From assembly GCA_003104975.1 (NCBI GenBank), contig PQAM01000010.1:486577-550576 (forward strand): a stretch of 64,000 nt of DNA, written 5' to 3'. This document shows, one piece after another, positions 1 through 64,000 of this stretch. The position numbers and the translations under genes are program-made. The notes beneath the pieces were generated by a model. That model did not search any database. It had not been told where the DNA came from and was given only the letters and a program-made list of their open reading frames with translations. The stretch is from Candidatus Methylomirabilota bacterium. Lineage in GTDB: Bacteria > Methylomirabilota > Methylomirabilia > Methylomirabilales > Methylomirabilaceae. Each line of letters opens with the position of its first letter. The stretch's first letter is position 1.

Positions 1-2
1 GG

Positions 3-377
3 AATATCCTCTTTCGCAAGGGGACCGATTTCACGCTGCTCGACCGCAGTCGCGGCGAGTGGGGGGATCCGGCCGACGACATTGCGGCCCTGAGCATCAA
101 CTTTCTCTTCTTCTCACTGTTGCGGTCGGGTCGGCTGGAGGGCCCGTTTCGGGAGCTGTTTGATTGCTTTTATGGCGGCTACCTGGAGCGGACCCGCGAT
201 TCGGAGCTGAACTCGGTGATTCCGCCCTTTTACGTCTTTCGGGCCCTGGTGATCGCCAGCCCGCGGTGGTACCCCGACCTGCCCGAAGAGGTACGCGTCA
301 AGCTGTTTCGGTTCGTCCAGACGATGCTTCGACTCGAGCAGTTCGATCACACCGATGTGAATCAGTATCTGATGTGA
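3..377 (+). CDS. C-terminal part of an APH-family phosphotransferase-like protein (5' cut by window edge)
   Basis: Reading frame 3 is open from the window edge to the stop at 375-377, so this is the 3' end of a gene that begins upstream. The first visible residues (NILF...LLDRSRGEWGDPADDIA) resemble the metal-binding region of aminoglycoside/choline-kinase-like phosphotransferases, in which a Mg-binding Asp is followed by a Gly-Asp-Pro and an Asp. The rest is a helical C-terminal lobe. An internal TTG at 120 is not a credible start because homology-like sequence continues upstream of it. The stop lies 10 bp before the kinase gene that follows, so the two may be co-transcribed. The substrate cannot be told. 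Confidence 0.6.
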   Translation, partial: NILFRKGTDFTLLDRSRGEWGDPADDIAALSINFLFFSLLRSGRLEGPFRELFDCFYGGYLERTRDSELNSVIPPFYVFRALVIASPRWYPDLPEEVRVKLFRFVQTMLRLEQFDHTDVNQYLM

Positions 378-387
378 GGCGACAGCG

Positions 388-957
388 ATGGCGTGGGTAG
401 CGTGGTTGACAGGACTGCCCGGAAGCGGTAAAAGCAGCATCAGCCGTGAGGTTGCGTTGCGCGTACAGGCGCGCGGAATCCGGGTGCGGGTGCTGGAGCT
501 TGATGAGATCCGACGGGTCGTGACCCCTACGCCGAGCTACACCGCCCAGGAACGCGAGATCGTCTATCGCGCCCTGGCCTACATGGCGTGGCTGCTTTAC
601 AGCGAAGGGGTCAGCGTCATTGTTGATGCAACCGCCCATCGACGGCGATTTCGCGACACGGCCCGCGCGCTGATTCCCGCCTTTGCCGAGATCTATCTTC
701 GGACGTCGCTCTCGACCTGTCGCGCTCGGGCGGGGGACCGGCGAGGCGGCTATGCCCCCGCCGACGTCTACGGACAGGCCGGCCGCGAGGGATCGACGGT
801 GCCGGGCGTCGATGAGGCGTATGAGCCGCCGCTTCATCCAGAACTGGCCCTCGATACCGAGGCGCTCGACGTGATGGACGCCGCTGAACAGGCAGTGAGA
901 TTTCTTGAAGCGTTAGAGGTCGGCCAGACTGTCGGTATGGTTGAGCCGGGATGTTGA
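388..957 (+). CDS. adenylylsulfate (APS) kinase-like P-loop kinase
   Basis: A 189-residue P-loop kinase of the CysC family, which phosphorylates adenosine 5'-phosphosulfate to PAPS. The Walker A loop GLPGSGKS is at residues 9-16, LELDEIRR at about 36-43 stands where CysC has its LDGDxxR element, and DATAHRRRFRD at about 82-92 matches the family's DA(F/T)ISPxxxxR stretch. The usual ISP is replaced by TAH, and the sugar/sulfate-binding part is diverged, so the true substrate may not be APS. No ATP sulfurylase lies beside it. It follows a phosphotransferase-like gene after only 10 bp, which hints at a small phosphoryl-transfer operon. Family assignment is firm, exact substrate is not. Confidence 0.75.
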   Translation: MAWVAWLTGLPGSGKSSISREVALRVQARGIRVRVLELDEIRRVVTPTPSYTAQEREIVYRALAYMAWLLYSEGVSVIVDATAHRRRFRDTARALIPAFAEIYLRTSLSTCRARAGDRRGGYAPADVYGQAGREGSTVPGVDEAYEPPLHPELALDTEALDVMDAAEQAVRFLEALEVGQTVGMVEPGC

Positions 958-984
958 GAACAGGCCGACTGCGGGGGAGAGGCG

Positions 985-1257
985 ATGAACGCGCTGACAA
1001 ACTCTCGGGTAACAGATCGTGTCCGAGAACAGGGCGAGCGAAGCGAGGCGTGTCCCTACCTGAAACGGGCCATCTTGACCTCCAGGTACCCGATCGAGGG
1101 GTATTGCGTGGGGCACCCTCACGGGAGGCTTCGGGTTGTCACGATTGCCGAGTTTCGGGAGTTGTGCACAACGGCCGATCACGTTCAGTGTCAACTGTAT
1201 CGCGAGCTGCGCCATCAGGAACTGGGTGCGGGAGACCCGGCGCGCGGGGCTGTCTGA
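985..1257 (+). CDS. short cysteine-containing protein of unknown function
   Basis: A 90-residue protein I cannot assign. Four Cys are spread along it (in the CPYL, GYCVGHP, ELCTT and HVQCQLY segments), a spacing that could bind zinc or an iron-sulfur cluster. The middle segment, with GHPHGRLRV followed by TIAEFR, looks like constrained protein sequence and not a shadow frame. It lies between the APS kinase-like gene and an Hsp20 gene on the same strand. The start at 985 (ATG) follows a GGGGGAGAGG stretch. It may be a small metal-binding regulator, but that is a guess. Confidence 0.5.
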   Translation: MNALTNSRVTDRVREQGERSEACPYLKRAILTSRYPIEGYCVGHPHGRLRVVTIAEFRELCTTADHVQCQLYRELRHQELGAGDPARGAV

Positions 1258-1328
1258 TGCTGAAGCCAAGGTGCGGTCGGGAGTGCTTCAACTGCTGGAA
1301 GTAATCGTGTAAGAAAGGAGGAATAGCC

Positions 1329-1772
1329 ATGGCGCTTGTCAAGTGGACACCATTCGGCGATCTTGCGACATTCAGGCGGGAGATGGATAGGGTCTTTGAG
1401 CGATTTTTCGGCGAACTGCCTCGCCTGGACCTGGCCGGAGCAGGATGGAGCCCCCACCTGGACGTGACCGAAACCAAGGATCGCGTCATCGTCAAGGCCG
1501 AGCTTCCTGGAATGGAGGCCAAAGACCTGGATATCACCATATCCGGGAATACGCTGAGTCTGAAGGGGGAGAAGCGACAGGTCAAAGAGGAGCACGACGA
1601 ACATCACCATCTGCTCGAACGCTCCTACGGCGCCTTTACTCGAACGGTCGAACTTCCCGCGCCGGTGGCGGCCGATAAGATCAAGGCGGCGTTCAAGAAC
1701 GGGGTGTTGACCATCACCCTTCCAAAGACCGAGGAGGCGAAGCGAAAGGCGATCCCGATTCAGGTTGAATGA
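1329..1772 (+). CDS. Hsp20/alpha-crystallin small heat-shock protein
   Basis: A 147-residue ATP-independent holdase chaperone. It has the usual layout: an N-terminal arm containing REMDRVFERFF, an alpha-crystallin domain from about residue 40 (HLDVTETKD..., VKAELPGMEAKDLD) and the conserved AxxxGVLT element near residues 124-133 followed by a short C-terminal tail. The start ATG at 1329 has a strong Shine-Dalgarno sequence (AAAGGAGG at 1314-1321). The next gene starts 10 bp after its stop. A second Hsp20-like protein lies at 13.8 kb, and the neighbours are stress-related proteins, so this may be part of a general stress cluster. Confidence 0.93.
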   Translation: MALVKWTPFGDLATFRREMDRVFERFFGELPRLDLAGAGWSPHLDVTETKDRVIVKAELPGMEAKDLDITISGNTLSLKGEKRQVKEEHDEHHHLLERSYGAFTRTVELPAPVAADKIKAAFKNGVLTITLPKTEEAKRKAIPIQVE

Positions 1773-1782
1773 GGAGAGTGCG

Positions 1783-2301
1783 ATGAAGACAGCCACGGTT
1801 GGACGCAAGCGGTACGACATCGCATCGTCCAAAAAGAGCGTCGACACTGCGACCGATTCCTACCTGGCCAAGGGCGCGCCCGGTAAGATGGTGTGCCACG
1901 GATGCCATGCGATCTCGACGGGGAGGCGATGGTATCAGGATGAGGCGGCGTACGCCAAGCTTCTCAAGGCGGGAACGGTGAAAGAGATCTTCTGTCCGGC
2001 ATGTGAAAAGATTCGCGACAGCTATCCAAGCGGGCAGGTAACGCTGAGGGGGGCGTTCCTGGCCGAGCATCAGGATGAGATTCTGCACATCATCAGCAAC
2101 GAGGAGAAACGGGCCAGGGAGCGCAATCCGCTCCACCGGATCATGGGGCTGCGCGAGGAGAACGGACAGCTTGAGGTTACGACGACCGATGAGAAGCTGG
2201 CGCAACGGATCGGACGGGAGCTTCACAAGGCCTGTGGGGGGACCGTCGAGTACGGCTGGTCGCATGGCAACAAGTTCCTTCGCGTGCAGTGGGAGCGTTG
2301 A
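1783..2301 (+). CDS. BCAM0308-like zinc-ribbon protein
   Basis: A 172-residue protein with a CHGC pair near residue 40 and a CPAC pair near residue 72, forming a probable zinc ribbon. The C-terminal half (about 110-170) resembles RNA-binding alpha-beta segments of NMD3-like proteins (TTDEKLAQRIGRELHKACGG). It resembles conserved proteins labelled BCAM0308, which have no established function. The ATG at 1783 is chosen over an in-frame TTG at 1765 because GAGGAG stands at 1771-1776 and the upstream option would overlap the hsp20 stop. The stop is 11 bp before the MAT gene, so co-transcription is likely. Confidence 0.65.
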   Translation: MKTATVGRKRYDIASSKKSVDTATDSYLAKGAPGKMVCHGCHAISTGRRWYQDEAAYAKLLKAGTVKEIFCPACEKIRDSYPSGQVTLRGAFLAEHQDEILHIISNEEKRARERNPLHRIMGLREENGQLEVTTTDEKLAQRIGRELHKACGGTVEYGWSHGNKFLRVQWER

Positions 2302-2312
2302 GGGGGAGCCCG

Positions 2313-3515
2313 ATGCCGCCGGTGCGTGTGCAACGGTTGCAGCAGCCGCCCATCGCCGAGCAGCCGATCGAGATCGTCGAGCGGAAGGGGTTGGGCCATC
2401 CCGACTCGATCTGCGACGCCGTGATGGAAGAGATTGCGCGGGCCATCAACGCCGAGTATCAGCAGCGCTTTGGCCGGGTCCTGCACAACAACATCGACAA
2501 GGCCCTTCTTGTCGCCGGACGGGTGCGACGGCGGCTCGGGCGGGGGCGCGTGCTGCAACCGATGGAGCTGGTGATCGGCGATCGCGCCACGTTTCGCGTC
2601 GGGCGGGTCCGCGTCCCGATCAGGGAGATCGCGGTCGAGGCGGCGAAGGGGTGGTTTCGCAGGTCGCTGCGTCACGTCGACCCGAACAAGCACCTGCGGT
2701 ATCGGGTAGTCCTGGCCGAGGGATCCGAGGAGTTGGCCGACATCTTCAGTCGTGAGGGGGTCAGGGAATCCAATGACACCTCGGCGGCGGTCGGCTATGC
2801 GCCTCTGAGCGAGACCGAACAGATCGTCCTCTGGGTCGAGCGATACCTGAACTCCTCCGACTTCAAGACGGCATTTCCCGAAACAGGGGAGGATGTCAAG
2901 GTGATGGGGATCCGCTCGGACCGGGAGCTGAATCTGACAATAGCCATGCCGCTGTTGTGCAGGGCCATTGCGTCGGAAGCAGCCTATTTTCGCAAGAAGG
3001 CGGAGGTTGTAGAGGTCCTGCGCCGGGCGCTGCCGACCTCGCCGGGACTGGATCGCATCGAGCCGACCTTGAACCCACTGGATCGTGAGGGCCGCGGGAT
3101 GGGCGGCATGTACCTGTCGCTGCTGGGTACCTCGGCGGAGGACGCCGATTCCGGACAGGTGGGACGCGGCAACCGCGTCAATGGGGTGATTCCGCTGAAC
3201 CGTCCGGTCGGCAGTGAGGCGGCGGCCGGGAAGAACCCGGTCAGCCATGTCGGAAAGATCTATACGGTCTTGTCGCATCGGATGGCCGACCAGATCTACC
3301 GGCGGGTTGGCGGGGTGCGCGAGGTCTACGTCTGGCTTGTGGGGCAGATCGGTCGGCCGGTCGATCAACCCTGGACGGCGGTCCAACTGATCCCGGCATC
3401 GGATACGGAGGATGACCGGATTACGCGGGAGTGCAGATTGGTCATTGAGCAAGAGCTGAGTCGTTTAACCGATTTTTGTCTGGAATTAACCGAGGGGAAA
3501 TATCCTGTTTGCTAA
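2313..3515 (+). CDS. archaeal-type methionine adenosyltransferase (S-adenosylmethionine synthetase)
   Basis: About 400 residues, the length of the archaeal MAT family, which makes S-adenosylmethionine from ATP and methionine. It is unrelated in length and motif layout to bacterial MetK. Recognisable are the N-terminal ERKGLGHPDSICDAVME stretch, the central GNRVNGVIPLNRP and GKNPVSHVGKIY segments, and the ERY/LNSSDFK region. The ATG at 2313 follows AGGGGGAG; a GTG at 2289 inside the upstream gene is less likely. The presence of this version in a bacterium is typical of some thermophilic and deep-branching lineages and suggests ancient transfer. Confidence 0.92.
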   Translation: MPPVRVQRLQQPPIAEQPIEIVERKGLGHPDSICDAVMEEIARAINAEYQQRFGRVLHNNIDKALLVAGRVRRRLGRGRVLQPMELVIGDRATFRVGRVRVPIREIAVEAAKGWFRRSLRHVDPNKHLRYRVVLAEGSEELADIFSREGVRESNDTSAAVGYAPLSETEQIVLWVERYLNSSDFKTAFPETGEDVKVMGIRSDRELNLTIAMPLLCRAIASEAAYFRKKAEVVEVLRRALPTSPGLDRIEPTLNPLDREGRGMGGMYLSLLGTSAEDADSGQVGRGNRVNGVIPLNRPVGSEAAAGKNPVSHVGKIYTVLSHRMADQIYRRVGGVREVYVWLVGQIGRPVDQPWTAVQLIPASDTEDDRITRECRLVIEQELSRLTDFCLELTEGKYPVC

Positions 3516-3535
3516 GCCATGGAAAGGAGCCGACG

Positions 3536-4180
3536 ATGCGAGTAAAGGATCGAATGAGGCGCTCACTGGTGAGTATCGCACAGTCCGACACGCTGGATCA
3601 CGCGATGACGACGTTAAAGCGGTTCAATATCCGCCACCTGCCGGTGGTCAAGGGGGACCGCATTGTGGGGATCGTCTCGGACCGTGACGTGAAAAAGGCT
3701 GCGCCTTCTCCCTTTGACTATCCGACCGCGGAGGAGTTTCGAGCCTTTACATCCGCAGTGGCTGTCAAGGAGATCATGACGAAGGAGGTGGTAACGGTGA
3801 CGCCGCTCACCCCCATTGAGGAGGCAGCCAGCCTGATGAGCGAGAGGCGGATCGGGGCACTGCCGGTTGTCCAGGAGGGGCGGCTGGTCGGGATGCTGAC
3901 CGAGACCGATGTCCTGGGTGTCATGACCGAGATGATGGGGGCGACGCAGACCGCGTCTCGAGTGGAGATTGAGATTCCAGCGAGCGCGGGGACGCTGACT
4001 GATGTCATCGGGATCGTTGAGAACCAGCAGGTGGAGATTGCCAGCCTTGTGACGTTGCCGTGTCGTGAGGGGGCGAGGCGGCTGGTGATCCTTCGGCTGC
4101 GGACCATCAATCCGGACCCGGTCGTCCGAGCACTGGAGCAGCGCGGCTACCCGCAGGTTGTGGGTGAGTTTGTGTCTTAG
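3536..4180 (+). CDS. CBS-domain pair protein with C-terminal ACT-like domain
   Basis: 214 residues: CBS motif 1 at about 5-60 (MRRSLVSIAQSDTLDHA... and GIVSDRDVKKA), CBS motif 2 at about 75-130 (MTKEVVTVTPLTPIEEA..., GMLTETDVLGV), then an ACT-like ligand-binding region at about 140-205. Such proteins (AcuB-like) sense adenosine nucleotides or amino acids and regulate partner enzymes or transporters. The ATG at 3536 is preceded by GGAAAGGAG. It sits between MAT and a universal stress protein, all + strand. A second CBS-only protein lies upstream of KorA at 33.3 kb. Confidence 0.85.
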   Translation: MRVKDRMRRSLVSIAQSDTLDHAMTTLKRFNIRHLPVVKGDRIVGIVSDRDVKKAAPSPFDYPTAEEFRAFTSAVAVKEIMTKEVVTVTPLTPIEEAASLMSERRIGALPVVQEGRLVGMLTETDVLGVMTEMMGATQTASRVEIEIPASAGTLTDVIGIVENQQVEIASLVTLPCREGARRLVILRLRTINPDPVVRALEQRGYPQVVGEFVS

Positions 4181-4187
4181 TGGAGCC

Positions 4188-4997
4188 ATGCAGAAGATCC
4201 TGATGAGCGTGGACGGGTCGTTCGCCGCAGAGGCGGGGGCGCGTTACGCCTTGGCGCTCGGCAAGGCCCTTGGGGCCGAGCTTGACCTGCTGTTCGTCGC
4301 CGGCGATCAATCGGCCCCCGCGATGAAACGGGCCGAGGAATCGCTGGTACGCCTGCTTCGGCAGGCGCACGCGCTTGGCCTGAAGGCGCGGAGCGTCACC
4401 GAGATCGGCGATCCGGTACGGGTGATTCAGGACTATGTGGCGCGCGAGGGAGTCACGCTGACCATGGCGTCGGTGACCGGACCGGAGGCGGCGCATCGCC
4501 TCCTGCGCGAACTGCCCTGCGCCATGCTGCTGGTTCGGGTGGTCCACCCCGGACGGATGGCGTCGCCGCACGAGATTCTGGTTCCCGTCTACGGCGGCGA
4601 ATTCGAGGGGGGCGGTCTCGAGGCGGCGGCCGATCTGCTGGCCCGACTGGGCGCATTCTGGCATGCCCGTGTCGTTCTCTTTCGATTGAGACGGCCGCTT
4701 GCGCGTCTGTTCGACCGTCCGCGCCTCGTCGACGAGACGCTGGAGCAGGCGGAACGGTCGCTGCATCCCCTGATCGCCGCGCTCGCGCGCCGGGGCCTGG
4801 CGCCGGCAATGCGGGTGTCCTGGGGTCGTCGGCACGGCCCCGGCATTACGGCTGAGGCGGCGGCCAGGCGTCATGACCTCATCTTTCTTGGGACAAAGGG
4901 GCCGAAGAGTGTCCTGCAACGGCTGCGTCGTGGGACCGTCGACCATGTGGTGCGGAAGAGCCCCTGCGACCTGATGCTCTTCCGTCCGGCCGCTTAA
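4188..4997 (+). CDS. tandem universal stress protein (two USP domains)
   Basis: 269 residues made of two USP folds: residues 1-130 (MQKILMSVDGSFAAEAGARYAL start) and about 135-269 (HEILVPVYGGEFEGGG..., ending with the nucleotide-binding-like segment FLGTKGPKSVLQRLRRGTVDHVVR). The second domain carries the better GxxG...S/T-type ATP loop. The ATG at 4188 is 7 bp after the CBS gene stop. It is 29 bp upstream of the P-type ATPase, so CBS, USP and ATPase probably form an operon and may jointly tune ion transport; that functional link is inference. Confidence 0.85.
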   Translation: MQKILMSVDGSFAAEAGARYALALGKALGAELDLLFVAGDQSAPAMKRAEESLVRLLRQAHALGLKARSVTEIGDPVRVIQDYVAREGVTLTMASVTGPEAAHRLLRELPCAMLLVRVVHPGRMASPHEILVPVYGGEFEGGGLEAAADLLARLGAFWHARVVLFRLRRPLARLFDRPRLVDETLEQAERSLHPLIAALARRGLAPAMRVSWGRRHGPGITAEAAARRHDLIFLGTKGPKSVLQRLRRGTVDHVVRKSPCDLMLFRPAA

Positions 4998-5026
4998 GAT
5001 CGGACGCAGGCGGGGGATGGGCGACC

Positions 5027-7783
5027 ATGCAGATTCACCGTCTGACGGTCGAAGAGGCGCTGAAGGCCCTCGGAACTAGCGACCAGGGGTTGAGCGAGGC
5101 CGAGGCGGAGAGACGACTCCACGAATTCGGCCTCAACGAACTTCAGGCCGCCGAACGTATCCCGGTCTTCGCCATGCTGACGCGCCAGTGTACGCACTTT
5201 CTGGCCCTCCTGCTGTGGGCGGCGGCGGCGCTGGCGTTTATTGCGGATTGGATGAAGCCGGGCGAGGGGATGGATCTGCTCGCCTGGGCCATCATCGGGG
5301 TCATCGGCGTCAACGCCCTCTTTTCCTTCGTTCAGGAATACAAGGCGGAGCGGGCGATCATCGCCTTGAAGCGCCTCCTGCCGATGCGCGTCAAGATCGT
5401 TCGGGCCGGCGGGATCAGGGAGGTCACGGCATCCGACCTTGCGCCGGGTGATCTCGTGATCCTGGCCGAGGGGGATCGGGTCCCGGCCGATGGGCGGGTG
5501 ATCGCCGCGGTTCAATTCCGGGTCGACAATGCGCCGCTTACGGGCGAATCGATCGCCAAGAGTCGTACATCCGACGCCGCAACGGCCAAGTCGCTCGTTG
5601 AGAGCCCGAATGTCGTCTTCGCCGGCACGACGGTCCTCTCAGGGACGGCGAGGGCGGTCGTCTTCGCCACCGGGATGAACACCGAGTTCGGCAAGATCGC
5701 CCACCTGACGTCGGGGATCGAGGCCGAGCTGAGTCCGCTGCAGCAGGAGATCCGAAAGGTGACCCGGCTGATCGCGGCGATCTCCATCGGCATCGGCTTC
5801 GCCTTCTTTGGACTCGGGGTCCTGATCGGTCGGAGCTTCTGGGAGAATTTCGTCTTTGCAGTGGGACTTCTGGTCGCGAACGTCCCGGAGGGTCTGCTTC
5901 CGACAGTCACCCTTGCATTGGCAGTCGGCGCGCAACGGATGGCCAAACGAAAGGCGCTCATGAGGAATCTGGCCTCGGTGGAGACGCTGGGATGCGCCAC
6001 CGTGATCTGCACCGATAAGACCGGGACGCTTACGGAGAATCGGATGGCGGTGACCCGTCTGTATATCGACGGCCGCGAGTTTCGCGTATCGGGACGTGCT
6101 GTCACTACCGAGACAGGCACGGCGGTGGCCCCTGATCTCCTGCAGCAGTGGGCGCCGCTCTTCGCCATCGCCGTCGGGTGCAACAATGCGGGTCGCCGTC
6201 ACGATCCGAACGGTTCGGGAACGACCTGTGTCGGCGATCCGACAGAGATTGCCCTGCTCCAGTTCGCGGATGCGGTGCTGCCGAACGGACCCAGCGTGTC
6301 GCCTCGAGTAGGGGAGTGCCCGTTTGATGCCGACCGGCGGCGGATGGCCACGATTCATGCGACAGCGTCCGGCGGACAGGTTGTCTATGTCAAGGGCGCT
6401 CCGGAGGCGGTTCTGCCGATCTGCCGCTCTCTCTATCGCGATGGGCGCACGGTCCCTCTTGGGGAGGCCGAGCGTCGGGCAATCGTGGACCGGCTGAATG
6501 TCTTCGGGGGCTCGGCCCTGCGGGTCCTGGCCCTGGCGTACCGGGAGTTGCCGACAGGGGCGCGGCTAGCGTTGATGGAAGAGGCGGAGCAGGACCTGAC
6601 CTTTGTCGGTCTGGCGGCCATGCTTGATCCGCCGCGACCGGAGGTCCCGGAGGCGGTCGCCCGCTGCAGGCAGGCCGGGATCAGGCCGATCATGATCACC
6701 GGCGACAACAGCCGCACCGCCCTGGCGATCGCGCGGACTATCGGGATGGTACGAAACGAAAAGGCGCCGGTCCTCGAGGGGAGTCGGATCGAACAGATGC
6801 CGGATGAGGAGTTGAAGACCGCCCTTGCCGGTCCGGAGATCGTCTTTGCGCGGATGACCCCCACGCAGAAGATGCGGGTCGTGACGCTGCTCAAGGAAAT
6901 GGGAGAGGTGGTCGCGGTGACAGGCGACGGCGTCAACGACGCGCCGGCCCTGAAGAAGGCCGATATCGGGATCGCCATGGGGATCGTCGGGACGGATGTG
7001 GCGAAGGAGGCGGCCGACATTGTCCTGCTCGACGACAACTTCGCCACCATCGTGAACGCCGTCGAAGAGGGGCGGGCGGTCTATGAGAACCTCCGGAAAT
7101 TCGTCACCTATATCCTGGCCAGCAACATTCCGGAGATCGTGCCCTATCTGGCCTCGGTCCTGTTTCGGATTCCGCTTCTGCTGACGATCGTGCAGATCCT
7201 GGCTGTCGACCTGGGCACCGATATGCTGCCGGCCTTAGGCCTTGGGGCCGAACCGCCGGACGCCAACACGATGAATCGACCGCCGAGATCCAGGGACGAG
7301 CGCCTGCTGAATCTGCCGGTACTGGCTCGAGCGTACCTGTTCCTCGGACCGATGGAGGCAGGGGCAGCCATGACCGCCGGACTCTGGTATCTCAGTCGTA
7401 GTGGTTGGGCGTGGGATATTGACCTGGCGGCGACGAGCCCGCTCTACAGACAGGCGACGACGGTGGCGTTCGCCGCGATTGTCATTTGCCAGGTGGCGAA
7501 CGTCTACGCCTGCCGGAGTCGGAGGGCATCGGTTTTTTCTGTCGGTCTGTTTACCAATCGACTGATCGTGTGGGGTATTGCGGTCGAGCTGGCTATTCTG
7601 GGCCTGATCGTCTATAGCCCGATCGGGCATCGGATCTTCGGGACCGATGCCTTTTCCGGAGAGTTCTGGTGGCTATTGATCGGCTGTGCGATACTGTTGG
7701 TGGTTGTAGAAGAGACACGAAAGGGGATCGTCCGCTATCGTGAACCGGGGAGAAGACTTCGTTACCGGGAGGGGACCGCATGA
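5027..7783 (+). CDS. P2C-like cation-transporting P-type ATPase
   Basis: 918-residue membrane pump. The phosphatase motif TGES is at 172-175, the phosphorylated Asp is D330 in CTDKTGTLTENRM, and the hinge TGDGVNDAPALKKAD is near 630. The M4 sequence NVPEGLLPTVTLALA and the M6 sequence VDLGTDMLPALGL match the P2C group (animal Na+/K+ and H+/K+-ATPase alpha) and not the NxPEGLP of SERCA-type pumps or the metal CPC motif. The C-terminal EETRKGIVRYR also fits. About ten membrane segments are visible. No beta subunit is seen nearby, as usual for prokaryotic members. The transported ion (Na+, K+ or H+) is not proven. Confidence 0.9.
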   Translation: MQIHRLTVEEALKALGTSDQGLSEAEAERRLHEFGLNELQAAERIPVFAMLTRQCTHFLALLLWAAAALAFIADWMKPGEGMDLLAWAIIGVIGVNALFSFVQEYKAERAIIALKRLLPMRVKIVRAGGIREVTASDLAPGDLVILAEGDRVPADGRVIAAVQFRVDNAPLTGESIAKSRTSDAATAKSLVESPNVVFAGTTVLSGTARAVVFATGMNTEFGKIAHLTSGIEAELSPLQQEIRKVTRLIAAISIGIGFAFFGLGVLIGRSFWENFVFAVGLLVANVPEGLLPTVTLALAVGAQRMAKRKALMRNLASVETLGCATVICTDKTGTLTENRMAVTRLYIDGREFRVSGRAVTTETGTAVAPDLLQQWAPLFAIAVGCNNAGRRHDPNGSGTTCVGDPTEIALLQFADAVLPNGPSVSPRVGECPFDADRRRMATIHATASGGQVVYVKGAPEAVLPICRSLYRDGRTVPLGEAERRAIVDRLNVFGGSALRVLALAYRELPTGARLALMEEAEQDLTFVGLAAMLDPPRPEVPEAVARCRQAGIRPIMITGDNSRTALAIARTIGMVRNEKAPVLEGSRIEQMPDEELKTALAGPEIVFARMTPTQKMRVVTLLKEMGEVVAVTGDGVNDAPALKKADIGIAMGIVGTDVAKEAADIVLLDDNFATIVNAVEEGRAVYENLRKFVTYILASNIPEIVPYLASVLFRIPLLLTIVQILAVDLGTDMLPALGLGAEPPDANTMNRPPRSRDERLLNLPVLARAYLFLGPMEAGAAMTAGLWYLSRSGWAWDIDLAATSPLYRQATTVAFAAIVICQVANVYACRSRRASVFSVGLFTNRLIVWGIAVELAILGLIVYSPIGHRIFGTDAFSGEFWWLLIGCAILLVVVEETRKGIVRYREPGRRLRYREGTA

Positions 7784-8109
7784 CACCAAAGGCTGGACCA
7801 TCGCGTCGACCTGGCGCAGAACGGACGCCAAAGCGGCGGGTACGATCGACGGAGACCGAACCGTTACGGGACCTCGGTGAAGAGGTCGAGCGGCCGCTTG
7901 ATGCCGAGGATATCGCGTTGGCCTCGCTGGAGGCGCAGGTGCGGGCCAAAGAGGCGCGGGCGGACTTGGGCTCGATAGAGTCGGAAGGAATAGTAACCCT
8001 CCGCCTCTCCCGTGCGATGATGATGCGCATCGAGGCCGAGGCGCGCAGGCGCGGCGTCACCCAGTCGGAGCTGATGATGCGGGCCCTCACGCAGTATTTA
8101 TCGAAATAA
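7780..8109 (+). CDS. small protein with C-terminal ribbon-helix-helix-like domain
   Basis: 109 residues; the ATG overlaps the ATPase stop by 4 bp, so it is translationally coupled. The N-terminal two thirds are Arg/Glu-rich and low in complexity. The last 38 residues (VTLRLSRAMMMRIEAEARRRGVTQSE...) have the beta-strand, helix, helix pattern of CopG/Arc-type DNA-binding proteins. It may regulate the ATPase operon or be a small partner protein. No toxin gene follows, so an antitoxin role is unlikely. Confidence 0.6.
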   Translation: MTPKAGPSRRPGAERTPKRRVRSTETEPLRDLGEEVERPLDAEDIALASLEAQVRAKEARADLGSIESEGIVTLRLSRAMMMRIEAEARRRGVTQSELMMRALTQYLSK

Positions 8110-8137
8110 ACACCTACACCACAAAGGAGGCTGTCCC

Positions 8138-8701
8138 ATGCTGGCCGGGTTCCCAAAGCAGGTCACGCTTCAGAGCGGAACAATCGTCACGATCCGCCCG
8201 ATGATTCAGGAGGATGCGAAGCGGCTTCACGAATTTTTCTGCAGGCTGCCGCGGGAGGACCGTCTCTTTCTGAGGGACGATGTCTCCATCCGGGAGGTGA
8301 TCGATACGTGGGCGGAGGAACTGGACTACGACAAGGTCCTGCCGATTGTCGCGGAGGTTGACGACACCATCGTCGCCGATGCGACCCTGCATCGCCGCAA
8401 ATTCGGCTGGACCAGCCATGTCGGCAAGATTCGCCTGGCCGTCGAGACCGAGTACCGGGCAAAGGGGCTCGGGACGTTCATGCTCGAGGCGTTGATTGAG
8501 ACCGCCGCGAAGGCCGGGCTGGAGATTCTCGTCGCCGAGATTATGGCAGGTCAAACCGAGGTGTTGAAGATGCTCAAGCGGCTGGGATTCACGAAAGAGG
8601 CGGTCTTCTACAACTATGTCAAGGATCAGATCGGGGAAGAGCACGACCTCGTAGTCATGATGAAGAACCTCCAGATCGAGCCGTCCATGATGCCGTTTTA
8701 G
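8138..8701 (+). CDS. GNAT-family N-acetyltransferase
   Basis: 187 residues with the acetyl-CoA pyrophosphate-binding motif A: the beta-4 strand GKIRLAVETEYR followed by AKGLGTFMLEALIE (Q/RxxGxG pattern) near residues 93-120, then a C-terminal LKRLGFTKEAVFYNYVKD typical of GNAT motif B. A strong ribosome-binding site AAAGGAGG lies at 8122-8129. The substrate is unknown. The neighbours are a small basic protein and the LonB-like protease, which suggests a role in protein acetylation or stress, but this is only contextual. Confidence 0.85.
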   Translation: MLAGFPKQVTLQSGTIVTIRPMIQEDAKRLHEFFCRLPREDRLFLRDDVSIREVIDTWAEELDYDKVLPIVAEVDDTIVADATLHRRKFGWTSHVGKIRLAVETEYRAKGLGTFMLEALIETAAKAGLEILVAEIMAGQTEVLKMLKRLGFTKEAVFYNYVKDQIGEEHDLVVMMKNLQIEPSMMPF

Positions 8702-8723
8702 TCCGGACTGTGAGGCGCGACCC

Positions 8724-8870
8724 ATGAAGCTGGTGATCAAAGTCAAGGCGCCAAAAGGACGAGTCGCCCATCGGCCGACCAGGGTGGAGCCACAACGGGT
8801 ACGGTACGATCGGAAACGGGCCAAGCAGGCGGTGCTGAAGGCCTTGAAGACGGAGGGCAACACCACGTAA
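8724..8870 (+). CDS. 48-residue basic protein of unknown function
   Basis: A short open frame from ATG 8724 to TAA 8868-8870, MKLVIKVKAPKGR..., very rich in Lys and Arg (about one residue in three) and free of acidic clusters. It fits exactly between the acetyltransferase stop (8701) and the LonB-like start (8905), in the same direction, with a weak GAGGCG upstream. The composition suggests a nucleic-acid- or ribosome-binding peptide. No family recognised. Confidence 0.4.
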   Translation: MKLVIKVKAPKGRVAHRPTRVEPQRVRYDRKRAKQAVLKALKTEGNTT

Positions 8871-8904
8871 GCGACCGACACCACAACATGACGAGAGAGA
8901 GCCC

Positions 8905-11349
8905 ATGATCAGCCCATTGGCACCTGATGCATTACGCAAGATCTGTCCGCCGGAGAGCCTTCCCTTCGAGGCGACTGATGAGTTGAAGCCCCTGGACGAG
9001 GTCGTGGCCCAGGACCGAGCCGTCGAGGCCATCACCTTCGGCGTCGGCATCAAATGCGAAGGGTTCAATCTCTTTGCGCTGGGGCCGGCCGGCAGCGGCA
9101 AGATGACGGCGATCAAACGCTTTCTGGCGAGCGAGGCGGCCAAGCTTCCCACCCCGCCCGACTGGTGTTACGTCAACAACTTCACCGACCCGCAACGCCC
9201 CCGCGCGCTCTGTCTGCCGCCCGGCCGCGCCCGCATCTTGCAGGCCGACTGTGAGCGGCTACTGACGGAGTTGAAGACGGGCGTCTCGAGGGCCTTTGAG
9301 TCCGAGGCTTACGAACAGAACCGACAAGCGGTCCTGGAGGAGTTACAGAAACAGACCAGCGACGAGCTGGAGGGGCTGCGCAAGCGCGCCGACGCACTGG
9401 GGTTCGGACTGGCCAAGACCGCCAGCGGCTTCATGATCGTTCCGATGCTCCGAGGCAAGCCGCTCAAGCCGGAGGGGTTTGAGGGGCTTGACGAAGAGAC
9501 CAAGCAGTTGGTGAATCAGAGAATGGAGGAGGTGCAAAAGGATCTGGTCGCCACCCGGCGACGCGTCCGGGATCTGGAGCGGGAGGCGAAGAACCGCCTT
9601 GACGGGATCGACCGCGAGGTCGCGACCTCCGCGGTCGACCACCTGATTGAAGAGGTCAAAGAGAATTATGCGGATCATGAGGCGGTACAGGCGCACCTCG
9701 AGGCGATCCGTGAGGATGTCATCGCGAATGTCGATCTGTTTCGTCGGGAGCAGAGCGGGGCGCAAGGCCAGCAGGACCAGACGGCGATGCTGCGTCAGGG
9801 GATGGATCCCTTCGACCGCTACCGTGTCAATGTCCTGATCGAGCACGGGGAAAATGGCGGTGCGCCGGTGGTGGTCGAGGCGCACCCGACCTGCCAGAAC
9901 CTGCTGGGGCGGGTCGAGCACCAAGTCCAAATGGGCGCGCTGTACACCAACTTTCTGATGGCCAAGGCGGGCGCCCTGCATCGGGCCAACGGCGGCTTTC
10001 TGGTCATTGAGGCGCTGGAACTGCTGAAGCAGTTTTTTGCGTGGGACCAACTGAAGCGGACGTTGAAGAACCGCCGGATCCGGATCGAGGAGCCGGGCGA
10101 GCAGTTCCGACTCTACAGTACCGTGACGCTGGAGCCCGAACCGATCCCCCTCAACGTCAAGGTCGTGTTGATCGGAAACCCCTGGCTCTACTACCTGCTG
10201 CATGCCTACGACCCGGAGTTTCAGGAGCTGTTCAAGGTCCAGGCCGAATTTAGCGACCGTATGACCCGAACGCCCGAAACAATCCTGACCTTTGCCCGCC
10301 TGCTGTCCACCTGTTGCGGGGCCGAAGGGCTCAGGTCGTTCGATCGCGGCGCCGTGGCCAAGCTGGTGGAGCACAGTTCGCGCCTGGTGGAGGATCAGGA
10401 CAAGCTGTCGACGACCTTCAGCCATCTGTTGGATGTGGGCCGCGAGGCCTGCTTCCGGGCCGGGCAGAACGGGCATCAGCGGGTGATGGCGGAGGACGTA
10501 CAGAAGGCGATTGCCGCTAAGATCCGACGGGCGAATCGGGTCGAGGAATTGTTGCAGGAGCTGGTCCTGGATCGGACCCTGCTGGTCGATACCGAGGACG
10601 CCGTGGTCGGGCAGGTCAATGGGATTGCGGTGATCCAGCTTGGGGAGTATCACTTCGGCAAGCCGAGTCGTATTACGGCGCGCACCTTCCTCGGGCGCGG
10701 CGGCATCGTCGATATCGAGCGCGAGGCCAGGATGGGCGGCCGTATCCACAGTAAAGGCGTCCTGATCCTGTCGGGCTATCTCGGCGGCCGCTATGTGCAG
10801 CAGACGCCGCTGGCCTTGTCGGCCAGCCTCGCCTTCGAACAGGTGTATGAGGAGGTGGAAGGCGACAGCGCCTCATCGGCGGAGCTGTACGCGATCCTCT
10901 CCAGTCTGTCGGGGTTGCCGATCAAGCAGGGGTTTGCGGTGACCGGGTCGGTGAATCAGCAGGGGGAGGTTCAGGCCATCGGCGCCGTCAACGCCAAGGT
11001 CGAGGGGTTTTTCGATGTCTGCCGCGCACGGGGGCTCACGGGCGAGCAGGGGGTCCTGATCCCCGCGAGTAATGTCCGCCATCTGATGCTCCGAGAAGAT
11101 GTCGTGGAGGCGGTGGCGGCCGGGCAGTTCCATATCTATCCCATTCGGACCATCGATGAGGGGATCGCCCTATTGACCGGGCGGGAGGCCGGTGAACGGG
11201 GTCCGGATGGGAGTTTTCCGGAAGGAAGCGCGAACGGCCTGGTACAGGCGCGGTTGCGCGAGATGGCGGAGCAGGCAAAGGCCTACGGGGGCGAGACCTC
11301 GGCACAATCGCCGTCGGCAGCCGACCGCCACGACGACGCCGAATCGTAG
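8905..11349 (+). CDS. LonB-like ATP-dependent protease (AAA plus Lon catalytic domain)
   Basis: 814 residues. An N-terminal segment is followed by a P-loop LGPAGSGKMT near 58-67, a long coiled-coil insert rich in Glu/Lys/Arg (about 110-280), a Walker B-like region, and a C-terminal Lon proteolytic domain. The catalytic dyad is visible: Ser in EGDSASSAE near residue 654 and Lys in GAVNAKVEGFF near 698. The layout matches the predicted Lon-like proteases with a coiled-coil insert, not classical LonA. The P-loop ends in GKM where GKT/S is usual, so ATP binding may be altered. It should be cytosolic; no membrane anchor is visible. Confidence 0.88.
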   Translation: MISPLAPDALRKICPPESLPFEATDELKPLDEVVAQDRAVEAITFGVGIKCEGFNLFALGPAGSGKMTAIKRFLASEAAKLPTPPDWCYVNNFTDPQRPRALCLPPGRARILQADCERLLTELKTGVSRAFESEAYEQNRQAVLEELQKQTSDELEGLRKRADALGFGLAKTASGFMIVPMLRGKPLKPEGFEGLDEETKQLVNQRMEEVQKDLVATRRRVRDLEREAKNRLDGIDREVATSAVDHLIEEVKENYADHEAVQAHLEAIREDVIANVDLFRREQSGAQGQQDQTAMLRQGMDPFDRYRVNVLIEHGENGGAPVVVEAHPTCQNLLGRVEHQVQMGALYTNFLMAKAGALHRANGGFLVIEALELLKQFFAWDQLKRTLKNRRIRIEEPGEQFRLYSTVTLEPEPIPLNVKVVLIGNPWLYYLLHAYDPEFQELFKVQAEFSDRMTRTPETILTFARLLSTCCGAEGLRSFDRGAVAKLVEHSSRLVEDQDKLSTTFSHLLDVGREACFRAGQNGHQRVMAEDVQKAIAAKIRRANRVEELLQELVLDRTLLVDTEDAVVGQVNGIAVIQLGEYHFGKPSRITARTFLGRGGIVDIEREARMGGRIHSKGVLILSGYLGGRYVQQTPLALSASLAFEQVYEEVEGDSASSAELYAILSSLSGLPIKQGFAVTGSVNQQGEVQAIGAVNAKVEGFFDVCRARGLTGEQGVLIPASNVRHLMLREDVVEAVAAGQFHIYPIRTIDEGIALLTGREAGERGPDGSFPEGSANGLVQARLREMAEQAKAYGGETSAQSPSAADRHDDAES

Positions 11350-11382
11350 CAGAACACGAACAAGAGGTCGAGAGGACGGGCC

Positions 11383-13797
11383 ATGCGTGAGGATGCGTTC
11401 ATCCGCTGGTTTGATGAGATCGACCTGGCCGATATCCCGCTGGTTGGCGGCAAGAATGCGTCGCTGGGCGAGATGTATCAACACCTCAAACCCCTCGGCG
11501 TACGGGTCCCTTACGGCTTTGCCGTGACCGCCGCGGCCTACCGAGGCTTCCTCGGCGAAAGCGGGTGCGAGGCGCGGATCAGGGCGCACCTGCGCGATTT
11601 GAACACCGCCGACATCGTCAATCTGCGTGCCCGCGGCGAGGCCATCCGAACAATCATCCTCGAAGCCCCCCTGCCGTCTGCGCTCGAGCGCGGGATCGTC
11701 GCTGCCTATGAGCGGTTATGCGGCGAGTACGGACCGAACATTGATGTGGCGGTGCGGAGCAGCGCCACCGCCGAGGACCTTCCGGATGCCAGCTTTGCCG
11801 GCCAGCAGGAGAGCTATCTGAACGTCCACGGGGTCCCGGGCTTGCTGGAGGCCTGTCGCAAGTGCTTCGCCTCGCTCTTTACCGATCGCGCCATCTCTTA
11901 CCGTGAGGATAAGGGGTTCGATCATCTGGGCGTGGCGTTGTCTGTCGGCGTACAGAAGATGGTCCGTTCCGACCAGGGCGCGTCCGGCGTCATGTTTACC
12001 ATCGATACGGAGACCGGGTTCCGTGATTGTATCCTCATTAACGCCTCTTACGGCCTTGGCGAGAGTGTTGTGCAGGGCTCGGTCACGCCGGATGAGGTGT
12101 ACGTCTTTAAGCCGACGCTGCTGACGGGTCATCGCCCCATTCTTCAACGAACGGTCGGGAGCAAGGAGTGGAAGCTGGTTTACGATGAGGGGGGCAGCAA
12201 GCAGACCAGGAATGTCCCGGTTCCTGCCGAGGATCGTCAGCGGTTCGCCATCAGCGACGACGACATCCTGCAGCTCGCCCGCTGGGGGTGCGCCATCGAG
12301 GCGCATTACAGCCGGAAGAACGCCCGATACACGCCGATGGACATCGAATGGGCCAAGGACGGCCGCAGCGGCGAGTTATTCATCCTGCAGGCGCGCCCGG
12401 AGACGGTGCAATCGGTCAAGCGAATGGACCTGCTGCGGGTCTATCGATTGGAAGAGCGCGGGACGCCGGTCCTGATCGGCAAGAGCGTGGGTGAGATGAT
12501 CGGCCAGGGACGCGCCAGGATTATCGCAGACCCGCACCATATGGAGCGGTTCCACGACGGTGAGGTCCTGGTGACCGACAAGACCGATCCGGACTGGGAG
12601 CCGGTCATGAAGAAGGCCGCCGCAATCGTCACTAATCGCGGCGGGCGGACCTCGCATGCGGCCATCGTCAGCCGCGAACTGGGGATCCCGGCGGTCGTTG
12701 GGACCGAACAGGGGACGCAGGTTATCGCCGACAGAGAGGAGATTACCGTGTCGTGCGCCGAGGGGGATGCCGGGTATGTCTATCGCGGTCGGCTCAGGTA
12801 CAGCGTTCGGGAGATCGATCTGGGGATGCTCAAACGCCCCAGGACCAAGATCATGCTGAACGTCGCCAACCCGCAGGAGGCATTCAGCCTGGCGGCCATC
12901 CCCAATGACGGCGTCGGCCTGGCGAGGGTCGAGCTGATCATCGGCCACGCGATCCGGATCCATCCTATGGCGTTGGTGCGCTACGACACGCTGGCCGACG
13001 AGGCGGCCAGGATCGAGATCGCGCTGTTAACCGCCGCCTATGCCGATAAGCCGCAGTATTTTGTGGACAAGCTGGCGGAGGGGGTCGGGATGATTGCCGC
13101 GGCCTTCTACCCGAAGGACGTCATTGTCCGTCTGAGCGATTTCAAGACCAACGAATACGCCAACCTGATCGGCGGCAAGGCGTTCGAGCCGACGGAAGAG
13201 AATCCGATGCTGGGCTTTCGTGGCGCCTCACGCTATTACAACGACCGGTATCGGGAGGGGTTTGCCCTGGAATGTCGCGCCATGTGGAAGGTTCGACAGG
13301 AGATGGGCCTGACCAACGTCAAGCTGATGATCCCATTTGTCCGAACGGTGGGGGAGGGCGAAAAGGTCCTGGCGGAGATGGCAACGCATGGACTCATACG
13401 CGGGCAGAACGGGCTTGAGGTGTACGTGATGTGCGAGATTCCCAGCAACGTCCTGCTGGCCGAGGAGTTTGCGGAGATCTTTGACGGCTTTTCCATCGGA
13501 TCGAACGACCTCACCCAGTTGACGTTGGGGGTCGACAGAGATTCGGAACTGGTCGCCCCCATCTTCGACGAACGGAACCGGGCGGTCAAGCGGCTGATCG
13601 CCTCGGTGATCGCAACGGCCAGGGCGCGGGGCCGGAAGATCGGGATCTGCGGACAGGCGCCTAGCGACTACCCGGAGTTCGCGCAGTTTTTGGTGGAGGA
13701 GGAGATCGACAGTATCTCGCTTAATCCGGACGCGGTCATGAAGATGACGGCAAAGGTATTGGAGATGGAGCAGAAAGGAGTGAGGAGTGAGGAGTGA
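11383..13797 (+). CDS. ppsA: phosphoenolpyruvate synthase
   Basis: 804 residues, the normal length for PpsA, which converts pyruvate, ATP and water to PEP, AMP and phosphate. The N-terminal ATP-grasp part (VGGKNASLGEMYQ, VAVRSSATAEDLPDASFAGQ) is followed by the swivelling phospho-His domain (GGRTSHAAIVS with His near 425) and the C-terminal TIM-barrel with MCEIPSNVLLAEEF, GFSIGSNDLTQLTLGVDRDS and GICGQAPSDYPEFA, the last holding the catalytic Cys. The ATG at 11383 follows GGACGGGCC, a weak site. It is consistent with gluconeogenesis together with the ApgM mutase at 39.4 kb. Confidence 0.95.
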   Translation: MREDAFIRWFDEIDLADIPLVGGKNASLGEMYQHLKPLGVRVPYGFAVTAAAYRGFLGESGCEARIRAHLRDLNTADIVNLRARGEAIRTIILEAPLPSALERGIVAAYERLCGEYGPNIDVAVRSSATAEDLPDASFAGQQESYLNVHGVPGLLEACRKCFASLFTDRAISYREDKGFDHLGVALSVGVQKMVRSDQGASGVMFTIDTETGFRDCILINASYGLGESVVQGSVTPDEVYVFKPTLLTGHRPILQRTVGSKEWKLVYDEGGSKQTRNVPVPAEDRQRFAISDDDILQLARWGCAIEAHYSRKNARYTPMDIEWAKDGRSGELFILQARPETVQSVKRMDLLRVYRLEERGTPVLIGKSVGEMIGQGRARIIADPHHMERFHDGEVLVTDKTDPDWEPVMKKAAAIVTNRGGRTSHAAIVSRELGIPAVVGTEQGTQVIADREEITVSCAEGDAGYVYRGRLRYSVREIDLGMLKRPRTKIMLNVANPQEAFSLAAIPNDGVGLARVELIIGHAIRIHPMALVRYDTLADEAARIEIALLTAAYADKPQYFVDKLAEGVGMIAAAFYPKDVIVRLSDFKTNEYANLIGGKAFEPTEENPMLGFRGASRYYNDRYREGFALECRAMWKVRQEMGLTNVKLMIPFVRTVGEGEKVLAEMATHGLIRGQNGLEVYVMCEIPSNVLLAEEFAEIFDGFSIGSNDLTQLTLGVDRDSELVAPIFDERNRAVKRLIASVIATARARGRKIGICGQAPSDYPEFAQFLVEEEIDSISLNPDAVMKMTAKVLEMEQKGVRSEE

Positions 13798-13837
13798 GGA
13801 GTTGAGTGAAAGAAGTGAAAAGGACAGGAGGTGGAAG

Positions 13838-14353
13838 ATGGCAGGTGAAAAGGTTCCGGTCAAGTCGGTCAAGAAGGTTGGGTCACTGCTGAGTGAACTG
13901 CTGGAGATCGAGCGACGGATCGCCGATCGCGCCCATGAGCTGTTCAGGGAGCATGGGTGCCAGGCCGGTCACGAGTGTGAATATTGGCTGCAGGCAGAAA
14001 AGGAGCTGCTGTGGAGACCCTGTGCGGAGTTGGTCGAAACCGACGGTGAGTTTCGCGCCAGCTTCGCCCTGGCCGGTCTGACGGCCACAAATGTCAAGGT
14101 GCTGGCTGAGCCTAACCACCTGACGGTCCGGGCGGCCATCAAACACGAAGACAGGAAGGAAGAGGGAACCTGTCACTTCTGTGAGTTTCATCGGGGAGAG
14201 TTGTATCGGTCGCTGGCGCTTCCGAACACCGTCATCCCGGAGAAGGCGCAGGCAGAGATGGCAGAGGGGATGTTGACGGTTATTCTTCCCAAGGGCAATG
14301 GTGTTGTCAAGAAAGCCCAGACGAAGCGGGCACCGGCCAAACTAAAAGAGTGA
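13838..14353 (+). CDS. Hsp20-like protein with N-terminal helical domain
   Basis: 171 residues. Residues 20-60 (ERRIADRAHELFREHGCQAGHECEYWLQAEKELL) resemble the short DUF2934 helical motif. Residues 65-155 form a diverged alpha-crystallin domain ending in MAEGMLTVILPKG. The chosen ATG at 13838 has GGACAGGAGG ahead; an alternative start at 13787 overlaps the ppsA stop. The domain contains Cys in a CHFCEFH segment, which is unusual for Hsp20 and could be redox- or metal-sensitive. It ends about 235 bp before the YbaK gene. Confidence 0.78.
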   Translation: MAGEKVPVKSVKKVGSLLSELLEIERRIADRAHELFREHGCQAGHECEYWLQAEKELLWRPCAELVETDGEFRASFALAGLTATNVKVLAEPNHLTVRAAIKHEDRKEEGTCHFCEFHRGELYRSLALPNTVIPEKAQAEMAEGMLTVILPKGNGVVKKAQTKRAPAKLKE

Positions 14354-14394
14354 TCGCGTGCTTACTTGCAAAAGTCAGCGATACGACAACAAGC

Positions 14395-14465
14395 CGTCAC
14401 CCCGGCGAAAGCCGGGGTCCAGAAGCTTATGGGAACTGGATTCCGGCTTCCGCCGGAATGACGAA
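14395..14465. repeat. palindromic intergenic repeat (REP/MITE-like)
   Basis: Two imperfect palindromes in tandem: CCCCGGCGAAAGCCGGGG, then an A/T-containing spacer, then GGATTCCGGC and GCCGGAATGA arms. The motif CATTCCGGN...NCCGGAATCCAG recurs at about 28343-28371 inside an integrase remnant, so this is a dispersed repeat family. It lies in the gap between the Hsp20-like gene and ybaK and could also act as a transcription attenuator. Confidence 0.6.
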
Positions 14466-14588
14466 TTGTGTACGCTAACTTTCGAATGAAGTACTAGGGG
14501 TGCGCGGCCAAATTGAACATGAGGCTATCGTAACGGCGCGCAGAGGCCTCGGTGAAGGGGCTATCGCCTGCGGGCAGGAGGTGCGGTC

Positions 14589-15074
14589 ATGACAGTTCCG
14601 GCGCGGGTACGCGAGTGGTTGGATCAGCAGCAGGTACGGTACGAGATCATTCCCCACAGGGAGGTGTACACGGCTCAGGAGGTGGCGGGCGCCACTCATA
14701 TCCCCGGTCGGGCCTATGCCAAGGTGGTCATTCTGAAAGGGCGGCAGGGCCTGATGATGGCGGTTCTCCCGGCCATGTGTCGGTTGGACATCGTGCGGAT
14801 GCGGCAGGTTGTGGGCGACAGTGCGGCGAGCCTGGACCCGGAGACCGATTTCGCGCAGATCTTTACCGGGTGTGAGCCTGGGGCCATGCCGGCCTTCGGC
14901 AACCTGTATGGCATTCCGGTCTACTGCGATCAGCATCTGACCAGGGAGACGACGATCGCCTTTCCGGCGGGAAGCCACCACGAGGTGATCCGGATCGCGT
15001 CGAAGGATTTCCTTCGGATCACGGGCGCTCAGGTGTACGAGATCTGCACCATCGCGCACGAACAGGCGGCGTGA
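14589..15074 (+). CDS. ybaK: YbaK/EbsC-family aminoacyl-tRNA deacylase-like protein
   Basis: 161 residues of the YbaK/ProX family, which hydrolyse mischarged aminoacyl-tRNAs in trans. Recognisable are YEIIPHREVYTAQEVA at the N-terminus, the AYAKVVILKGRQGLMMAVLPA core with the conserved Lys, and the GCEPGAMPAFGN loop typical of the family. The start ATG at 14589 follows GCAGGAGG. It is a single-gene unit: convergent with the next gene and followed by a terminator hairpin. The amino-acid specificity is not predictable from the sequence. Confidence 0.88.
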   Translation: MTVPARVREWLDQQQVRYEIIPHREVYTAQEVAGATHIPGRAYAKVVILKGRQGLMMAVLPAMCRLDIVRMRQVVGDSAASLDPETDFAQIFTGCEPGAMPAFGNLYGIPVYCDQHLTRETTIAFPAGSHHEVIRIASKDFLRITGAQVYEICTIAHEQAA

Positions 15075-15096
15075 CATGATCTCGGCAGGGCTCCGG

Positions 15097-15136
15097 CAGA
15101 AGGCCCCGTGACGGCATCAGTCGACGGGGCCTTCTG
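15097..15136. terminator. bidirectional hairpin between convergent genes
   Basis: A perfect 13-bp inverted repeat (arms 15097-15109 and 15124-15136, CAGAAGGCCCCGT and its complement) with a 14-bp loop lies between the convergent ybaK and adenosine-specific kinase genes. No long T-run follows on either strand, so termination may be weak or factor-assisted. Confidence 0.65.
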
Positions 15137-15142
15137 GACTGC

Positions 15143-15631
15143 TTACAATTTGTAGCCGAACTGCCGGAGCAACGCCTTTCGCGCGGTGATGTCGGCGTCC
15201 TGTTCGATCCCCTTTGGCGCCAGCCCGTCTACGACCCCCATAATCCCTCGCCCCGTAGCGGTTTCGGCCAGAATGACCTCGACCGGATTGGCGGTCGCGC
15301 AATAGATGCCGCAGACCTCGGGCACCTGGCGGATGACCGGCAGGACGTTGATCGGAAAGCTGTTGCGCAAGAAGATCAGGAAGCTATGGCCGGCCCCGAT
15401 GGCGTATGCGTTGGTGCGAGCCAGTTCTGTCAGATCCTGGTCGGTCCCGCTCCAGCGCACCAGGCACGGCCCTGAGGACTCGCAGAAGGCGAGTCCGAAG
15501 GCGATACCGGGTACGGCCGTCACCAGCGCCTCGTGCAGATCCTCGACGGTCTTGATGAAGTGGGCCTGTCCCAGGATCAGGTTGACCGTATCGGGCTTCT
15601 GAATCGTCACCGAAACAATATTGACGGCCAT
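15143..15631 (-). CDS. adenosine-specific kinase (ADK-type)
   Basis: 162 residues that match the small adenosine-specific kinase family first seen in archaea and thermophiles (VTIQKPDTVNLILGQAHFIKTVEDLHEAL start; CESSGPCLVRWSGTD; GHSFLIFLRNSFPINVLP; TANPVEVILAET). It would phosphorylate adenosine or bind adenylates. It is one of several archaeal-type proteins in this window. The ATG is preceded on the minus strand by GGAAAGGAGG. The gene stands alone between two hairpins. Confidence 0.88.
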   Translation of the reverse strand: MAVNIVSVTIQKPDTVNLILGQAHFIKTVEDLHEALVTAVPGIAFGLAFCESSGPCLVRWSGTDQDLTELARTNAYAIGAGHSFLIFLRNSFPINVLPVIRQVPEVCGIYCATANPVEVILAETATGRGIMGVVDGLAPKGIEQDADITARKALLRQFGYKL

Positions 15632-15662
15632 CGTTCCTCCTTTCCAGTTAGGGATAACAAAA

Positions 15663-15695
15663 TGGGGCTGGGAAAGCCGCCGCTCTCACCAGCCC
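15663..15695 (-). terminator. Rho-independent terminator after the HigA-like gene
   Basis: On the minus strand GGGGCTGG ... CCAGCCCC forms an 8-bp stem around a GC-rich loop and is followed by ATTTTGTT. It lies 66 bp downstream of the HigA-like stop and upstream of the adenosine kinase start, so it would separate the two transcripts. Confidence 0.65.
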
Positions 15696-15760
15696 CGTAT
15701 GTCAGCTTCTCAAGCAATTGTATTGTACCGCAGAGTAGCCTTTGGATAAAAGTAAGCCAG

Positions 15761-16027
15761 TCATACCGACTGGCTGAGCGGCTTCAGGTGGGCTATTCCG
15801 GTAGCTCCCGTGCTGTGCATCGCGTGCCATAGATCCCAATCCTGCTGAAGCCCCAGCCGGAAGTCCGCCGACATCCCCACCACGCGGGCCAGTCGCAAGG
15901 CCGTATCAGGGGTGACGCCACGCTTGTCGCGAATGATCTCATTCAATACAGGAAAGGAGATGCCGAGATGCGCCGCCATGGCCGACTGCGTGATCCCTGA
16001 TGGCCTGAGGAATTCCTCTGGCAGCAT
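15761..16027 (-). CDS. HigA-like XRE antitoxin, apparently N-terminally truncated
   Basis: 88 residues from the ATG at 16027. A helix-turn-helix runs from about residue 10 to 60 (GITQSAMAAHLGISFPVLNEIIRDKRGVTPDTALRLARVVG), typical of HigA antitoxins. Family members normally start a little earlier, with a HPGEML segment. Here that segment (THPGE) is present just before the ATG in the same frame, but the frame runs into a TGA about 25 codons upstream without a start codon. No higB-like toxin gene is visible upstream. It is therefore either an orphan regulator starting at 16027 or a decayed antitoxin. Confidence 0.65.
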   Translation of the reverse strand: MLPEEFLRPSGITQSAMAAHLGISFPVLNEIIRDKRGVTPDTALRLARVVGMSADFRLGLQQDWDLWHAMHSTGATGIAHLKPLSQSV

Positions 16028-16265
16028 TTCCCCTGGATGGGTTGGGGCCTCTCGCTCGGCAGTCGGCGGCCCGCGAGCCCTCCCGCATGAGCCGTCTCAC
16101 GACCGGCGATCCGCTTGCTAATGGCAGTCCGTAATTTCGACATTGTCCGGAGAGCCATCTTCTCAAGAAAAGTAAATTCGATACAGATAAGTAATCAGTG
16201 CATATTCAAGAGATTATAAGAATTCTTTAAGGCTGTGCTTTATCGTTAAGGTACAACTCGACGTG
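16028..16265 (-). promoter_or_regulatory. AT-rich gap with possible promoter for the HigA-like gene
   Basis: This 238-bp gap is AT-rich between 16150 and 16260, unlike its surroundings. On the minus strand a TATAAT is at 16218-16213, but no good -35 lies 17 bp upstream. No toxin or other gene is visible in the gap. The AT-rich composition may mark a past insertion. Confidence 0.3.
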
Positions 16266-16691
16266 CTATTTATGTGTGCCTCGATTGTAGAACCCCACCC
16301 TCCAATCTTCCTTGGTATCCCCGTTGATGAAGCACTTCCACTCGTAGCGGCGACCGGGTTGGAGTGGAAGAGGACCCATGTTGATCGCCAGCACCACATC
16401 AAGGGGACTCCCTTCCGGAAGACCTGCAGGTCGGCCGACCTCAAAATCGCCGCCGAATTCGATGGGGTGCTCGCCGGCTTGTGTCGAAACTTTCACCGGT
16501 TGGCCATCGTCGTCCAGCAGCTTTAGTTCGAGACGGTGCTTGCGGTTGGTGTCGGTCCAGGGGACTTCGATCTTCAGCGCGATAGCTGATGGAGCAGGGT
16601 CGGGACCCGTGATCGACCATCCACCCCCGAGGATGTACAGTTTGCCCTCGACGGCCTGTGCGGCATCGGCCAACAGCATGGTAACCTTCAT
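16266..16691 (-). CDS. DUF6941-like protein
   Basis: 141 residues beginning MKVTMLLADAAQAVEGKLYILGGGW, the hallmark opening of a family of small predicted cytosolic beta-rich proteins without known function (DUF6941-like). The rest is beta-strand-rich (IALKIEVPWTDTNRKHRLELKLLDDDG; LQPGRRYEWKCFINGDTKEDWRVGFY). No signal peptide. It is transcribed in the same direction as Cdc48, 105 bp after that gene's stop. No role can be given. Confidence 0.65.
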   Translation of the reverse strand: MKVTMLLADAAQAVEGKLYILGGGWSITGPDPAPSAIALKIEVPWTDTNRKHRLELKLLDDDGQPVKVSTQAGEHPIEFGGDFEVGRPAGLPEGSPLDVVLAINMGPLPLQPGRRYEWKCFINGDTKEDWRVGFYNRGTHK

Positions 16692-16795
16692 AGCACGTTC
16701 CCAAGGCTGGAGTGCGCTCTAACGATCTTCATGACGCAATACGATATCGAACGTCCTGACCATCGGATGGTGTAATCCGCCCGCAGTGGCACGGG

Positions 16796-19078
16796 CTACA
16801 GGTAGTGGCCGAGGGCCTGGTCGCGTTGGGGACCGGCCTGACGCAGGCGTTTGCCGACCTCGCCGTATTCCCGCTCCATCGCTTCAGTAACCGACGGCTG
16901 TATCTCAGCAAGTGCGGCCAGGAAGTCGGTGTGTGTGACCGCCTTCGCTTCCAGGTCCTTCCGCAGGGTAAGCTGGGCGGCGCGCATGCAGAGCAGGGCA
17001 AGGTCGGCCCCGGTGAATCGCTCGGTCCGGCGGACGAGGTCCTTGACGTCCACGTCGTCGGCGAGGGCCATATGGCGGGTGTGAACGGTCAGGATGTCGT
17101 GCCGGGCCGTGGCATCGGGGACCGGCACATAGACCAGCGCGTCAAAGCGTCCTGGTCGCAGCAGCGCCGGATCAATCAGATCGGGTCGGTTGGTCGCTCC
17201 AAGAATGACCACCCCGCGCAGCTCTTCCAGGCCGTCCAGTTCGGAGAGGAGTTGGTTGACGATCCGTTCGGTCACATGGGGTTCGCCGACCGCGGTTCCA
17301 CGTCGCGGCACCAGGGCATCCACCTCGTCGAAGAAGACGATGGCGGGGGCCACCTGGCGGGCCTTGGCGAAAAACTCCCGAATCCGCTGCTCCGACTCGC
17401 CGTACCACTTGGACAGCAGATCGCTTCCTTTGGCCAGCATGAAGTTGGCGTGCGCCTCATTGGCGACCGCCTTGGCCAGAAGGGTCTTGCCGGTCCCCGG
17501 CGGACCGTAGAGGAGGACCCCTTTTGGCGGTTTAATACCAAGGCGTTCGAAGGCCTGGGGATGGGTGAGCGGCAACTCTACCGTTTCGCGGAGGGCCCGT
17601 TTGACGTCGGCTAGACCCCCGACATCGCTCCAGGTGACGCGAGGAACCTCGATCAACATCTCTCGAAGGGCCGAAGGGCGGATCCGCCTCAAGGCTTGGC
17701 TGAAGTCCTCATGGGTCACGATCAGGCGCTCCAACACCTCGGCCGGGAAGGTCTCAAGTCGCAAATCGAGATCCGGGAGATTGCGTCGAAGAGCGTTCAG
17801 AGCAGCCTCACGGCACAGGGCGGCCAGGTCCGAGCCGACGCAGCCGTGCGTCAGGTCCGCCACCCAATCCAGGTTCACGTCGGACGCCATCGGCATGGCC
17901 CGCGTATGGATCGTCAGGATCTGGCGGCGTCCGTTGCGGTCGGGCACCCGCAGCTCGATCTCCCGGTCAAAGCGGCCTGGGCGGCGCAGCGCCAGATCGA
18001 TAGCCCCGACGCGGTTGGTGGCGCCGATCACGATCACGTTGCCGCGCGGCGCCAGACCGTCCATAAGGGTCAGAAGCTGAGCCACCACCCGCCGTTCTAC
18101 CTCGCCCATCACCGTCTCGCGCTTGGGGGCGATGGAGTCCAGTTCATCGATGAAGATGATGGCGGGCGGGTTCTCTTGTCCCTCCTGAAAGATGGCGCGT
18201 AGTCGTTCCTCCGATTCGCCATAGAAGCGCCCCATGATCTCCGGACCGTTGATAGTCGCGAAGTGGGCCTTGGCCTCATTGGCCAGGGCCTGGGCCAGGA
18301 GCGTCTTGCCGGTTCCCGGGGGGCCGTGCAGGAGGACGCCTTTGGGCGGTGCAATCCCGAGCCGATCGAACAGCTCGGGATGCTTCAGCGGCAGCTCGAT
18401 GACCTCACGGATTTCGCTGATGACCTCGCCCAGCCCGCCGATGTCGTCGTAGGTGATATCGGGTATGCGGGTCTCCTTGGTTTCCACAAACTCAGGGAGG
18501 AGTTCGACCTCGGTCTGGGGATTGATGCGTACAATGCCGGATGGGACGGTGGCGGAGACGACCAGACGCACCTCGCCCAGCCCGATCGCCAGCGAGCCGA
18601 GCAGGCCCCGGAAGAGCTCTTCCGGGTACATTCCGGACGGGATCGTCTCTTTAGAGCGTGAGGCGGTCCCGACCGAGATCAGGTCGCCGCGGACCACGGG
18701 GCGATAGAGGAGCGCCTGGCGGAGTACCTCGCCGGGAGCGACGGCACGTAACCCCTTGCGGGCGGGGGCCAGCGTCACCTTCTGCGCCTCACGCCAGGCA
18801 GCCTTTCGGACCTGTACATAGTCTCCGATGCTGGCATGTGCGTTCGTACGGATCACGCCATCAACCCGGATGACATCCAGACCTTGATCGGCTGAGCGGG
18901 CCGCCGCCACTAGAGCAGCCGTCTCCCGTTCTCCGATGATGGAGACGATCTCGCCACGGTCCAGCTCCAGGACGGCAAAGGCGGCGTCGCTGACACGAAC
19001 GATCCCGCGACCGACATCCTCCTGGCCGGCCTCGGCCACTTTCAGGCGGATTCCTTCCGGCGATTGAGCCTGTTGCAT
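16796..19078 (-). CDS. Cdc48/p97-type tandem AAA+ ATPase
   Basis: 760 residues with a Cdc48 N-domain (about 1-180), then two AAA modules. D1 has GPPGTGKTLLAQALANEA and Walker B IIFIDELDSIAPKRE; D2 has GPPGTGKTLLAKAVANEA and FFDEVDALVPRRG. Both carry intact Walker residues and arginine-finger regions (RRPGRFDREIE; LRPGRFDALVY). Such ATPases unfold proteins and in archaea feed the proteasome. The ATG at 19078 is preferred to the GTG at 19090 because GGAG lies 7 bp before it. No proteasome genes are nearby. It is an archaeal-type protein found in scattered bacteria. Confidence 0.93.
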   Translation of the reverse strand: MQQAQSPEGIRLKVAEAGQEDVGRGIVRVSDAAFAVLELDRGEIVSIIGERETAALVAAARSADQGLDVIRVDGVIRTNAHASIGDYVQVRKAAWREAQKVTLAPARKGLRAVAPGEVLRQALLYRPVVRGDLISVGTASRSKETIPSGMYPEELFRGLLGSLAIGLGEVRLVVSATVPSGIVRINPQTEVELLPEFVETKETRIPDITYDDIGGLGEVISEIREVIELPLKHPELFDRLGIAPPKGVLLHGPPGTGKTLLAQALANEAKAHFATINGPEIMGRFYGESEERLRAIFQEGQENPPAIIFIDELDSIAPKRETVMGEVERRVVAQLLTLMDGLAPRGNVIVIGATNRVGAIDLALRRPGRFDREIELRVPDRNGRRQILTIHTRAMPMASDVNLDWVADLTHGCVGSDLAALCREAALNALRRNLPDLDLRLETFPAEVLERLIVTHEDFSQALRRIRPSALREMLIEVPRVTWSDVGGLADVKRALRETVELPLTHPQAFERLGIKPPKGVLLYGPPGTGKTLLAKAVANEAHANFMLAKGSDLLSKWYGESEQRIREFFAKARQVAPAIVFFDEVDALVPRRGTAVGEPHVTERIVNQLLSELDGLEELRGVVILGATNRPDLIDPALLRPGRFDALVYVPVPDATARHDILTVHTRHMALADDVDVKDLVRRTERFTGADLALLCMRAAQLTLRKDLEAKAVTHTDFLAALAEIQPSVTEAMEREYGEVGKRLRQAGPQRDQALGHYL

Positions 19079-19251
19079 CTGACGCTCCACACATGCGGCT
19101 GTGATGGACAGTGTCCGTACACGTCTATTGTCGCTTACGCGCGAACTCTAGCAAGCGCGGTAGATCACGTCAAGAAGGGAGTGTAGAACACCTGCCGTTG
19201 AGTCATATTCGAGCGGTCCGGAGCACAGGATGCGAACGGTGGAGGCTGAAC

Positions 19252-19442
19252 AAGCAAAAGCCACAAGGTGTCGATTGATACATCACCTCCCGGCTGAATG
19301 CCGGACACCCCGTGGCTCTCTCGAGGAAGCCTCACTTGGAGCGGGTTTCGGTCTCAGGCCAAGCCCTCTTGCTCTGCAAGCCGATATTGCTTCATGCTTG
19401 CTCGCGGCTCTTTAGCCGTCGCCCGTTCTCTGGGGCTTCCTC
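19252..19442 (-). ncRNA. probable free-standing structured RNA (class not recognised)
   Basis: On the minus strand a promoter at 19477-19449 would start transcription near 19442, where GAGGAAGCC pairs perfectly with GGCTTCCTC at 19331-19323. Inside are smaller hairpins, for example CGGCT-AAAG-AGCCG. The 3' part has a 13-bp stem (19316-19304 with 19272-19260, two G-U pairs) that encloses a second hairpin (19303-19291) and ends in CTTTTGC. So promoter, nested stems and terminator-like end are all present in a 191-bp stretch with no convincing ORF. It could instead be the leader of cdc48. It matches no RNA class I can name. Confidence 0.45.
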
Positions 19443-19448
19443 ATTGTT

Positions 19449-19477
19449 AATATAGGACGCTCCATGATAATTGACAA
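19449..19477 (-). promoter_or_regulatory. sigma70-type promoter for the structured RNA / cdc48 leader
   Basis: On the minus strand, TTGTCA (19477-19472), a 17-bp spacer and TATATT (19454-19449). The expected start is about 7 bp downstream, exactly at the outer stem of the structured region and about 360 bp before cdc48. Confidence 0.5.
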
Positions 19478-19521
19478 GGCCCATTGTGTGCCGATTCAAC
19501 CGACCGTTCCACCTTGTGTCC

Positions 19522-19550
19522 TTCCCAAAGGAAGCGATGGAGGCTATACT
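19522..19550 (+). promoter_or_regulatory. possible promoter of the universal stress gene
   Basis: TTCCCA (19522-19527), 17 bp, TATACT (19545-19550), 55 bp before the start codon of the stress-protein gene. The -10 box is good and the -35 box is weak. Confidence 0.35.
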
Positions 19551-19604
19551 GAGACACTCTCCGAGACAGTACACCGTGGTGGATACGACGGAAGGAGTTG
19601 ACCC

Positions 19605-20087
19605 ATGATGATACCGAGGTATCGGAAGGTACTGGTTACCACAGATTTTTCACCTCATGGAAACGCCGCGATCCCCCATGCGTATGCCGTCATAGGGGAG
19701 AGCGGGGGGACCGTAATCCTGTGCCACGTGATGGAGGTCCATGGGCCGCCGAACCCGCTCTATGCTCACTACGCATCATGGGGTTCGCTATCCGGGCTGG
19801 AACGAACGGAGCTTCGACAGTCACTGCTTCGCTCGTTGGAAACCCTGGTGCCTGAACAGGCCCGTGCGGAGGGTGTGACGACGGAGGTTCGGGTCGTGGA
19901 GACGCAGTTGCTGGTCCACGAGGCGATCTGTGAGGAGGCGGCAGAATTAGACGTGGACCTCATCGTGATGGCCTCCCACGGTCATTCCGGGATCGCTCGC
20001 CTGCTCATGGGTTCGGTCGCAGAGCGTGTGCTGCGGTCAGCCGACCGCCCCGTACTGATCGTTCGCCACCGGGATGAGCGCTTCTGA
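19605..20087 (+). CDS. universal stress protein (single USP domain)
   Basis: 160 residues, one USP fold. It starts MMIPRYRKVLVTTDFSPHGNAAIPHA and ends with the ATP-binding signature ASHGHSGIARLLMGSVAERVLRSADRPVLIV, i.e. the G-2x-G-9x-G(S/T) pattern, so it should bind ATP. GGAAGGAG stands 8 bp upstream of the ATG. It is a monocistronic-looking gene, followed by a promoter for the rhodanese gene. Unlike the tandem USP at 4.2 kb, both halves of the nucleotide site are canonical. Confidence 0.93.
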   Translation: MMIPRYRKVLVTTDFSPHGNAAIPHAYAVIGESGGTVILCHVMEVHGPPNPLYAHYASWGSLSGLERTELRQSLLRSLETLVPEQARAEGVTTEVRVVETQLLVHEAICEEAAELDVDLIVMASHGHSGIARLLMGSVAERVLRSADRPVLIVRHRDERF

Positions 20088-20115
20088 TAGTCATAAAGGT
20101 ACGTCGCCTCCGCCC

Positions 20116-20145
20116 TTGCGTCGGATCGTACGGGGAATCTATAAT
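20116..20145 (+). promoter_or_regulatory. promoter of the exported rhodanese gene
   Basis: TTGCGT (20116-20121), an 18-bp spacer and a consensus TATAAT (20140-20145), about 80 bp before the ATG at 20228. Confidence 0.5.
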
Positions 20146-20227
20146 GCGTTTGGGAAGCGTGCTGTTTGCTTTGCGGAGTAGGCGAATCGAACGGCTGTTC
20201 TTTGGCGGCAGGAGCAGGAGGAACGGG

Positions 20228-21112
20228 ATGAAACGGTGGATGATTGCGATCATGGCGGTTATGACGCTGCTCGTCACGATCCATCGATTGACCTGGGCGG
20301 CGGCCTACGGCAATCCACAGGTACTCGTTGACACCCAGTGGTTGGCACAGCACCTCAATGAACCGGATCTGCGGGTTGTCGATATGCGCAACAGTCCGGA
20401 TGAGTATGCAGCCGGACACATTCCGGGCGCAGTGTACCTGTCGGTCAATCAGGTGCGCCTGGCCCTGAAGGACTCGGGTTTCGCGATGTCTCCGGATTAT
20501 GACATCGAAGAGCGGATGGGTCAGCTTGGGATTACGAAAGAGACGATGGTGATCGCATATGACGATCAGGGTGGGCTCAATGCATCGCGCCTGTTTTTTA
20601 CCCTTGAGTATGTCGGTCACAAGAAGGTTGCGTTGCTGAACGGAGGCATCACGAAATGGGTCGCTGAAGCGCGACCGCTGTCGAAAACGGCGCCGCCGGT
20701 CGGCAAGACGGTCTATCGCGTCCAGCCCGAGACGCACCGCGTTGCTACGGCCCGCTGGATTGTCAGCAACCTTGGCAGGCCGAATCTGGCGCTGGCGGAT
20801 GCCCGCTCAGTCGCTGAGTTTCGCGGTGAGGATCTGCGGGCTAAGCGAGGAGGTCACATCCCGGGAGCCGTGAATATTGAGTGGACGCACAACCTGGCCG
20901 CCGACAAGACGTTCAAGCCGGCTGAAGAGTTGTCGGCCCTGTATAACCGGGCAGGGGTGACGAAGGATAAGACGGTGATCGCCTATTGTCAGACGATGCA
21001 TCGCGGCGCCATGACGTACTTTGTGTTACGACTGTTGGGATATCCGGACGTTCGAGGCTACGATCGCTCGTGGAGCGAGTGGGGCAATGACCCGGCGCTG
21101 CCGATAGAGTAA
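20228..21112 (+). CDS. exported two-domain thiosulfate/3-mercaptopyruvate sulfurtransferase (rhodanese)
   Basis: 294 residues. Residues 1-26 form a signal peptide (MKRWMIAIMAVMTLLVT... ending in AAA), so the mature enzyme is periplasmic. Two rhodanese domains follow: an inactive N-terminal one (VDMRNSPDEYAAGHIPGAVYL) and a catalytic C-terminal one (ADARSVAEF..., HIPGAVNIEW, active-site loop AYCQTMHRGAM with Cys near 254). The loop CQTMHRG differs from both the CRKGVT of rhodanese and the CGSGVT of mercaptopyruvate transferase, so the sulfur donor is uncertain. The start at 20228 is chosen for the GGAGGAACGGG upstream and the signal peptide. Confidence 0.88.
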   Translation: MKRWMIAIMAVMTLLVTIHRLTWAAAYGNPQVLVDTQWLAQHLNEPDLRVVDMRNSPDEYAAGHIPGAVYLSVNQVRLALKDSGFAMSPDYDIEERMGQLGITKETMVIAYDDQGGLNASRLFFTLEYVGHKKVALLNGGITKWVAEARPLSKTAPPVGKTVYRVQPETHRVATARWIVSNLGRPNLALADARSVAEFRGEDLRAKRGGHIPGAVNIEWTHNLAADKTFKPAEELSALYNRAGVTKDKTVIAYCQTMHRGAMTYFVLRLLGYPDVRGYDRSWSEWGNDPALPIE

Positions 21113-21180
21113 CGAGTAGCGCGAGTGTTGAGCGTATCGTGTGAAGACGGGACACATATTGAGATAGCGCGAGGAGAGTC

Positions 21181-22179
21181 ATGGGTGAGTTGCGGCGCGA
21201 TCCGGTAAGAAATCGTTGGGTGGTGATCGATCCTGAGCGTCCGGACCGAGAGGCTGCGCTTACGGTTGAGGCGCAGCCGCCCCCTCCGCTGTCCGAACCG
21301 TGCCCGCTTTGTCCCGGCAATGAGTCGATGACCCCACCTGAGATTATCGCCTTCGGCGAGCCCTCGCGCCGGCGCAATGAAAGCGGCTGGTGGGTTCGGG
21401 TGACTCCGGATTTGCAGCCGCTATGTCGGATTGAGGGCGATTTTGATCGACGGCCGGAAGGACCTTTTGATGTGATGAACGCGTTGGGGGCTCATGAGAT
21501 TGTCATCGAGAGTCCGCAGCATCATCTGACATGGGCGGACTTTTCTGACCAACAGTTGGAGCGGATCCTGCGTACCTACCGGATGCGCAGTCTGGATCTG
21601 CGCCAGGATGAGCGGTTCCGGTCGCTGATCGTCGTCAAGAACAATGCGGAGGCGGCCGGGATCCTCCGACACCCCCATTCGCATGTGCTGGCGTTACCGT
21701 TTATCCCCTATGGGGTAGAAGAGGAACTGCGTGGCTGTCGGGAGTTCTATGCAAGAAAGGAGCGTTGCGCCTTTTGCGATATCATCCTGCACGAGCGGGT
21801 CTCCCGCGTTCGACGAGTCGTGGAGACCGAGCACTTTGTGGTCTTGGCGCCCTTTGCCTCTCGCTTTCCGTTCGAGACGTGGCTGTTACCCATCCGTCAC
21901 GGCTCCGATTTCGGGAAGATCGGCGAAAAGGAATTGATCGATCTGGCCGGCCTTGTCAGGCGGACGATACAGATGCTTGAAAAGGTGTTGGGCAATCAAT
22001 CGTGCACGATCGTCCTTCATAGTACCCCCTTTGACGAACCGCATACGCATGACTATCACTGGCATCTCGAGATCATGCCGAAGACGGCGCCTGTGGCGGC
22101 GTTCGGGTGGGGCGCGCGGCTCTTTGTGAACCCGATTCCGCCCGAGGAAGCGGCTGCCCTGATGGCGCAACAGATGTAA
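21181..22179 (+). CDS. galT: galactose-1-phosphate uridylyltransferase-like protein
   Basis: 332 residues with the GalT layout: MGELRRDPVRNRWVVIDPERPDR opening, a zinc-binding CPLCPGNE, the active-site region HPHSHVLALP near 162-171, a second CAFC pair, and the C-terminal HTHDYHWHLEIMP. In GalT the nucleophilic His sits in HPHxQ; here the Gln is His (HPHSH), as in HIT-type hydrolases and some ADP-sugar phosphorylases. The donor nucleotide sugar may thus differ. It lies upstream of the NAD-salvage genes with 9 bp to pncA, so they are likely co-transcribed. Confidence 0.85.
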   Translation: MGELRRDPVRNRWVVIDPERPDREAALTVEAQPPPPLSEPCPLCPGNESMTPPEIIAFGEPSRRRNESGWWVRVTPDLQPLCRIEGDFDRRPEGPFDVMNALGAHEIVIESPQHHLTWADFSDQQLERILRTYRMRSLDLRQDERFRSLIVVKNNAEAAGILRHPHSHVLALPFIPYGVEEELRGCREFYARKERCAFCDIILHERVSRVRRVVETEHFVVLAPFASRFPFETWLLPIRHGSDFGKIGEKELIDLAGLVRRTIQMLEKVLGNQSCTIVLHSTPFDEPHTHDYHWHLEIMPKTAPVAAFGWGARLFVNPIPPEEAAALMAQQM

Positions 22180-22188
22180 GGTGGCCCG

Positions 22189-22791
22189 ATGTCGCCGCAG
22201 GGAGCGCAACAACTCACCTTAAGCCCGGGAGACGCCCTGATTGTCGTCGACGTCCAGAACGACTTCCTGCCTGGGGGCAGCCTGGCAGTCCCGCATGGCG
22301 AGGAAGTGATCCCGGCGCTGAATCGCTACCTGGATGCCTTTGTGCGCTGCGGGTTGCCGGTCGTCGCGACGCAAGACTGGCACCCGCCCGATCACTGTTC
22401 CTTTCGAGTATACGGCGGACCGTGGCCGCTTCACTGTGTGGCGGGATCGGACGGCGCGGCGCATGCCCCGGCCCTCGAACTTCCCGCTGATGCCGTCATC
22501 ATTCGTAAGGGTACGCAGTCCAAGCAGGACGCCTATTCGGGATTCGACGGAACCGATCTTGATCTGTATCTGCGCTCCCAAAAGATTCGACGACTCTTCG
22601 TAGGCGGCCTGGCTACCGACTATTGCGTCCGCTATACGGTGGAGGATGGCCTGAATGCCGGATATGTGATGGTCCTCTTGCGGGATGCTGTTCGAGCCGT
22701 CGATGTGCGTCCCGGCGACGGAGAGCGGGCAGAGATGGAGATGATTCGACGGGGAGCGGTGCCGATCCGATGGGAAATGCTGGCCGTATGA
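22189..22791 (+). CDS. pncA: nicotinamidase
   Basis: 200 residues. It deaminates nicotinamide to nicotinate in NAD salvage. The catalytic triad Asp (in VVDVQNDFLPGGSL), Lys (VIIRKGTQ) and Cys (ATDYCVRYT) is complete, and the metal-binding DWHPPDH motif is present. Its stop overlaps the start of the nicotinate phosphoribosyltransferase by 4 bp, so the two consecutive steps of the Preiss-Handler salvage are translationally coupled. Confidence 0.95.
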   Translation: MSPQGAQQLTLSPGDALIVVDVQNDFLPGGSLAVPHGEEVIPALNRYLDAFVRCGLPVVATQDWHPPDHCSFRVYGGPWPLHCVAGSDGAAHAPALELPADAVIIRKGTQSKQDAYSGFDGTDLDLYLRSQKIRRLFVGGLATDYCVRYTVEDGLNAGYVMVLLRDAVRAVDVRPGDGERAEMEMIRRGAVPIRWEMLAV

Positions 22792-24125
22792 ATCCGCCAT
22801 CGAGCCTGCTGTTGACCGACCTCTATCAGCTTACCATGTTGCAAGGCTATATTGAGCATGGGATGGAGGAGCAGGCAACCTTCGAGTTTTTTGTGCGCAA
22901 GCTGCCGCCCGCACGTAATTTTCTCTTGGCGGCCGGCCTGGAACAGGCGTTGGGCTTCCTCGAAGATCTACGATTCACGCCCGAGGAGTTGGAGTGGCTG
23001 AGCGGTTGCGGACTGTTTCGACCGATCCTCGTGGACTACCTGGAAACACTACATTTCACAGGGGACGTCTATGCGATGCCGGAAGGGACGGTCTTTTTCC
23101 CTGACGAGCCGACTGTGCGGGTCACCGCCCCGCTGCCGCAGGCACAACTCGTCGAGACGCGTCTGATTAACCTGTTACACTTTCAAACCATGATCGCCTC
23201 AAAGGCGGTGCGTTCAGTGCTTGTCGCCCCCGGCAAGCTACTGGTCGATTTCGGTCTGCGCCGCACCCATGGGGCGGAGGCCGGGTTACTTGCCGCGCGC
23301 GCGAGCTACCTGGCGGGATTCTCCGGGACGTCCGTGGTGCAGGCGGCGCCGCTCTTCGGGATACCGATCTACGGGACGATGGCGCACTCCTTTATTCAGG
23401 CCCATGAGGATGAGACGGCCGCTTTTGAGCGTTTTGCAGATGCCAACCCGGACAACGTCGTCCTGCTCATCGATACCTACGACACTGAGGCCGGTGCGGC
23501 GAAGGTCGTCTCGCTGGCGCCCAGGCTGCGCCGGAAAGGGATCGCCGTCAAAGGGGTGCGTCTGGACAGCGGTGATCTGGCGGACCACGCGAGGAAGGTA
23601 CGACGGATTCTGGATGAGGGTGGGTTAGGCGATACGACGATCTTCGCCAGCGGAAATCTGGACGAGTCGATCGTCAGGCAATTGGTCGCAGCGCAGGCCC
23701 CGATTGACGGTTTCGGCATCGGGACGCGCATGGATACCTCCGCCGATGCCCCCTACCTGGATTGTGCCTATAAGCTGGAGGAGTACAACGGCAGGCCGCG
23801 TCGCAAGCGTTCTGAGGGTAAGGCGACATGGCCGGGCCGTAAGCAGGTGTATCGTCGGTATGACGCCGGGGGGTGTATGCGCTCCGACGTCCTGACCCTG
23901 GAAGACGATCCACGGGATGGTGAGCCGCTGATCCGGCCGGTGATGCGCGCCGGGAAGCGACTTCATGCGGCTGTCCCCCTCGCGGCGACGCGTGAGTACG
24001 CGCAGAACCAGCTCACGCGCCTGCCGTACGCGCTTCATGCACTGGAAAAGGGACCGGAGTATCCTGTTCAGGTGGCCCCCGTGTTGCGTGATCTGGCCAA
24101 GGCCCTGGACGAACACCGGCTCTGA
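22788..24125 (+). CDS. pncB: nicotinate phosphoribosyltransferase
   Basis: 445 residues. It converts nicotinate and PRPP (with ATP) to nicotinate mononucleotide. The opening LLLTDLYQLTMLQGYIEHGM, the FGLRRTHGAEAGLLAARASYLAGFSGTS block, and GTMAHSFIQAHEDE with the phosphorylated His are all typical. VRLDSGDL and the SGNLDES... segment complete the PRPP site. The ATG at 22788 overlaps the pncA stop; frames further upstream belong to the pncA sequence read out of frame. Confidence 0.95.
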   Translation: MNPPSSLLLTDLYQLTMLQGYIEHGMEEQATFEFFVRKLPPARNFLLAAGLEQALGFLEDLRFTPEELEWLSGCGLFRPILVDYLETLHFTGDVYAMPEGTVFFPDEPTVRVTAPLPQAQLVETRLINLLHFQTMIASKAVRSVLVAPGKLLVDFGLRRTHGAEAGLLAARASYLAGFSGTSVVQAAPLFGIPIYGTMAHSFIQAHEDETAAFERFADANPDNVVLLIDTYDTEAGAAKVVSLAPRLRRKGIAVKGVRLDSGDLADHARKVRRILDEGGLGDTTIFASGNLDESIVRQLVAAQAPIDGFGIGTRMDTSADAPYLDCAYKLEEYNGRPRRKRSEGKATWPGRKQVYRRYDAGGCMRSDVLTLEDDPRDGEPLIRPVMRAGKRLHAAVPLAATREYAQNQLTRLPYALHALEKGPEYPVQVAPVLRDLAKALDEHRL

Positions 24126-24130
24126 ACGGC

Positions 24131-24159
24131 TTGACCGTCTACGCCTCTCATGCTACAGT
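24131..24159 (+). promoter_or_regulatory. promoter of the tRNA-Arg gene
   Basis: TTGACC (24131-24136), 17 bp, TACAGT (24154-24159), ending 25 bp before the mature tRNA 5' end. Confidence 0.55.
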
Positions 24160-24184
24160 CACCCCGTTCCGTCCCCGAAATTCT

Positions 24185-24262
24185 GCGCCCGTAGCTCAGC
24201 CCGGATAGAGCGTTTGCCTGCGGAGCAAAAGGCCGGCAGTTCAAATCTGCCCGGGCGCACCA
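24185..24262 (+). tRNA. tRNA-Arg, anticodon GCG, CCA encoded
   Basis: A complete cloverleaf can be drawn: acceptor GCGCCCG/CGGGCGC, D-stem GCTC/GAGC with GG and A in the D-loop, anticodon stem TTTGC/GCAAA with loop CTGCGGA, variable loop AGGCC, T-stem GGCAG/CTGCC with loop TTCAAAT, discriminator A and CCA. Positions 34-36 are GCG, which reads CGC/CGU arginine codons. The A in the D-loop next to GG and the A73 fit arginine identity. Most bacteria read these codons with an ACG (inosine) tRNA, so G34 is unusual. Confidence 0.9.
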
Positions 24263-24325
24263 TAGATCCAACTGGCCGATGACCCCCGACAACGACATTT
24301 CACGTTCGGTAACAGGAGGGGTGAC

Positions 24326-24901
24326 ATGAGCAGAATTGTGGATGAGGTGCTCGCTGCGAACAGGGCCTATGCTGCCGGTTTTGGGGATAAGCGTACGCTT
24401 CCTATGCCGCCGGGTCGACGGTTCGCCATCCTGACCTGTATGGATGCGCGGCTTGATCCGGCCAAGTATGCCGGGCTGTCTGAGGGTGATGCCCACGTCA
24501 TCCGCAATGCCGGCGGTCGCGCCAGCGACGACGCGATCCGATCGCTGGTGATTTCCCACAAGCTGCTGGGGACTCGAGAATGGTTTGTGATCCACCATAC
24601 GGATTGCGGGATGGAGACCTTTACCGACGAGATCATGCGCGGGCTGCTGGCCAAGAGTCTCGAGACGGCGACCATCGATGCCGATGGTTGGCACGATACG
24701 GGTCAGGGTCCCGGGTCGACGGAGGGCGCATTTATCGACTGGTTGACTATTGCCGATCAGGTTGCGAGTGTCTGTGCCGATGTGCGCCGCATCAGGACGC
24801 ATCCGCTGGTCCCGCGCACGATTCCCATCTATGGCTACATCTACGATGTGAGGACCGGTCGGCTCATCGAGGTTCCCGAAGCCATACGAATTGGGATGTA
24901 G
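24326..24901 (+). CDS. beta-class carbonic anhydrase-like protein
   Basis: 191 residues with the beta-carbonic-anhydrase zinc set: CMDARLD (Cys near 38 and Asp-Arg dyad), and HTDCGM (His and Cys near 90-93), plus the [17 protein letters not shown] segment. The family hydrates CO2 to bicarbonate; this short-chain subtype is often annotated as carbonic anhydrase without assay. GGAGGGG lies 7 bp before the ATG. It stands alone between the tRNA and a 300-bp non-coding gap. Confidence 0.88.
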
Positions 24902-25202
24902 GGGCGGGAAGGTTTTCGCCCCTAACACGCTGACCCGCGGCGCCTGGCGCGACGATCCTATCGATATTTCAGGACGCCATTTTTTTTCTTGACAGGTCGA
25001 TGAGCCCAATTATATTAACGACTGTTTCATGATCGTATGTTGTGGGAGAAGGGTTGGAGGCGCAGATAGAGCGGGTGCGCAGATACCTGTAGCCGAATCA
25101 GGGGGGCGTAAACTGTTCGCGGTGTTCGTAAGGCTCGAAGCCGCATGGAACGTTGGGAAGGGGCGTGACGTATCGTAGCGTTGGTCACAAAGGGTAGCTG
25201 AG
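24902..25202 (+). promoter_or_regulatory. non-coding gap with a sigma70-like promoter
   Basis: A 301-bp gap. The only signal seen is TTGACA at 24989-24994, a 16-bp spacer and TATATT at 25011-25016, preceded by a run of eight T. It would drive the pentapeptide gene 190 bp downstream with a long leader. No ORF or stable hairpin was recognised in the leader. Confidence 0.45.
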
Positions 25203-25634
25203 ATGAGAATTGTATCCTGGTACAAAAGCGACAAGGTCGTCTACGAATCGGGAAAAGGGTCTATACGTGATGCGGTAGTCGAAGCGGTCAGGAAGGACAT
25301 CCCCCTGATGAATGCCGACCTCAAGAGCGCCTACCTCCGGGACGCCGATCTCGCGGGTGCCATCCTCGGCGGTGCCGACCTCCGGGACGCCGATCTGGAG
25401 GGCGCCAACCTTCAGGGCGCCAATCTGCGCGATGCGAACCTGGCCGGCGCGAACCTGAGGAAGGCCAATCTCCGGGATGCCAACGTCGCAGGCACCAACT
25501 TTTCGGGCGCCGATTTTGATGATGCTGATCTCTTTCATGTCAAGTTTTGGGGGCGCGGCGGGTCAACAAGAATTAAGAGAGATCAGATCGACTCGTTCTT
25601 GAAGGCGTTAGGAATCACTATCGCCGAGGAGTAG
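25203..25634 (+). CDS. pentapeptide-repeat protein
   Basis: 143 residues. Residues 35-115 consist of about 15 consecutive A(D/N)LxX pentapeptides (NADLKSAYLRDADLAGAILG... pattern), which fold as a right-handed quadrilateral beta-helix. The N-terminus (MRIVSWYKSDKVVYESGKG) and C-terminus are not repeats. Small proteins of this kind can mimic DNA (Qnr-like) or act as scaffolds; nothing here tells which. It stands at the left edge of the accessory region and has no partner gene. Confidence 0.9.
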   Translation: MRIVSWYKSDKVVYESGKGSIRDAVVEAVRKDIPLMNADLKSAYLRDADLAGAILGGADLRDADLEGANLQGANLRDANLAGANLRKANLRDANVAGTNFSGADFDDADLFHVKFWGRGGSTRIKRDQIDSFLKALGITIAEE

Positions 25635-25659
25635 CCGTCGCTTTTGAGGCGACCCACCC

Positions 25660-25866
25660 ATACCTTGCTATGCGCGGGTTGCCACTGGGCGGTGCCGTCG
25701 GGGAGAGGAAGTGCGGTAAAATCCCCGAAGAGGTGCGGCGCCTCCCGGATCATGATTTCGGCTACCTTCCCGAGGACACTCCGAATGTCCACCTTTACCC
25801 CTCGATCTGTAAGACCTCAGCCAACCGCCGCTGCGCCGTCTCACCGATGCGTACCGCTTCTTCAAA
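25660..25866 (-). pseudogene. duplicated fragment of thyX (3' part with an internal deletion)
   Basis: This stretch repeats, with few differences, the 3' end of the intact thyX at 29.4 kb. Bases 25660-25803 match about 29443-29586 (encoding [17 protein letters not shown]...), and 25804-25866 match about 29720-29782, so roughly 135 bp are missing in between. The fragment then joins directly to an integrase remnant read on the other strand. It cannot make a functional ThyX. Confidence 0.85.
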
Positions 25867-25868
25867 GT

Positions 25869-25985
25869 GATATCCGGACGATCCACGAGTTGCTTGGCCA
25901 TCGGGATGTGAACACGACGATGATCTACACTCACGTATTGAACCGGGGCGGACAAGGGGTCAATGGCCCGGCCGATCGGCGATAG
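25869..25985 (+). pseudogene. C-terminal remnant of an integron-type tyrosine recombinase (copy 1)
   Basis: 38 codons and a stop encode [20 protein letters not shown] followed by [11 protein letters not shown]. This is box II of IntI/Xer-like tyrosine recombinases, including the LLGH motif and the catalytic Tyr in [13 protein letters not shown], a wording characteristic of integron integrases. Everything upstream has been replaced by the thyX fragment. A second remnant of the same region lies at 28.3-28.6 kb. Confidence 0.85.
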
Positions 25986-26372
25986 CGCAGCCGAGATAGG
26001 CGGCGGGTTGTGACGGAGATAGGCCGCTGGGTACGACCGTGTTTGACGACCATAACATCCTTGACACGTCCAGCTCAGTGATGGATATTGGGGCCGATGC
26101 GGCTCTGAGTCAACTGGCAATTTCAGGAGATAGGCCGCTGGCGTTTGCAGCCCTCTAAGCGGCTCAATTAATAGTTCGGCTCCCGAACGATGAGTGTCAT
26201 GACGTCAAACAATGAAGTCGTTTCAAGTGGAACTGTGTAGGCCATGATTGTGTTGCGCGACACCGTGACCATCTACGTTCCCCCGGCGCGAGTCTGAAGT
26301 TGGTTGAGGTAGGCCTTGGTGTCGGGAACCAAATTATCCTTAGACTCCGTCAATAAATAGAGAAATAGAACA
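25986..26372. other. non-coding stretch with short direct repeats, relic of an integron attachment region
   Basis: No gene recognised in 387 bp. The 16-bp word GGAGATAGGCCGCTGG occurs at 26015-26030 and 26126-26141, and a related CGAGATAGGCGGCGGG at 25992-26007, just after the integrase stop. AATAGTTCGGC at 26170-26180 resembles AATAGTTAGGC at 28697-28707 beyond the second integrase remnant, and may be a decayed attI core (GTTRRRY with one mismatch). Short frames at 26190 and 26244 look like debris. Confidence 0.4.
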
Positions 26373-26645
26373 TTGGAATACAAAGTACTACTCACAGTTT
26401 TTGCCGCAGTTTTCATCGCCGAGCTCGGCGACAAAACTCAATTGGCCACAATGTTATTTGCTACGGATAAAGAAGTAAGCAAGCTCACTGTATTCATTGG
26501 TGCTTCTTTAGCATTAGTTGTGGCATCAGGCATAGGCGTTCTCGCTGGAGGCATTATTTCGCAATATATCGGTGAAAAGCCTCTGCACTACATTGCGGGG
26601 ATTGGATTCATTGTTATTGGTATATGGACACTCGTGAAAGCATGA
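26373..26645 (+). CDS. single-domain UPF0016 (GDT1/TMEM165-type) membrane protein, gene cassette
   Basis: 90 residues with three hydrophobic segments and the signature ELGDKTQLATML (E-x-G-D-K-T) near 17-28. UPF0016 proteins are Mn2+/Ca2+ exporters with two such motifs; single-domain forms like this one function as dimers or pairs. The start is a TTG at 26373 with no clear ribosome-binding site. The gene is much richer in A and T than its neighbours, and an attC-like site begins directly after the stop, so it looks like an imported integron cassette. Confidence 0.78.
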   Translation: MEYKVLLTVFAAVFIAELGDKTQLATMLFATDKEVSKLTVFIGASLALVVASGIGVLAGGIISQYIGEKPLHYIAGIGFIVIGIWTLVKA

Positions 26646-26733
26646 GCCTAACAAAGCAAATGCACTCGGACGGCAAAAAGCGCCGCTCCTTCGGCACTCC
26701 GCTTTTTGCCGCCGGTGATTTGCAGCGTTAGAC
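26646..26733 (+). other. attC recombination site 1
   Basis: 88 bp bounded by R'' GCCTAAC (26646-26652) and R' GTTAGAC (26727-26733). Inside, GCAAATGCACTCGG pairs with CCGGTGATTTGC leaving unpaired bases, and GGCAAAAAGCG pairs perfectly with CGCTTTTTGCC. This is the folded-strand layout of integron attC sites. It starts one base after the UPF0016 stop codon. Confidence 0.85.
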
Positions 26734-26804
26734 CGACGAACCGTCCGTCCCTCTGGTGCGGCGGGATGTTGCCGTGACGGGTAGGATGGCGCGGGAGACT
26801 TGGC

Positions 26805-27113
26805 ATGGTGGCAGTCCTGGACAAGAAGCGTGGGGCACTCGTCGCCGCGGCGGCAAGGCACGGCGTTGCCTGCCTCTATGTCTTTGGGTCGGCGCTTCGG
26901 GACGACTTCAGGCCAGGGGACAGCGACATCGACCTGCTCGTCGAGTTCAAGCCCATGGACCCGTACGCCCTCACGGACGCGTACTTCGACCTGCTCGACG
27001 AGCTTCGTGAGATCCTCGACACGCCCGTCGATCTCGTTATGGCTGATGCGCTCAAGAATCCGTACATCCGGGCGGACGTCGACCGGACAAAGCAGGTTCT
27101 GTATGCAGCGTGA
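26805..27113 (+). CDS. mntA: MntA-type nucleotidyltransferase antitoxin
   Basis: 102 residues with the minimal nucleotidyltransferase motif GSALRDDFRPGDSDIDLLVEF (GS...DxD) near 26-46. In MntA-HepT modules this enzyme neutralises HepT by adding AMP to a Tyr near its active site. The next gene starts 11 bp before its stop and encodes a HEPN protein, which confirms the module. It is the first gene of the cassette that begins at the attC cut site near 26728. Confidence 0.9.
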   Translation: MVAVLDKKRGALVAAAARHGVACLYVFGSALRDDFRPGDSDIDLLVEFKPMDPYALTDAYFDLLDELREILDTPVDLVMADALKNPYIRADVDRTKQVLYAA

Positions 27114-27462
27114 TGTCCGAGCCTACCTGTTCGACATCATCGAGTCTTGCGAGGCCATCTCGGCCGCGGTTGCCGGCCTCGATCTCGAGAGCTATCGGAG
27201 CAATCGGCTCGTGCGCTCTTCAGTGGAGCGCGAGTTCATAATCATCGGGGAAGCCACCAACGTTCTGTCGCGTCTCGCCCCGGACATCTTCGCGGAGCTC
27301 TCCCATGCCCGCCGCATTATCGACTTCCGCAATCAGCTAACTCATGAGTACCCGTCCATCAATGACAAGATCGTCTGGACAACCGCCACTCGTGACGTAC
27401 CGGTTCTTCGCTCCCAATGTAAGCGCTTGCTCAACGAGCTTGAACCGCGAAGCGCGGTCTAA
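27103..27462 (+). CDS. hepT: HepT-type HEPN RNase toxin
   Basis: 119 residues, all-helical HEPN domain (DUF86 type). The RNase motif RNQLTHEY near residues 77-84 is the R-x4-H-x-Y signature: Arg and His are catalytic and the Tyr is the AMPylation target of MntA. GEATNVLSRL and the FRNQLTHEYPSI... region are typical of the family. The ATG at 27103 overlaps mntA. The stop falls inside the R'' element of the next attC site, as is usual for compact cassettes. Confidence 0.9.
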   Translation: MQRDVRAYLFDIIESCEAISAAVAGLDLESYRSNRLVRSSVEREFIIIGEATNVLSRLAPDIFAELSHARRIIDFRNQLTHEYPSINDKIVWTTATRDVPVLRSQCKRLLNELEPRSAV

Positions 27463-27542
27463 CAGGCGGATCGAGCTGACTCACGCCAGTCGTTGAGCGA
27501 AGATAGATCATTGTTCGCAGCTCATCCGCAAGGACGTTAGAC
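27457..27542 (+). other. attC recombination site 2
   Basis: R'' GTCTAAC (27457-27463) and R' GTTAGAC (27536-27542) bound 86 bp. GCGGATCGAGCTG (27466-27478) pairs with CAGCTCATCCGC (27518-27529) with one extrahelical G, as expected for attC. The site overlaps the hepT stop. Confidence 0.8.
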
Positions 27543-27586
27543 TTGCGAGGGTTAGATCGTGTACACTGATTGCGGAGGCAGAGACG

Positions 27587-27808
27587 ATGATTCGAACGGT
27601 TGAAGCCGTGATCGATGAGCACGGGAATGTGCGGCTCCTCGAACCTATCCATCTTCAAGCTGCCCGGCGGGCACTCGTAACGATCCTGGAGGAACGTCCT
27701 ATTTCGGGCGCGCCGGAAAGCGCGTTGCTGAGCGAGGCGGCGCTTGCCGAAGACTGGGACAAGCCCGAGGAGGACAAAGCGTGGTTGCACCTACAGCAGG
27801 TGCGGTAG
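27587..27808 (+). CDS. small antitoxin-like protein (DUF104/AF2212 type)
   Basis: 73 residues beginning MIRTVEAVIDEHGNVRLLEPIHL, the pattern of short beta-hairpin antitoxins whose first 30 residues bind DNA. The C-terminal half is acidic, which suits toxin neutralisation. Its stop overlaps the toxin gene start by 28 bp. It lies in the cassette that follows attC site 2, and probably represses its own operon, as in similar pairs. Confidence 0.78.
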   Translation: MIRTVEAVIDEHGNVRLLEPIHLQAARRALVTILEERPISGAPESALLSEAALAEDWDKPEEDKAWLHLQQVR

Positions 27809-28125
27809 TTCTCGTCCGTTTCCCCTTCTCCGACCTATCGCAGGTCAAGTTGCGGCCGGCCGTTGTGCTGGCCGACGCCGGCCGAGGTGACTGGATTCTG
27901 TGTCAGGTAACCAGCAAACCCTATGGCGATCCCCGTGCAATCCAACTTAAGGACGCCGACTTCACTGCGGGCTCATTGCGAGTCACGAGCTATGCTCGGC
28001 CGGGCAAGCTCTTCACCGCCAATCTCGACTTGATTGTGACGCAGGTCGGCACGCTCAAGTCGCATCCCTTCCAGCAGATCCTCGATGATGTAGTGGATCT
28101 CCTCCGTAGCGGACCCTCTCAGTGA
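27781..28125 (+). CDS. PemK/MazF-like endoribonuclease toxin
   Basis: 114 residues with the PemK/MazF beta-barrel: GAVVLVRFPFSDLSQVKLRPAVVLAD near the N-terminus, then ILCQVTSKP and DLIVTQVGTL segments. The motif KLRPAVVL and the Thr/Ser-containing CQVTS loop make up the usual active site. GTG start at 27781 inside the antitoxin gene. No attC site follows; the downstream DNA instead holds gene remnants, so the end of this cassette is lost. Confidence 0.85.
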   Translation: MVAPTAGAVVLVRFPFSDLSQVKLRPAVVLADAGRGDWILCQVTSKPYGDPRAIQLKDADFTAGSLRVTSYARPGKLFTANLDLIVTQVGTLKSHPFQQILDDVVDLLRSGPSQ

Positions 28126-28283
28126 TGCACGGTACACGTGGCCGATCTACGTTGAGTACCGTCCTGGGCGCCACCTGGATCCTGCAAGCCGAGCAAGGGG
28201 TAATCCACCTCGTCGCCGAACACCTCTGGCAACCGCAAGTTCATACTGACCTCGTCACCGCTCCCAGCCGCAACTTTCATTGA
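28125..28283 (+). pseudogene. C-terminal remnant of an error-prone DNA polymerase (DnaE2-like)
   Basis: An open frame of 52 codons ends in VIHLVAEHLWQ ... APSRNFH and a TGA at 28281-28283. The ending matches the C-terminus of DnaE2/ImuC polymerases, where a (V/I)xHLxAxxL strand is followed by a (S)R(D/N)F(H/R) tail. The remainder of a 1000-residue protein is absent. It runs straight into the integrase remnant, so the junction is a rearrangement scar. Confidence 0.45.
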
Positions 28284-28284
28284 T

Positions 28285-28574
28285 GTTCGCCACTTCTTTG
28301 CCACTCATCTGCTATATATGACGATATACGTCTCAGACAGTTCGTCATTCCGGGCTTGACCCGGAATCCAGTACTTTTCTAGTCTCAGGGATGATACCGC
28401 CTTGAAGATGGCTCTAATATCCGCATAGTCCAGGAGTTGCTCGGTCACACCGACGTCAGTACTACGATGATCTACACCCATGTTTTGAATCGCGGCGGAA
28501 GAGGCGTCCAAAGCCCAGTTGATAAACTCGGATGTAGTGTGGGCAACTCGCCGGCGGAAAACCGGATAGGCTGA
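28285..28574 (+). pseudogene. integron-type integrase remnant (copy 2), interrupted by a repeat insertion
   Basis: Codons 28285-28314 read VRHFFATHLL and codons 28401-28574 read [20 protein letters not shown] and on through [16 protein letters not shown] to a stop. Joined, they give the HxLRHSFATHLLExGYDIRTVQELLGH box of integron integrases with the catalytic Tyr. Between them 86 bp (28315-28400) are inserted, containing the palindrome ATTCCGGG...CCCGGAAT. The N-terminal two thirds of the gene are missing. Confidence 0.8.
28315..28400. repeat. palindromic repeat inserted in the integrase remnant
   Basis: The insert breaks the integrase reading frame between ATHLL and LEDG. It contains ATTCCGGG-CTTGA-CCCGGAAT followed by CCAG, the same core as the repeat at 14395-14465, plus flanking GTCTCAG words (28331 and 28382) that may be part of the element. 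Confidence 0.55.
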
Positions 28575-28700
28575 CATAGGTGCAGTGTTTGCCATTGTCC
28601 GGATTCCCACAAATGTCTTGTTAAGTGCCGGAAAAGATTATAGAGTTGCGGTCAGCTTCAGGAACGGCTGATCGGGATAGGCTGACCAGCATACATAATA

Positions 28701-28707
28701 GTTAGGC
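28701..28707 (+). other. GTTAGGC core, possible attI
   Basis: GTTAGGC fits the integron core GTTRRRY. It lies 127 bp after the integrase remnant and directly before the EthD cassette. No matching R'' with an attC fold is visible upstream, which favours a relic attI over an attC. Repeats GATAGGCTGAC at 28565 and 28676 lie in the same gap. Confidence 0.35.
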
Positions 28708-28752
28708 GGCACCGGCCGCGAGCTAAGATTACAGCGAGGAGGGAGGGCCTAA

Positions 28753-29076
28753 ATGCCTGCCACGAAACTGATCGTGATGTACCCGCCCCCGGCGGATGTC
28801 AAAACGTTCGAGCGGCTCTACAAAGACGAGCATGTTCCGATGGCCGTCGAGAAGCTCGAGGGCAAGACCAAGATTATCGCGACCAAGGTCCAGGCTTCGC
28901 CCCAGGGGAAGCCGGCATTCTACCGGATCGCAGAGATTCATTTCCCCTCGCTCGAGGCGCTGCAGGCTTGTGCGGCCTCTGCCGGCGGAAAAGAGACCCT
29001 GGCGCATGCTGCGAAGATTTCGACCGGGGGCCCACCCGTTGTCCTCATCGGCGAGGAGCAGATCTTTACCTTTTGA
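28753..29076 (+). CDS. EthD-family protein, gene cassette
   Basis: 107 residues, one EthD dimeric alpha-beta-barrel domain: MPATKLIVMYPPPADVKTFERLYKDEHVPMA opening with the conserved Y...HxP, then FYRIAEIHFPS and a C-terminal IGEEQIFTF. Family members bind small oxidised or aromatic molecules; the role is usually unknown. Strong ribosome-binding site GAGGAGGGAGG. It lies between an attI/attC-like core (28701) and an attC-like site (29097-29270), so it is probably another captured cassette. Confidence 0.82.
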   Translation: MPATKLIVMYPPPADVKTFERLYKDEHVPMAVEKLEGKTKIIATKVQASPQGKPAFYRIAEIHFPSLEALQACAASAGGKETLAHAAKISTGGPPVVLIGEEQIFTF

Positions 29077-29096
29077 GCAGGTCCCCCGGAGGTGCC

Positions 29097-29270
29097 GCCT
29101 AACGAGCGAATGGACCTGGCGGCGCGGCGGGCTCCTCAAGCCTGGTGGGTTAGTCCATGCGGCGAGAGACGGTGGACATGGAGAGTTCCGGTGAGTAGCG
29201 CCGCGGGTCATTCGCAGAACCGTTCCGCCAGACGCGCGAAGACGGCGCGCCGGTGAACTCCACGTTAGAC
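29097..29270 (+). other. probable attC recombination site 3 (long)
   Basis: R'' GCCTAAC (29097-29103), 21 bp after the EthD stop, and R' GTTAGAC (29264-29270) bound 174 bp. GCGAATGGACC near 29106 pairs approximately with GGGTCATTCGC near 29206, and GGCGCG words near both ends are complementary. The length is at the upper end for attC and the fold is less regular than in the other two sites. Confidence 0.5.
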
Positions 29271-29440
29271 CTTCGACACGGGACTCGAAGGCGTCAACGA
29301 TCGATCGAACATTCGGCCCGGAAAAGCGGAGCTGAGTCTTGCGGGAAGAAAGGTGTCTCGGATAGCAGGAGTTTGGGAACTGGTCAGTATCTTGGAGCGC
29401 ACGGCCCATGGCTACCGGGGCAAAGAATAGATGGCGCTGG

Positions 29441-30223
29441 TTACACCTTGCTGTGAGCGGGCTGCCATTGGGCGGTGCCGTCGGGGAGAGGAACTGCGGT
29501 AAAATCCCCAAAGAGGTGCGGCGCCTCCCGGATCATGATCTCGGCTACCTTCCCGAAGACGCTCCGAATCTCCACTTCCGCCCCCGGGACCGTCCTGGCC
29601 TCGATCACCCACCGCAGCGTCCGGGCATTCGCCGTCCAGATCAGGGTCGTTGCGACCCCGTCCGGGGCGATGCGCCGCATGGCGGAGGTGAGGACCTTCT
29701 TCTCGTGAAACGGCCGCCCGTCGATCTGTAGGGCCTCTGCCAGTTGCGCCTGCGCCTTCTCGCCGTGCCTCACCGCCTCTTCGAAGATCGCGCGTGCCTC
29801 CGGATTGTCGCGGATCTCCGGCGGGAGCCACATCGGGATATCGGTCAGCCGCACGAAGCGCAGGCTCTCCTGGCTGATGGCCGTTCCGGCCCGGTGTCGC
29901 ACCAACTCATGGGTCAGGACCCGGCTGACCTGGAAGAACGCGAAGGTCCAGTTGGCATGTTCCAGCACGCTGCCATGCTTCACGTTCAGGATATTGTCCA
30001 GATAGGCCCGGCTTCCCTCTCGGACCTTCGTGACATTCGGATTGAGACCGGGCGCAAACGAGCGATAGCAGGCCCGCCCCGCCACCTCGATCAGTTGCTC
30101 GGCCGCTGAGGGGGCATCGGTCGACCACTCGGGCGCGCCGACGGCTTCAAGATAGGCCGCGAGACCCTCAGCATCTATTGACGGTCTGGCCAGGAGAAAG
30201 ACTTGCGGTTCCACTTCCTTCAT
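29441..30223 (-). CDS. thyX: flavin-dependent thymidylate synthase
   Basis: 260 residues. It methylates dUMP to dTMP with FAD and methylene-tetrahydrofolate. The ThyX motif RHRAGTAISQESLR (RHRxxSxxxxSxR, here with T for the first S) is near residues 108-121, and HGSVLEHANWTF and RRIAPDGVATTLIWTANAR are also typical. The ATG at 30223 follows AAAGGGGG; a GTG two codons earlier is possible. The 3' part is duplicated as a fragment at 25.7 kb. The gene sits at the right edge of the accessory region. Confidence 0.95.
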   Translation of the reverse strand: MKEVEPQVFLLARPSIDAEGLAAYLEAVGAPEWSTDAPSAAEQLIEVAGRACYRSFAPGLNPNVTKVREGSRAYLDNILNVKHGSVLEHANWTFAFFQVSRVLTHELVRHRAGTAISQESLRFVRLTDIPMWLPPEIRDNPEARAIFEEAVRHGEKAQAQLAEALQIDGRPFHEKKVLTSAMRRIAPDGVATTLIWTANARTLRWVIEARTVPGAEVEIRSVFGKVAEIMIREAPHLFGDFTAVPLPDGTAQWQPAHSKV

Positions 30224-30290
30224 GCCCACCCCCTTTATGTGTATACGGACACCGCCACTCTGTGCAGGTATGTGGAGCTTCCGGCCAATC

Positions 30291-30316
30291 GCTGATCGCT
30301 GACGGCTGATGGCTGG
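30291..30316. repeat. short GCTGA-rich dispersed repeat
   Basis: Iterations of GCTGATNGCTGACGGCTGATGGC. A close relative lies at 35828-35851 and an inverted one at 35763-35786, all intergenic. Confidence 0.5.
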
Positions 30317-30320
30317 TAGT

Positions 30321-31346
30321 TTATGAAACCGTCCAGGTCTCGCCGGCGTGCAGAAGCTTTTCGAGGGTGCCTTTACCTTGTCGCTGGATGACCGCCTGGT
30401 GTTGTTCGGTCAGCAACTCGTCGTAGGTCGGTTCGCGGACGGCGCGCAGCACACCCACCGGCTGCGGAAACTCAGGGCCTTCGAGTCGCGAGAGCATGAA
30501 ATGATAGCCCCCATCCTTTTGCCGTTCATCATGCACCAGGAGCCCCGATGGATTGCCGTCGATCTCCACAACCTCCGGCGACATATCGGGGCGCATCCGG
30601 ATCCCCTTGTTTCGCTCTTTCCCAAATACCAGCGGCTTGCCGTGCTCCAGGATCAACAGGCGATCGCTCCGCACATCCTTATCCGTCACCGACTCCCACG
30701 TCCCGTCGTTAAAGACGTTGCAGTTCTGATAGAGCTCGACGAAGGCCGTACCCTTGTGTTCGGCCGCACGCCGCAGCACGTACTGCAGGTGTGGGCTGTC
30801 GATGTCGATCGAGCGCGCGACGAATGTGGCGGACGACCCGATTGCGACAGACAGCGGATTAAAGGGGCGATCGAGCGCACCGAACGGTGTCGACTTGGTC
30901 TTCATGCCCAGCTCGCTGGTCGGCGAGGTCTGGCCCTTTGTGAGACCGTAAATACGGTTGTTGAAGAGCAGAATCTTGAGATCGACATTACGCCGCATGG
31001 TATGAATCAAGTGGTTGCCGCCGATCGACAGGCCGTCGCCGTCGCCGGTAATCACCCAGACCATCAGATCGGGGCGCGTCATCTTGATGCCGGTTGCGAT
31101 CGCCGGCGCCCGACCGTGGATCGAGTGGAACCCGTAGGTGTTCATATAGTAGGGGAACCGCGACGAGCAGCCGATTCCGGAGACGAAGACGATCTGCTCG
31201 CGCGGGATGCCAAGGTCGGGCATCACCCGCTGCAGGCTGGCCAGGATCGCATAGTCGCCGCAGCCGGGACACCAGCGGACATCCTGATCCGAAATGAAAT
31301 CCTTGCGTGTCAGTTTGGGGGGCTGGTCGACACTGCATTGCGCCAT
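30321..31346 (-). CDS. korB: 2-oxoacid:ferredoxin oxidoreductase, beta subunit
   Basis: 341 residues. The thiamine-diphosphate-binding subunit of a 2-oxoacid (probably 2-oxoglutarate) ferredoxin oxidoreductase. WCPGCGDYAILASLQRV opens the domain with Cys for a 4Fe-4S cluster, and GDGDGLSIGGNHLIHTMRRN is the Mg-ThDP motif GDGD...N. FVSGIGCSSRFPYY is also typical. The ATG at 31346 has GGAGG upstream; the longer frame to 31373 overlaps korA. It is separated from korA by 2 bp, so the two are co-translated subunits of one enzyme linking the TCA cycle to reduced ferredoxin. Confidence 0.93.
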   Translation of the reverse strand: MAQCSVDQPPKLTRKDFISDQDVRWCPGCGDYAILASLQRVMPDLGIPREQIVFVSGIGCSSRFPYYMNTYGFHSIHGRAPAIATGIKMTRPDLMVWVITGDGDGLSIGGNHLIHTMRRNVDLKILLFNNRIYGLTKGQTSPTSELGMKTKSTPFGALDRPFNPLSVAIGSSATFVARSIDIDSPHLQYVLRRAAEHKGTAFVELYQNCNVFNDGTWESVTDKDVRSDRLLILEHGKPLVFGKERNKGIRMRPDMSPEVVEIDGNPSGLLVHDERQKDGGYHFMLSRLEGPEFPQPVGVLRAVREPTYDELLTEQHQAVIQRQGKGTLEKLLHAGETWTVS

Positions 31347-31348
31347 TG

Positions 31349-33259
31349 TTATCGTGCCTCCGCGTGTGTACAAAGCTCGGCCTGCTCACGCGCACCTAAC
31401 AGTTCTTCCGCCTGGGCCACGATCTCGGAGACCTTAAACGGCCTCCCCTGGACCTTGTGGAACCCGACCGCGTCAATCAGGAACTGCGCCCGCAGGATCG
31501 TCAGCAACTGTCCGAGGTTCATTTCCGCTACCAGTATCCGCCGGAAGTTCTTCAGGATGCGGCCGACGTTGGCCGGCATCGGGTTCAGGTAGCGCAGATG
31601 GAGGGCAGACACACGACAGCCGCGCCGGCGAAGGCTCTTGACCGCCTGCGTGATCGCGCCGTAGGTCGAGCCCCATCCCACTATGAGCAGATCGCCGGAT
31701 GGGTCGCCGTAGGCCGTCGCTTCCGGAATCTCATCGACAACACGCGCGATCTTCTCGGCCCGCAGCCGAACCATCGTTTCATGGTTCTGCGGGTCGTACG
31801 AGACGTTGCCGACGACATCCTCTTTCTCCAGGCCGCCGATACGATGCTCCATGGCCGGCGTACCGGGGACGACCCATGGGCGCGCCAGTGTCTGGGGCTC
31901 GCGCAGATAGGGATAGAACCCCTTGGGGTCCGTCCTGAACGTCACCGGGATCGTCTGAAGCGAGGCTACTTCCGGGAGCTTCCAGGGCTCGGCGCCGTTG
32001 GCCAGGAAGCCGTCCGACAGGTAGATGACCGTACACATGTGGCGTATGGCAATCCTGGCGGCCTCAATGGCCATCCAGAAGCAGTCGCCCGGTGTCGCCG
32101 GGGCGACCACGACCACGGGACACTCGCCGTTCCGCCCGAAGACCGCCTGGAAGAGGTCGGCCTGTTCGGTCTTGGTTGGGAGGCCGGTGGATGGGCCGCC
32201 GCGCTGGACGTTGACAATGACCAGCGGCAGCTCGGTCATCACCGCCAGGCCGATCGCCTCGGTCTTGAGCGCCATGCCCGGACCGGAGGTGGTGGTCATA
32301 CCAAGCGCGCCCGCGTATGCCGCCCCGATAGTCGCGGTGATCGCCGCGATCTCGTCCTCGGCCTGAAACGTGATGACGTTGTAGTGCGGATACATCGCCA
32401 GGGTGTGCAGGATATCGGAGGCCGGTGTAATCGGGTAGGTACCGCAAAAGAGGGGCAGCGATGCCAGTTGCGCCGCCGTGATCAGGCCGACGGCCGTGGC
32501 TTCGTTTCCGGTAATGTGGCGATAGGTGCCGGGTGCAATGATGGCGGGGGGCACGGCGTAGCGGGACGGAAACAGCTCGGCCGTCTCGCCGTAATAGTAG
32601 CCGGCCCGAAACGCCTTGATGTTGGCCTCGGCCAGCCGAGGGTTCTTCTGGAACTTGGCCCGGATGCTCCGTTCTTCGCGCTCCGTTGGGTGGTTGTAGA
32701 GCCAGAACATCAGGCCGAGGGCATAAAAGTTCTTGCAGCGTCCCACCTCTTTGGCCGACAGCCCCATGCCTTCCAACGCGAGAGCGACCTGCTTGGAGAT
32801 GTCGATGGCGAAGACCTGGTATCCGGAGAGGCTGCCGTCCTCCAATGGGTGTGATTTATACCCGGCCTTCTCAAGGTTCGCCTGGGTGAATGTCCCGACA
32901 TTGGCGATGATGATCCCGCCGCGCGGCAGGTCCGGCAGATTGATTCGCAGTGCGGCCGGATTCATCACGACCAGTACGTCGGGCTGATCGCCCGGTGTAT
33001 ACACCTCCTGGCTTGAGAAGTGAATCTGGTAGGCCGACACGCCTGCCAACGTGCCTGCTGGCGCCCGAATCTCGGCCGGATAGTCCGGAAAGGTCGCCAG
33101 GTCGCTCCCTTCCGCCGCAACGCTTTTAGTAAATTCGGTGCCGGTCAGTTGCATCCCATCGCCGGAATCGCCGGCAAACCGGACGACGACCGTCTCCAGT
33201 TCGCTTATCGGCCTGGGGCGGCCTACAGGCGCAGACTGGGTGCTCTCGATATCGCTCAT
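31349..33259 (-). CDS. korA: 2-oxoacid:ferredoxin oxidoreductase, fused gamma-alpha subunit
   Basis: 636 residues. The N-terminal gamma-type domain (VVVRFAGDSGDGMQLTGTEF..., about 15-200) is fused to the alpha subunit with the pyrimidine-binding domain (ITGNEATAVGLITAAQLASLPLFCGTYPITPASDILH, about 245-420) and the C-terminal transketolase-like domain (LLIVGWGSTYGAITQAV). This fused order is that of 2-oxoglutarate:ferredoxin oxidoreductases. The ATG at 33259 is preceded by GAAAGGA. It follows the CBS gene after 37 bp and precedes korB by 2 bp in one operon. Confidence 0.93.
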   Translation of the reverse strand: MSDIESTQSAPVGRPRPISELETVVVRFAGDSGDGMQLTGTEFTKSVAAEGSDLATFPDYPAEIRAPAGTLAGVSAYQIHFSSQEVYTPGDQPDVLVVMNPAALRINLPDLPRGGIIIANVGTFTQANLEKAGYKSHPLEDGSLSGYQVFAIDISKQVALALEGMGLSAKEVGRCKNFYALGLMFWLYNHPTEREERSIRAKFQKNPRLAEANIKAFRAGYYYGETAELFPSRYAVPPAIIAPGTYRHITGNEATAVGLITAAQLASLPLFCGTYPITPASDILHTLAMYPHYNVITFQAEDEIAAITATIGAAYAGALGMTTTSGPGMALKTEAIGLAVMTELPLVIVNVQRGGPSTGLPTKTEQADLFQAVFGRNGECPVVVVAPATPGDCFWMAIEAARIAIRHMCTVIYLSDGFLANGAEPWKLPEVASLQTIPVTFRTDPKGFYPYLREPQTLARPWVVPGTPAMEHRIGGLEKEDVVGNVSYDPQNHETMVRLRAEKIARVVDEIPEATAYGDPSGDLLIVGWGSTYGAITQAVKSLRRRGCRVSALHLRYLNPMPANVGRILKNFRRILVAEMNLGQLLTILRAQFLIDAVGFHKVQGRPFKVSEIVAQAEELLGAREQAELCTHAEAR

Positions 33260-33296
33260 CTGGGTCCTTTCGTGTAGAAGAGGGTCCCGCTGTTCA

Positions 33297-33848
33297 CTAA
33301 CCGCCGTGAAGCCCCCGTGCTGCAAGGCCGGGCTCGGGCGGGACGTTGAGGACGGCGGTGGGGAACAGCGAGACGATGAATCGGACAACGTCACGTATCG
33401 ATACAACGCCTACGGGCTGGCCCTGTTTATTAAGCACCGGGATATGACGATAGCCGCCGACGTGCATCTTGTTGAGCGCATACGCGATCCCGTCATCCAT
33501 CCCTACCGTCTCCGGATTGGGTGTCATCATCTGGCCGACAGGGCTGTCCAGGTCGAGCTGTCCGACCACCTTCTGCAGGATGTCGCGCTCGGTGAGGATA
33601 CCGGCCAGCCGATTCCCTTCCATCACCAGCACGCAGCCGACGTGGGCCTCGTTCATCGCCGTCGCCGCGCCCCGTATAGTGGTATCGGGTCGGACATAGA
33701 TCGGCTCACGGAATCCCAATCCCCGTATCGGCTCCGTTAAGATCGAACAGCATATCTTCTCGATATCTTCCTCTTCCTCGATATCTTCGTATGCATCCTC
33801 AAATTCGCTTGCTGCAATACCCATCCCGCTCAGCCTCCTGATCTTCAT
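33297..33848 (-). CDS. CBS-domain pair protein upstream of kor
   Basis: 183 residues. After an acidic N-terminus (EDAYEDIEEEEDIE) come two CBS motifs: VRPDTTIRGAATAMNEAHVGCVLVME with GILTERDILQK, and the MTPNPETVGMDDGIAYAL region with GVVSIRDVVRF. It is the first gene of the operon with korA and korB, so it may sense adenylate energy charge and modulate that enzyme; this is inference from position only. Confidence 0.88.
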   Translation of the reverse strand: MKIRRLSGMGIAASEFEDAYEDIEEEEDIEKICCSILTEPIRGLGFREPIYVRPDTTIRGAATAMNEAHVGCVLVMEGNRLAGILTERDILQKVVGQLDLDSPVGQMMTPNPETVGMDDGIAYALNKMHVGGYRHIPVLNKQGQPVGVVSIRDVVRFIVSLFPTAVLNVPPEPGLAARGLHGG

Positions 33849-33908
33849 GCCGGAGTGCTCTCACACGTCGTGCGTCCCCTCTTTTCATTGCGCCGCTACC
33901 TCTTTTTT

Positions 33909-33937
33909 ACGATAGCCGTGATCGAACCCGATGTCAA
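33909..33937 (-). promoter_or_regulatory. promoter of the CBS-korAB operon
   Basis: On the minus strand TTGACA (33937-33932), 17 bp, TATCGT (33914-33909), about 60 bp before the CBS start codon. It is divergent from the nuoG promoter 56 bp away. Confidence 0.6.
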
Positions 33938-33992
33938 GGTGAAAGCCGGCACAGGGAAGGCATCTGAGGCCGCAAAACAGGCGGCTTTGCAG

Positions 33993-34021
33993 TTGACACT
34001 GTCTGACGGCTCGACTATACT
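33993..34021 (+). promoter_or_regulatory. sigma70 promoter of the nuoG-nuoB-nuoI operon
   Basis: Consensus TTGACA (33993-33998), 17-bp spacer, TATACT (34016-34021), about 88 bp before the nuoG start. Confidence 0.7.
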
Positions 34022-34108
34022 AAAGATGGTACGACATGCGTCGAATTCATAGGTTACGAGCGTCGGTCCCGGTGATTGTCACCGTGCAGTAATAGAAATG
34101 GAGGAACG

Positions 34109-35743
34109 TTGGTTGAGCTGACGATCGATGGCAAACCGGTCCAGGTTCCAACCGGGGTATCGATTCTTGAGGCGGTCCTGCAGACCGGCGCCGAGATTCC
34201 ACATTTTTGCTATCACCCGAAGCTGCGTGTGGTGGGCAGTTGTCGGATGTGCCAAGTCGAGGTTCAGGGAGCCCCGAAGCTGGTGATTTCGTGCGCCACC
34301 CCGGTTGCCGACGGGATGGAGGTATTTACGGCCTCCGAACGGGTGAAAAAGGCGAGGAATGCGGTACTCGAGTTTCTCCTCTTGAACCACCCGCTGGATT
34401 GCCCCGTGTGCGACAAGGGCGGCGAGTGCCCGCTTCAGAACTACACGCTCCGATATGGTCCCGGCGAAAGTCGCTTTATTGAACCGAAGATCCATCGGAT
34501 CAAGCACCAGCCGATCGGTCCCTTCATCATCTTTGACGCCGAACGGTGTATTCTTTGCACCCGTTGTGTCCGGTTTTGTCAGGATGTGACGGGCACCTCC
34601 GAGCTGGGCGTGTTCGGCCGTGGCGATCGATCCGAGATCAGCCTCTTCCCAGGACGGAGCCTGGACAACGGATACTCGGGGAATGTGATCGATTTGTGCC
34701 CGGTGGGGGCGCTGACAAGCCGCGACTATCGGTTTACCGCCAGGCCGTGGGATTTGATCAAACAGGTTCCGACTGTGTGCGGGCTGTGCAGCGCCGGGTG
34801 CAACATCACGGCCGATGTCCGTCACAAGGAACCGGGCGCGCAGCTTCTCCGTATCCGTCCCAGGGTGAATGACGAGGTGAACGGTTACTGGATCTGCGAC
34901 GAGGGCCGCTTCGGATTCCATTTCGCCCAGGACCCGGGCCGGATCGGGACGCCGCTCATACAGCGTCATGAAGGGCTGCAACCGGCGAGTTGGGACGAGG
35001 CGATCCGGCGTATTGCCGAGGACCTCGATCGCATCCTGCGAGAGCGGGGGCCTGAAGCCGTCGGCGTGATTGCGTCCGCACGACTGACCAACGAGGAGGC
35101 ATTCCTCGTTCGGCAACTGTTCAGAGAACGGTTGGGCATTCCCAACATCGATTATCGGGTCCGGCGGTCTCAGGAGCCGGGCGGTGATGCGCCGGAAGAT
35201 CACCTGCTTCGACGGACCGACAAGTATCCGAACTCGGTCGGGATGCGGACGCTGGGACTGCTTCCCCAGCCCGATGGGATGGGGACCAGGGAGATGCTCC
35301 ACGCCGCAGCCGAGGGCCGGTTGGCCGCCTTGCTGGTGTTTGAAGAGGACCTCGTGGCTGCGTTGTCTGGAGAGTCGGCCGTTGCCGAGTCGCTCCAGAA
35401 ACTGGATCTGCTGGTGGTCGTAGATTTGTTCTTGACAGCGACGGCAAAACTGGCGCATGTTGTTCTACCGGGACAGAGCTTTTTTGAAAAGACCGGGACG
35501 TTTACAAATTTTGCGGGACGGGTCCAGCGTCTGCAGCCGGCGCTGGACCCGTTCGGCAACGGCAGTCCGCTTATTGAGGTCCTCCAGCGCCTCGCAGGCC
35601 GGCTGGCGCTTCCCATTACCGAGGGGAACGCGAAAGCGGTGTGGAACGAGCTTGCCGGCGTGGTGCCGGCCTGCGCGGGTATCACGTACGAGCGTATTGG
35701 AGAGTTGGGGTCGCCGCTCACAGACACGGCGGCGGCAAGATAG
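34109..35743 (+). CDS. nuoG: NADH-quinone oxidoreductase subunit G (short form)
   Basis: 544 residues. N-terminal 2Fe-2S domain (CYHPKLRVVGSCRMCQVEV and the later CATP), the His-Cys3 cluster (HPLDCPVCDKGGECPLQ), the two 4Fe-4S ligand sets (CILCTRCVRFCQDV..., DLCPVGAL) and an N4Fe-4S-like set CGLCSAGC in front of a shortened molybdopterin-type domain. It is shorter than E. coli NuoG (about 900). The start is taken as TTG 34109 because GGAGG lies 4 bp upstream and the domain begins there. The other complex I core genes except nuoB and nuoI are not in the window. Confidence 0.88.
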   Translation: MVELTIDGKPVQVPTGVSILEAVLQTGAEIPHFCYHPKLRVVGSCRMCQVEVQGAPKLVISCATPVADGMEVFTASERVKKARNAVLEFLLLNHPLDCPVCDKGGECPLQNYTLRYGPGESRFIEPKIHRIKHQPIGPFIIFDAERCILCTRCVRFCQDVTGTSELGVFGRGDRSEISLFPGRSLDNGYSGNVIDLCPVGALTSRDYRFTARPWDLIKQVPTVCGLCSAGCNITADVRHKEPGAQLLRIRPRVNDEVNGYWICDEGRFGFHFAQDPGRIGTPLIQRHEGLQPASWDEAIRRIAEDLDRILRERGPEAVGVIASARLTNEEAFLVRQLFRERLGIPNIDYRVRRSQEPGGDAPEDHLLRRTDKYPNSVGMRTLGLLPQPDGMGTREMLHAAAEGRLAALLVFEEDLVAALSGESAVAESLQKLDLLVVVDLFLTATAKLAHVVLPGQSFFEKTGTFTNFAGRVQRLQPALDPFGNGSPLIEVLQRLAGRLALPITEGNAKAVWNELAGVVPACAGITYERIGELGSPLTDTAAAR

Positions 35744-35762
35744 CGACGGTAGAGAAGCGATC

Positions 35763-35851
35763 AGCTTTCAGCCGTTAGCGCTCAGCGAGAGCGCGGAAGG
35801 AAGACAATTAGACTGCAGTTACGGAATGCTGATGGCTGACGGCTGAGCGCT
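35763..35851. repeat. inverted pair of GCTGA-rich repeats between nuoG and nuoB
   Basis: ATCAGCTTTCAGCCGTTAGC (from 35762) and GCTGATGGCTGACGGCTGAG (from 35828) are roughly inverted copies and would fold into a long imperfect hairpin within the 129-bp gap. The same repeat family is at 30291. Confidence 0.45.
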
Positions 35852-35872
35852 TACATGTAAAGGAGACAACGC

Positions 35873-36400
35873 ATGGGGTTGTTCGACAACAGACAAGCCG
35901 AGCCCAACGTCATTACGACGACGGTTGAGTGGCTCTTTAACTGGGCGCGCAAATCGTCCCCCTGGCCGATGACCTTCGGTCTGGCCTGCTGCGCGATTGA
36001 GATGATGGCTACGGGCGCCTCTCGTTTCGACTTGGACCGACTGGGGGCGGGGGTCTTTCGTCCGTCACCGCGACAGTCCGACGTCATGATCGTCGCCGGG
36101 ACCGTCACCGAGAAAATGGCGCCGCGCATCAAGACCCTGTACGAGCAGATGCCGGATCCCAAGTGGGTGATCGCCATGGGCGCGTGCGCCATTTCAGGTG
36201 GCCCGTTCTACTATGATGCGTACCATGTCGTCAAGGGTGTCGACCTGCTGGTTCCGGTCGACGTCTATGTCCCGGGCTGTCCGCCCACGCCTGAGGCGCT
36301 CATTTTCGGCATTCTGACGCTTCAGGATCAGATCGCCCGCGGCGAGCGAGCGAAACCAGGCGGCCGGCCGACCCTGCCCGAGCCCCTGGCGGCGGTGTAG
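35873..36400 (+). CDS. nuoB: NADH-quinone oxidoreductase subunit B, copy 1
   Basis: 175 residues carrying the N2 4Fe-4S cluster that passes electrons to quinone. Ligands are the CC pair in [18 protein letters not shown], the Cys in GACAISGG and the Cys in [12 protein letters not shown]. Compared with copy 2 at 44.5 kb the sequence is clearly diverged ([15 protein letters not shown] versus [13 protein letters not shown]). It starts after an AAAGGAG site. It is 10 bp upstream of nuoI copy 1, in the nuoG operon. Confidence 0.93.
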
Positions 36401-36410
36401 GGAGGACGCG

Positions 36411-36953
36411 ATGGGGAGCTATTTTTCAGATCTGTTCGGCGGCAGCGCGAGCATCCTGCGCTCCATGAAGGTGACGCTCAGGCACCTCTTTACCCGCGCC
36501 ATTACCGTGCAATACCCCGATGAGCAGCGGACGCAGCCGTTGCGCGCGCTTAATCGGCACGTACTCAGGATCGACGAGACGACCGGGCAGCTTAAGTGTA
36601 CCGCCTGCGAGGCCTGCGCCAGGATCTGTCCTACGCGCTGTATCGAGCTCACCGGGACCGGCAAAGGCAAGAACCGCCACCCGTCCGCCTTTCAGATCGA
36701 CCACAACCTCTGCATGTATTGTAATCTGTGCGTTGAGGTCTGCCCCTTCGATGCCATTACGATGTGGACCCGAATCGGCGAACTCAGCGCGCCGGAACGC
36801 ACCGGCCTGGTCTTTGATATCAAGGCCCTGACCGCAGAGCGCTTCTACCCCTCTCCGATGACCCCGGAAAAGCCGCTGCCGCCGGCCCCTGAACCTGAGA
36901 AGGCCCCGGAGCCGGAGAAGGTTGAGGCGGTCGCTGCGGCGCCCTCTGCCTGA
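36411..36953 (+). CDS. nuoI: NADH-quinone oxidoreductase subunit I, copy 1 (8Fe ferredoxin type)
   Basis: 180 residues. Two 4Fe-4S motifs: CTACEACARICPTRCIE near 63-79 and CMYCNLCVEVCPFDAI near 103-118, the electron wire between NuoG and NuoB. The C-terminal 35 residues are a Pro/Glu-rich tail (KPLPPAPEPEKAPEPEK) absent from copy 2. The stop is one base before the trxB start codon, so trxB is coupled to it. Confidence 0.93.
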   Translation: MGSYFSDLFGGSASILRSMKVTLRHLFTRAITVQYPDEQRTQPLRALNRHVLRIDETTGQLKCTACEACARICPTRCIELTGTGKGKNRHPSAFQIDHNLCMYCNLCVEVCPFDAITMWTRIGELSAPERTGLVFDIKALTAERFYPSPMTPEKPLPPAPEPEKAPEPEKVEAVAAAPSA

Positions 36954-36954
36954 G

Positions 36955-37884
36955 ATGAGTACATCAACGGAAGAGGTGATCATTCTCGGGTCGGGTCCGG
37001 CGGGGCTGACGGCGGCCCTATATACCGCCCGCGCCAATCTGCATCCGCTGGTCATCGAAGGGAACGAGACGGGCGGACAGTTGGTCCTGACGACGCTGGT
37101 GGAGAACTATCCGGGATTTCCGGATGGGCTCATGGGGCCGGATCTGATCTCGCGGATGCGACAGCAGGCAGAGCGGTTCGGCGCGCGGTTCGGAAAGGGG
37201 GATGCCACGGCCGCAGACCTGCACAGCAGGCCGTTTACCCTCACTGTGGACAACGAGGTCCGTCAGACCAAGGCGCTGATCGTGGCGACCGGGGCGTCGG
37301 CCAATATGCTCGGGTTGGAATCCGAACGTAAGCTGCTGGGACATGGCGTCTCGACCTGCGCGACATGTGATGGGTTCTTCTTCAGGGATCAGCAGGTCGC
37401 GGTAGTCGGTGGGGGCGACTCGGCGGTAGAAGAGGCGCTCTTCCTGACGAAGTTTGCCACGAAGGTGACGCTGATTCATCGACGGGACAAGCTGCGGGCG
37501 TCCAAGATCATGCAGGAGCGGACCTTCGCGAATCCGAAGATTGAGATCTTGTGGAACCGGACCGTCGCAGAGATTCTTGATGTGTCGCAGGGGAAGGTGA
37601 CCGGCATTGCCACCCGCCGTGACGGTTCGACGTCGGCGGAGACGCTTGCCTGCGACGGCGTATTTGTGGCGATCGGGCATTCCCCGAATACTAAATTGTT
37701 TGCTGGGCAATTGGAGATGGACGAACGGGGCTATATCATCACGCGCAACGGGACGATGACGAGTGTCCCCGGCGTTTTTGCGGCGGGTGATGTGCAGGAT
37801 CATGTCTACAAGCAGGCGGTCACGGCAGCCGGATCGGGGTGTATGGCCGCCCTGGATGTCGAGCGGTATCTGGAAAGCTTGTAG
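36955..37884 (+). CDS. trxB: thioredoxin reductase (NADPH)
   Basis: 309 residues. FAD site EVIILGSGPAGLTAALYTARA, redox-active CATC in STCATCDGFF near 140, NADPH site VAVVGGGDSAVEEALFL, and the C-terminal GVFAAGDVQD. The ATG at 36955 follows the nuoI stop by one base; a longer frame from 36922 lies inside nuoI. It is encoded with complex I subunits, perhaps by chance read-through, since the reaction (thioredoxin reduction) is unrelated. Confidence 0.95.
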   Translation: MSTSTEEVIILGSGPAGLTAALYTARANLHPLVIEGNETGGQLVLTTLVENYPGFPDGLMGPDLISRMRQQAERFGARFGKGDATAADLHSRPFTLTVDNEVRQTKALIVATGASANMLGLESERKLLGHGVSTCATCDGFFFRDQQVAVVGGGDSAVEEALFLTKFATKVTLIHRRDKLRASKIMQERTFANPKIEILWNRTVAEILDVSQGKVTGIATRRDGSTSAETLACDGVFVAIGHSPNTKLFAGQLEMDERGYIITRNGTMTSVPGVFAAGDVQDHVYKQAVTAAGSGCMAALDVERYLESL

Positions 37885-37926
37885 GACGAGCTGTATGGGG
37901 CAGAATGCGACGCCCAACTCTCCCGT

Positions 37927-38016
37927 GTCATTGCGAGGCGAAGCCGAAGCAATCTCACAGTCCTTCGGGATAACAACAGTGAGATGGCCGCGCTCCCGTT
38001 GGTCGCTCGCAATGAC
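37927..38016. repeat. 90-bp palindromic repeat, copy 1
   Basis: Begins GTCATTGCGAGG and ends CTCGCAATGAC, with internal GAAGCAATCTCAC and GTGAGATGGCCGCGCTCC. Copy 2 is at 56363-56459. The terminal inverted repeats and central halves suggest a MITE- or REP-like mobile repeat. Lies between trxB and moeA. Confidence 0.75.
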
Positions 38017-38106
38017 AGGCTGTTAGGTGAAGGTCTCGTCGTAGACGTTGATAGGTAGGGGCCACAGGCACATCATGGGGCACTGTGAAGTGACGAGGGC
38101 AATCCG

Positions 38107-39318
38107 ATGGCCATGAAACCGATGAAGGCGCTCCTCGACCTGGAGGCGGGGATGCGGATCGTGATGGACGCAGCCCCGCCGATAGAGCGGACCGACCAGG
38201 TGACGCTGCTGGAGGCGGTGGGCCGGGTCCTGGCCGAAGAGATCTGCGCATCGATGGATGTCCCGCCTTTTGCCCGAGCGGCCATGGACGGGTATGCCGT
38301 CAGGGCGGAGGATACGTTCGGCGCGGGCAACTTTTCACCCAGGATCCTGGAACTCATCGAGGTCATCCACGCCGGCGAGTCCGCCCGTCTCAGCGTTCGT
38401 CCGGGAAGCTGTATTCAAGTGGCGACGGGCGCCCCGATGCCCGAGGGCGCCGATGCCGTGGTGATGGTGGAGGATACGGAACTGGACGGGACCAATGCGA
38501 GGGTCTATAAGCCCGTCTACCCGCAGCAGCACGCCTCCCCGATGGGTGAGGACATCACAATCGGACGCGTCGTCCTGCAGCGAGGGATGCGTCTGGACCC
38601 GAGCAAGATCGGTGTGCTGGCCGCCCTTGGGTTCCAGAAGGTGACGGTCTACCAGAAGCCCTTGGTTGCGGTCATTCCGTCCGGCAACGAGATCCTGATG
38701 CCCGGGGAGGCGCTGACCCCCGGGAAGATCTACGATATCAATTCATATACGCTGTCTGCGCTCATCAGCGAGAACGGCGGGCTTCCGCACATCTTCCCTA
38801 TCATGAAGGACACATTGGAATCGGCGATGGCGACCATCCGCGAGGCCTTGGCCTACGACCTGATTGTCCTGTCCGGGGGCAGCTCGGTCGGTGAGCGGGA
38901 TATGATGGTCGAGGCGGTACAGCGGATGGGGGAGATAAAGTTTCACGGCATTGCCGTCAAGCCGGGCAAACCGACCCTGTGCGGCATCGTGGAAGGCCGG
39001 CTGTTGATCGGGATGCCGGGGTATCCCACGTCATGTCTGACCAACGGATATGGCATCCTGGCGCCCGCGCTTCGGAAAATGGCGAGGCTCGGCCGGGGCA
39101 CGCTCGCCTCGCTGAAGGCCCCGATGGCCCGTCGTTACACCTCGACCATCGGTCGGCATCAATACCTGCCCGTCCGTCTCGACGGAGGGGAGGTCGTCCC
39201 GGTATTCAAGGAATCGGGCGCCATTACCTCGATGGCCGACGCCGAAGGGTATATCGAGATTCCTGCCAACGTGGACCTCCTTGAAAAGGGAGAAGTCGTG
39301 GAGGTTCTCCTGTTTTGA
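38107..39318 (+). CDS. moeA: molybdopterin molybdenumtransferase
   Basis: 403 residues, the usual MoeA length, inserting molybdate into adenylated molybdopterin. LGRVLAEEI-like opening (VGRVLAEEICASMDVPPFARAAMDGYAV), GEDITIGRVVLQRGMRL and the MPT-binding motif LSGGSSVGERDMM are all present, followed by HGIAVKPGKPTLCGIVEGRLLIGMPGYPTSC. It starts with ATGGCCATGAAACCG. It may serve the formate dehydrogenase implied by fdhD at 46.9 kb. Confidence 0.95.
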   Translation: MAMKPMKALLDLEAGMRIVMDAAPPIERTDQVTLLEAVGRVLAEEICASMDVPPFARAAMDGYAVRAEDTFGAGNFSPRILELIEVIHAGESARLSVRPGSCIQVATGAPMPEGADAVVMVEDTELDGTNARVYKPVYPQQHASPMGEDITIGRVVLQRGMRLDPSKIGVLAALGFQKVTVYQKPLVAVIPSGNEILMPGEALTPGKIYDINSYTLSALISENGGLPHIFPIMKDTLESAMATIREALAYDLIVLSGGSSVGERDMMVEAVQRMGEIKFHGIAVKPGKPTLCGIVEGRLLIGMPGYPTSCLTNGYGILAPALRKMARLGRGTLASLKAPMARRYTSTIGRHQYLPVRLDGGEVVPVFKESGAITSMADAEGYIEIPANVDLLEKGEVVEVLLF

Positions 39319-39379
39319 CCACCCATCCGATTACCCGCGGCGTTCTGTCCGGGCCGTACTGTCTGGAGACGAGACCCTC

Positions 39380-40582
39380 ATGGATCTGACGCTTATCAAG
39401 CAACTTGCCGTTCCTTCGTCCTCGAAGATCGTCCTGTTCGTCGCCGACGGGCTTGGGGGCCTGCCGAGAGAGGCCGATGGTCGGAGTGAAATGGAGATCG
39501 CAAGGCTCCCTAATCTCGACGCCCTTGCCGCTCGTTCGCTCTGCGGTCTCATCGATATGGTGGGTCCGGGAATCATCCCCGGCAGCGGACCCGGCCACCT
39601 CGCCCTTTTTGGTTACGATCCGTTGACGTATCAGATCGGACGGGGGGTGCTCGAGGCGTGCGGCATCGACCTGGAACTTCGTCCGGGTGACGTCGCGAGT
39701 CGTGGCAACTTCTGCACACTTGACGGGGAGGGCAGGATTACGGACCGGCGCGCCGGTCGAATCACGACGGATGTCTGTGAACGTTTGTGTCGGCAACTCG
39801 ACCGGATCCGGGTCGAGGGGGTAGAGATTATTGTACGGCCCGTCAAGGAGCATCGGTTCGTCGTCGTATTTCGGGGGGATGGGCTCTCGGATGCCTTGTG
39901 CGACTCCGATCCTCAGACCATCGATGCGCGACCGCTTGCGGTCACGGCGCTCAGCCATGAGGCCGAACGGACGGCAGCGCTGGTGAACCGGTTTCTGGAA
40001 CAGGCGCGCGGCATCCTCAAGGCGGAGCAGCGGGCCAATATGATTCTCCTCAGGGGATTTGCTCTGCCGCCAAGGCTGCCGGCGTTTCCCGACCTGCTGG
40101 GGCTCCGTGCGGTAGCGATCACCTGTTATCCGATGTACCGCGGTCTCGCCAAACTTGTCGGCATGGAGGCGTTACCCTTCTGCGCCGATCTGGATGACGA
40201 ACTCCGGACGTTGTCGGCCAACTGGGACCGGTACGATTTCTTCTACGTCCATTTCAAGGGGACCGATCGGGCCGGTGAGGACGGCGACTTTGACGCGAAG
40301 GTGGCCGCGCTGGAAGAGGCGGATCGGCGGATTCCCGATTTTCTTGCGCTTCACCCCGATGTCTTTATCGTGACCGGCGATCATTCGACCCCGGTCGTGC
40401 TGAAAAGCCATAGCTGGCATCCGGTCCCCTTTCTGCTGTGGTCGCGATGGTCTCGCCCGAGCGGGGTCGAGAGATTTACAGAGCGGGAGTGTGCGCGGGG
40501 ACCGGTGGCACGAATGCACGCGATCGATCTCATCCCAATGGCCATGGCCAACGCCTTGCGATTCAAGAAATTCGGGGCCTGA
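39380..40582 (+). CDS. apgM: archaeal-type (ApgM) cofactor-independent phosphoglycerate mutase
   Basis: 400 residues of the alkaline-phosphatase superfamily. LFVADGLGGLP holds the metal-binding Asp, GPGHLALFGYDP the catalytic Ser-equivalent region, and DFFYVHFKGTDRAGEDGD with VTGDHSTPVVLKSHSWHPVP the second metal set. The length and motifs are those of archaeal aPGAM rather than GpmI. It interconverts 3- and 2-phosphoglycerate. The ATG at 39380 follows GGAGACGAG. A fragment of its 3' end is repeated at about 43.0 kb. Confidence 0.92.
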   Translation: MDLTLIKQLAVPSSSKIVLFVADGLGGLPREADGRSEMEIARLPNLDALAARSLCGLIDMVGPGIIPGSGPGHLALFGYDPLTYQIGRGVLEACGIDLELRPGDVASRGNFCTLDGEGRITDRRAGRITTDVCERLCRQLDRIRVEGVEIIVRPVKEHRFVVVFRGDGLSDALCDSDPQTIDARPLAVTALSHEAERTAALVNRFLEQARGILKAEQRANMILLRGFALPPRLPAFPDLLGLRAVAITCYPMYRGLAKLVGMEALPFCADLDDELRTLSANWDRYDFFYVHFKGTDRAGEDGDFDAKVAALEEADRRIPDFLALHPDVFIVTGDHSTPVVLKSHSWHPVPFLLWSRWSRPSGVERFTERECARGPVARMHAIDLIPMAMANALRFKKFGA

Positions 40583-40687
40583 CACAGGTTTATCCGGAGC
40601 GCCTCCCACCATCCTCTCGCAGCACGAAGACGTTTCTATTCGCCGGGTCTGCGCCATGGTGAACGACGCAGCATTGAGGAGGAATGT

Positions 40688-41890
40688 ATGTCAAGGGTCG
40701 GCCTGTACTGGCGCCTCCTCCAGGGTGTCGTGGAAAACCCGCGCTACTACTACTTCGTACTTCGGAGGAGCGCCTACGATAAGACCGCCAGACGGCTTGC
40801 GAACAATGACCTCCCCGACAAGGGAACCTTCTATCCTGTCAAGCTTAACCTGCGCATCATCTACGGTTGTAACCTCCGCTGCAGGATGTGCGGCCAGTGG
40901 GGCGACACCGGGACCTACTTCGGTTACGATACCGCCAGGCTCCAGCGCAAACTGAAGCTCGAGGTGATTGAGAGGGTCATTCAGGAACTCGTACCGCACG
41001 GCCTCAGGTACGTCGACATTGAGGGGGGCGAGACCTTTCTCTATCCGCACATCATCGAGCTCTTGCGGATATGCAAACGCCACCGTCTGTTCGTGAAGCC
41101 CGTCACCAACGGGACGCTCTTGACAAAGTATGCGGGAGAGTTGATCGATACGGGGATCGATGCGATCCACGTGTCGATCGACGGCGATGAGCACACCCAC
41201 AACTTTGTGCGCCAAGCGGAGTGGGCATACAGCAAGACGCTGGAGGGGATGGAGGCGATCATTGTGGAGCGCGAGCGCCGCAACCGCCATAGGCCGCTTG
41301 TGCATGTGAGCTTCACCATGACGCGCCATAACAAGGGCCTGTCGCTCTACAAGCTCTGCGAGGAGCTGACCGGGAAAGGGTTGCTGGACGTTCTCTGTAT
41401 CAAGTCGAATCCGATCTGGGTTCCTACGGACAAGGGCGAAGCCTATAACAAGATGATCGATCAGTATTTCGGCGTCGGTGACATCACGAGCTGGATGGGA
41501 TTCGTTGAGGACTACGGAGATTTCGAGGAGGAGGCACGGGAGATCGCGCAGACGATCCGCCGGCTCAAGACCAAGGAATATGACTTTTTCGTTCATCACG
41601 TACCGTCGATCCCATTGCCGGAGGTTCCGAGGCTCTACGCGGACTACAACTGGAATCTCGGGCGCACGCATTGCCCAGTGCCCTACCTTGAGCCGACGAT
41701 CGACGTTGACGGTCATGTCTATCCGTGTAACCTTTTCATAGACGAGCCGCTTTCGATGGGGAACGTCAACGAGCAACCGTTCCTCGATATCTGGTTCGGC
41801 GACAGGTACCAGACCTTCCGGCGGATGCTGTCGGAGCAAGGGGGGCTCCTGCCGATCTGCAACCGCTGCTGCCAGCTTACCGAACACTAG
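40688..41890 (+). CDS. radical SAM/SPASM-type protein
   Basis: 400 residues. The radical-SAM cluster is CNLRCRMC (Cys 61, 65, 68), followed by DIEGGETFLYPHIIELLRICKRH. A C-terminal Cys-rich SPASM-like segment has CPVPYLEPTIDVDGHVYPCNLF and LLPICNRCCQL. Substrate unknown. The start ATG at 40688 follows GAGGAGG. The next gene begins right at its stop and encodes a flippase-like membrane protein, so both may act in making or moving an envelope lipid or a modified peptide; that is inference. Confidence 0.88.
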   Translation: MSRVGLYWRLLQGVVENPRYYYFVLRRSAYDKTARRLANNDLPDKGTFYPVKLNLRIIYGCNLRCRMCGQWGDTGTYFGYDTARLQRKLKLEVIERVIQELVPHGLRYVDIEGGETFLYPHIIELLRICKRHRLFVKPVTNGTLLTKYAGELIDTGIDAIHVSIDGDEHTHNFVRQAEWAYSKTLEGMEAIIVERERRNRHRPLVHVSFTMTRHNKGLSLYKLCEELTGKGLLDVLCIKSNPIWVPTDKGEAYNKMIDQYFGVGDITSWMGFVEDYGDFEEEAREIAQTIRRLKTKEYDFFVHHVPSIPLPEVPRLYADYNWNLGRTHCPVPYLEPTIDVDGHVYPCNLFIDEPLSMGNVNEQPFLDIWFGDRYQTFRRMLSEQGGLLPICNRCCQLTEH

Positions 41891-42937
41891 ATGAGTCAGG
41901 AAACAGACAAGCGCGGCCTCAGAATCGTTCACGTTCTCCTGCCGCTCGCCGGCGTTGCGCTCTTCAGCTACCTGATCTACTCAGCGGGGCCGCGGGAGCT
42001 GTGGGGAGGGGTCGTACGCTTCGGCTTCGGGCTTGTCCTCTTTCTGGCGCTGGAGGGGGTGGGCGACGTTATGCGCGCCATAGCGACGCGCTACTGCTTC
42101 AGCCCGGACGGCCCGAAGGTGCCGCTCATGAACCTGCTGTATGTACGCTGTACCGCGGCGGCGTACAACTTTATCACGCCGACGTCCGGGTTTGGCGGCG
42201 ACGTGGTCAAGGCGATGCTCCTGGAAAAGTACGTCCCGCGCAGCGAGGCGGCGAGAGCGGTGATCGTCGATAAGTTTACGTACGGTGTCGCGCAGTTTGG
42301 GATGGCCTTTCTGGGATCCGCGGTGATCCTGTGGTGGACGCCGCTGGACCGCGGTGTCAAGCTCACGTTCTGGGCTGCGAGCGCGCTCATGTGGGGCGGC
42401 TTCATCGGATTTCTGGTCTTTCAACGGCAGGGGTGGTTGGGCGGATTTCTCAGCCGCATCGTCGGGGTCGTTGCCGGGCGAAAGGCACGCGAGTGGATCG
42501 AGACCAACCTGTCCGAGTTGGACGGCCGGCTGCGCAGTCACTACGAGCAGCAGGGAAAGGCGCTGATCCTGTCGCTATTCTGGCACGCCCTGGCGTTCAC
42601 AATGGGGATCGCGCAGGCCGGACTCTTCCTCTGGTATGTGTTCGGCGTAGACGACTGGGCGAAGGCGTCTGCGATCTGGTCCTTGGGGAGCTGGTTCGAC
42701 TGCATGATCTTTATGGTTCCGGCTGGGCTCGGGACGCAGGAACTTACGCGAGCGCTGATCTTCGAGCGGGCGATCGGCTTTACCTTCAGTGAGGGTGTGG
42801 CGTTTTCGATGATCCTGCGAATCAACCAGATATTCTGGACGGCGGTCGGCCTGGGGACGCACGCGTTGGAGATAGCACTGCATCGGCGACGGCTTGGAAG
42901 CGCGCCCATCAGGACGGAATCAGACACTGGGCTGTAA
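41891..42937 (+). CDS. lysylphosphatidylglycerol synthase TM-region / flippase-like membrane protein
   Basis: 348 residues, about eight membrane segments, UPF0104/LPG_synthase_TM family (lacking the catalytic C-terminal domain of MprF). Typical segments: TRYCFSPDGPKVPLMNLLYVRCTAAAYNFITPTSGFGGDVVKAMLLEKYVPRSEAARAVIVDKFTYG and GLGTQELTRALIFERAIGF (both shortened descriptions of positions 75-140 and 278-296). The ATG abuts the radical SAM stop. Likely function is movement of a lipid-linked substrate across the inner membrane, known only from family analogy. Confidence 0.85.
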   Translation: MSQETDKRGLRIVHVLLPLAGVALFSYLIYSAGPRELWGGVVRFGFGLVLFLALEGVGDVMRAIATRYCFSPDGPKVPLMNLLYVRCTAAAYNFITPTSGFGGDVVKAMLLEKYVPRSEAARAVIVDKFTYGVAQFGMAFLGSAVILWWTPLDRGVKLTFWAASALMWGGFIGFLVFQRQGWLGGFLSRIVGVVAGRKAREWIETNLSELDGRLRSHYEQQGKALILSLFWHALAFTMGIAQAGLFLWYVFGVDDWAKASAIWSLGSWFDCMIFMVPAGLGTQELTRALIFERAIGFTFSEGVAFSMILRINQIFWTAVGLGTHALEIALHRRRLGSAPIRTESDTGL

Positions 42938-43226
42938 GATACACTCGGTCGCAGATCGGCTGTGCCGTATGGAACCGGATGGGAATGCGGGCGCTCATCC
43001 TTATCGTGCGGGTGGGATGGATCTGATACCTCTTGCTATGGCCGACGCATTGCGATTCAAGAAGTGTGGGGCATGAGGCCAAAAACAGACGAGGGCGGCG
43101 AAATCACCGTTGAAATTGACACTCGCATAATAGTATTCTTACTATGGATAGCGTTGAGCAGTTGGTGCGACCGGGTAAAACGGCCGATGGCGGAGGGCTG
43201 ACAACCGAACAGCCGCGAGAATTCTG
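42938..43226 (+). pseudogene. gap with a duplicated 3'-end fragment of apgM
   Basis: Bases 43017-43076 encode MDLIPLAMADALRFKKCGA and a stop, nearly the same as the ApgM C-terminus AIDLIPMAMANALRFKKFGA. The copy is short and has no upstream domain, so it is debris. Further on, TTGACA at 43118 and TACTAT some 18 bp later may form a weak promoter for the cysteine desulfurase gene. Confidence 0.7.
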
Positions 43227-44453
43227 ATGGCAGCGACCCTTCCTCTCTACATGGATCATATGGCGACGACGCCCGTCGCCTCGGAGGTGTTCGAGGCGAT
43301 GCGTCCGTACTTCTGCGAGCGGTTCGGCAATCCGGCCTCTCGGAGCCACTCGTTTGGGTGGGTGGCGGAGGAGGCGGTGGAGCAGGCCCGCGCCCAGGTT
43401 GCGCACCTGCTCGGCTGTAGGGCCGCAGAGATCGTCTGGACGAGCGGCGCCACCGAGGCGGACAATCTTGCGATCAAAGGGGTCGCGTCGGCCTACCGAG
43501 AGAAGGGCCGACACATCATCACCTCAACGACCGAGCATCATGCGGTTCTCGATACGTGTCGGCGGCTGGAACGGGAGGGCTGTCAGGTGACCTACCTTCC
43601 GGTAGATAATACCGGGCGGGTCGATCCGACCGACATCGAGCGAGCGATCAGAAAGGATACAATCCTGATCTCGATCATGGCGGCGAACAACGAGATCGGG
43701 ACGCTGCAACCGGTCGCCGAAATCGGCCGGATCGCGAAGCGTCATGGGGTCCTGTTTCATACCGACGCCGCCCAGTACGTCGGGAAACTCCCGCTATCGG
43801 TGGACGACTGGCAGGTCGATCTCCTTTCGGCGTCAGCGCATAAGTGTTATGGTCCGAAGGGGGTGGGCGCGCTTTACGTGCGGATGACCAAGCCTCGCGT
43901 CACACTCATTCCACAGATGGACGGCGGCGGCCACGAGAAGGGGCGTCGCTCCGGGACGCTGAATGTCCCGGGGTGCGTCGGGTTCGGTGCCGCCTGTGCG
44001 CTTGCCGAACGCGAGCTTCAAACCGAGCCCGCGCGACTCCTTGCACTTCGCGAGCGGTTACGCAACGCGCTGTGGTCCGGCCTGGACTTTCTGCACCTCA
44101 ACGGTCACCCCACCGACCGGCTTCCCGGCAATCTGAACATCTCGTTCGAGTTCGTTGAGGGCGAGTCGTTGCTGATGGCGCTGAAGGGAATCGCCGTCTC
44201 GTCGGGCTCTGCGTGCACCAGCGCCACGGTTGAGCCCTCATATGTGCTGCTGGCGATCGGACTGAATGCCGAACTCGCCCATGCCAGCATCCGTTTCGGA
44301 CTGGGTCGGTCGAATAGCGAGGAAGAGGTGGACTACGTGGCCGCCCGCGTGATAGAGAATGTGAGCCGCCTGCGGGCGCTCTCGCCATTATACGAGATGG
44401 CGCTTGAGGGGATCGATGTGAAAGACACCCGGTGGAGTATTCGGGCGTGTTGA
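43227..44453 (+). CDS. iscS: cysteine desulfurase (NifS/IscS type)
   Basis: 408 residues. PLP-dependent enzyme that supplies sulfur for Fe-S clusters. YMDHMATTPVASEVFEAM opening, the schiff-base Lys in SASAHKCYGPKGVGALYVR near 206, and the sulfur-carrying Cys in SGSACTSATVEPSYVL near 328 on a long (IscS/NifS group I) loop are present. It lies upstream of the second nuoB-nuoI pair, whose Fe-S clusters it could help to load. No iscU or iscR is adjacent. Confidence 0.93.
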   Translation: MAATLPLYMDHMATTPVASEVFEAMRPYFCERFGNPASRSHSFGWVAEEAVEQARAQVAHLLGCRAAEIVWTSGATEADNLAIKGVASAYREKGRHIITSTTEHHAVLDTCRRLEREGCQVTYLPVDNTGRVDPTDIERAIRKDTILISIMAANNEIGTLQPVAEIGRIAKRHGVLFHTDAAQYVGKLPLSVDDWQVDLLSASAHKCYGPKGVGALYVRMTKPRVTLIPQMDGGGHEKGRRSGTLNVPGCVGFGAACALAERELQTEPARLLALRERLRNALWSGLDFLHLNGHPTDRLPGNLNISFEFVEGESLLMALKGIAVSSGSACTSATVEPSYVLLAIGLNAELAHASIRFGLGRSNSEEEVDYVAARVIENVSRLRALSPLYEMALEGIDVKDTRWSIRAC

Positions 44454-44465
44454 GAGAGAGATAGG

Positions 44466-45017
44466 ATGAAAGAACTTCAGTTGACGAATACAGAGGGGCC
44501 GATCACCAAGGCGGAAGAAGAAGAATTCGAGCGGGGGCTCCTGTTGACGACCCTGGACAACCTGGTTAATTGGGCGAGGAAGTCATCGATCTGGCCGGCG
44601 AGCTTCGGACTGGCCTGCTGTGCCATTGAAATGATGGCCACGGGCGCCTCGCGATTCGATCTGGCTCGATTCGGGGCCGAGGTCTTTCGCGGATCGCCGC
44701 GTCAATCCGACCTGATGATTGTGGCCGGTCGTGTGAGCCGAAAGATGGCGCCGGTCCTCAGAAGGATCTACGATCAGATGCCTGAGCCGAAGTGGGTGAT
44801 TGCCATGGGCGCGTGTGCGTCCTGCGGCGGGATCTTTAACACCTATACCATCGTTCAGGGCGTAGATCAGATCGTTCCGGTTGATGTCTATGTGCCGGGC
44901 TGCCCGCCCAGACCGGAGCAGTTAATTCACGGGATCATGCTGCTGCAGGAAAAGATCGCGAAGGAGCGGCCGAGCAAGCAGGGTCTTTTTCACCTGCCCT
45001 GGAAACGGGCGGCATAA
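44466..45017 (+). CDS. nuoB: NADH-quinone oxidoreductase subunit B, copy 2
   Basis: 183 residues. Standard NuoB ligands: [44 protein letters not shown] and [22 protein letters not shown]. This copy is the canonical one (GACASCGG), in contrast to copy 1. It starts 12 bp after the cysteine desulfurase stop and precedes a NuoI copy by 31 bp. The rest of the second complex must lie elsewhere. Confidence 0.93.
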
Positions 45018-45048
45018 GGTCGTTGCGTGTGGCACGTGAGGGGTGGCT

Positions 45049-45513
45049 ATGATGATCGCCGAGATCTTGAAGGGGATGGCGACGACATTCAAGCATATCT
45101 TCCGGAAGCCGGTGACGGTCTCCTATCCGGAAGAGCGGCTGCCGCTGGCGCCTCGCTACCGCGGCCTGCACATGCTTGTGGTGGGCGACGATGGGATGGA
45201 GCGGTGCGTAGGATGCGAATTATGTGCGGTCGCCTGTCCGGCCGACGCGATCTATGTGGAGGCGGCTGAAAATACCGAGCAGGAGCGCCACTCCAAAGGT
45301 GAGCGCTATGCGAAGGTGTACAAGATTCACATGCTGCGGTGTATCTTTTGCGGCTACTGCGAAGAGGCCTGCCCTGAGGAGGCGATTGTGCTGGGCAAAC
45401 AGTACGAGATCGCATCCTACGAGCGGGGAGAGTTTGTGTACGGAAAGGAGCGTTTGATGACGCCGCTGGCTGAGGCGCTGAAGCAGCGGCCTGATCTTCA
45501 CCCCGACTGGTAG
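45049..45513 (+). CDS. nuoI: NADH-quinone oxidoreductase subunit I, copy 2
   Basis: 154 residues (from ATG 45049, which has GAGGGG 5 bp upstream). The two 4Fe-4S motifs are CVGCELCAVACPADAIYVE and CIFCGYCEEACPEEAIVLG. HSKGERYAKVYKIHMLRC between them is typical of true complex I NuoI. There is no Pro/Glu tail. With nuoB copy 2 it forms a second B-I pair. Confidence 0.93.
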   Translation: MMIAEILKGMATTFKHIFRKPVTVSYPEERLPLAPRYRGLHMLVVGDDGMERCVGCELCAVACPADAIYVEAAENTEQERHSKGERYAKVYKIHMLRCIFCGYCEEACPEEAIVLGKQYEIASYERGEFVYGKERLMTPLAEALKQRPDLHPDW

Positions 45514-45658
45514 CGGGATCGAAGCGGGTGAGGAAGGTCACGGCGCGCGACGTTCGCGGCCGGCTGCGCTGCGCATTCGGGATGCGAGAAGGTGGCGCCG
45601 CCCCGTCCGAGGCGGCAGGTATCTGTGTGACGCGTTCGCAACTTAACGGAGGGAGGGC

Positions 45659-46096
45659 ATGGTAATCAGGCACGAAACGTTTACGGTAGCGACGGAGGAT
45701 CGGCTCCAGTTCATGGACCTGACAAAGCGTGTGCGAGATCTGATCCAGGGGCATAGGATCAAGCAGGGGTTGGTCGTCCTCAACTCTCTTCACACGACGA
45801 CGGCGCTGTTCATCAATGAGTGGCAAGAGGCCCTGCTGCACGACATCCAGGATCTGCTGAACCGGCTGGTCGGACAGGGAGACGGCTATCGCCATAACGA
45901 TCCATCGTACTCTGATTGCGATCGGAGCAACGCCGACTCGCACCTTCGTTCGCTCCTGCTTGGCCGGCAGCTTTCGGTTCCGGTCGTAGATGGGGAGATG
46001 AACCTCGGAACCTTTGAGTCCATTATCTTTGCCGAGCTGGACGGACCGAGGGAGCGGCAGATTCAACTCCAGATACTGACTGCGAAAGAGGGTTGA
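45659..46096 (+). CDS. YjbQ/UPF0047-family protein, divergent paralogue
   Basis: 145 residues of the YjbQ family (a secondary thiamine-phosphate synthase activity is reported for E. coli YjbQ). QGLVVLNSLHTTTALFINEWQEALLHDIQDLL, HNDPSYSDCDRSNADSHLRSLLLG and the ending DGPRERQIQLQIL carry the conserved His, Asp and Arg positions. A closer paralogue is at 48531, and a decayed third copy at 55451. Start after GGAGGGAGGGC. Confidence 0.85.
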   Translation: MVIRHETFTVATEDRLQFMDLTKRVRDLIQGHRIKQGLVVLNSLHTTTALFINEWQEALLHDIQDLLNRLVGQGDGYRHNDPSYSDCDRSNADSHLRSLLLGRQLSVPVVDGEMNLGTFESIIFAELDGPRERQIQLQILTAKEG

Positions 46097-46151
46097 TGCC
46101 GGATCCTGCCTATCTGCGCTTCGTGCCCAGACAGGCTGAAGGGGCGAGACA

Positions 46152-46874
46152 ATGAGCACGGCTGCCCCGGGGATTACTGAATTTGAGGAGGGTTGGCATT
46201 CTCGGAAGGGACGGGCCATCCGCGAGGTCGTCTTTGGGATGCACGATGGTCTGATCACCACCATCGGGTTCCTATCGGGGGTCAATGCGGCAAATGCGAG
46301 TTGGCGTATCATCATCGTCGCTGGGCTGGCGGAGGCGGTTGCCCAGACCCTGTCAATGGGATTCGGCGGCTATCTGTCCACCAAATCGGAACGGGAGTTT
46401 TACCAACGGGAGATCGTTCGGGAACGGTTAGAGATCGAGACCGCGCCGGAGAGGGAACGCGATGAGATGCGTGAAATCTATCGGAGCAAAGGCTTTTCGG
46501 ATCGTGAGGTCGAGCTGGTCGTGGCTCGGATGACGGCCGACCGGGACGTCTGGCTCAAGGCGATGATGATGGAGGAGTTGGGACTGATTGAGGATCGATT
46601 CGACAACCCCGCAAAGGTCGGCCTGCTGATCGGGGTTTCGTCGCTTATCGGAGCGTTTTTACCGATCCTGCCATACTTCTTTCTCGAACTGAGATGGGCG
46701 TTTGTGGCGTCGATCGGCGTGGCCGCGTCGGCCCTGTTTGTCACCGGGGCAGGGAAAACCGTCCTCACCAAAAAGACCTGGTGGAAGAGCGGGTTGGAGA
46801 TGATGGGGATCGGGCTCCTGGTCTCGGTTGCGGGTTACGGCATCGGGTACGTCTTAGGCGCCCTCTGGTACTGA
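46152..46874 (+). CDS. VIT1/CCC1-family iron or manganese transporter
   Basis: 240 residues. The N-terminal REVVFGMHDGLITTIGFLSGV is the family's first-helix signature, followed by AQTLSMGFGGYLSTKSEREFY. A cytosolic linker of about 60 residues rich in Glu/Arg (REIVRERLEIETAPERERDEM) lies before three more membrane helices. Such proteins take Fe2+ or Mn2+ out of the cytosol in exchange for protons. The stop is 1 bp before fdhD. Confidence 0.88.
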   Translation: MSTAAPGITEFEEGWHSRKGRAIREVVFGMHDGLITTIGFLSGVNAANASWRIIIVAGLAEAVAQTLSMGFGGYLSTKSEREFYQREIVRERLEIETAPERERDEMREIYRSKGFSDREVELVVARMTADRDVWLKAMMMEELGLIEDRFDNPAKVGLLIGVSSLIGAFLPILPYFFLELRWAFVASIGVAASALFVTGAGKTVLTKKTWWKSGLEMMGIGLLVSVAGYGIGYVLGALWY

Positions 46875-46875
46875 T

Positions 46876-47661
46876 ATGGCTATGCATCGGATTGTTCGGT
46901 ATCGCGGCGGTTCATTCGAGACGGTCGAGATCCCGGTGGTAGGAGAGCAACCCCTCACGATCTTCGTCAACGGGCATGAACTCGCGACATTGCTCTGTAC
47001 GCCGGTCAAGCTCGACGGACTGGTCCTGGGATTTCTCAGTTTTGAGGGGATCATCCGCTCGCTCGATGAGGTGCGATCGTTTGAGGTGTTTGCCGAGGAG
47101 GGGGTGGCGGATGTCAGGCTGACTCAGAAATTTACCCCCCCGCATCGGCGCATCCTGACCTCCGGGTGCACCGGAGGGATCACGTTCGGCATGCCGATGG
47201 AGGGAGTCACGGGGTTCCCTGAAGACGCGACCCTGCATCCGGAGCAACCGTTCGATCTCATGAAACAGTTGTATGCTGAGGCGTATCTCTACCGGGAGTC
47301 GCGTGGTATTCACGCCGCGGCCCTGAGCGATGGCAAGCGATTGTTGTTGGTTGCTGAGGACGTCGGCCGTCATAACGCACTGGACAAAATTCACGGTGAA
47401 GCGTTGCTGCAAGGGATTTCCACCGCCGGGCGAATCCTCCTATCTACCGGTCGGATCTCGTCCGAGATGCTCCGCAAAGGGGCCCACATGCGGACCCCAT
47501 TCGTTATCTCTCGTACCTCACCCACCGGCCTCGCTATTGCCGCGGCCAAGCGCTTCGGCATCACCGTGATCGGCTACTGCCGTAGCGAAGGATTCAATGT
47601 GTACAGCCATCCGGAACGTTTGCTGCCGCAGCAGGTGTCACTCATGGCCGCCAGCCACTAA
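46876..47661 (+). CDS. fdhD: formate dehydrogenase accessory sulfurtransferase FdhD
   Basis: 261 residues. FdhD passes sulfur from IscS to the molybdenum cofactor of formate dehydrogenase. TSGCTGGITFG near 97-107 replaces the CGxCG motif of E. coli with a single Cys, and DVGRHNALDKIHGEALLQG and GRISSEMLRKGAHMRTPFVISRTSPT are the conserved cofactor-binding parts. With only one of the two motif Cys, the sulfur-transfer chemistry may be modified as in clostridial-type proteins. No formate dehydrogenase gene is in the window. Confidence 0.92.
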   Translation: MAMHRIVRYRGGSFETVEIPVVGEQPLTIFVNGHELATLLCTPVKLDGLVLGFLSFEGIIRSLDEVRSFEVFAEEGVADVRLTQKFTPPHRRILTSGCTGGITFGMPMEGVTGFPEDATLHPEQPFDLMKQLYAEAYLYRESRGIHAAALSDGKRLLLVAEDVGRHNALDKIHGEALLQGISTAGRILLSTGRISSEMLRKGAHMRTPFVISRTSPTGLAIAAAKRFGITVIGYCRSEGFNVYSHPERLLPQQVSLMAASH

Positions 47662-47679
47662 TCACGCCTCACTCGTCTC

Positions 47680-48534
47680 ATGTCCCTGATCGATCTACAC
47701 GCTCACTCGACCGCTTCAGACGGCGTACGTTCTCCCCAAGACCTTGTTGGTCTTGCGAAAGCGTCAGATATTGCCGTCCTGGCCGTCACCGATCACGATA
47801 CGCTCGAGGGGTTGCCGGCGGCCATAGCTGAAGGGGAACGGGTGGGACTGCAGATCGTCGCAGGCGTCGAAATCACCGCCCATGCGGAGGAGCTTGAGGT
47901 TCACATCCTTGGTCATTTCATTGATCCGTCCGATCACCAACTGGCCGAATTTTTGACCTCCTCCCGCAGTGATCGAATCAGGAGGGTGCATCGGATGATC
48001 GAAAAGCTCTGGACTCTCGGTCTCCCGCTTGACGTCGGTGAGGTCGTCAAGCTGGCGCCGGGCTATTCGGTCGGACGCCCCCATGTGGCACAGGCGATGA
48101 TCCAACGCGGGTATGTGACGTCGTTGAAGGATGCCTTCGACCGGTATCTGACATCCGGCAAGCCCGCCTATGTGGAACGATCCCGGATTCCTGCTTCTAT
48201 GGCGATACGTTCGATCAAGGCGGCTGGAGGTCTCGCATCTCTGGCGCACCCTGGAGATTACCACCGCGACGAGATCGTTCCCTTCCTTGTGCAGCACGGC
48301 CTTGACGGCCTTGAGGTGTATCATCCGGAGCATGACACGGAATCGGTATTCCGGTATGAGCGTATGCGTCTGGAATACGGCCTGGTGGCGGTCGGCGGCT
48401 CCGACTATCACGGCACCGGCGGCCTTCGCTCGATAGGGCTCGGGAGGCCGGCCCTGCCGGAGGCGCGGTTCGACGAGTTGGTCGCCGCATGTTCCGCTGC
48501 CCGCACCCACCCTCTTCGAACTGAGGTGGGATGA
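47680..48534 (+). CDS. PHP-domain phosphoesterase (TrpH/RNase AM-like)
   Basis: 284 residues. The metal-binding PHP motifs are DLHAHSTASDG, VTDHDTLEG, GVEITAH (Glu) and, at the end, GSDYHGTGG, as in YciV/TrpH nucleotide phosphatases that remove phosphate from 3',5'-bisphosphonucleotides or degrade RNA from the 5' end. The C-terminal GSDYHG with LARPALPEARF is normal. The yjbQ gene starts inside its stop (4-bp overlap), so they are coupled. Confidence 0.88.
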   Translation: MSLIDLHAHSTASDGVRSPQDLVGLAKASDIAVLAVTDHDTLEGLPAAIAEGERVGLQIVAGVEITAHAEELEVHILGHFIDPSDHQLAEFLTSSRSDRIRRVHRMIEKLWTLGLPLDVGEVVKLAPGYSVGRPHVAQAMIQRGYVTSLKDAFDRYLTSGKPAYVERSRIPASMAIRSIKAAGGLASLAHPGDYHRDEIVPFLVQHGLDGLEVYHPEHDTESVFRYERMRLEYGLVAVGGSDYHGTGGLRSIGLGRPALPEARFDELVAACSAARTHPLRTEVG

Positions 48535-48935
48535 CCCCGCAGATGCGCGAGTTTTTCGTCAAGACGACGCACAAGTATCAGGTGGTCGATATCACATCGA
48601 GAGTTCGGGAGATCGTGGCGCAGGACGGTCTGGAGGAAGGGCTGTGTTGTGTTTTTGTGCCGCATGCGACCGCGGCGGTCACCATCAACGAGAATGCCGA
48701 TCCCAACATCGGCGACGATCTTCAAGAGGCGTTAGGAAAGCTGATCCCGGAGGGGGTGTGGCGTCACGATCGGATCGACGACAATGCGGCGGCCCACATC
48801 AAGGCGACCATCCTCGGCCCGAGCGAGACGGTGCCGGTCAAGCACGGGCGGTTGGTGTTGGGCACCTGGCAGAGCATTATGCTCGTAGAGTTTGACGGCC
48901 CGCGCGAGCGGCGGATCATCGTCCAGGTCAGCTAA
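48531..48935 (+). CDS. yjbQ: YjbQ/UPF0047-family protein
   Basis: 134 residues. VPHATAAVTINENADPNIGDDL, the GVWRHDRIDDNAAAHIKATILGPSETVPV core and DGPRERRIIVQV are typical of the family, with the conserved His, Asn-Glu-Asn and Arg residues. It is expressed with the PHP gene (4-bp overlap). A near-identical but frameshifted copy lies at 55451-55854, on the far side of the reverse-transcriptase operon. Function in E. coli relates to thiamine phosphate, not proven here. Confidence 0.9.
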   Translation: MTPQMREFFVKTTHKYQVVDITSRVREIVAQDGLEEGLCCVFVPHATAAVTINENADPNIGDDLQEALGKLIPEGVWRHDRIDDNAAAHIKATILGPSETVPVKHGRLVLGTWQSIMLVEFDGPRERRIIVQVS

Positions 48936-48974
48936 GCGGTCCGGTGCTGCGTTGCGCCACGATGACCGGCTGGG

Positions 48975-50090
48975 CTACTGGGGGAAGAACTTGTAGATGA
49001 AGAAGCCGTGCTCGGGCTTCTCCTGGACAAATTTCATGGCCGAGATAAGAAGTTCCTGGTTGCCATCCCCGTCGATGTCTCCCACTGCTACGTCAGGGGT
49101 GTTCATATGGGTCGTGGCCCTGAGCTCAACCGTCGGCTGGGCCTCCATTCCTGTTGGCAGCTTGACCTCGTAGATCTCGTGTCCGCGAATGAAGAGGAGG
49201 TGGGGCCGCCCCAGCGCGCGCACGAGGACAAGCCTATTGCCCATGCATTCCTCAAACGGGAGGACAGACTGGGCCAACGCTCTCATGCCCTTGATCTTTA
49301 CATCATACCCGTAGACCTCGAATTGGCACTTCTTGTGGGGCTCGTCGTAGGTGGACGTCCCGTCTCCAAGGATCAGCAGTTCGTCACGCCCATCGCCATC
49401 CAGGTCCAAAGGGACGAGGCTCTGCACATCGTACTTGAGGTGGATCTTGGAACCCTGACGAAAGCCCTTACCCTCCCATGTGAAGAATACCACGTCGTCG
49501 AAAGCATATTCGGGGTCCTCCGGCATCCACCACGCCGCATCAATGGCCAGAGTTGTCAGCTTCGGGTCCACAAGCTTCCCGGCAACGAGAGCTTGGGGCT
49601 GGGCATCGAGGGGCACGCGAAACGTCTTCCGCTTCCACTGCTCCCCTTCTTTTTGAACCACTAGAAAGGCTCCTGCGGCTTTCTCCGGATCCTCGAAAAT
49701 AGGGGCATAGTAAATGAGCTCGCCTTTCGAGTTGCGATCGATATCGGCGACCACGAGTGCACTTAAGCTAACATTTCCCTCTTCGAGCATTCCAGTTTCT
49801 CTGAATGCCGCTAGGCTCCAGGTATAGAGATGTAGCTCAGTGAGACCGGCTCGCTGAGGGTTTCGGCTTTCAACGACGAGCACATCGGACTTCTCACCCT
49901 CCAGTCTGCCAGCGGCGAGGGTGCGGGTAAAGAGGTGGAGATTAGGGGCCAGAGTTTCCGAGAGGAAAAACGCTAGCTTAAGGGCGTCTCGTTGCGGCGC
50001 GGGAGGATAGGTCTCTGCCGCGCTTACTGTTCCCAAAAAGATCAGACCGATCGCGGCAACGGCGATAATAAGTGGACGCATGATTGTCAC
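48975..50090 (-). CDS. exported VCBS/FG-GAP-like repeat protein
   Basis: 371 residues. A signal peptide (MRPLIIAVAAIGLIFLGTVSAA, allowing the second ATG at 50081) is followed by a protein with repeated acidic loops: DIDRNSKGEL, DLDGDGRDEL and DIDGDGNQEL, i.e. DxDxDG calcium-binding loops as in VCBS/FG-GAP beta-propellers. No catalytic motif. It is the last gene of the operon that begins with the reverse transcriptase, and overlaps the upstream gene by 4 bp. Likely a periplasmic or surface binding protein. Confidence 0.8.
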   Translation of the reverse strand: MTIMRPLIIAVAAIGLIFLGTVSAAETYPPAPQRDALKLAFFLSETLAPNLHLFTRTLAAGRLEGEKSDVLVVESRNPQRAGLTELHLYTWSLAAFRETGMLEEGNVSLSALVVADIDRNSKGELIYYAPIFEDPEKAAGAFLVVQKEGEQWKRKTFRVPLDAQPQALVAGKLVDPKLTTLAIDAAWWMPEDPEYAFDDVVFFTWEGKGFRQGSKIHLKYDVQSLVPLDLDGDGRDELLILGDGTSTYDEPHKKCQFEVYGYDVKIKGMRALAQSVLPFEECMGNRLVLVRALGRPHLLFIRGHEIYEVKLPTGMEAQPTVELRATTHMNTPDVAVGDIDGDGNQELLISAMKFVQEKPEHGFFIYKFFPQ

Positions 50091-51217
50091 TGCTCCAAAA
50101 TGTTTGGGAAGTGGAAGTCAGAAACTCGTATGTAATCACGCCACTGACCATGGACGTGGGTAAGTTTCGGGGCGCAGTAGCTATAAGTTGCCCCTCCGTA
50201 GAGCTTCGCTCTTCTCGCAATTTCAACGCAATCGTCTCGTTTTCCTGGACCCCCTCCCTCATCCAGAATCGGTGACCAATCCACGGCCCAACCGTACTGG
50301 TGGAGGCTGTGATCTTTGGACCCTCGGTCCTTTTTGAGGGACTCATTGTACTGAGGGGTGCGGTAGGTGCTGGAACGATTATTCGCAAGTCGGTAGGCGG
50401 TATCTCTCTGTCGGGTCTGGCGCACCCAATCCGCATAAGCCGTCTGCGTGGCGGCCTCTCCAGCCGGCAGCTCGGGCTTGAGAGGGATGCGATCGCCTAC
50501 GAAGTCTTCTCGCGCAGGGACCTTGATGGCGTGGTCCACATATTGCTGGCGAACGGGGTCTGGGCTGCGCTCTGTCACGGTGACCGGGGTGGCGTCCCAG
50601 GTGTTCCCAAAGATGGTCACCTTCGCCATGAAGGTATAGGAAAGTGGCCCCGGCCTTCCGTCCTTCCCGTGAGGGGGCACATCAATCTGGGGCGTCCACG
50701 TTTCTCCCTGGCCGGTCAGGGTCGTCGATGGGCCACTGGTGGGATCAGCCGGCAGCTCCCAGCTAATCCCAGACGCGAACTGCGTATGGATGCGATCCGG
50801 CGAGATCGTCGCCGATGCCGTGAGGTTCGCCACCCGTGTCTCAGTCTCCGTGATAAACATCCAGGTTGCCTGGGGCTGGACGATGGTTAGCGTGGGGGCG
50901 ATGATCGCGATGGTGTGACTGGCCGAACATGGGGGACCTTTCGGGTTCAGATAATTGACGCTGATGGTCACCGTCTCCGGGCTGCTCCCTGTGTATGTGA
51001 AGGTGCCGGAAGCTCCCAAGGGGCTGAGGCCATGGGTCAGTGACCAGTCAAAGGACCCTCCTGGAACGGTGGCCGTTGCGGTCAGTGTGATGGTCTCGCC
51101 CACCACCGCCTCCGATGGCCCACTAACCGTGACGGTGCAGACCCAGGCATGGACAGGAGATTCCCACAGGACCAGCAGCACCCACCCCACGAAGAGACTT
51201 GCGGCGCGCGCCCTCAT
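50087..51217 (-). CDS. exported M15-type (VanY/DacB-like) peptidase with Ig-like N-terminal region
   Basis: 376 residues. The signal peptide is residues 1-25 (ending VHAW). Residues 27-120 look like an Ig/PKD fold (VSGPSEAVVGETITLTATATVPGG, TYTGSSPETVTISVNY). From about 240 the sequence matches zinc D-Ala-D-Ala peptidases: SLHQYGWAVDWS (SxHxxGxAxD) and HVHGQW for the last zinc His. It could cut peptidoglycan stem peptides. It overlaps both neighbours by 4 bp. A peptidoglycan hydrolase in a reverse-transcriptase operon is unusual. Confidence 0.75.
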   Translation of the reverse strand: MRARAASLFVGWVLLVLWESPVHAWVCTVTVSGPSEAVVGETITLTATATVPGGSFDWSLTHGLSPLGASGTFTYTGSSPETVTISVNYLNPKGPPCSASHTIAIIAPTLTIVQPQATWMFITETETRVANLTASATISPDRIHTQFASGISWELPADPTSGPSTTLTGQGETWTPQIDVPPHGKDGRPGPLSYTFMAKVTIFGNTWDATPVTVTERSPDPVRQQYVDHAIKVPAREDFVGDRIPLKPELPAGEAATQTAYADWVRQTRQRDTAYRLANNRSSTYRTPQYNESLKKDRGSKDHSLHQYGWAVDWSPILDEGGGPGKRDDCVEIARRAKLYGGATYSYCAPKLTHVHGQWRDYIRVSDFHFPNILEQ

Positions 51218-52668
51218 CGCGGCCTGACCCCTGTCGAACTCCCATCGCTTACGCTCTTCAGCCGCTTGGCAGCCTCCTTTTTCCAGACACCATCTCCACC
51301 GTCACCCACGGATTGATAGAGCTGAACGGCCTGATCCATGTGGCCGAGTCCTTCGTGAGCCCGACTCAGCTCATAGGTGGCGTAATCGTGATCTTTGTGC
51401 TTGGGATACCGGAACCGAAACTCCTCGTAGATCACCGCAGCCTCCGCGTGCCGCCCCTGATCCTGGCGAGTCTTGCCGAGCCAGAGATACGACTGGGAGG
51501 TGATCTGCTCAATGGCACTCTTGAGCCCGGGATCACGAGCCTGCCCTCTCAAGGTTTCGAACTCCGAGGCGATGGCGGCCGCCGCTTGTTCCACTACGTC
51601 GTAGCGGCCAACGGCATGTCCATGCCGCTCCATCTCGTAGTACGCCTTCATGGCCTCATAGCTTCCTGGCTGGGTCTCGATCACCTGATTGGCGAGGGCC
51701 AAGGCCGACGCAAAGGTTGCCTGGGCCAAAGCATGCTTCCCCTTCCAGTGGAGGTCTCGAGCAAAGTTCATCTGGCTGCGGTAGTCGGCAATGCCGTTGA
51801 CAATGTCGGCGATCTGTTTGAGCTCCTCCTCAGCCAGCTCTTTCCGTCCCGCGGCCCAGTGGCAGCTCACAATCCGCTGGTAGGCCTTTTGCACATAGAA
51901 GAGGTTTTGAGGGTAGCGCTCGATGTAGGCCCGGTAGTGGCGAATGGCTGCCTCACAATCCCGGGCGGCCATGGCCTTTCGACCGAGGAGGAAGAGGGCC
52001 TTCTTGGCAAAAGCATCATCACCCGGACGCTCAGCAATCCACTGGAGTAGGGCCTTGCCTGCCTCCACGTCTTCGTATTTGAGGTAGATCACGGCCAGGT
52101 CGTAGGTGTCTTTGGTCTCGAACGCTCGGGTCGGATAATGGCGTTGGAGGTGGCCGATAAGCTGTGCCTGAGCCTCACGCTCGCCGTGTTTCTCATAGGA
52201 GGCTAACAGCTTCGAAGCCGCCCGAAGCGCCACCTTGATCTCCTCAGGGCGTTGTGAGGTGGCGTGTTCGCTGACGATACGTGCGAGGAGCTGACGTCCG
52301 TCCGCCTCGGCGCCGTACTCCAGGTACATATGCGCCAGCCGCTCGAGGTCTTTCAAGTCACACTCCGGGGTGGGGTAGGTCGCTTTGAGGTAACTGACGA
52401 CCCGCTGAATCTCCTCGGTCTGCCCCTGGACTTGGTAGACTCTCAAGAGCTTCTGATAGATCGAGATCGAGGTCTTGATCTGCTGAGAAAATAGTGAGAG
52501 GCACTGCTGGTAGCGCGTGATCGCCTGAGCGTAGTTCTTGTCCCTCTCGGCGCTGAGGCCTTGCGTGAGGCACTCCTTTTCCCCGGCGGGCGCCTCCGAG
52601 ACCAGAAGGGGTATGCTCAGGAGGAGCAGGGCAAGGCTCAGTCCCACCTGTGCTCTTCGCGCCGTCAT
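51214..52668 (-). CDS. exported TPR-repeat protein
   Basis: 484 residues. After a signal peptide (about 1-29) come at least nine helical pairs of TPR type, for example YAQAITRYQQCLSLF, AIRHYRAYIERYPQNLFYV and AAVIYEEFRFRYPKHKDHDYATYELSRAHEGLGHMDQAVQLY (given here in parts). The last two repeats look like a YbgF/tol-pal-type TPR. It likely scaffolds the periplasmic products of the operon. Overlaps the nucleosidase gene by 4 bp and the peptidase gene by 4 bp. Confidence 0.82.
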   Translation of the reverse strand: MTARRAQVGLSLALLLLSIPLLVSEAPAGEKECLTQGLSAERDKNYAQAITRYQQCLSLFSQQIKTSISIYQKLLRVYQVQGQTEEIQRVVSYLKATYPTPECDLKDLERLAHMYLEYGAEADGRQLLARIVSEHATSQRPEEIKVALRAASKLLASYEKHGEREAQAQLIGHLQRHYPTRAFETKDTYDLAVIYLKYEDVEAGKALLQWIAERPGDDAFAKKALFLLGRKAMAARDCEAAIRHYRAYIERYPQNLFYVQKAYQRIVSCHWAAGRKELAEEELKQIADIVNGIADYRSQMNFARDLHWKGKHALAQATFASALALANQVIETQPGSYEAMKAYYEMERHGHAVGRYDVVEQAAAAIASEFETLRGQARDPGLKSAIEQITSQSYLWLGKTRQDQGRHAEAAVIYEEFRFRYPKHKDHDYATYELSRAHEGLGHMDQAVQLYQSVGDGGDGVWKKEAAKRLKSVSDGSSTGVRPR

Positions 52669-53486
52669 GGCGTAGCTTCTGGGGTGACAGGTGAGGACGA
52701 CATCTGCCTGACGAACTCCGTCACGATCTGGCCCAATCGTCCCTCAAAGCGTCGGAGCGAGTCCACGTACTCGTCCCCGGCCTGATCGCCTGCCCGGTCG
52801 GTGATGAGACGGATGAGGAGAAATGGCACGCCATGGGCTTCACAGGCCTGGGCCACAGCCGCCCCGGTCATATCCACGGCCTTGGCGCCGAAGCGTTTGA
52901 CCAGCCACTCCTTCTTCGGCTCGGAGGCGATGAACTGGTCGCCGGAGACAAGAGGCCCCTCCACGACATGAAATCCTCCATTCCGCTCTGAGAGTCGCAA
53001 GGCTGCCTCTCGTGCAAGGGTAGTGAACTTTCGCTGAGCCGCTGAGGAATCTTTTGTTCTCGACCCCTCGTTATCTCGCCCCTCCCAGATCAGCCCGTAC
53101 GGCTTCATGGTGCCGGTATCGTGCTCCAAGGCCGATTGGGCGATCAGGATATCGCCCGGCTCAAGCGCATTATCAAGGGCCCCGGCAGTCCCGAGGGAGA
53201 TGACCCTGTCCATGGGGAAGTGCTGGAGGAGCATCTGGGTGGTTATGGCATTCTGGATCTTCCCCCTGGGCGATCGGATGATCACCACCGGAACAGCGCC
53301 AATCCTCCCTGAGTAGAACTCTCGCCCATTCCTCACCACGACCCCTTCCCCTTCCATCGCCTTTCGGACCACCTTGAGGTCGGCTGTGCGGGCTACGATG
53401 ATCCCCAGGGCGGCCTGCGCCACGACCGGCAGCACAAGCGCGTGGAGGACGACGATCAGGCAGAGCGCCTTCCCCTTGAACGGCAT
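52665..53486 (-). CDS. exported nucleoside phosphorylase/nucleosidase-fold protein with substituted active site
   Basis: 273 residues with a signal peptide (MPFKGKALCLIVVLHALVLP... ending AQAA). The fold is PNP_UDP type: SLGTAGALDNALEPGDILIAQ near 97, and VDMTGAAVAQACEAHGVPFLLIRLITDRAGD near 195-225 (given as motif names). In MTA/SAH nucleosidases this last part reads VDMEGAA; here the catalytic Glu is Thr, while the Asp of xxxTD/SD is kept. It is either a changed-specificity enzyme or a binder. It begins 9 bp after the reverse-transcriptase stop. Confidence 0.8.
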   Translation of the reverse strand: MPFKGKALCLIVVLHALVLPVVAQAALGIIVARTADLKVVRKAMEGEGVVVRNGREFYSGRIGAVPVVIIRSPRGKIQNAITTQMLLQHFPMDRVISLGTAGALDNALEPGDILIAQSALEHDTGTMKPYGLIWEGRDNEGSRTKDSSAAQRKFTTLAREAALRLSERNGGFHVVEGPLVSGDQFIASEPKKEWLVKRFGAKAVDMTGAAVAQACEAHGVPFLLIRLITDRAGDQAGDEYVDSLRRFEGRLGQIVTEFVRQMSSSPVTPEATP

Positions 53487-53495
53487 GATCCGCCT

Positions 53496-54710
53496 TTAAA
53501 TCCTCCACTCCACACGCTTGAGCATGTCAAGCAGTTGCACCCCGGCCCTGGGATTTACCATGCGCGCGAGACTCACGCGCCCGCAGAGCGAACGCCTGAA
53601 GGCCTCCATGGCGAACCCGTCAGGGTCTTGGAGCCCCTTCTCAGTGAGGGCCCACCGAATCCGCTGGGTCTCCAAGTCCGCGGTGAGGCAGTTGTGGATG
53701 ACGGCCCGGAGCTTTTTCAGTTCCTGGCGAGGAAGGTTGGGTTTCTCATTGACGATCACGCCGGTGACCTGCTGTCGGCTCCCCTTGCGCATGACCCGGA
53801 TCTTCTCCTCGTGAACCTCAAACCCTTCCTCCCGGATGATTTCCTTGAAGAACGGAAGGCGCCGGACGATCCCCCCGTCCTCGCTGGAGATGGTCATGTC
53901 ATCTGCATAGCGGCTGTAGCGAAAGTTGAGCTGGTCCCCGAGGCGAGACAGTCTCAGATCGAGCCTCCGGCAGATCAGGTTAGAGAGAATCGGGCTCGTC
54001 GGTGCGCCGGTTGGAATAACATCGTGATAGGTGGTAAGCTGTGTCAACAGCAGCGCTACACCGTGAGGATAGCCGAGGGAGCCCAAGCACCCCAGAACCC
54101 GCTCGAAGGTGATGCTGGGGAAGAAGTCCTTCACATCCAGGTTGATGACGACCTGCCTGTCGAGGTGGAGCCGGGCGTTCGTCAGGATGGAGCGCTCTCC
54201 CCTGAAGCCGTGGGCGTCGGGATGGAGCTTGACCCGCTCCAGCAGTGCCGCGATTCGCTGCTGGATCTCCTTGAGCGGAGGTCTTGGGGCTTGGATCTTT
54301 CGCCTCTGGCCGTTTGCTTTGGGGATGGAGAAGACGTCGTAGTATCTGTCGGTACAAGTGGCGAGATCCGAGAGCTCGTTTTCGGAGACCTCTAAAAGTT
54401 TGGCGAGATGGGTACGAGTCAGGATGGGGATAAGCCCCCGTTGGACCATGGCCTCGGCGTAGGTGCTGAGAAAACTCAGGGCCCGGGGATCCAAGTGGCG
54501 GTTGGCTTCCAGGAGGGCCCTGACGGCCTTCCTCCGGCTTCCAGGTAGGTCGGCATCCTCGCTGTAGAAGGTGACCTTGTCCCCCTGCTGGAGGCGGATC
54601 CGGGCATAAGCGGCCAAGAGGTCTACCAATTCAGGTTCAACCCCGGCCCTCAGGTTGACCTGGATCAGGTTTCTGATGAAGGCCTCTTTGTCCTCATCCC
54701 ATCGAGCCAT
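53496..54710 (-). CDS. retron-type reverse transcriptase
   Basis: 404 residues. The core runs from about 120 to 340: KIQAPRPPLKEIQQRI, HGFRGERSILTNARLH with the retron NAxxH motif (178-182), the first metal Asp in NLDVKDFFPSI (192-200), GAPTSPILSN (235-244), YADD (268-271) with SRYADDMTIS, and VTGVIVNEKPN (VTG 315-317), the second retron hallmark. The N-terminal 110 residues are helical and have no obvious domain. No group II maturase, DGR or CRISPR-Cas1 part is present. The start ATG (54710) lies 20 bp beyond a 135-bp structured region that looks like its msr-msd. First of five genes in the downstream operon. Confidence 0.9.
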   Translation of the reverse strand: MARWDEDKEAFIRNLIQVNLRAGVEPELVDLLAAYARIRLQQGDKVTFYSEDADLPGSRRKAVRALLEANRHLDPRALSFLSTYAEAMVQRGLIPILTRTHLAKLLEVSENELSDLATCTDRYYDVFSIPKANGQRRKIQAPRPPLKEIQQRIAALLERVKLHPDAHGFRGERSILTNARLHLDRQVVINLDVKDFFPSITFERVLGCLGSLGYPHGVALLLTQLTTYHDVIPTGAPTSPILSNLICRRLDLRLSRLGDQLNFRYSRYADDMTISSEDGGIVRRLPFFKEIIREEGFEVHEEKIRVMRKGSRQQVTGVIVNEKPNLPRQELKKLRAVIHNCLTADLETQRIRWALTEKGLQDPDGFAMEAFRRSLCGRVSLARMVNPRAGVQLLDMLKRVEWRI

Positions 54711-54729
54711 GGCGCCCTTGCTCGAAAAA

Positions 54730-54864
54730 GTGAACCGGGGTCCCTTTTACTGAGACTCCTGAGCACGTAGCCGTCACGGCTACGTGCGCTGGCATGCATC
54801 GTGCGCGTCCCGCGTAGCGCGAGACCCTGCCGGATGGCAGATCTAAAAGAGGGCCCCGGTTCAC
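54730..54864 (-). ncRNA. candidate retron msr-msd RNA
   Basis: The region between the Cys-rich gene and the reverse transcriptase is closed by an inverted repeat: 54730-54749 with 54844-54864, 19 of 20 positions paired, starting with 11 perfect base pairs (GTGAACCGGGG/CCCCGGTTCAC), as for retron a1/a2. Inside, in minus-strand order, are three hairpins: a 5-bp stem with 4-nt loop (54840-54827), an 8-bp stem with 3-nt loop (54825-54807) and an 11-bp perfect stem with 3-nt loop (54787-54763). Short msr-like hairpins near a1 followed by a longer stem near a2 is the retron layout. The priming G cannot be fixed by eye. The a1 arm overlaps the stop of the upstream gene. Confidence 0.6.
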
Positions 54865-55217
54865 ATCCTGACCAACGAGAGGGAAAGGTACGGCTTAGGA
54901 GAGGTTTTGAGGTACGCCATGTTTGGGAAGGGGATCTGGCAGCACGCCGGGATTTCCCCTCTTCCGCTCAGGCATCCGTCGCATCGCCTCTCCTTTTTCT
55001 CGCACGCGATGTCGTACACGAGCCGCTGCAGATGGATCCCGCAATTTGCGCAGTAGGTCCGATATTCTCGGGGGAGTGGACGATGGAGGCTTCCACACTT
55101 CCGGCAGCGCAATCCCTCTTCGGCCCACCCCTTCTCGGCGCCAAGACCGAGACCAATGATTACTGAGGCCTTGAGGGTGACTCCCATAAACCCTCGCCGA
55201 GAGATCTCTCTTACCAT
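54861..55217 (-). CDS. small Cys-rich protein with twin-arginine signal
   Basis: 118 residues. SRRGFMG at 6-12 is a Tat motif (S/T-R-R-x-F-x-x), followed by a hydrophobic stretch to about 30. The mature part has zinc-ribbon-like CRKCGS and CANCG pairs and more Cys (CEKKERRCDGC, CC). The family is unknown. It is the first gene after the promoter at 55341-55313 and ends inside the putative msr-msd a1 arm. A Tat-exported metal protein suits the periplasmic character of the operon. The gene could also be unrelated to the transcriptase. Confidence 0.6.
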   Translation of the reverse strand: MVREISRRGFMGVTLKASVIIGLGLGAEKGWAEEGLRCRKCGSLHRPLPREYRTYCANCGIHLQRLVYDIACEKKERRCDGCLSGRGEIPACCQIPFPNMAYLKTSPKPYLSLSLVRM

Positions 55218-55312
55218 CTTCCACCCGCCCCCCTCGGACCTTACGCACTGAGCCGGATCGCCTCCTCACCCTCGTCTGTCAGCCGCTCTGGACGAAAAGA
55301 TGAATATTGCTG

Positions 55313-55341
55313 TATAAATCAAAATCATAGGAAATTGTCAA
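55313..55341 (-). promoter_or_regulatory. sigma70 promoter of the reverse-transcriptase locus
   Basis: On the minus strand TTGACA (55341-55336), 17 bp, TTTATA (55318-55313), in an AT-rich stretch. Expected start near 55306, 90 bp before the Cys-rich gene, so one transcript could cover 55306 to 48975. Confidence 0.65.
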
Positions 55342-55450
55342 GAAAAAAAGCATATACGGTAGAAATATGATCAAATATGATTAACTCTCACTTTTGTGAT
55401 AGAAGAGCAGTATACATAGTTCTGGCATTCAACAGCTCAAGTCAAGCGAA

Positions 55451-55854
55451 ATAACGCCGCAGATGCGCGAGTTCTCCGTCAAGACGACGCACAAATTGCA
55501 GGTGGTCGATATCACGTCGAGGGTTCGGGAGATTGCGGCACAGGACGGTCTGGAGGAGGGGCTGTGCACGGTCTTTGTCCCGCACGCGACGGCGCCGTCA
55601 CCATCAACGAAAATGCCGATCCCAACATCGGCCTGGATCTCCAGGACGCGCTGGTGAAGCTGATTCCGGAGGGGGTTTGGCGCCACGACCGGATCGACGA
55701 CAACGCGGCGGCCCACATCAAGGCGACCATCCTCGGCCCGAGTGAAACGGTGCCGGTGAAAAACGGAAAGCTGATGTTGGGGACCTGGCAGAGCATCATG
55801 TTCATGGAGTTCGACGGCCCCCGCGAGCGCCGCGTCATCGTCCAGGTCCGGTGA
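55451..55854 (+). pseudogene. decayed yjbQ copy (start codon lost, 1-nt deletion)
   Basis: 404 bp that align along their whole length with the 405-bp yjbQ at 48531-48935. The start codon is ATA instead of ATG, and one base is missing near 55590-55596, which changes VPHATAAVTINEN to a frameshift after VPHATA. The downstream part (GAVTINENADPNIGLDLQDAL...IIVQVR-type) is otherwise intact. It is non-functional unless a downstream start is used. Confidence 0.88.
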
Positions 55855-55936
55855 AGACGGTGTTGCCGCGGCGGACAATGCCGCCAAACGTCTTACCTAT
55901 CAGTTGCTGAGAGATCCGAACGGCGGCAGGGGCGGG

Positions 55937-56191
55937 TCATGCCGTGTCCACGAAGGTTGCAACCGGCACTTTCTCCTGCTTGGTCAACTCGCGCCAGTGT
56001 AGCCGCATTCGCTCGAGTTCCTTGAGCGTCTCAGCAGTGAGATAGCTCTCGCCGCAGCTCAAACAACTGACAACGGGCACGTTACGTACGAGGAAGCTGG
56101 AGCTGCCCCTGCCGACGGTCTGTGTCAGGCGTCGGACCTTCGCACCGTTCTTACCGCAGATATCACACTTCATATCATCGTATACTACCAT
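55937..56191 (-). CDS. YgiT/MqsA-type zinc-finger antitoxin-like protein
   Basis: 84 residues. CDICG and CLSCG (two CxxC pairs about 35 apart) form the N-terminal zinc finger of YgiT/MqsA-type proteins. The C-terminal half is short, with no helix-turn-helix. In similar loci a DUF4258 toxin gene sits upstream; here only a short frame (DPRPDATRIEW) remains upstream, so the toxin seems lost. Start ATG 56191 or 56173 (MKCDICG). Confidence 0.72.
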   Translation of the reverse strand: MVVYDDMKCDICGKNGAKVRRLTQTVGRGSSSFLVRNVPVVSCLSCGESYLTAETLKELERMRLHWRELTKQEKVPVATFVDTA

Positions 56192-56362
56192 TCTATCCGC
56201 GTGGCATCAGGTCGAGGGTCGTCACGATATGTGGAATTCTCTAGTCATTCTACGGGGTTGTCAACGAAATTTCAGAAGAGCCCACGGGGGCGGTGCCGCC
56301 ATGCCTGGCGGTGTGCTCATGGGCGTGAAAGTCTGTTGGGAGACCGCGCCACTCACTGACTC

Positions 56363-56459
56363 GTCATTGCGGGCGACCGGAGGGAGCGCGGCAATCTCAG
56401 CGTTTTTCAGATTGCGGAGAACGGTGAGATTGCTTCGTCGCGGCGCTCCTCGCAATGAC
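56363..56459. repeat. 97-bp palindromic repeat, copy 2
   Basis: GTCATTGCGGGCGACCGGAG at the start and CTCCTCGCAATGAC at the end, with GCAATCTCA and TGAGATTGC inside. Same family as 37927-38016. Confidence 0.75.
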
Positions 56460-56551
56460 CGACACGGGAGACTTTTGGAACAATGATGCGGACGGGAATA
56501 GGGGAGTGTTGGCCTGGGCATGATGATTCAACCCCCTAAGGCATAACTGGG

Positions 56552-56597
56552 TTGACATTGAGCGGTGCTAGTACCATAATGGTTCCATATTGTAACC
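56552..56597 (+). promoter_or_regulatory. promoter and operator-like palindromes of the vapBC-type pair
   Basis: TTGACA (56552-56557), 17 bp, CATAAT (56575-56580). The palindrome ACCATAATGGT (56573-56583) covers the -10 box and a near-palindrome GGTTCCATATTGTAACC follows (56581-56597), as expected for autorepression by the antitoxin-toxin complex. Confidence 0.6.
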
Positions 56598-56613
56598 GTT
56601 AAGGAGGCTCAAC

Positions 56614-56856
56614 ATGCCAGCGATTACCGTCAAAAATATTCCTCCTGATCTATACGAACTGCTCAAACGGTCGGCTGCGGCCAACCGGCGCAGCATCAAT
56701 AGTGAAGTGATTACCTGTATCGAGCGTGTGGTGCGGGGCCGGAAGATCAACACTGAGGCTCTGCTCGCGCGCGCACGAGAGCTGCGCCGGCAAACCAGGC
56801 GTCATCCAATCGCTGACAGTACATTCAAGGCAGCCAAACTTGTGGGCCGCCCGTGA
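56614..56856 (+). CDS. FitA/VapB-type antitoxin (ribbon-helix-helix)
   Basis: 80 residues. PAITVKNIPPDLYELLKRSAAANRRSINSEVI is the Arc/FitA ribbon-helix-helix, followed by an Arg-rich tail that binds the toxin. GTTAAGGAGG 6 bp upstream is a strong ribosome-binding site. Its stop overlaps the toxin start by 4 bp. Palindromes in the promoter are its likely operators. Confidence 0.9.
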   Translation: MPAITVKNIPPDLYELLKRSAAANRRSINSEVITCIERVVRGRKINTEALLARARELRRQTRRHPIADSTFKAAKLVGRP

Positions 56857-57257
56857 TCGTCGTCGACACAAATATAATCGGCTATTTGTACCTGGAAAGC
56901 GTGCATTCGGCGCAGGTTGAACGAGTCCTGCTGAAAGAGGGGGATTGGGCCGCGCCGTTGCTGTGGCGGAGTGAGTTTCGAAATGTGCTCGCCCTGTATA
57001 TTCGCAAGCGATGGTTGTCGTTAGAGGAGAGTGGGCAGATCATGAGTGAAGCGCTTAGCTTCATGGATGGTAACGAGTACCATGTTGACTCTGAACACGT
57101 GCTGAAGTTGGTTGCTGCGAGTTCGTGTTCGGCCTACGATTGCGAGTTTGTAGCGCTTGCCCAGGACCTCGGGATTACCTTGGTGACGGTCGACCAGCAG
57201 ATCCTGCGTGACTTCCCCGAGGTGGCCGTGTCGTTACTGGGCTTTATCGGTACCTAG
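56853..57257 (+). CDS. vapC: VapC-type PIN-domain RNase toxin
   Basis: 134 residues. PIN-domain metal ligands: VVDTNIIGYLY (Asp 4), WRSEFRNVLALY (Glu), and the C-terminal SAYDCEFVALAQDLGITLVTVDQQIL (Asp pair). It degrades RNA, often tRNA, when free of its antitoxin. GTG start overlapping the antitoxin gene; translation-coupled pair. Confidence 0.9.
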   Translation: MIVVDTNIIGYLYLESVHSAQVERVLLKEGDWAAPLLWRSEFRNVLALYIRKRWLSLEESGQIMSEALSFMDGNEYHVDSEHVLKLVAASSCSAYDCEFVALAQDLGITLVTVDQQILRDFPEVAVSLLGFIGT

Positions 57258-57318
57258 GCTTAGCTGTGAGAGGGCTGATACGGCATTATTCCGAGCCCTC
57301 AGAACAAGTCAAGGAAGC

Positions 57319-57347
57319 TTGACAGACGGCTCCAGTCGTGATACAAG
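57319..57347 (+). promoter_or_regulatory. sigma70 promoter of the lipA-pdh operon
   Basis: TTGACA (57319-57324), 17 bp, TACAAG (57342-57347), about 77 bp before lipA. Confidence 0.55.
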
Positions 57348-57424
57348 GACACACAGCGCGCTAGTCGTCTGCCTGCCAATACGGCACCCGATCAATCACG
57401 TTTGCGGGCTCAAGCGAGGCATGT

Positions 57425-58357
57425 GTGCTCCAACCGATCGAGACAACACCGCTTCTGTCGCTTCCCGAGATTGTCGGCTCACCCAAGCCGCCATGGCTGA
57501 AGGTCAGGGCCCCCGGCTCACCTAATTACCTTCGGTTGAAGCGGCTCCTTCGCGAGCATCAGCTTCACACCATCTGCGAAGAGGCGTTGTGTCCCAATAT
57601 CGGCGAGTGTTGGCAGCAGCTTACGGCGACGTTCCTTATTCTGGGCGAGGTCTGCACCCGTAACTGCGGTTTCTGCGCGGCCGCGCATGGAAAGCCGACG
57701 GAACTGGATCTGGCCGAGCCGGAGCGTGTGGCCAAGGCGATTTCCGAGTTGGGGCTGGCCCATGTGGTCATCACCTCGGTCAATCGCGATGATCTGGCCG
57801 ACGGCGGCGCGAGCATCTTTGCGGCAGTCATGCGTCGCATTCGGGAACGTTTGCCCGATTGCAGCGTCGAACTGCTGGTTCCCGATTTCCGTAGTAATGA
57901 GGCAGCCCTGCGAACCGTCGTCGAGGCCGCGCCGGCGATTCTCAGCCACAACGTGGAAACAGTTCCCCGATTGTACCGGGAGGTGCGTCCAGGATCGGAC
58001 TATGAACAGTCGCTCAATCTGTTGGCCAGGGCGAGGCGCATGGCGCCTACGTTGGCGACCAAGTCCGGGGTGATTGTGGGATTCGGTGAGTCGTGGGCAG
58101 AACTGCTCAGGACAATGGCGGACCTTCGGGCGGTGGATTGTGACATCCTGACGCTGGGCCAATACCTGCGTCCGAGTCCGATGCACCTGCCGATTAGAAA
58201 ATATTATACCCCGGAGGAGTTCACGGAACTGAAAGTGATTGGTGACGAGATGGGGTTTAAATATGTGGAATCCGGACCGTTGGTTCGGAGTTCATACCAT
58301 GCGCGCGGCCAGGCTGAGGAGGTCAGCCGGAAGCGCGAGCGCGGGGGGACTGAGTGA
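57425..58357 (+). CDS. lipA: lipoyl synthase
   Basis: 310 residues. It inserts two sulfurs into the octanoyl group on E2 lipoyl domains. The auxiliary cluster (CEEALCPNIGEC) and the radical-SAM cluster (CTRNCGFC) are intact, followed by VVITSVNRDDLADGGA and the C-terminal SGPLVRSSYHA with the Ser that ligates the auxiliary cluster. GTG start at 57425, with ATG 4 bp earlier out of frame. Its stop overlaps pdhA. With lipB it completes the lipoylation pathway. Confidence 0.95.
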   Translation: MLQPIETTPLLSLPEIVGSPKPPWLKVRAPGSPNYLRLKRLLREHQLHTICEEALCPNIGECWQQLTATFLILGEVCTRNCGFCAAAHGKPTELDLAEPERVAKAISELGLAHVVITSVNRDDLADGGASIFAAVMRRIRERLPDCSVELLVPDFRSNEAALRTVVEAAPAILSHNVETVPRLYREVRPGSDYEQSLNLLARARRMAPTLATKSGVIVGFGESWAELLRTMADLRAVDCDILTLGQYLRPSPMHLPIRKYYTPEEFTELKVIGDEMGFKYVESGPLVRSSYHARGQAEEVSRKRERGGTE

Positions 58358-59328
58358 TGCACAAGTTAGAGCGCAAGGAGCTGGTAGAGCTGCTCCGGAT
58401 GATGCTCCTGATGCGTCGATTCGAGGAGAAGTGCGCCGAGATGTACGCGATGGGAAAGATCGGCGGCTTTCTCCATCTGTATATCGGCCAGGAGGCGGTG
58501 GCGACAGGGGCGATCTCCGTCCTGCGGCCGGACGACTACGTCATTGCCAGCTATCGGGAACATGGTCACGCCCTGGCCAAGGGGTGCGATCCCGGTAAAA
58601 TCATGGCGGAGTTGTTTGGACGGGCAGACGGCCTCTGTAAAGGCAAGGGCGGATCGATGCACCTGTTCGACAAGGCGCGCAACTTCCTGGGCGGCCACGC
58701 GATCGTGGCCGGACAGATTCCGATCGGGACCGGCGCCGCCTTTGCGAGCCAGTACGAGGGGAAGGATCAGGTGACGCTCTGCTTCTTTGGGGACGCCGCC
58801 GTGAACCAGGGGGTATTTCATGAGGCGCTCAATCTGGCGTCCCTGTGGCACCTGCCGATCGTCTATATCTGCGAGAACAACCGCTACGGCATGGGGACCG
58901 CCGTAGAGCGCGCGACCACAGTGAGCGAACTGTATCGGCGGGCTGAGGCCTATGGGATACCCGGAGAGGCGGTCGATGGGATGGACGTCCTGGCCGTTCG
59001 GGAATGTGTGGGCGCGGCGGTTGAACGGGCGCGCCGAGAGCATCTTCCCTCCTTTATTGAGGCGAAGACCTACCGATTCCGTGGGCACTCGACGGCGGAT
59101 CCGGGGACCTATCGAACGAAAGAAGAGGTCGAGCGCGAAAAACAACGGGACCCCGTCTTCCTGTTTCGGGATCGTCTGATGGCCGACGCGGTGATGAAGG
59201 AGTCGGATTGGAAAGCGCTGGAGAAGGAGGTTCGAGTCATCGTAGAGGAGTCGGTTCGGTATGCCGACGCCTCCCCGGAGCCGCCACTCGAGTGGCTGTG
59301 CACCGACGTCTACGTCTCCGAGCGCTGA
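58357..59328 (+). CDS. pdhA: pyruvate dehydrogenase E1 component, alpha subunit
   Basis: 323 residues. ThDP-binding motif GDAAVNQGVFHEALNLASLWHLPIVYICENN near 140-170, the phosphorylation-loop-like YRFRGHSTADPGTYRT, and RMMLLMRRFEEKCAEMY at the N-terminus match PDH E1-alpha of the two-subunit type. ATG at 58357 overlaps the lipA stop (TGATG). E1-beta follows after 16 bp. The substrate is 2-oxo acid, pyruvate most likely by the presence of the whole operon. Confidence 0.93.
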   Translation: MHKLERKELVELLRMMLLMRRFEEKCAEMYAMGKIGGFLHLYIGQEAVATGAISVLRPDDYVIASYREHGHALAKGCDPGKIMAELFGRADGLCKGKGGSMHLFDKARNFLGGHAIVAGQIPIGTGAAFASQYEGKDQVTLCFFGDAAVNQGVFHEALNLASLWHLPIVYICENNRYGMGTAVERATTVSELYRRAEAYGIPGEAVDGMDVLAVRECVGAAVERARREHLPSFIEAKTYRFRGHSTADPGTYRTKEEVEREKQRDPVFLFRDRLMADAVMKESDWKALEKEVRVIVEESVRYADASPEPPLEWLCTDVYVSER

Positions 59329-59344
59329 GGGAGGAAACAAAGTT

Positions 59345-60322
59345 ATGGCGATCATTACCTATCGAGAGGCCCTGAACCAGGCACTCCGCGAAGAGATGCG
59401 CCGGGACCCTCGTGTATTCCTGATGGGGGAGGAGGTCGGCCTCTACCAGGGGGCCTATAAGGTCAGCCAGGGTCTGCTCGAAGAGTTCGGTTCCAAGCGG
59501 GTGATCGATACCCCGATCAGCGAGGCCGGGTTTACCGGCGTCGGGATCGGCGCGGCCATGGTCGGCCTGCGGCCTATTGTGGAGATGATGACCTTTAACT
59601 TCGCGCTGGTGGCAATCGATCAGATCGTTAATCAAGCCGCGAAGATCCTCTATATGTCCGGCGGGCAGTACAATGTCCCGATGGTCATTCGCGGGCCAGG
59701 CGGCCCCGCCCATCAACTGGCGGCCCAGCACTCTCAGAGCATGGAGTCATATTTCTATCATGTTCCGGGTCTCAAGATCGTGCGTCCCGGGACCCCCAAG
59801 GATGCCAAGGGACTGCTCAAGAGCTCGATTCGGGATGATGATCCTGTCATCTTCATCGAGTCGGAACTGCTGTACGGGACCAAGGGCGAGGTACCCGACG
59901 GTGACTACACTATCCCGCTTGGGGTCGGGGAGATCAAGCGCGAGGGACGCGATGTGACTATCATCGCTTACTCCACAATGCTGCTGCTGGCCTTACAGAC
60001 AGCCGAAGAGTTGGAGCGTGAGGGGATCTCGGTTGAGGTCGTTGATCCGCGTACGCTCCGCCCCCTAGATATTGATCTTATCATCGAGTCGGTCAAAAAG
60101 ACGAATCGAGCAGTGGTCATGGAGTCGGGCGCCGGATTCGCCGGGATCGGGTCGGGGATCGGCGCGATCATTTCCGAGCAGGCCTTCGATTATCTGGATG
60201 CACCGGTCGAGCGGGTCACCGGCGCGAATGCCCCGACACCGTACGCCAAAAATCTTGAGCGCGCCAAGATTCCGAGTAAGGAACGACTGATTGCGGCGGT
60301 CAAAAAGGTCCTCGCCATTTAG
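59345..60322 (+). CDS. pdhB: pyruvate dehydrogenase E1 component, beta subunit
   Basis: 325 residues. Typical segments: MAIITYREALNQALREEM, MGEEVGLYQGAYKVSQGL, IDTPISEAGFTGVGIGAA and GGPAHQLAAQHSQSMESYF. The C-terminal transketolase-C domain has EVVDPRTLRPLDIDLI. The ATG at 59345 is preceded by GGGAGGAAA; a longer frame from 59261 lies in pdhA. Forms the alpha2-beta2 E1 with pdhA. Confidence 0.95.
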   Translation: MAIITYREALNQALREEMRRDPRVFLMGEEVGLYQGAYKVSQGLLEEFGSKRVIDTPISEAGFTGVGIGAAMVGLRPIVEMMTFNFALVAIDQIVNQAAKILYMSGGQYNVPMVIRGPGGPAHQLAAQHSQSMESYFYHVPGLKIVRPGTPKDAKGLLKSSIRDDDPVIFIESELLYGTKGEVPDGDYTIPLGVGEIKREGRDVTIIAYSTMLLLALQTAEELEREGISVEVVDPRTLRPLDIDLIIESVKKTNRAVVMESGAGFAGIGSGIGAIISEQAFDYLDAPVERVTGANAPTPYAKNLERAKIPSKERLIAAVKKVLAI

Positions 60323-60463
60323 ACAGGGTAAAGAGTTCAGGGAACAGACGGATGAAGGTGAGTCGTTTTCGTTTCCATGTTGTCCTGTTCCTCTCATTCC
60401 CTACACCCTACACCCTACACGCTATTATACCCTAGATCTGCAGAGGAGGGAGACGACGCGACG
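60323..60463. repeat. pdhB-pdhC gap with CCCTACA iterations
   Basis: The 141-bp gap contains CCCTACACCCTACACCCTACAC at 60400-60421 region, three tandem 7-mers. Similar simple repeats fill the gaps before lpdA (GATAGACC units, 61741-61780) and before lipB (63200-63295). Confidence 0.55.
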
Positions 60464-61705
60464 ATGGCTATTACCGTGGTCATGCCCCGGTTGAGCGACA
60501 CCATGGAGGAGGGAAAGATCCTTCGATGGCTGAAGAAGGAAGGGGACCGGGTTGAGGGCGGCGAGATCATCGCGGAGGTCCAGACCGACAAGGCCGATAT
60601 TGAGATGGAGGCCTTCGGATCCGGTATCCTTCGGAGGATACTTGTCGGGGCCGGCCAGTCGGCGCCGGTCGGCCAGCCCATCGGGGTGATAGCCGAGGCG
60701 GACGAGGATATTGCGGCGCTGGTGCCGTCTGGTGTGTCATCTATGCCTGCCGCCATATCGACTCAGCCGACCATGCCCGCGCCGACCGGTCCCGCTCTGG
60801 AGACGGCGGGACGGATCAAGGCCTCACCCTTGGCACGGAAGCTCGCAAAGGCCCAGGGGATCGATCTGTCGATGCTCAGGGGATCCGGTCCCGGCGGGCG
60901 GATCGTCCGTCGCGATCTGGCTGTTGCGACACCAACATCCGTAACGGCTGGTCAGCAGGCGCCATCAATTGTATCGGCGCCGGCAGCTTTAGAGTCGGCC
61001 GTGGCGATCGGCGCTCCGTCGGCGGAATTTGAGGATCGTCCGCTGTCTCCGATGCGCCGGGCGATCGCGAAGCGCGTTGCCCAGAGCATGGCCACCGTCC
61101 CTCATTTCTATCTGACGGTCGAGGTGGCCATGGAAAAGGCGGCGGAGTTGCGCGACGCGATGGCGATCCAGATGCCCGATCTCAAGGTAACCTTCACCGA
61201 TATTATCATCAGGGCGGTAGCGATGGCGCTGGGACGACATCCAAAGATGAACGTCTCGTTTATGGACGACCGGATTCGCGCCTATTCGCAGATCCATATC
61301 GGCATTGCGGTGGCGCTTGAGGAGGGGCTGATCAACCCCATATTGCGCGACTGCGGCGGCAAAAGCCTGGTACAGATTGCCAAAGAGGCGAAGGGTCTGG
61401 CCGAGCGGGCCAGGGCGCAGAAGTTGAGGCCGGAAGAGTACGTCGGGGCGACCTTTACCGTCTCAAACCTGGGCATGTATGAGATCGATGAGTTTACCGC
61501 GATCATCAACCCGCCGGAGGCCGCCATTCTCGCCGTCGGACGAATTCAGGGCAAGCCGGTCGTCGTGGACGGCGTCGTGCAGATCGGCCAGCGGATGCGA
61601 ATGACATTGTCGTGCGATCATCGAGCGGTGGATGGGGCAACAGGGGCCGTATTCCTCCAAGAGGTGAAGCGGCTGCTTGAGCAACCGTTGCACCTCGTTC
61701 TCTAA
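60464..61705 (+). CDS. pdhC: dihydrolipoamide acetyltransferase (E2 of pyruvate dehydrogenase)
   Basis: 413 residues. One lipoyl domain at 1-80 with the lipoylated Lys in QTDKADIEM near 43, a Pro/Ala-rich linker, a peripheral-subunit-binding domain at about 120-155 (ASPLARKLAKAQGIDLSMLRGSGPGGRI), then the catalytic domain with HRAVDGATGAVFL (catalytic His and Asp) near the C-terminus. ATG at 60464 follows GGAGGGAG; longer frames upstream lie in the repeat-rich gap. Confidence 0.94.
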   Translation: MAITVVMPRLSDTMEEGKILRWLKKEGDRVEGGEIIAEVQTDKADIEMEAFGSGILRRILVGAGQSAPVGQPIGVIAEADEDIAALVPSGVSSMPAAISTQPTMPAPTGPALETAGRIKASPLARKLAKAQGIDLSMLRGSGPGGRIVRRDLAVATPTSVTAGQQAPSIVSAPAALESAVAIGAPSAEFEDRPLSPMRRAIAKRVAQSMATVPHFYLTVEVAMEKAAELRDAMAIQMPDLKVTFTDIIIRAVAMALGRHPKMNVSFMDDRIRAYSQIHIGIAVALEEGLINPILRDCGGKSLVQIAKEAKGLAERARAQKLRPEEYVGATFTVSNLGMYEIDEFTAIINPPEAAILAVGRIQGKPVVVDGVVQIGQRMRMTLSCDHRAVDGATGAVFLQEVKRLLEQPLHLVL

Positions 61706-61788
61706 CATATTGGTCATTCAGTCTATTCGGTCGTTCAGTCAGATAGACCAGATAGACCGGACAGACTCAACAGACCAGAAGGACCATC

Positions 61789-63195
61789 ATGGGGGATGAG
61801 CGTACATTTGATCTGGCGGTCATCGGGGCAGGCCCCGGCGGCTATGTCGCGGCGATACGCGCCGCGCAGCTTGGGATGCGGGTCGCCCTCATCGAGCGGG
61901 ATCGCCTGGGCGGAACGTGTCTGAATTGGGGGTGTATCCCGACGAAGGCACTGCTTCAGAACGCGCACGTGCTATCGCTCATGCGCCGCGCCGGGGAGTT
62001 CGGTATCTACGCGGACAATCTCCGGGCAGACTTCGGGGCGGCCGTCAAGCGCAGCCGCGAGAAGGCAGAGCGACTGTCCAAGGGGATTGAATTCCTAACG
62101 CGTAAAAATAAGATCGGTGTCTTCCCCGGAGAGGCCCGTCTTGTCGGGGCTAAGCAACTGGAGATTGCGGATCGAGAGGGTAAGACGAGCGGTGCGATCC
62201 GCGCCGAGCGGATCCTCCTGGCGACCGGGTCGAGATCCAGGCTGCTGCCGAACGTCACGGTCGATGGGAAGATCGTGCTGACGAGTACCGAGGCGATGCT
62301 GCTGGATCACGCCCCGGCATCGATGATTATCATCGGTGCCGGGGCCATCGGCGTCGAGTTTGCGGACATCTATCAGGCGTATGGAACGGCTGTGACACTG
62401 GTCGAACTGCTGCCGACGATCCTGCCGTATGAGGATGAAGAGATCACCGCGCTGCTCCGCCGCGCCCTGATCAAGAAAGGGATGACGATTCACACCAGCA
62501 CCAGCGTTGAGCAGGTGAGCGTCGAGGCCGGACAGGCCAGGGTCAGGATATCGAGCAATGGGAAGAGCCAAGAGCTTCTTGGCGAGACGGTCCTGGTGGC
62601 GGTCGGCAGGATGCCGAACTCCGAGGTGGGCGGCCTGAACGAGCTGGGTGTCGCCACGAAGAACGGATTTGTTGCGATCGATGAGTGGATGGAGTCGAGC
62701 GTTGCCGGGATCTACGCCATCGGCGATCTCGCGGGCGCGCCGCTTCTGGCCCATAAGGCCTCCCACGATGGGATCGTTGCGGTCGAAAAGATGGCCAAAC
62801 TTGATGATGTGACGCCGGTCGATCCGCGGAGAATCCCGAGCTGCACCTATTGCGACCCGCAGGTCGCCGGCATCGGTCTGACCGAGGCAAAGGCAAAGGC
62901 AAACGGGTATACGGTACGTGTCGGACGATTTCCCTTCAGCGCCAGCGGAATGGCGACGACGCTCGGCGAGACCGAGGGGATGGTGAAAATTGTCGCTGAT
63001 GCCGAACATGGCGAGATTCTGGGCGTGCATATCATGGGCGCCCATGCGACTGAATTGATCGCCGAGGCCGGTCTGGCGATTACCATGGAGGCTACCCCAG
63101 AGGAGATCGCCAGATCGATCCATGCCCACCCGACGCTTGGTGAGGCAATGGGGGAAGCCGCGCTTGCCGTTCTCGGCCGGTCCCTTCACATGTAG
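61789..63195 (+). CDS. lpdA: dihydrolipoamide dehydrogenase (E3)
   Basis: 468 residues. FAD site VIGAGPGGYVAAIRAAQLG, redox disulfide in GGTCLNWGCIPTKALL, NAD site IIIGAGAIGVEFADIYQAYG and the dimer-interface His-Glu pair in HAHPTLGEAMGEA. It reoxidises the lipoyl group of E2. The gene follows pdhC after an 83-bp gap of GATAGACC repeats. It could also serve other 2-oxoacid dehydrogenases or the glycine cleavage system. Confidence 0.96.
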   Translation: MGDERTFDLAVIGAGPGGYVAAIRAAQLGMRVALIERDRLGGTCLNWGCIPTKALLQNAHVLSLMRRAGEFGIYADNLRADFGAAVKRSREKAERLSKGIEFLTRKNKIGVFPGEARLVGAKQLEIADREGKTSGAIRAERILLATGSRSRLLPNVTVDGKIVLTSTEAMLLDHAPASMIIIGAGAIGVEFADIYQAYGTAVTLVELLPTILPYEDEEITALLRRALIKKGMTIHTSTSVEQVSVEAGQARVRISSNGKSQELLGETVLVAVGRMPNSEVGGLNELGVATKNGFVAIDEWMESSVAGIYAIGDLAGAPLLAHKASHDGIVAVEKMAKLDDVTPVDPRRIPSCTYCDPQVAGIGLTEAKAKANGYTVRVGRFPFSASGMATTLGETEGMVKIVADAEHGEILGVHIMGAHATELIAEAGLAITMEATPEEIARSIHAHPTLGEAMGEAALAVLGRSLHM

Positions 63196-63199
63196 TGGC

Positions 63200-63298
63200 A
63201 GGGGATAGGGTATAGGGGTTGGGGATTAGACAATGGGATCGAGAAGCTCTTTTTGTTGTTCCCTAACACCCAATCCCCAATTCCTAACCCCCGGTATC
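63200..63298. terminator. large imperfect hairpin between lpdA and lipB
   Basis: GGGGTTGGGGATTAG (63217-63231) pairs approximately with the region CCCAATCCCCAATTCCTAACCCCC (about 63268-63291); between them lie GAGAAGCTCTTTTTGTTG with a T-run. It may attenuate transcription into lipB or simply be a repeat. Confidence 0.4.
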
Positions 63299-63302
63299 GT
63301 CC

Positions 63303-64000
63303 ATGCGTACGTGTAGCCTGATCGACCTCGGACGCGTACCCTATGCTGACGCACTCACGCTGCAGCGACGGTTAGCGACCCTTCGGGCCGAAGGGTCGCT
63401 GGGTGATATCCTGCTGCTTGTCGAACATCCACCGGTTGTTACCCTCGGACGAGCCGGACAGAAAGCGCACCTCCGTTGCCCGGAATCAATCCTCGCCGGG
63501 CTGGGGATTGAGTTTTTTGAGGTCGAGCGCGGGGGCGACATTACCTATCACGGTCCTGGACAGTTAATAGGCTACCCGATCCTCAATCTGACCGATCACG
63601 GCCGCGACGTACATCGATACCTTCGCCGGCTCGAAGAGGTCCTGACCACGACCTTAGGCCGGTTCAAGATTACCGCCGGTCGCTCATCTGGCCGAACGGG
63701 CGTCTGGGTCGGCGAGCGCAAGATCGCCTCGTTGGGCATTCATATCGGTCGTTGGATCACCCGCCACGGCTTTGCCCTGAACGTCGATATGGATCTGACG
63801 CCGTTCGGTCTGATCGTTCCGTGCGGGATCCAGGATGTCGCAATGACCAGTATGGCGCAGGAGCTGAGCCGTCCGATCTCGATGTGTAAGGTGACCGACA
63901 CATTGGTCGAATGTTTTGAGACGGAGTTCGGGGTGTCGGTGCTCCCCATATCGTTGACGGAGCTGATGAGCGCAGAACCCATTCACGGAGAACTCGGTAT
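63303..64000 (+). CDS. lipB: octanoyltransferase LipB (3' end beyond the window)
   Basis: Open from ATG 63303 to the end of the window, 232 residues seen. It transfers octanoate from acyl-carrier protein to lipoyl domains. HPPVVTLGRAGQ, RGGDITYHGPGQLIGYPI, the catalytic Lys in WVGERKIASLGIHI and the catalytic Cys in VPCGIQDVAMTS are intact. Full LipB is about 210-240 residues, so only the tail may be missing. It completes the lipA-pdh-lpd-lipB group. Confidence 0.95.
   Translation, partial: MRTCSLIDLGRVPYADALTLQRRLATLRAEGSLGDILLLVEHPPVVTLGRAGQKAHLRCPESILAGLGIEFFEVERGGDITYHGPGQLIGYPILNLTDHGRDVHRYLRRLEEVLTTTLGRFKITAGRSSGRTGVWVGERKIASLGIHIGRWITRHGFALNVDMDLTPFGLIVPCGIQDVAMTSMAQELSRPISMCKVTDTLVECFETEFGVSVLPISLTELMSAEPIHGELG

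Follow-up and report, generated by a model that had tools for sequence, protein, structure and literature searches.

It is the effector that defines a retron type, and the effectors characterised so far are cytosolic or transmembrane. Retron Ec86 (type II-A) pairs its reverse transcriptase (RT) with an NDT-like effector, an enzyme acting on nucleosides or nucleotides, and retron Ec48 (type IV) has a transmembrane effector. In characterised retrons, the toxic effector is kept within a cytosolic complex of RT and msDNA (PMC12548924, PMC13405049). The neighbours of Retron-Sda1 (HipA/DUF3037) provided defence without the RT or the ncRNA (PMC12548924). A further point of comparison is provided by PNP-fold proteins, which are effectors in several defence systems, including DRT8 (PMC10952713).

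The locus described here lies in a window of 64,000 nucleotides, the whole stretch of DNA analysed, from a Candidatus Methylomirabilota bacterium. In it, a retron RT with a candidate ncRNA is followed by four genes for proteins with export-type leaders. Each of the described systems resembles it in part. The RT of Ec86 is the nearest in sequence and in fold; the partner in the block differs from that of Ec86 in having a PNP/MTAN fold and a signal peptide, and three more exported genes follow it. The effector of Ec48 is also placed at the envelope, but it is inserted in the membrane, whereas those of the block would be soluble and exported, and the RT lineages differ. Cap17 of CBASS, Detocs, and DRT8 share with the block a PF01048 fold beside a sensor module, in DRT8 beside an RT; their proteins are not described as exported, and the block protein matches the PADLOC PN-superfamily effector only weakly (5.7e-07). 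Like Retron-Sda1, the block has a retron RT and ncRNA beside partners outside the known types, but the Sda1 neighbours were seen to defend without the retron. The original prediction held that known retron partners act in the cytosol, which is too strong as a rule, since transmembrane effectors exist (PMC13405049). Soluble exported partners were not found among characterised retrons in the retron literature covered.

The reading proposed here is that the locus holds a real retron outside the assigned types, acquired as a block, and that the exported downstream genes would be its output through a shared transcript. This reading is tentative and falls a little short of an even chance. A more far-reaching claim, that it represents a new kind of retron with soluble exported effectors at work in the cell wall or periplasm, and with control at a shared transcript in place of sequestration of a cytosolic toxin, is doubtful. 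If true, retron output would reach the envelope, and another control logic would be needed, as a secreted protein cannot be kept in a cytosolic RNP. Being compact and having defined borders, the block lends itself to expression as a whole and to examination of each gene in turn.

Retron reverse transcriptase and candidate ncRNA

The gene at 53496-54710 (minus strand) encodes a genuine retron RT of 404 aa. The NAxxH, YADD, and VTG motifs by which retron RTs are generally recognised, and which the original prediction had pointed out, are present (NARLH, YADD, VTG) and align with the same motifs in relatives. Pfam RVT_1 matches the protein at 2e-22, its single match across the 3.0 Mb genome, and PADLOC retron RT profiles match it up to 3e-95, RT_XIII being the best. 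By sequence, the RT of Ec86 is the closest solved chain (3.2e-42), and it is also the best PDB fold match (E 1.7e-24) of an AlphaFold model with a pLDDT of 80. An N-terminal extension of about 90 aa belongs to no recognised family.

The candidate msr-msd of the original prediction, a putative ncRNA of 135 nt (54730-54864, minus strand), sits between the upstream Cys-rich ORF and the RT, 19 nt before the latter. It is closed by inverted repeats, with the a1 arm at 54846-54864 and the a2 arm at 54730-54748. For the minus strand of 54726-54870, the fold has -76.3 kcal/mol, compared with a mean of -50.9 among shuffled sequences (z -6.2), and none of 200 shuffles is as stable. The a1 arm ends in UUUUA and is followed by a G at 54843, a candidate branching G at the position expected in Ec86-like retrons. 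By structure, the RT therefore has beside it the a1/a2-closed ncRNA and the candidate branching G that are general retron features. A strong hairpin at 54763-54787 is likely the msd stem. The candidate has no Rfam match, and no homologues were found; its support comes from structure.

Upstream, the promoter named in the original prediction is a candidate (TTGACA-17 nt-TTTATA) at 55313-55341 on the minus strand. Its -35 element (55341-55336) is a perfect TTGACA, but the -10 element is poor (either TTTATA with a spacing of 17 nt or TATACA with one of 19 nt), and a consensus promoter scan does not list the site.

Layout, leaders and borders of the block

All six ORFs are present at the coordinates first given, and the picture of a retron within a single operon-like block of genes for exported-type proteins stands on gene order and leaders. 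The first gene (54861-55217, minus strand) encodes a Cys-rich protein of 118 aa with a Tat-type signal (SRRGFMG), seen as predicted ahead of the RT, and CxxC pairs. This protein matches no Pfam, NCBIfam, or PADLOC family, and elsewhere in the phylum it has one weak 44-aa zinc-ribbon-like match. Downstream of the RT, and on the same strand, follow an exported PNP/MTAN-fold protein of 273 aa (52665-53486; PF01048, PNP_UDP_1, 9.7e-44), an exported TPR protein of 484 aa (51214-52668) with a signal-like N terminus and matches to TPR families at 2e-11, an exported M15-like protein of 376 aa (50087-51217), and an exported FG-GAP/DxDGDG-repeat protein (48975-50090; PF01839, 1.5e-10). The predicted distance of 9 nt from the RT stop to the nucleosidase start was verified, and the nucleosidase-TPR and TPR-M15 overlaps are 4 nt each. 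Inside the block, the consensus scan found no minus-strand promoters at gene starts, and the GC contents of the six genes are alike (57-62%).

Export-type leaders were sought with a crude rule that combines a hydrophobic stretch, a positive n-region, and a small-x-small site. It flags five of the six block genes, compared with 2 of the 54 other ORFs in the window. Sec-type signals are found on all four proteins encoded downstream of the RT, in agreement with the signal peptides assigned to them originally.

The block is bordered by two yjbQ-type genes on the plus strand. One (UPF0047; 48531-48935; PF01894, 1e-43) is native and collinear with its counterparts in congeners; the other (55451-55855) is 85% identical to it and carries a 1-nt frameshift. 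In congeners, the site is empty, and no more than about 20 bp separate yjbQ from the lipA region that comes next. Here, the gap between yjbQ and lipA is 8.4 kb and contains, in this order, the block, the second yjbQ copy, and toxin-antitoxin-like genes. Between the two yjbQ copies, there is essentially no cargo besides the six genes. Given the empty site in congeners and the two copies, the six genes support a linked unit. Moreover, with 85% identity the second copy stands about as far from the first as do the copies in the closest congeneric species (84-86%), which suggests acquisition from a related species. The block, of about 6.5 kb, was probably acquired as one piece by recombination at yjbQ with such a species. 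It is a horizontally acquired block, but joint arrival does not prove joint function.

Retron output or neighbouring operon

In the coupled scheme, the msr-msd would lie in the leader of a single operon transcript. The RT would bind the leader RNA through the a1/a2-closed structure and prime at the branching G 54843, and msDNA would be made in the cytosol. Binding by the RT and reverse transcription of the leader would lower translation of the remaining genes, and the four genes tightly downstream would be the retron output. Were the balance between RT, msDNA, and transcript disturbed, for instance by a phage, the output proteins would be made in quantity and exported via Sec, and the M15-like peptidase would act in the envelope, as would the nucleosidase-fold protein, conceivably in the defence or surface remodelling that the original prediction suggested. 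Since known retrons keep their effectors in a cytosolic RNP, exported proteins do not fit that arrangement; as exported products leave the cytosol, the likeliest point of control would be the shared transcript and not the sequestration of a folded toxin.

The chief alternative is that the retron made up of the ncRNA and RT has no dedicated effector, or has lost or swapped it, and that the exported genes belong to an unrelated operon for envelope or scavenging functions, with which the retron would have the block and maybe a promoter in common, but no function. It deserves the same guarded credence, close to even but below it, and the two readings are ranked level. Lone retron RTs exist, the logic of known retrons has no place for signal peptides, and the neighbours of Retron-Sda1 show that genes beside a retron can defend without it (PMC12548924). 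Against this alternative stand the spacing of 9 nt past the RT stop, the cargo between the yjbQ copies, which is essentially this operon, and the position of the PNP-fold gene as the first in line.

Searches for recurrence favour the view of an unrelated operon, as the combination does not recur in the searches made. The original prediction looked to the same four exported partners recurring with RT homologues; this was not found, and the block was seen in one genome only. Phylum-wide searches were run with the five proteins other than the TPR protein, whose repeats would match widely. At the thresholds used, none of the 94 other genomes in the phylum carries a counterpart of the RT, nucleosidase, M15, or FG-GAP gene. 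No second copy was found in plasmids (searched with the RT, nucleosidase, M15, and FG-GAP proteins), in phages (RT), or in viral contigs (four proteins). A scan of genome contigs with the RT gave 15 loci at 36-45% identity, all without these partners; since the scan works only where a short peptide pattern is matched exactly, it may miss many relatives. A Burkholderia retron RT followed by a "D-Ala-D-Ala carboxypeptidase" was considered as a repeat of the pairing and rejected, since the second gene lies some 340 bp off and encodes an enzyme of the serine (SxxK) kind. Overall, RT relatives (33-45% identity) are accompanied by different partners or stand without any.

Two congeners, G005 and G008, carry other retron RTs, at 33-35% identity to the block RT. 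The retron of G005 has an HTH gene upstream. In G008, the RT is nearest to type VI and is followed, after an 89-nt gap with a promoter-like stretch, by genes for an exported TPR protein, whose N-terminal part is unique to it within the genus, and a membrane protein. An exported TPR gene next to a different retron RT may be a hint of a theme, or a sign that such genes merely lie nearby, as the view of an unrelated operon would have it. The four exported genes lie tightly downstream of the RT, but no second genome with the combination was found; with a single occurrence, the coupled and the effectorless readings are inseparable.

RT lineage and individual exported proteins

Among the reference types compared, which are a limited sample, the block RT is placed by sequence comparison in a lineage outside the defined retron types. 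That it instead belongs to type XIII, or to III-A, as a divergent form that has lost its usual partners is improbable. RT_XIII is indeed its best PADLOC match, and the RT loci from the genome scan, 36-45% identical to it over the aligned core, resemble type XIII in gene layout, with SWIM- and WGR-type genes upstream (profiles were run on two of these loci, L012 and L013; in L013, both SWIM_XIII and WGR_XIII genes lie upstream of the RT). However, the block RT scores 318 bits against RT_XIII, compared with 560-600 bits for the real type XIII RTs of L012 and L013, and 288 bits against III-A, compared with 473 bits for the III-A-like RT of L065. The latter itself scores 331 bits against RT_XIII, at the level of the block RT. 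In the tree, a type XIII clade with support of 95/98 leaves the block RT outside; it groups with two long-branched congeners at 88/57 only, a weakly supported placement. The alignment shows that the RT is shorter than type XIII RTs: their N-terminal region and C-terminal extension are missing from it, as is the insertion that precedes the LPQGAPTSP motif. As for partners, type XIII combines its RT with WGR/ARM and SWIM genes, but PADLOC gives no match to WGR_XIII or SWIM_XIII among the block proteins, and the III-A partners (PRTase and winged-helix) are absent from the block according to PADLOC and Pfam. The suggestion of a new retron type finds support in that the RT fits none of the known types, but a single occurrence, with no recurrence of partners found, cannot define a type.

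The PNP-fold protein has the PF01048 domain typical of Cap17-like defence effectors. PDB alignments place Asp at Glu12 and Thr at Glu174, with Asp197 retained (E. coli MTAN numbering), so that it departs from the Glu12, Glu174, and Asp197 set of MTA/SAH nucleosidases. Because of the Thr at the Glu174 position, nucleosidase activity cannot be assumed. A first view of the protein as a dead enzyme was softened, since the genome's own MTAP-like protein also carries Thr at this loop position; phosphorylase-like activity is therefore possible. It is very improbable that this protein alone is the effector, made cytosolic by inefficient export or by an internal start, with the last three genes as passengers: codon 22 is a GTG (53423) that lies few codons before the domain and would give a leaderless enzyme, and PNP-fold effectors elsewhere work inside the cell (PMC10952713), but this GTG has no Shine-Dalgarno sequence and the hydrophobic Sec-type leader is well formed, which argues against cytosolic action.

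The assignment of the M15-like protein to M15-type peptidases holds at the level of its motif: the zinc motifs SxHxxGxAxD and HxH are present in the C-terminal part (SLHQYGWAVD...HVH), but the match to Pfam M15_4 (E 0.13) falls short of the curated cut-off. The N-terminal part is Ig-like; there is a weak collagenase PKD-like match (E 0.66), and the AlphaFold model (pLDDT 37) is too poor for use. Finally, starts within a 4-bp overlap had been predicted for the last three genes, which is correct for the TPR and M15 genes. For the FG-GAP gene, the ATG at 50081, 5 nt past the M15 stop and with a GGAG upstream, is a likelier start than the GTG at 50090 within the overlap.

yjbQ copies at the borders of the retron operon

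The retron operon is flanked by two yjbQ (UPF0047) genes, the native copy at 48531-48935 and a second, frameshifted copy at 55451-55855, which are 85% identical. The divergence of the frameshifted gene from the 48531 copy is about that of the copies of other species, and the pair resembles the pattern that recombination with the DNA of a related species would leave. An additional yjbQ paralogue (45659-46096), with about 38% identity to the 48531 gene, is located 2.4 kb upstream of it; second yjbQ copies resembling this paralogue are also present in congeners.

Interval from the frameshifted yjbQ copy to lipA

This interval (55937-57257) contains an MqsA/YokU-like antitoxin-type ORF, with no obvious toxin partner, and a VapBC-like pair (56614-57257), both of which are absent from the collinear site of the congeners. 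A sequence of about 100 bp at 56361-56459 also occurs in the congener genome G005 (locus L053), where two neighboring copies point in opposite directions; the sequence is possibly a mobile palindromic repeat.

Retrons at other loci

Another congener, G008, carries at locus L063 (G008:C155, 4067-8112) a retron RT followed, on the same strand, by genes for an exported TPR protein and a membrane protein. This RT differs from that of the window, its nearest type being type VI. The TPR protein comprises 670 aa, and its N-terminal part has no match in the remaining genomes of the genus. A Methylobacterium bullatum plasmid (locus L064, 1283-6389) carries a type XIII-like retron that is not annotated, with the gene of a SWIM-type protein preceding that of the RT. 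The latter harbors a hydrophobic tail at its C-terminal end, and Comamonadaceae RTs of this type XIII-like kind carry similar hydrophobic segments at their ends.

Follow-up and report, generated by a model that had tools for sequence, protein, structure and literature searches.

The element at 54864-54730 on the minus strand of the window (the whole stretch of 64,000 nucleotides that was analysed) is, we conclude with high confidence, the msr-msd RNA of a retron, and the gene at 53496-54710 encodes its reverse transcriptase (RT). Very probably this is an untyped retron of a known kind that is carried by an insertion. What the analysis shows directly is where the RNA lies, what structure it is predicted to form and to which family the RT belongs. 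A first-pass annotation of the same DNA had read the element as a retron msr-msd 5′ of an RT, and this reading is supported by the profile, motifs and fold of the RT and by the anatomy of the RNA, element by element. With it, the known retrons gain an RT and its RNA from a lineage that none of the catalogued types includes; the RNA is short, no known effector adjoins it, and the host genome bears an AMO/pMMO-family gene. An active locus could serve as a compact msd scaffold and would allow a test of whether retrons that lack an effector rely on partners yet to be recognised.

Anatomy of the RNA element

Sequence and fold both confirmed the 135-nt minus-strand element in the place that the annotation had given for it. 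Its parts, and the tract that follows it, are:

54730-54864, minus strand: candidate retron ncRNA (msr-msd), 135 nt, supported by shuffle z, leader rank and its site before the RT ATG
54844-54864, minus strand: a1 arm; the upstream ORF, with its stop codon at 54863-54861, reaches 4 nt into it
54843, minus strand: candidate priming (branch) G in a UAGA context directly 3′ of a1, proposed from the sequence and the rule in PMC6868368
54827-54840, minus strand: msr hairpin 1, 5 bp with a 4-nt loop, pair probabilities 0.88-0.96
54807-54825, minus strand: msr hairpin 2, 8 bp with a 3-nt loop, pair probabilities 0.87-1.0
54763-54787, minus strand: msd hairpin, 11 bp with a 3-nt loop, pair probabilities 0.87-1.0
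54730-54749, minus strand: a2 arm, with G54750 just before it, as in Eco1 (..C-G-UAA..)
54725-54729, minus strand: U-tract (TTTTT) directly 3′ of a2, a possible terminator or attenuator

Arm 54864-54844 pairs with arm 54749-54730 over a perfect stretch of 11 bp, followed by a C-A mismatch, two more pairs, a bulge and a final 6 bp; this agrees with the annotated perfect stretch, mismatch and bulge, and we counted 19 bp. They enclose 94 nt with the 5-bp, 8-bp and 11-bp hairpins, and the RNA ends 19 nt before the RT ATG (54710), again as had been proposed and as fold and coordinates bear out.

We compared this anatomy with the features of retron RNAs given in the review PMC6868368. Complementary ends of ~8-30 nt are described there, and those found here 5′ of the RT comprise ~19 bp. 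The priming G is placed where a1 ends on its inner side, either within the arm or as the next nucleotide (TAGC, CAGA, CAGC, GAGC or ACGC); G54843 lies in UAGA, between TAGC and CAGA, and has a putative priming role. The annotation had proposed to look for a conserved unpaired G after a1. A G stands directly after the arm; it was predicted to be paired with a probability of 0.74, in a weak inner (alternative) helix, and is thus not clearly unpaired. The same text gives one to three msr hairpins of 7-10 bp with loops of 3-10 nt and one msd hairpin of 10-50 bp, and it states that Eco1 needs an 8-bp stem with a 3-nt loop for RT binding. Hairpin 2 (8 bp/3 nt) falls within the msr range and hairpin 1, at 5 bp, below it; the 11-bp msd stem lies near the short limit of its range.

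The element is strongly structured. The 160-nt fold had an energy of −77.4 kcal/mol (z −4.67), and none of 200 dinucleotide shuffles was equally stable. For the exact element the GC-adjusted energy residual was z −4.36 among 8516 windows of 135 nt on both strands, with one place better, 14366-14500. When 135-nt leaders of all ORFs of at least 150 aa in the window were compared, the RT leader ranked first of 103 for GC-adjusted stability (z −3.47). As a separate observation, the minus strand of 14366-14500, which has the best 135-nt stability for its GC in the window (z −5.89), contains CATTCCGGCGGAAGCCGGAATCCAG-type repeats and is probably a dispersed repeat.

No homologous RNA was found for the element in searches of phylum genomes, viral sequences and plasmids, and a DNA search with the leader among plasmids gave none. 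Rfam returned no meaningful match in the element; this carries no weight, because at the gathering score Rfam also misses Eco1 and five other retron-bearing loci.

Eco1 (Ec86), of type II-A, is among the closest known systems. Both RNAs lie 5′ of the RT in the order a1-G-hairpin-hairpin (8 bp/3 nt)-msd-a2, and both carry UUA-G after a1 and G-UAA before a2 (the Eco1 sequence, L052, served as a control). In both, the upstream gene ends within a1, by 13 nt in Eco1 and by 4 nt in the window. Eco1 was also the best match to the predicted RT fold (Z 28.2, 29% identity). The two differ in the length of the RNA (169 nt in Eco1 versus 135 nt), in the short, 11-bp msd stem of the window and in the ~90 extra N-terminal residues of its RT. 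The NDT effector of Eco1 has no counterpart at this locus, where the upstream gene looks exported.

The reverse transcriptase

The ORF downstream of the element encodes an RT, as annotated, and by profile, motifs and predicted fold it is a retron RT.

53496-54710, minus strand: retron RT, 404 aa, RT core ~90-404, assigned by PADLOC, Pfam, motifs and fold

The N-terminal extension of ~90 residues lies outside the matched profiles. Pfam matched the 404-aa ORF to RVT_1. In PADLOC the top match was RT_XIII with 318 bits, and the best 25 of 69 families were all retron RTs. The NCBIfam retron models scored 209-239 bits versus 59 bits for the group II maturase, values below the retron models' own curated cut-offs, which were set for other retron families. 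The motifs of retron RTs were found, namely NAXXH (N178..H182), YADD (Y268-D271) and VTG in region Y (315-317), and the key residues N178, H182, Y268-D271 and V315-G317 were invariant in an alignment with 13 relatives. The nearest solved sequences are those of retrons Ec86, Ec67 and Kva2. When the predicted structure was compared with known folds, the best 14 matches were all retron RTs (Z 20.6-28.2) and the next RT scored 18.8; the model has a mean pLDDT of 78.6 and low confidence in the N-terminal extension (pLDDT <50 over most of 1-64).

We infer the transcription, branch point, msDNA and function of the locus as follows. The RNA would be transcribed together with the RT gene and closed by the a1/a2 stem, and the RT would bind the 8-bp/3-nt hairpin. 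The 2′-OH of G54843 would prime DNA synthesis on the stretch of template that immediately precedes a2, where the first copied base is probably about A54751. Copying of the 11-bp hairpin would then yield a branched msDNA that is short, very roughly 40-55 nt. Transcription may stop or be attenuated at the U-tract 3′ of a2, in which case only part of the transcripts would reach the RT. If the locus works like the retrons studied so far, its RNP-msDNA would restrain an effector until it is disturbed by a phage.

Relatives and retron type

The RT is present as a single copy in its own genome. Among the 95 genomes of the phylum no close relative was found, the only matches being two distant RTs at 33-35% that fit the type VI profile best. 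Two other species of the genus carry different retron RTs (L004 and L005, in congeners G032 and G033), for which the type VI profile was best. A search of genome contigs gave 15 loci with RT relatives at 36-45%, the nearest being type XIII retrons (retron types are named here as in PADLOC). One viral contig RT matched at 32%, and 59 plasmid and 15 phage records matched, all below 60%. Among the papers searched, none named both "retron" and "Methylomirabilis".

None of the PADLOC retron types suits the RT; its best match is type XIII, yet only at the level of outsiders. With the RT_XIII profile, the window RT scored 318 bits versus 562-604 for six members, and two outsiders (RT_other and a III-A member) scored 307 and 331. 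In the tree the type XIII clade (100/100) excluded the window RT, whose placement was weakly fixed among long branches. PADLOC detected no adjacent WGR/HEAT-ARM or SWIM gene, and one query found no SWIM gene genome-wide. Membership of type XIII was therefore rejected on profile score, tree and the absent WGR/SWIM genes.

The type XIII loci nevertheless resemble the window in several respects: an RT that has an N-terminal extension and is immediately preceded by an RNA, a hairpin of 8 bp with a 3-nt loop and, often, a T-run after a2. They differ in their longer RNAs (207-244 nt between outer arm ends, versus 135 nt in the window) and in their WGR/HEAT-ARM and SWIM genes, none of which adjoins the window RT. 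Of the 15 relative loci, 12 have a recognisable RNA before the RT and were folded; L009, L015 and L020 were dropped as they showed no convincing arms, L015 having only 134 nt upstream. Ten of the 12 RNAs were aligned, with L017 and L019 omitted as near-copies of L018. In these ten, the arms and the 8-bp/3-nt hairpin covary, with 11 pairs changed on both sides, and 97.3% of cells were paired versus 30-56% in slid controls. This covariation supports the template used for comparison, not the window RNA itself.

We also compared the RT with the PADLOC RT_other/RT_outgroup group, represented by L047 from a Burkholderia plasmid. L047 shares the N-terminal extension and has no recognised effector adjoining it in the record annotation. 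It differs in scoring 482/455 bits versus 277/269 for the window RT, and the two do not group together in the tree.

Neighbouring genes

The genes around the RNA and the RT are:

54861-55217, minus strand: 118-aa ORF in the position of the Eco1 effector, with a Tat-like signal (SRRGF, by eye) and CxxC motifs
52665-53486, minus strand: MTA/SAH-nucleosidase-like protein (PNP_UDP_1), which starts 9 nt beyond the RT stop and has an N-terminus resembling a signal peptide
48975-52668, minus strand: three more ORFs with 4-bp overlaps, TPR, M15/VanY-like (by eye) and FG-GAP, with signal-peptide-like starts by eye

No retron effector profile of PADLOC was matched in the four neighbours scanned, so the locus did not show the composition of a tripartite defence system. 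On these neighbours PADLOC gave a PN-superfamily "Effector" match on the nucleosidase (5.7e-7) and one marginal match (0.0047). In the nucleosidase alignment D and T stand where the E. coli MTA nucleosidase has its catalytic glutamates E12 and E174. This protein is a possible, weakly supported effector. By its position, the 118-aa ORF is possibly tied to the retron. A search of plasmids and of 94 further genomes of the class found no match to its product, and neither it nor the nucleosidase (at E 1e-20) was matched in 14 congeners; the TPR protein had no match in 94 relatives. Elsewhere in the same insertion, 55937-56191 and 56614-57257 hold a YgiT-like zinc-finger ORF and a VapBC-like pair (by eye); two ORFs of this set were scanned and gave no PADLOC match.

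The locus could conceivably be a new retron type, in which a compact RNA and an uncatalogued RT lineage work with a partner outside the known effectors, either the 118-aa CxxC protein or the nucleosidase. As both look exported, such a system would act on or through the cell envelope, and its a1/a2 stem and U-tract would set the RNA:RT ratio by partial termination. The evidence for a partner protein of a new sort is positional, and we consider this extended reading doubtful.

T-runs after the 3′ arm and alternative explanations

The annotation had stated that no T-run follows the arms. This is wrong, as TTTTT (54729-54725) stands directly after the 3′ arm, and the argument it made against a terminator rests on that false statement. 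Among the type XIII RNAs, 7 of 12 have a T-run of at least 4 within 15 nt after a2, versus 2.25% of random 15-mers from the same loci. With automatically chosen arms, a T-run was found in 8 of 25 retron loci versus 2 of 208 control ORFs; this search took other arms than the manual choice in L008, L017 and L019. The loci are partly close relatives, and the T-run counts are not independent. T-runs of at least 4 directly after the 3′ arm were seen in L010, L011, L012, L013, L014, L016, L045 and L046 as well as in the window (54725-54729); Eco1 has just three T after a2. Because T-runs also follow the arms in the type XIII RNAs, the T-run is no argument against a retron. The a1/a2 stem and T-run may also end or attenuate the RNA. 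Since U-tracts recur behind a2, retrons may adjust their RNA and RT levels in this way, an idea that lends itself to testing.

A reader could still take the arms and T-run for a structured terminator or attenuator of the 118-aa gene, the RT having no RNA here or one encoded elsewhere. The stop codon lies within a1, TTTTT follows a2 directly and the stem before it has 11 GC-rich bp, all of which would suit a terminator. We nevertheless consider this very improbable: three more hairpins, in retron order, lie within the 113 nt that the perfect stem spans, a terminator scan (loops of 3-8 nt only) found none at the element, the RT family needs an msr, no other ORF leader in the window is so structured, and T-runs after the arms recur at the frequencies given above for type XIII RNAs, retron loci and controls. 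The element may be both a terminator and a retron RNA. Still harder to credit is an inverted repeat that, in this GC-rich genome, arose by chance or acts at the DNA level (as a cruciform or the site of a regulator), even though the arms by themselves offer little against it. The window holds 5 exact 11-mer inverted repeats with a span of 80-200, where 40 Markov shuffles averaged 3.1, and duplexes with an energy similar to that of the a1/a2 arms are common by chance; the arms were thus rejected as stand-alone evidence, being no rarer than chance in repeats or duplex energy. Moreover, folding energy does not fix the strand, because both strands fold equally well (−75.1 versus −76.4). Against chance stand the whole element, which is an energy outlier, its site 19 nt before a retron RT and an order of elements that fits the RT strand.

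More serious, if still unlikely, is that the retron has decayed and travels as a passenger of the insertion, with the RT intact and either an RNA that no longer makes msDNA or a lost effector. The latter half overlaps with the msr-msd reading that we prefer, as it too makes the RNA that of a retron. The short msd, the lack of a known effector adjacent to the RT and the broken copy of yjbQ that the insertion also contains are consistent with decay. Against it, the RT is open over 404 codons with its catalytic motifs, the RNA structure is intact and strong, and, according to PMC12548924, Retron-Bth1 makes RT-DNA without an apparent effector.

Genome context

The retron lies in a stretch of DNA that interrupts the yjbQ-lipA neighbourhood.

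48936-57318, no strand assigned: 8.4-kb insertion that separates yjbQ from lipA and contains the retron, defined by comparison with congeners

We regard 48936-57318 as an insertion because in five congeners (L025-L028 and L032), which do not have it, the end of yjbQ adjoins the lipA side. The other five congeners with a yjbQ match comprised four with no lipA within the 1.5 kb examined and one, L034, with other DNA between the two genes. Two copies of yjbQ, 85% identical, flank the retron part in the window (48531-48935 and 55451-55848), the second of them frame-shifted and inside the insertion; congeners have a single copy, which adjoins lipA in five. The genome of the window also has an AMO/pMMO-family gene (G000:C19:1399-2097), consistent with a methane oxidiser.
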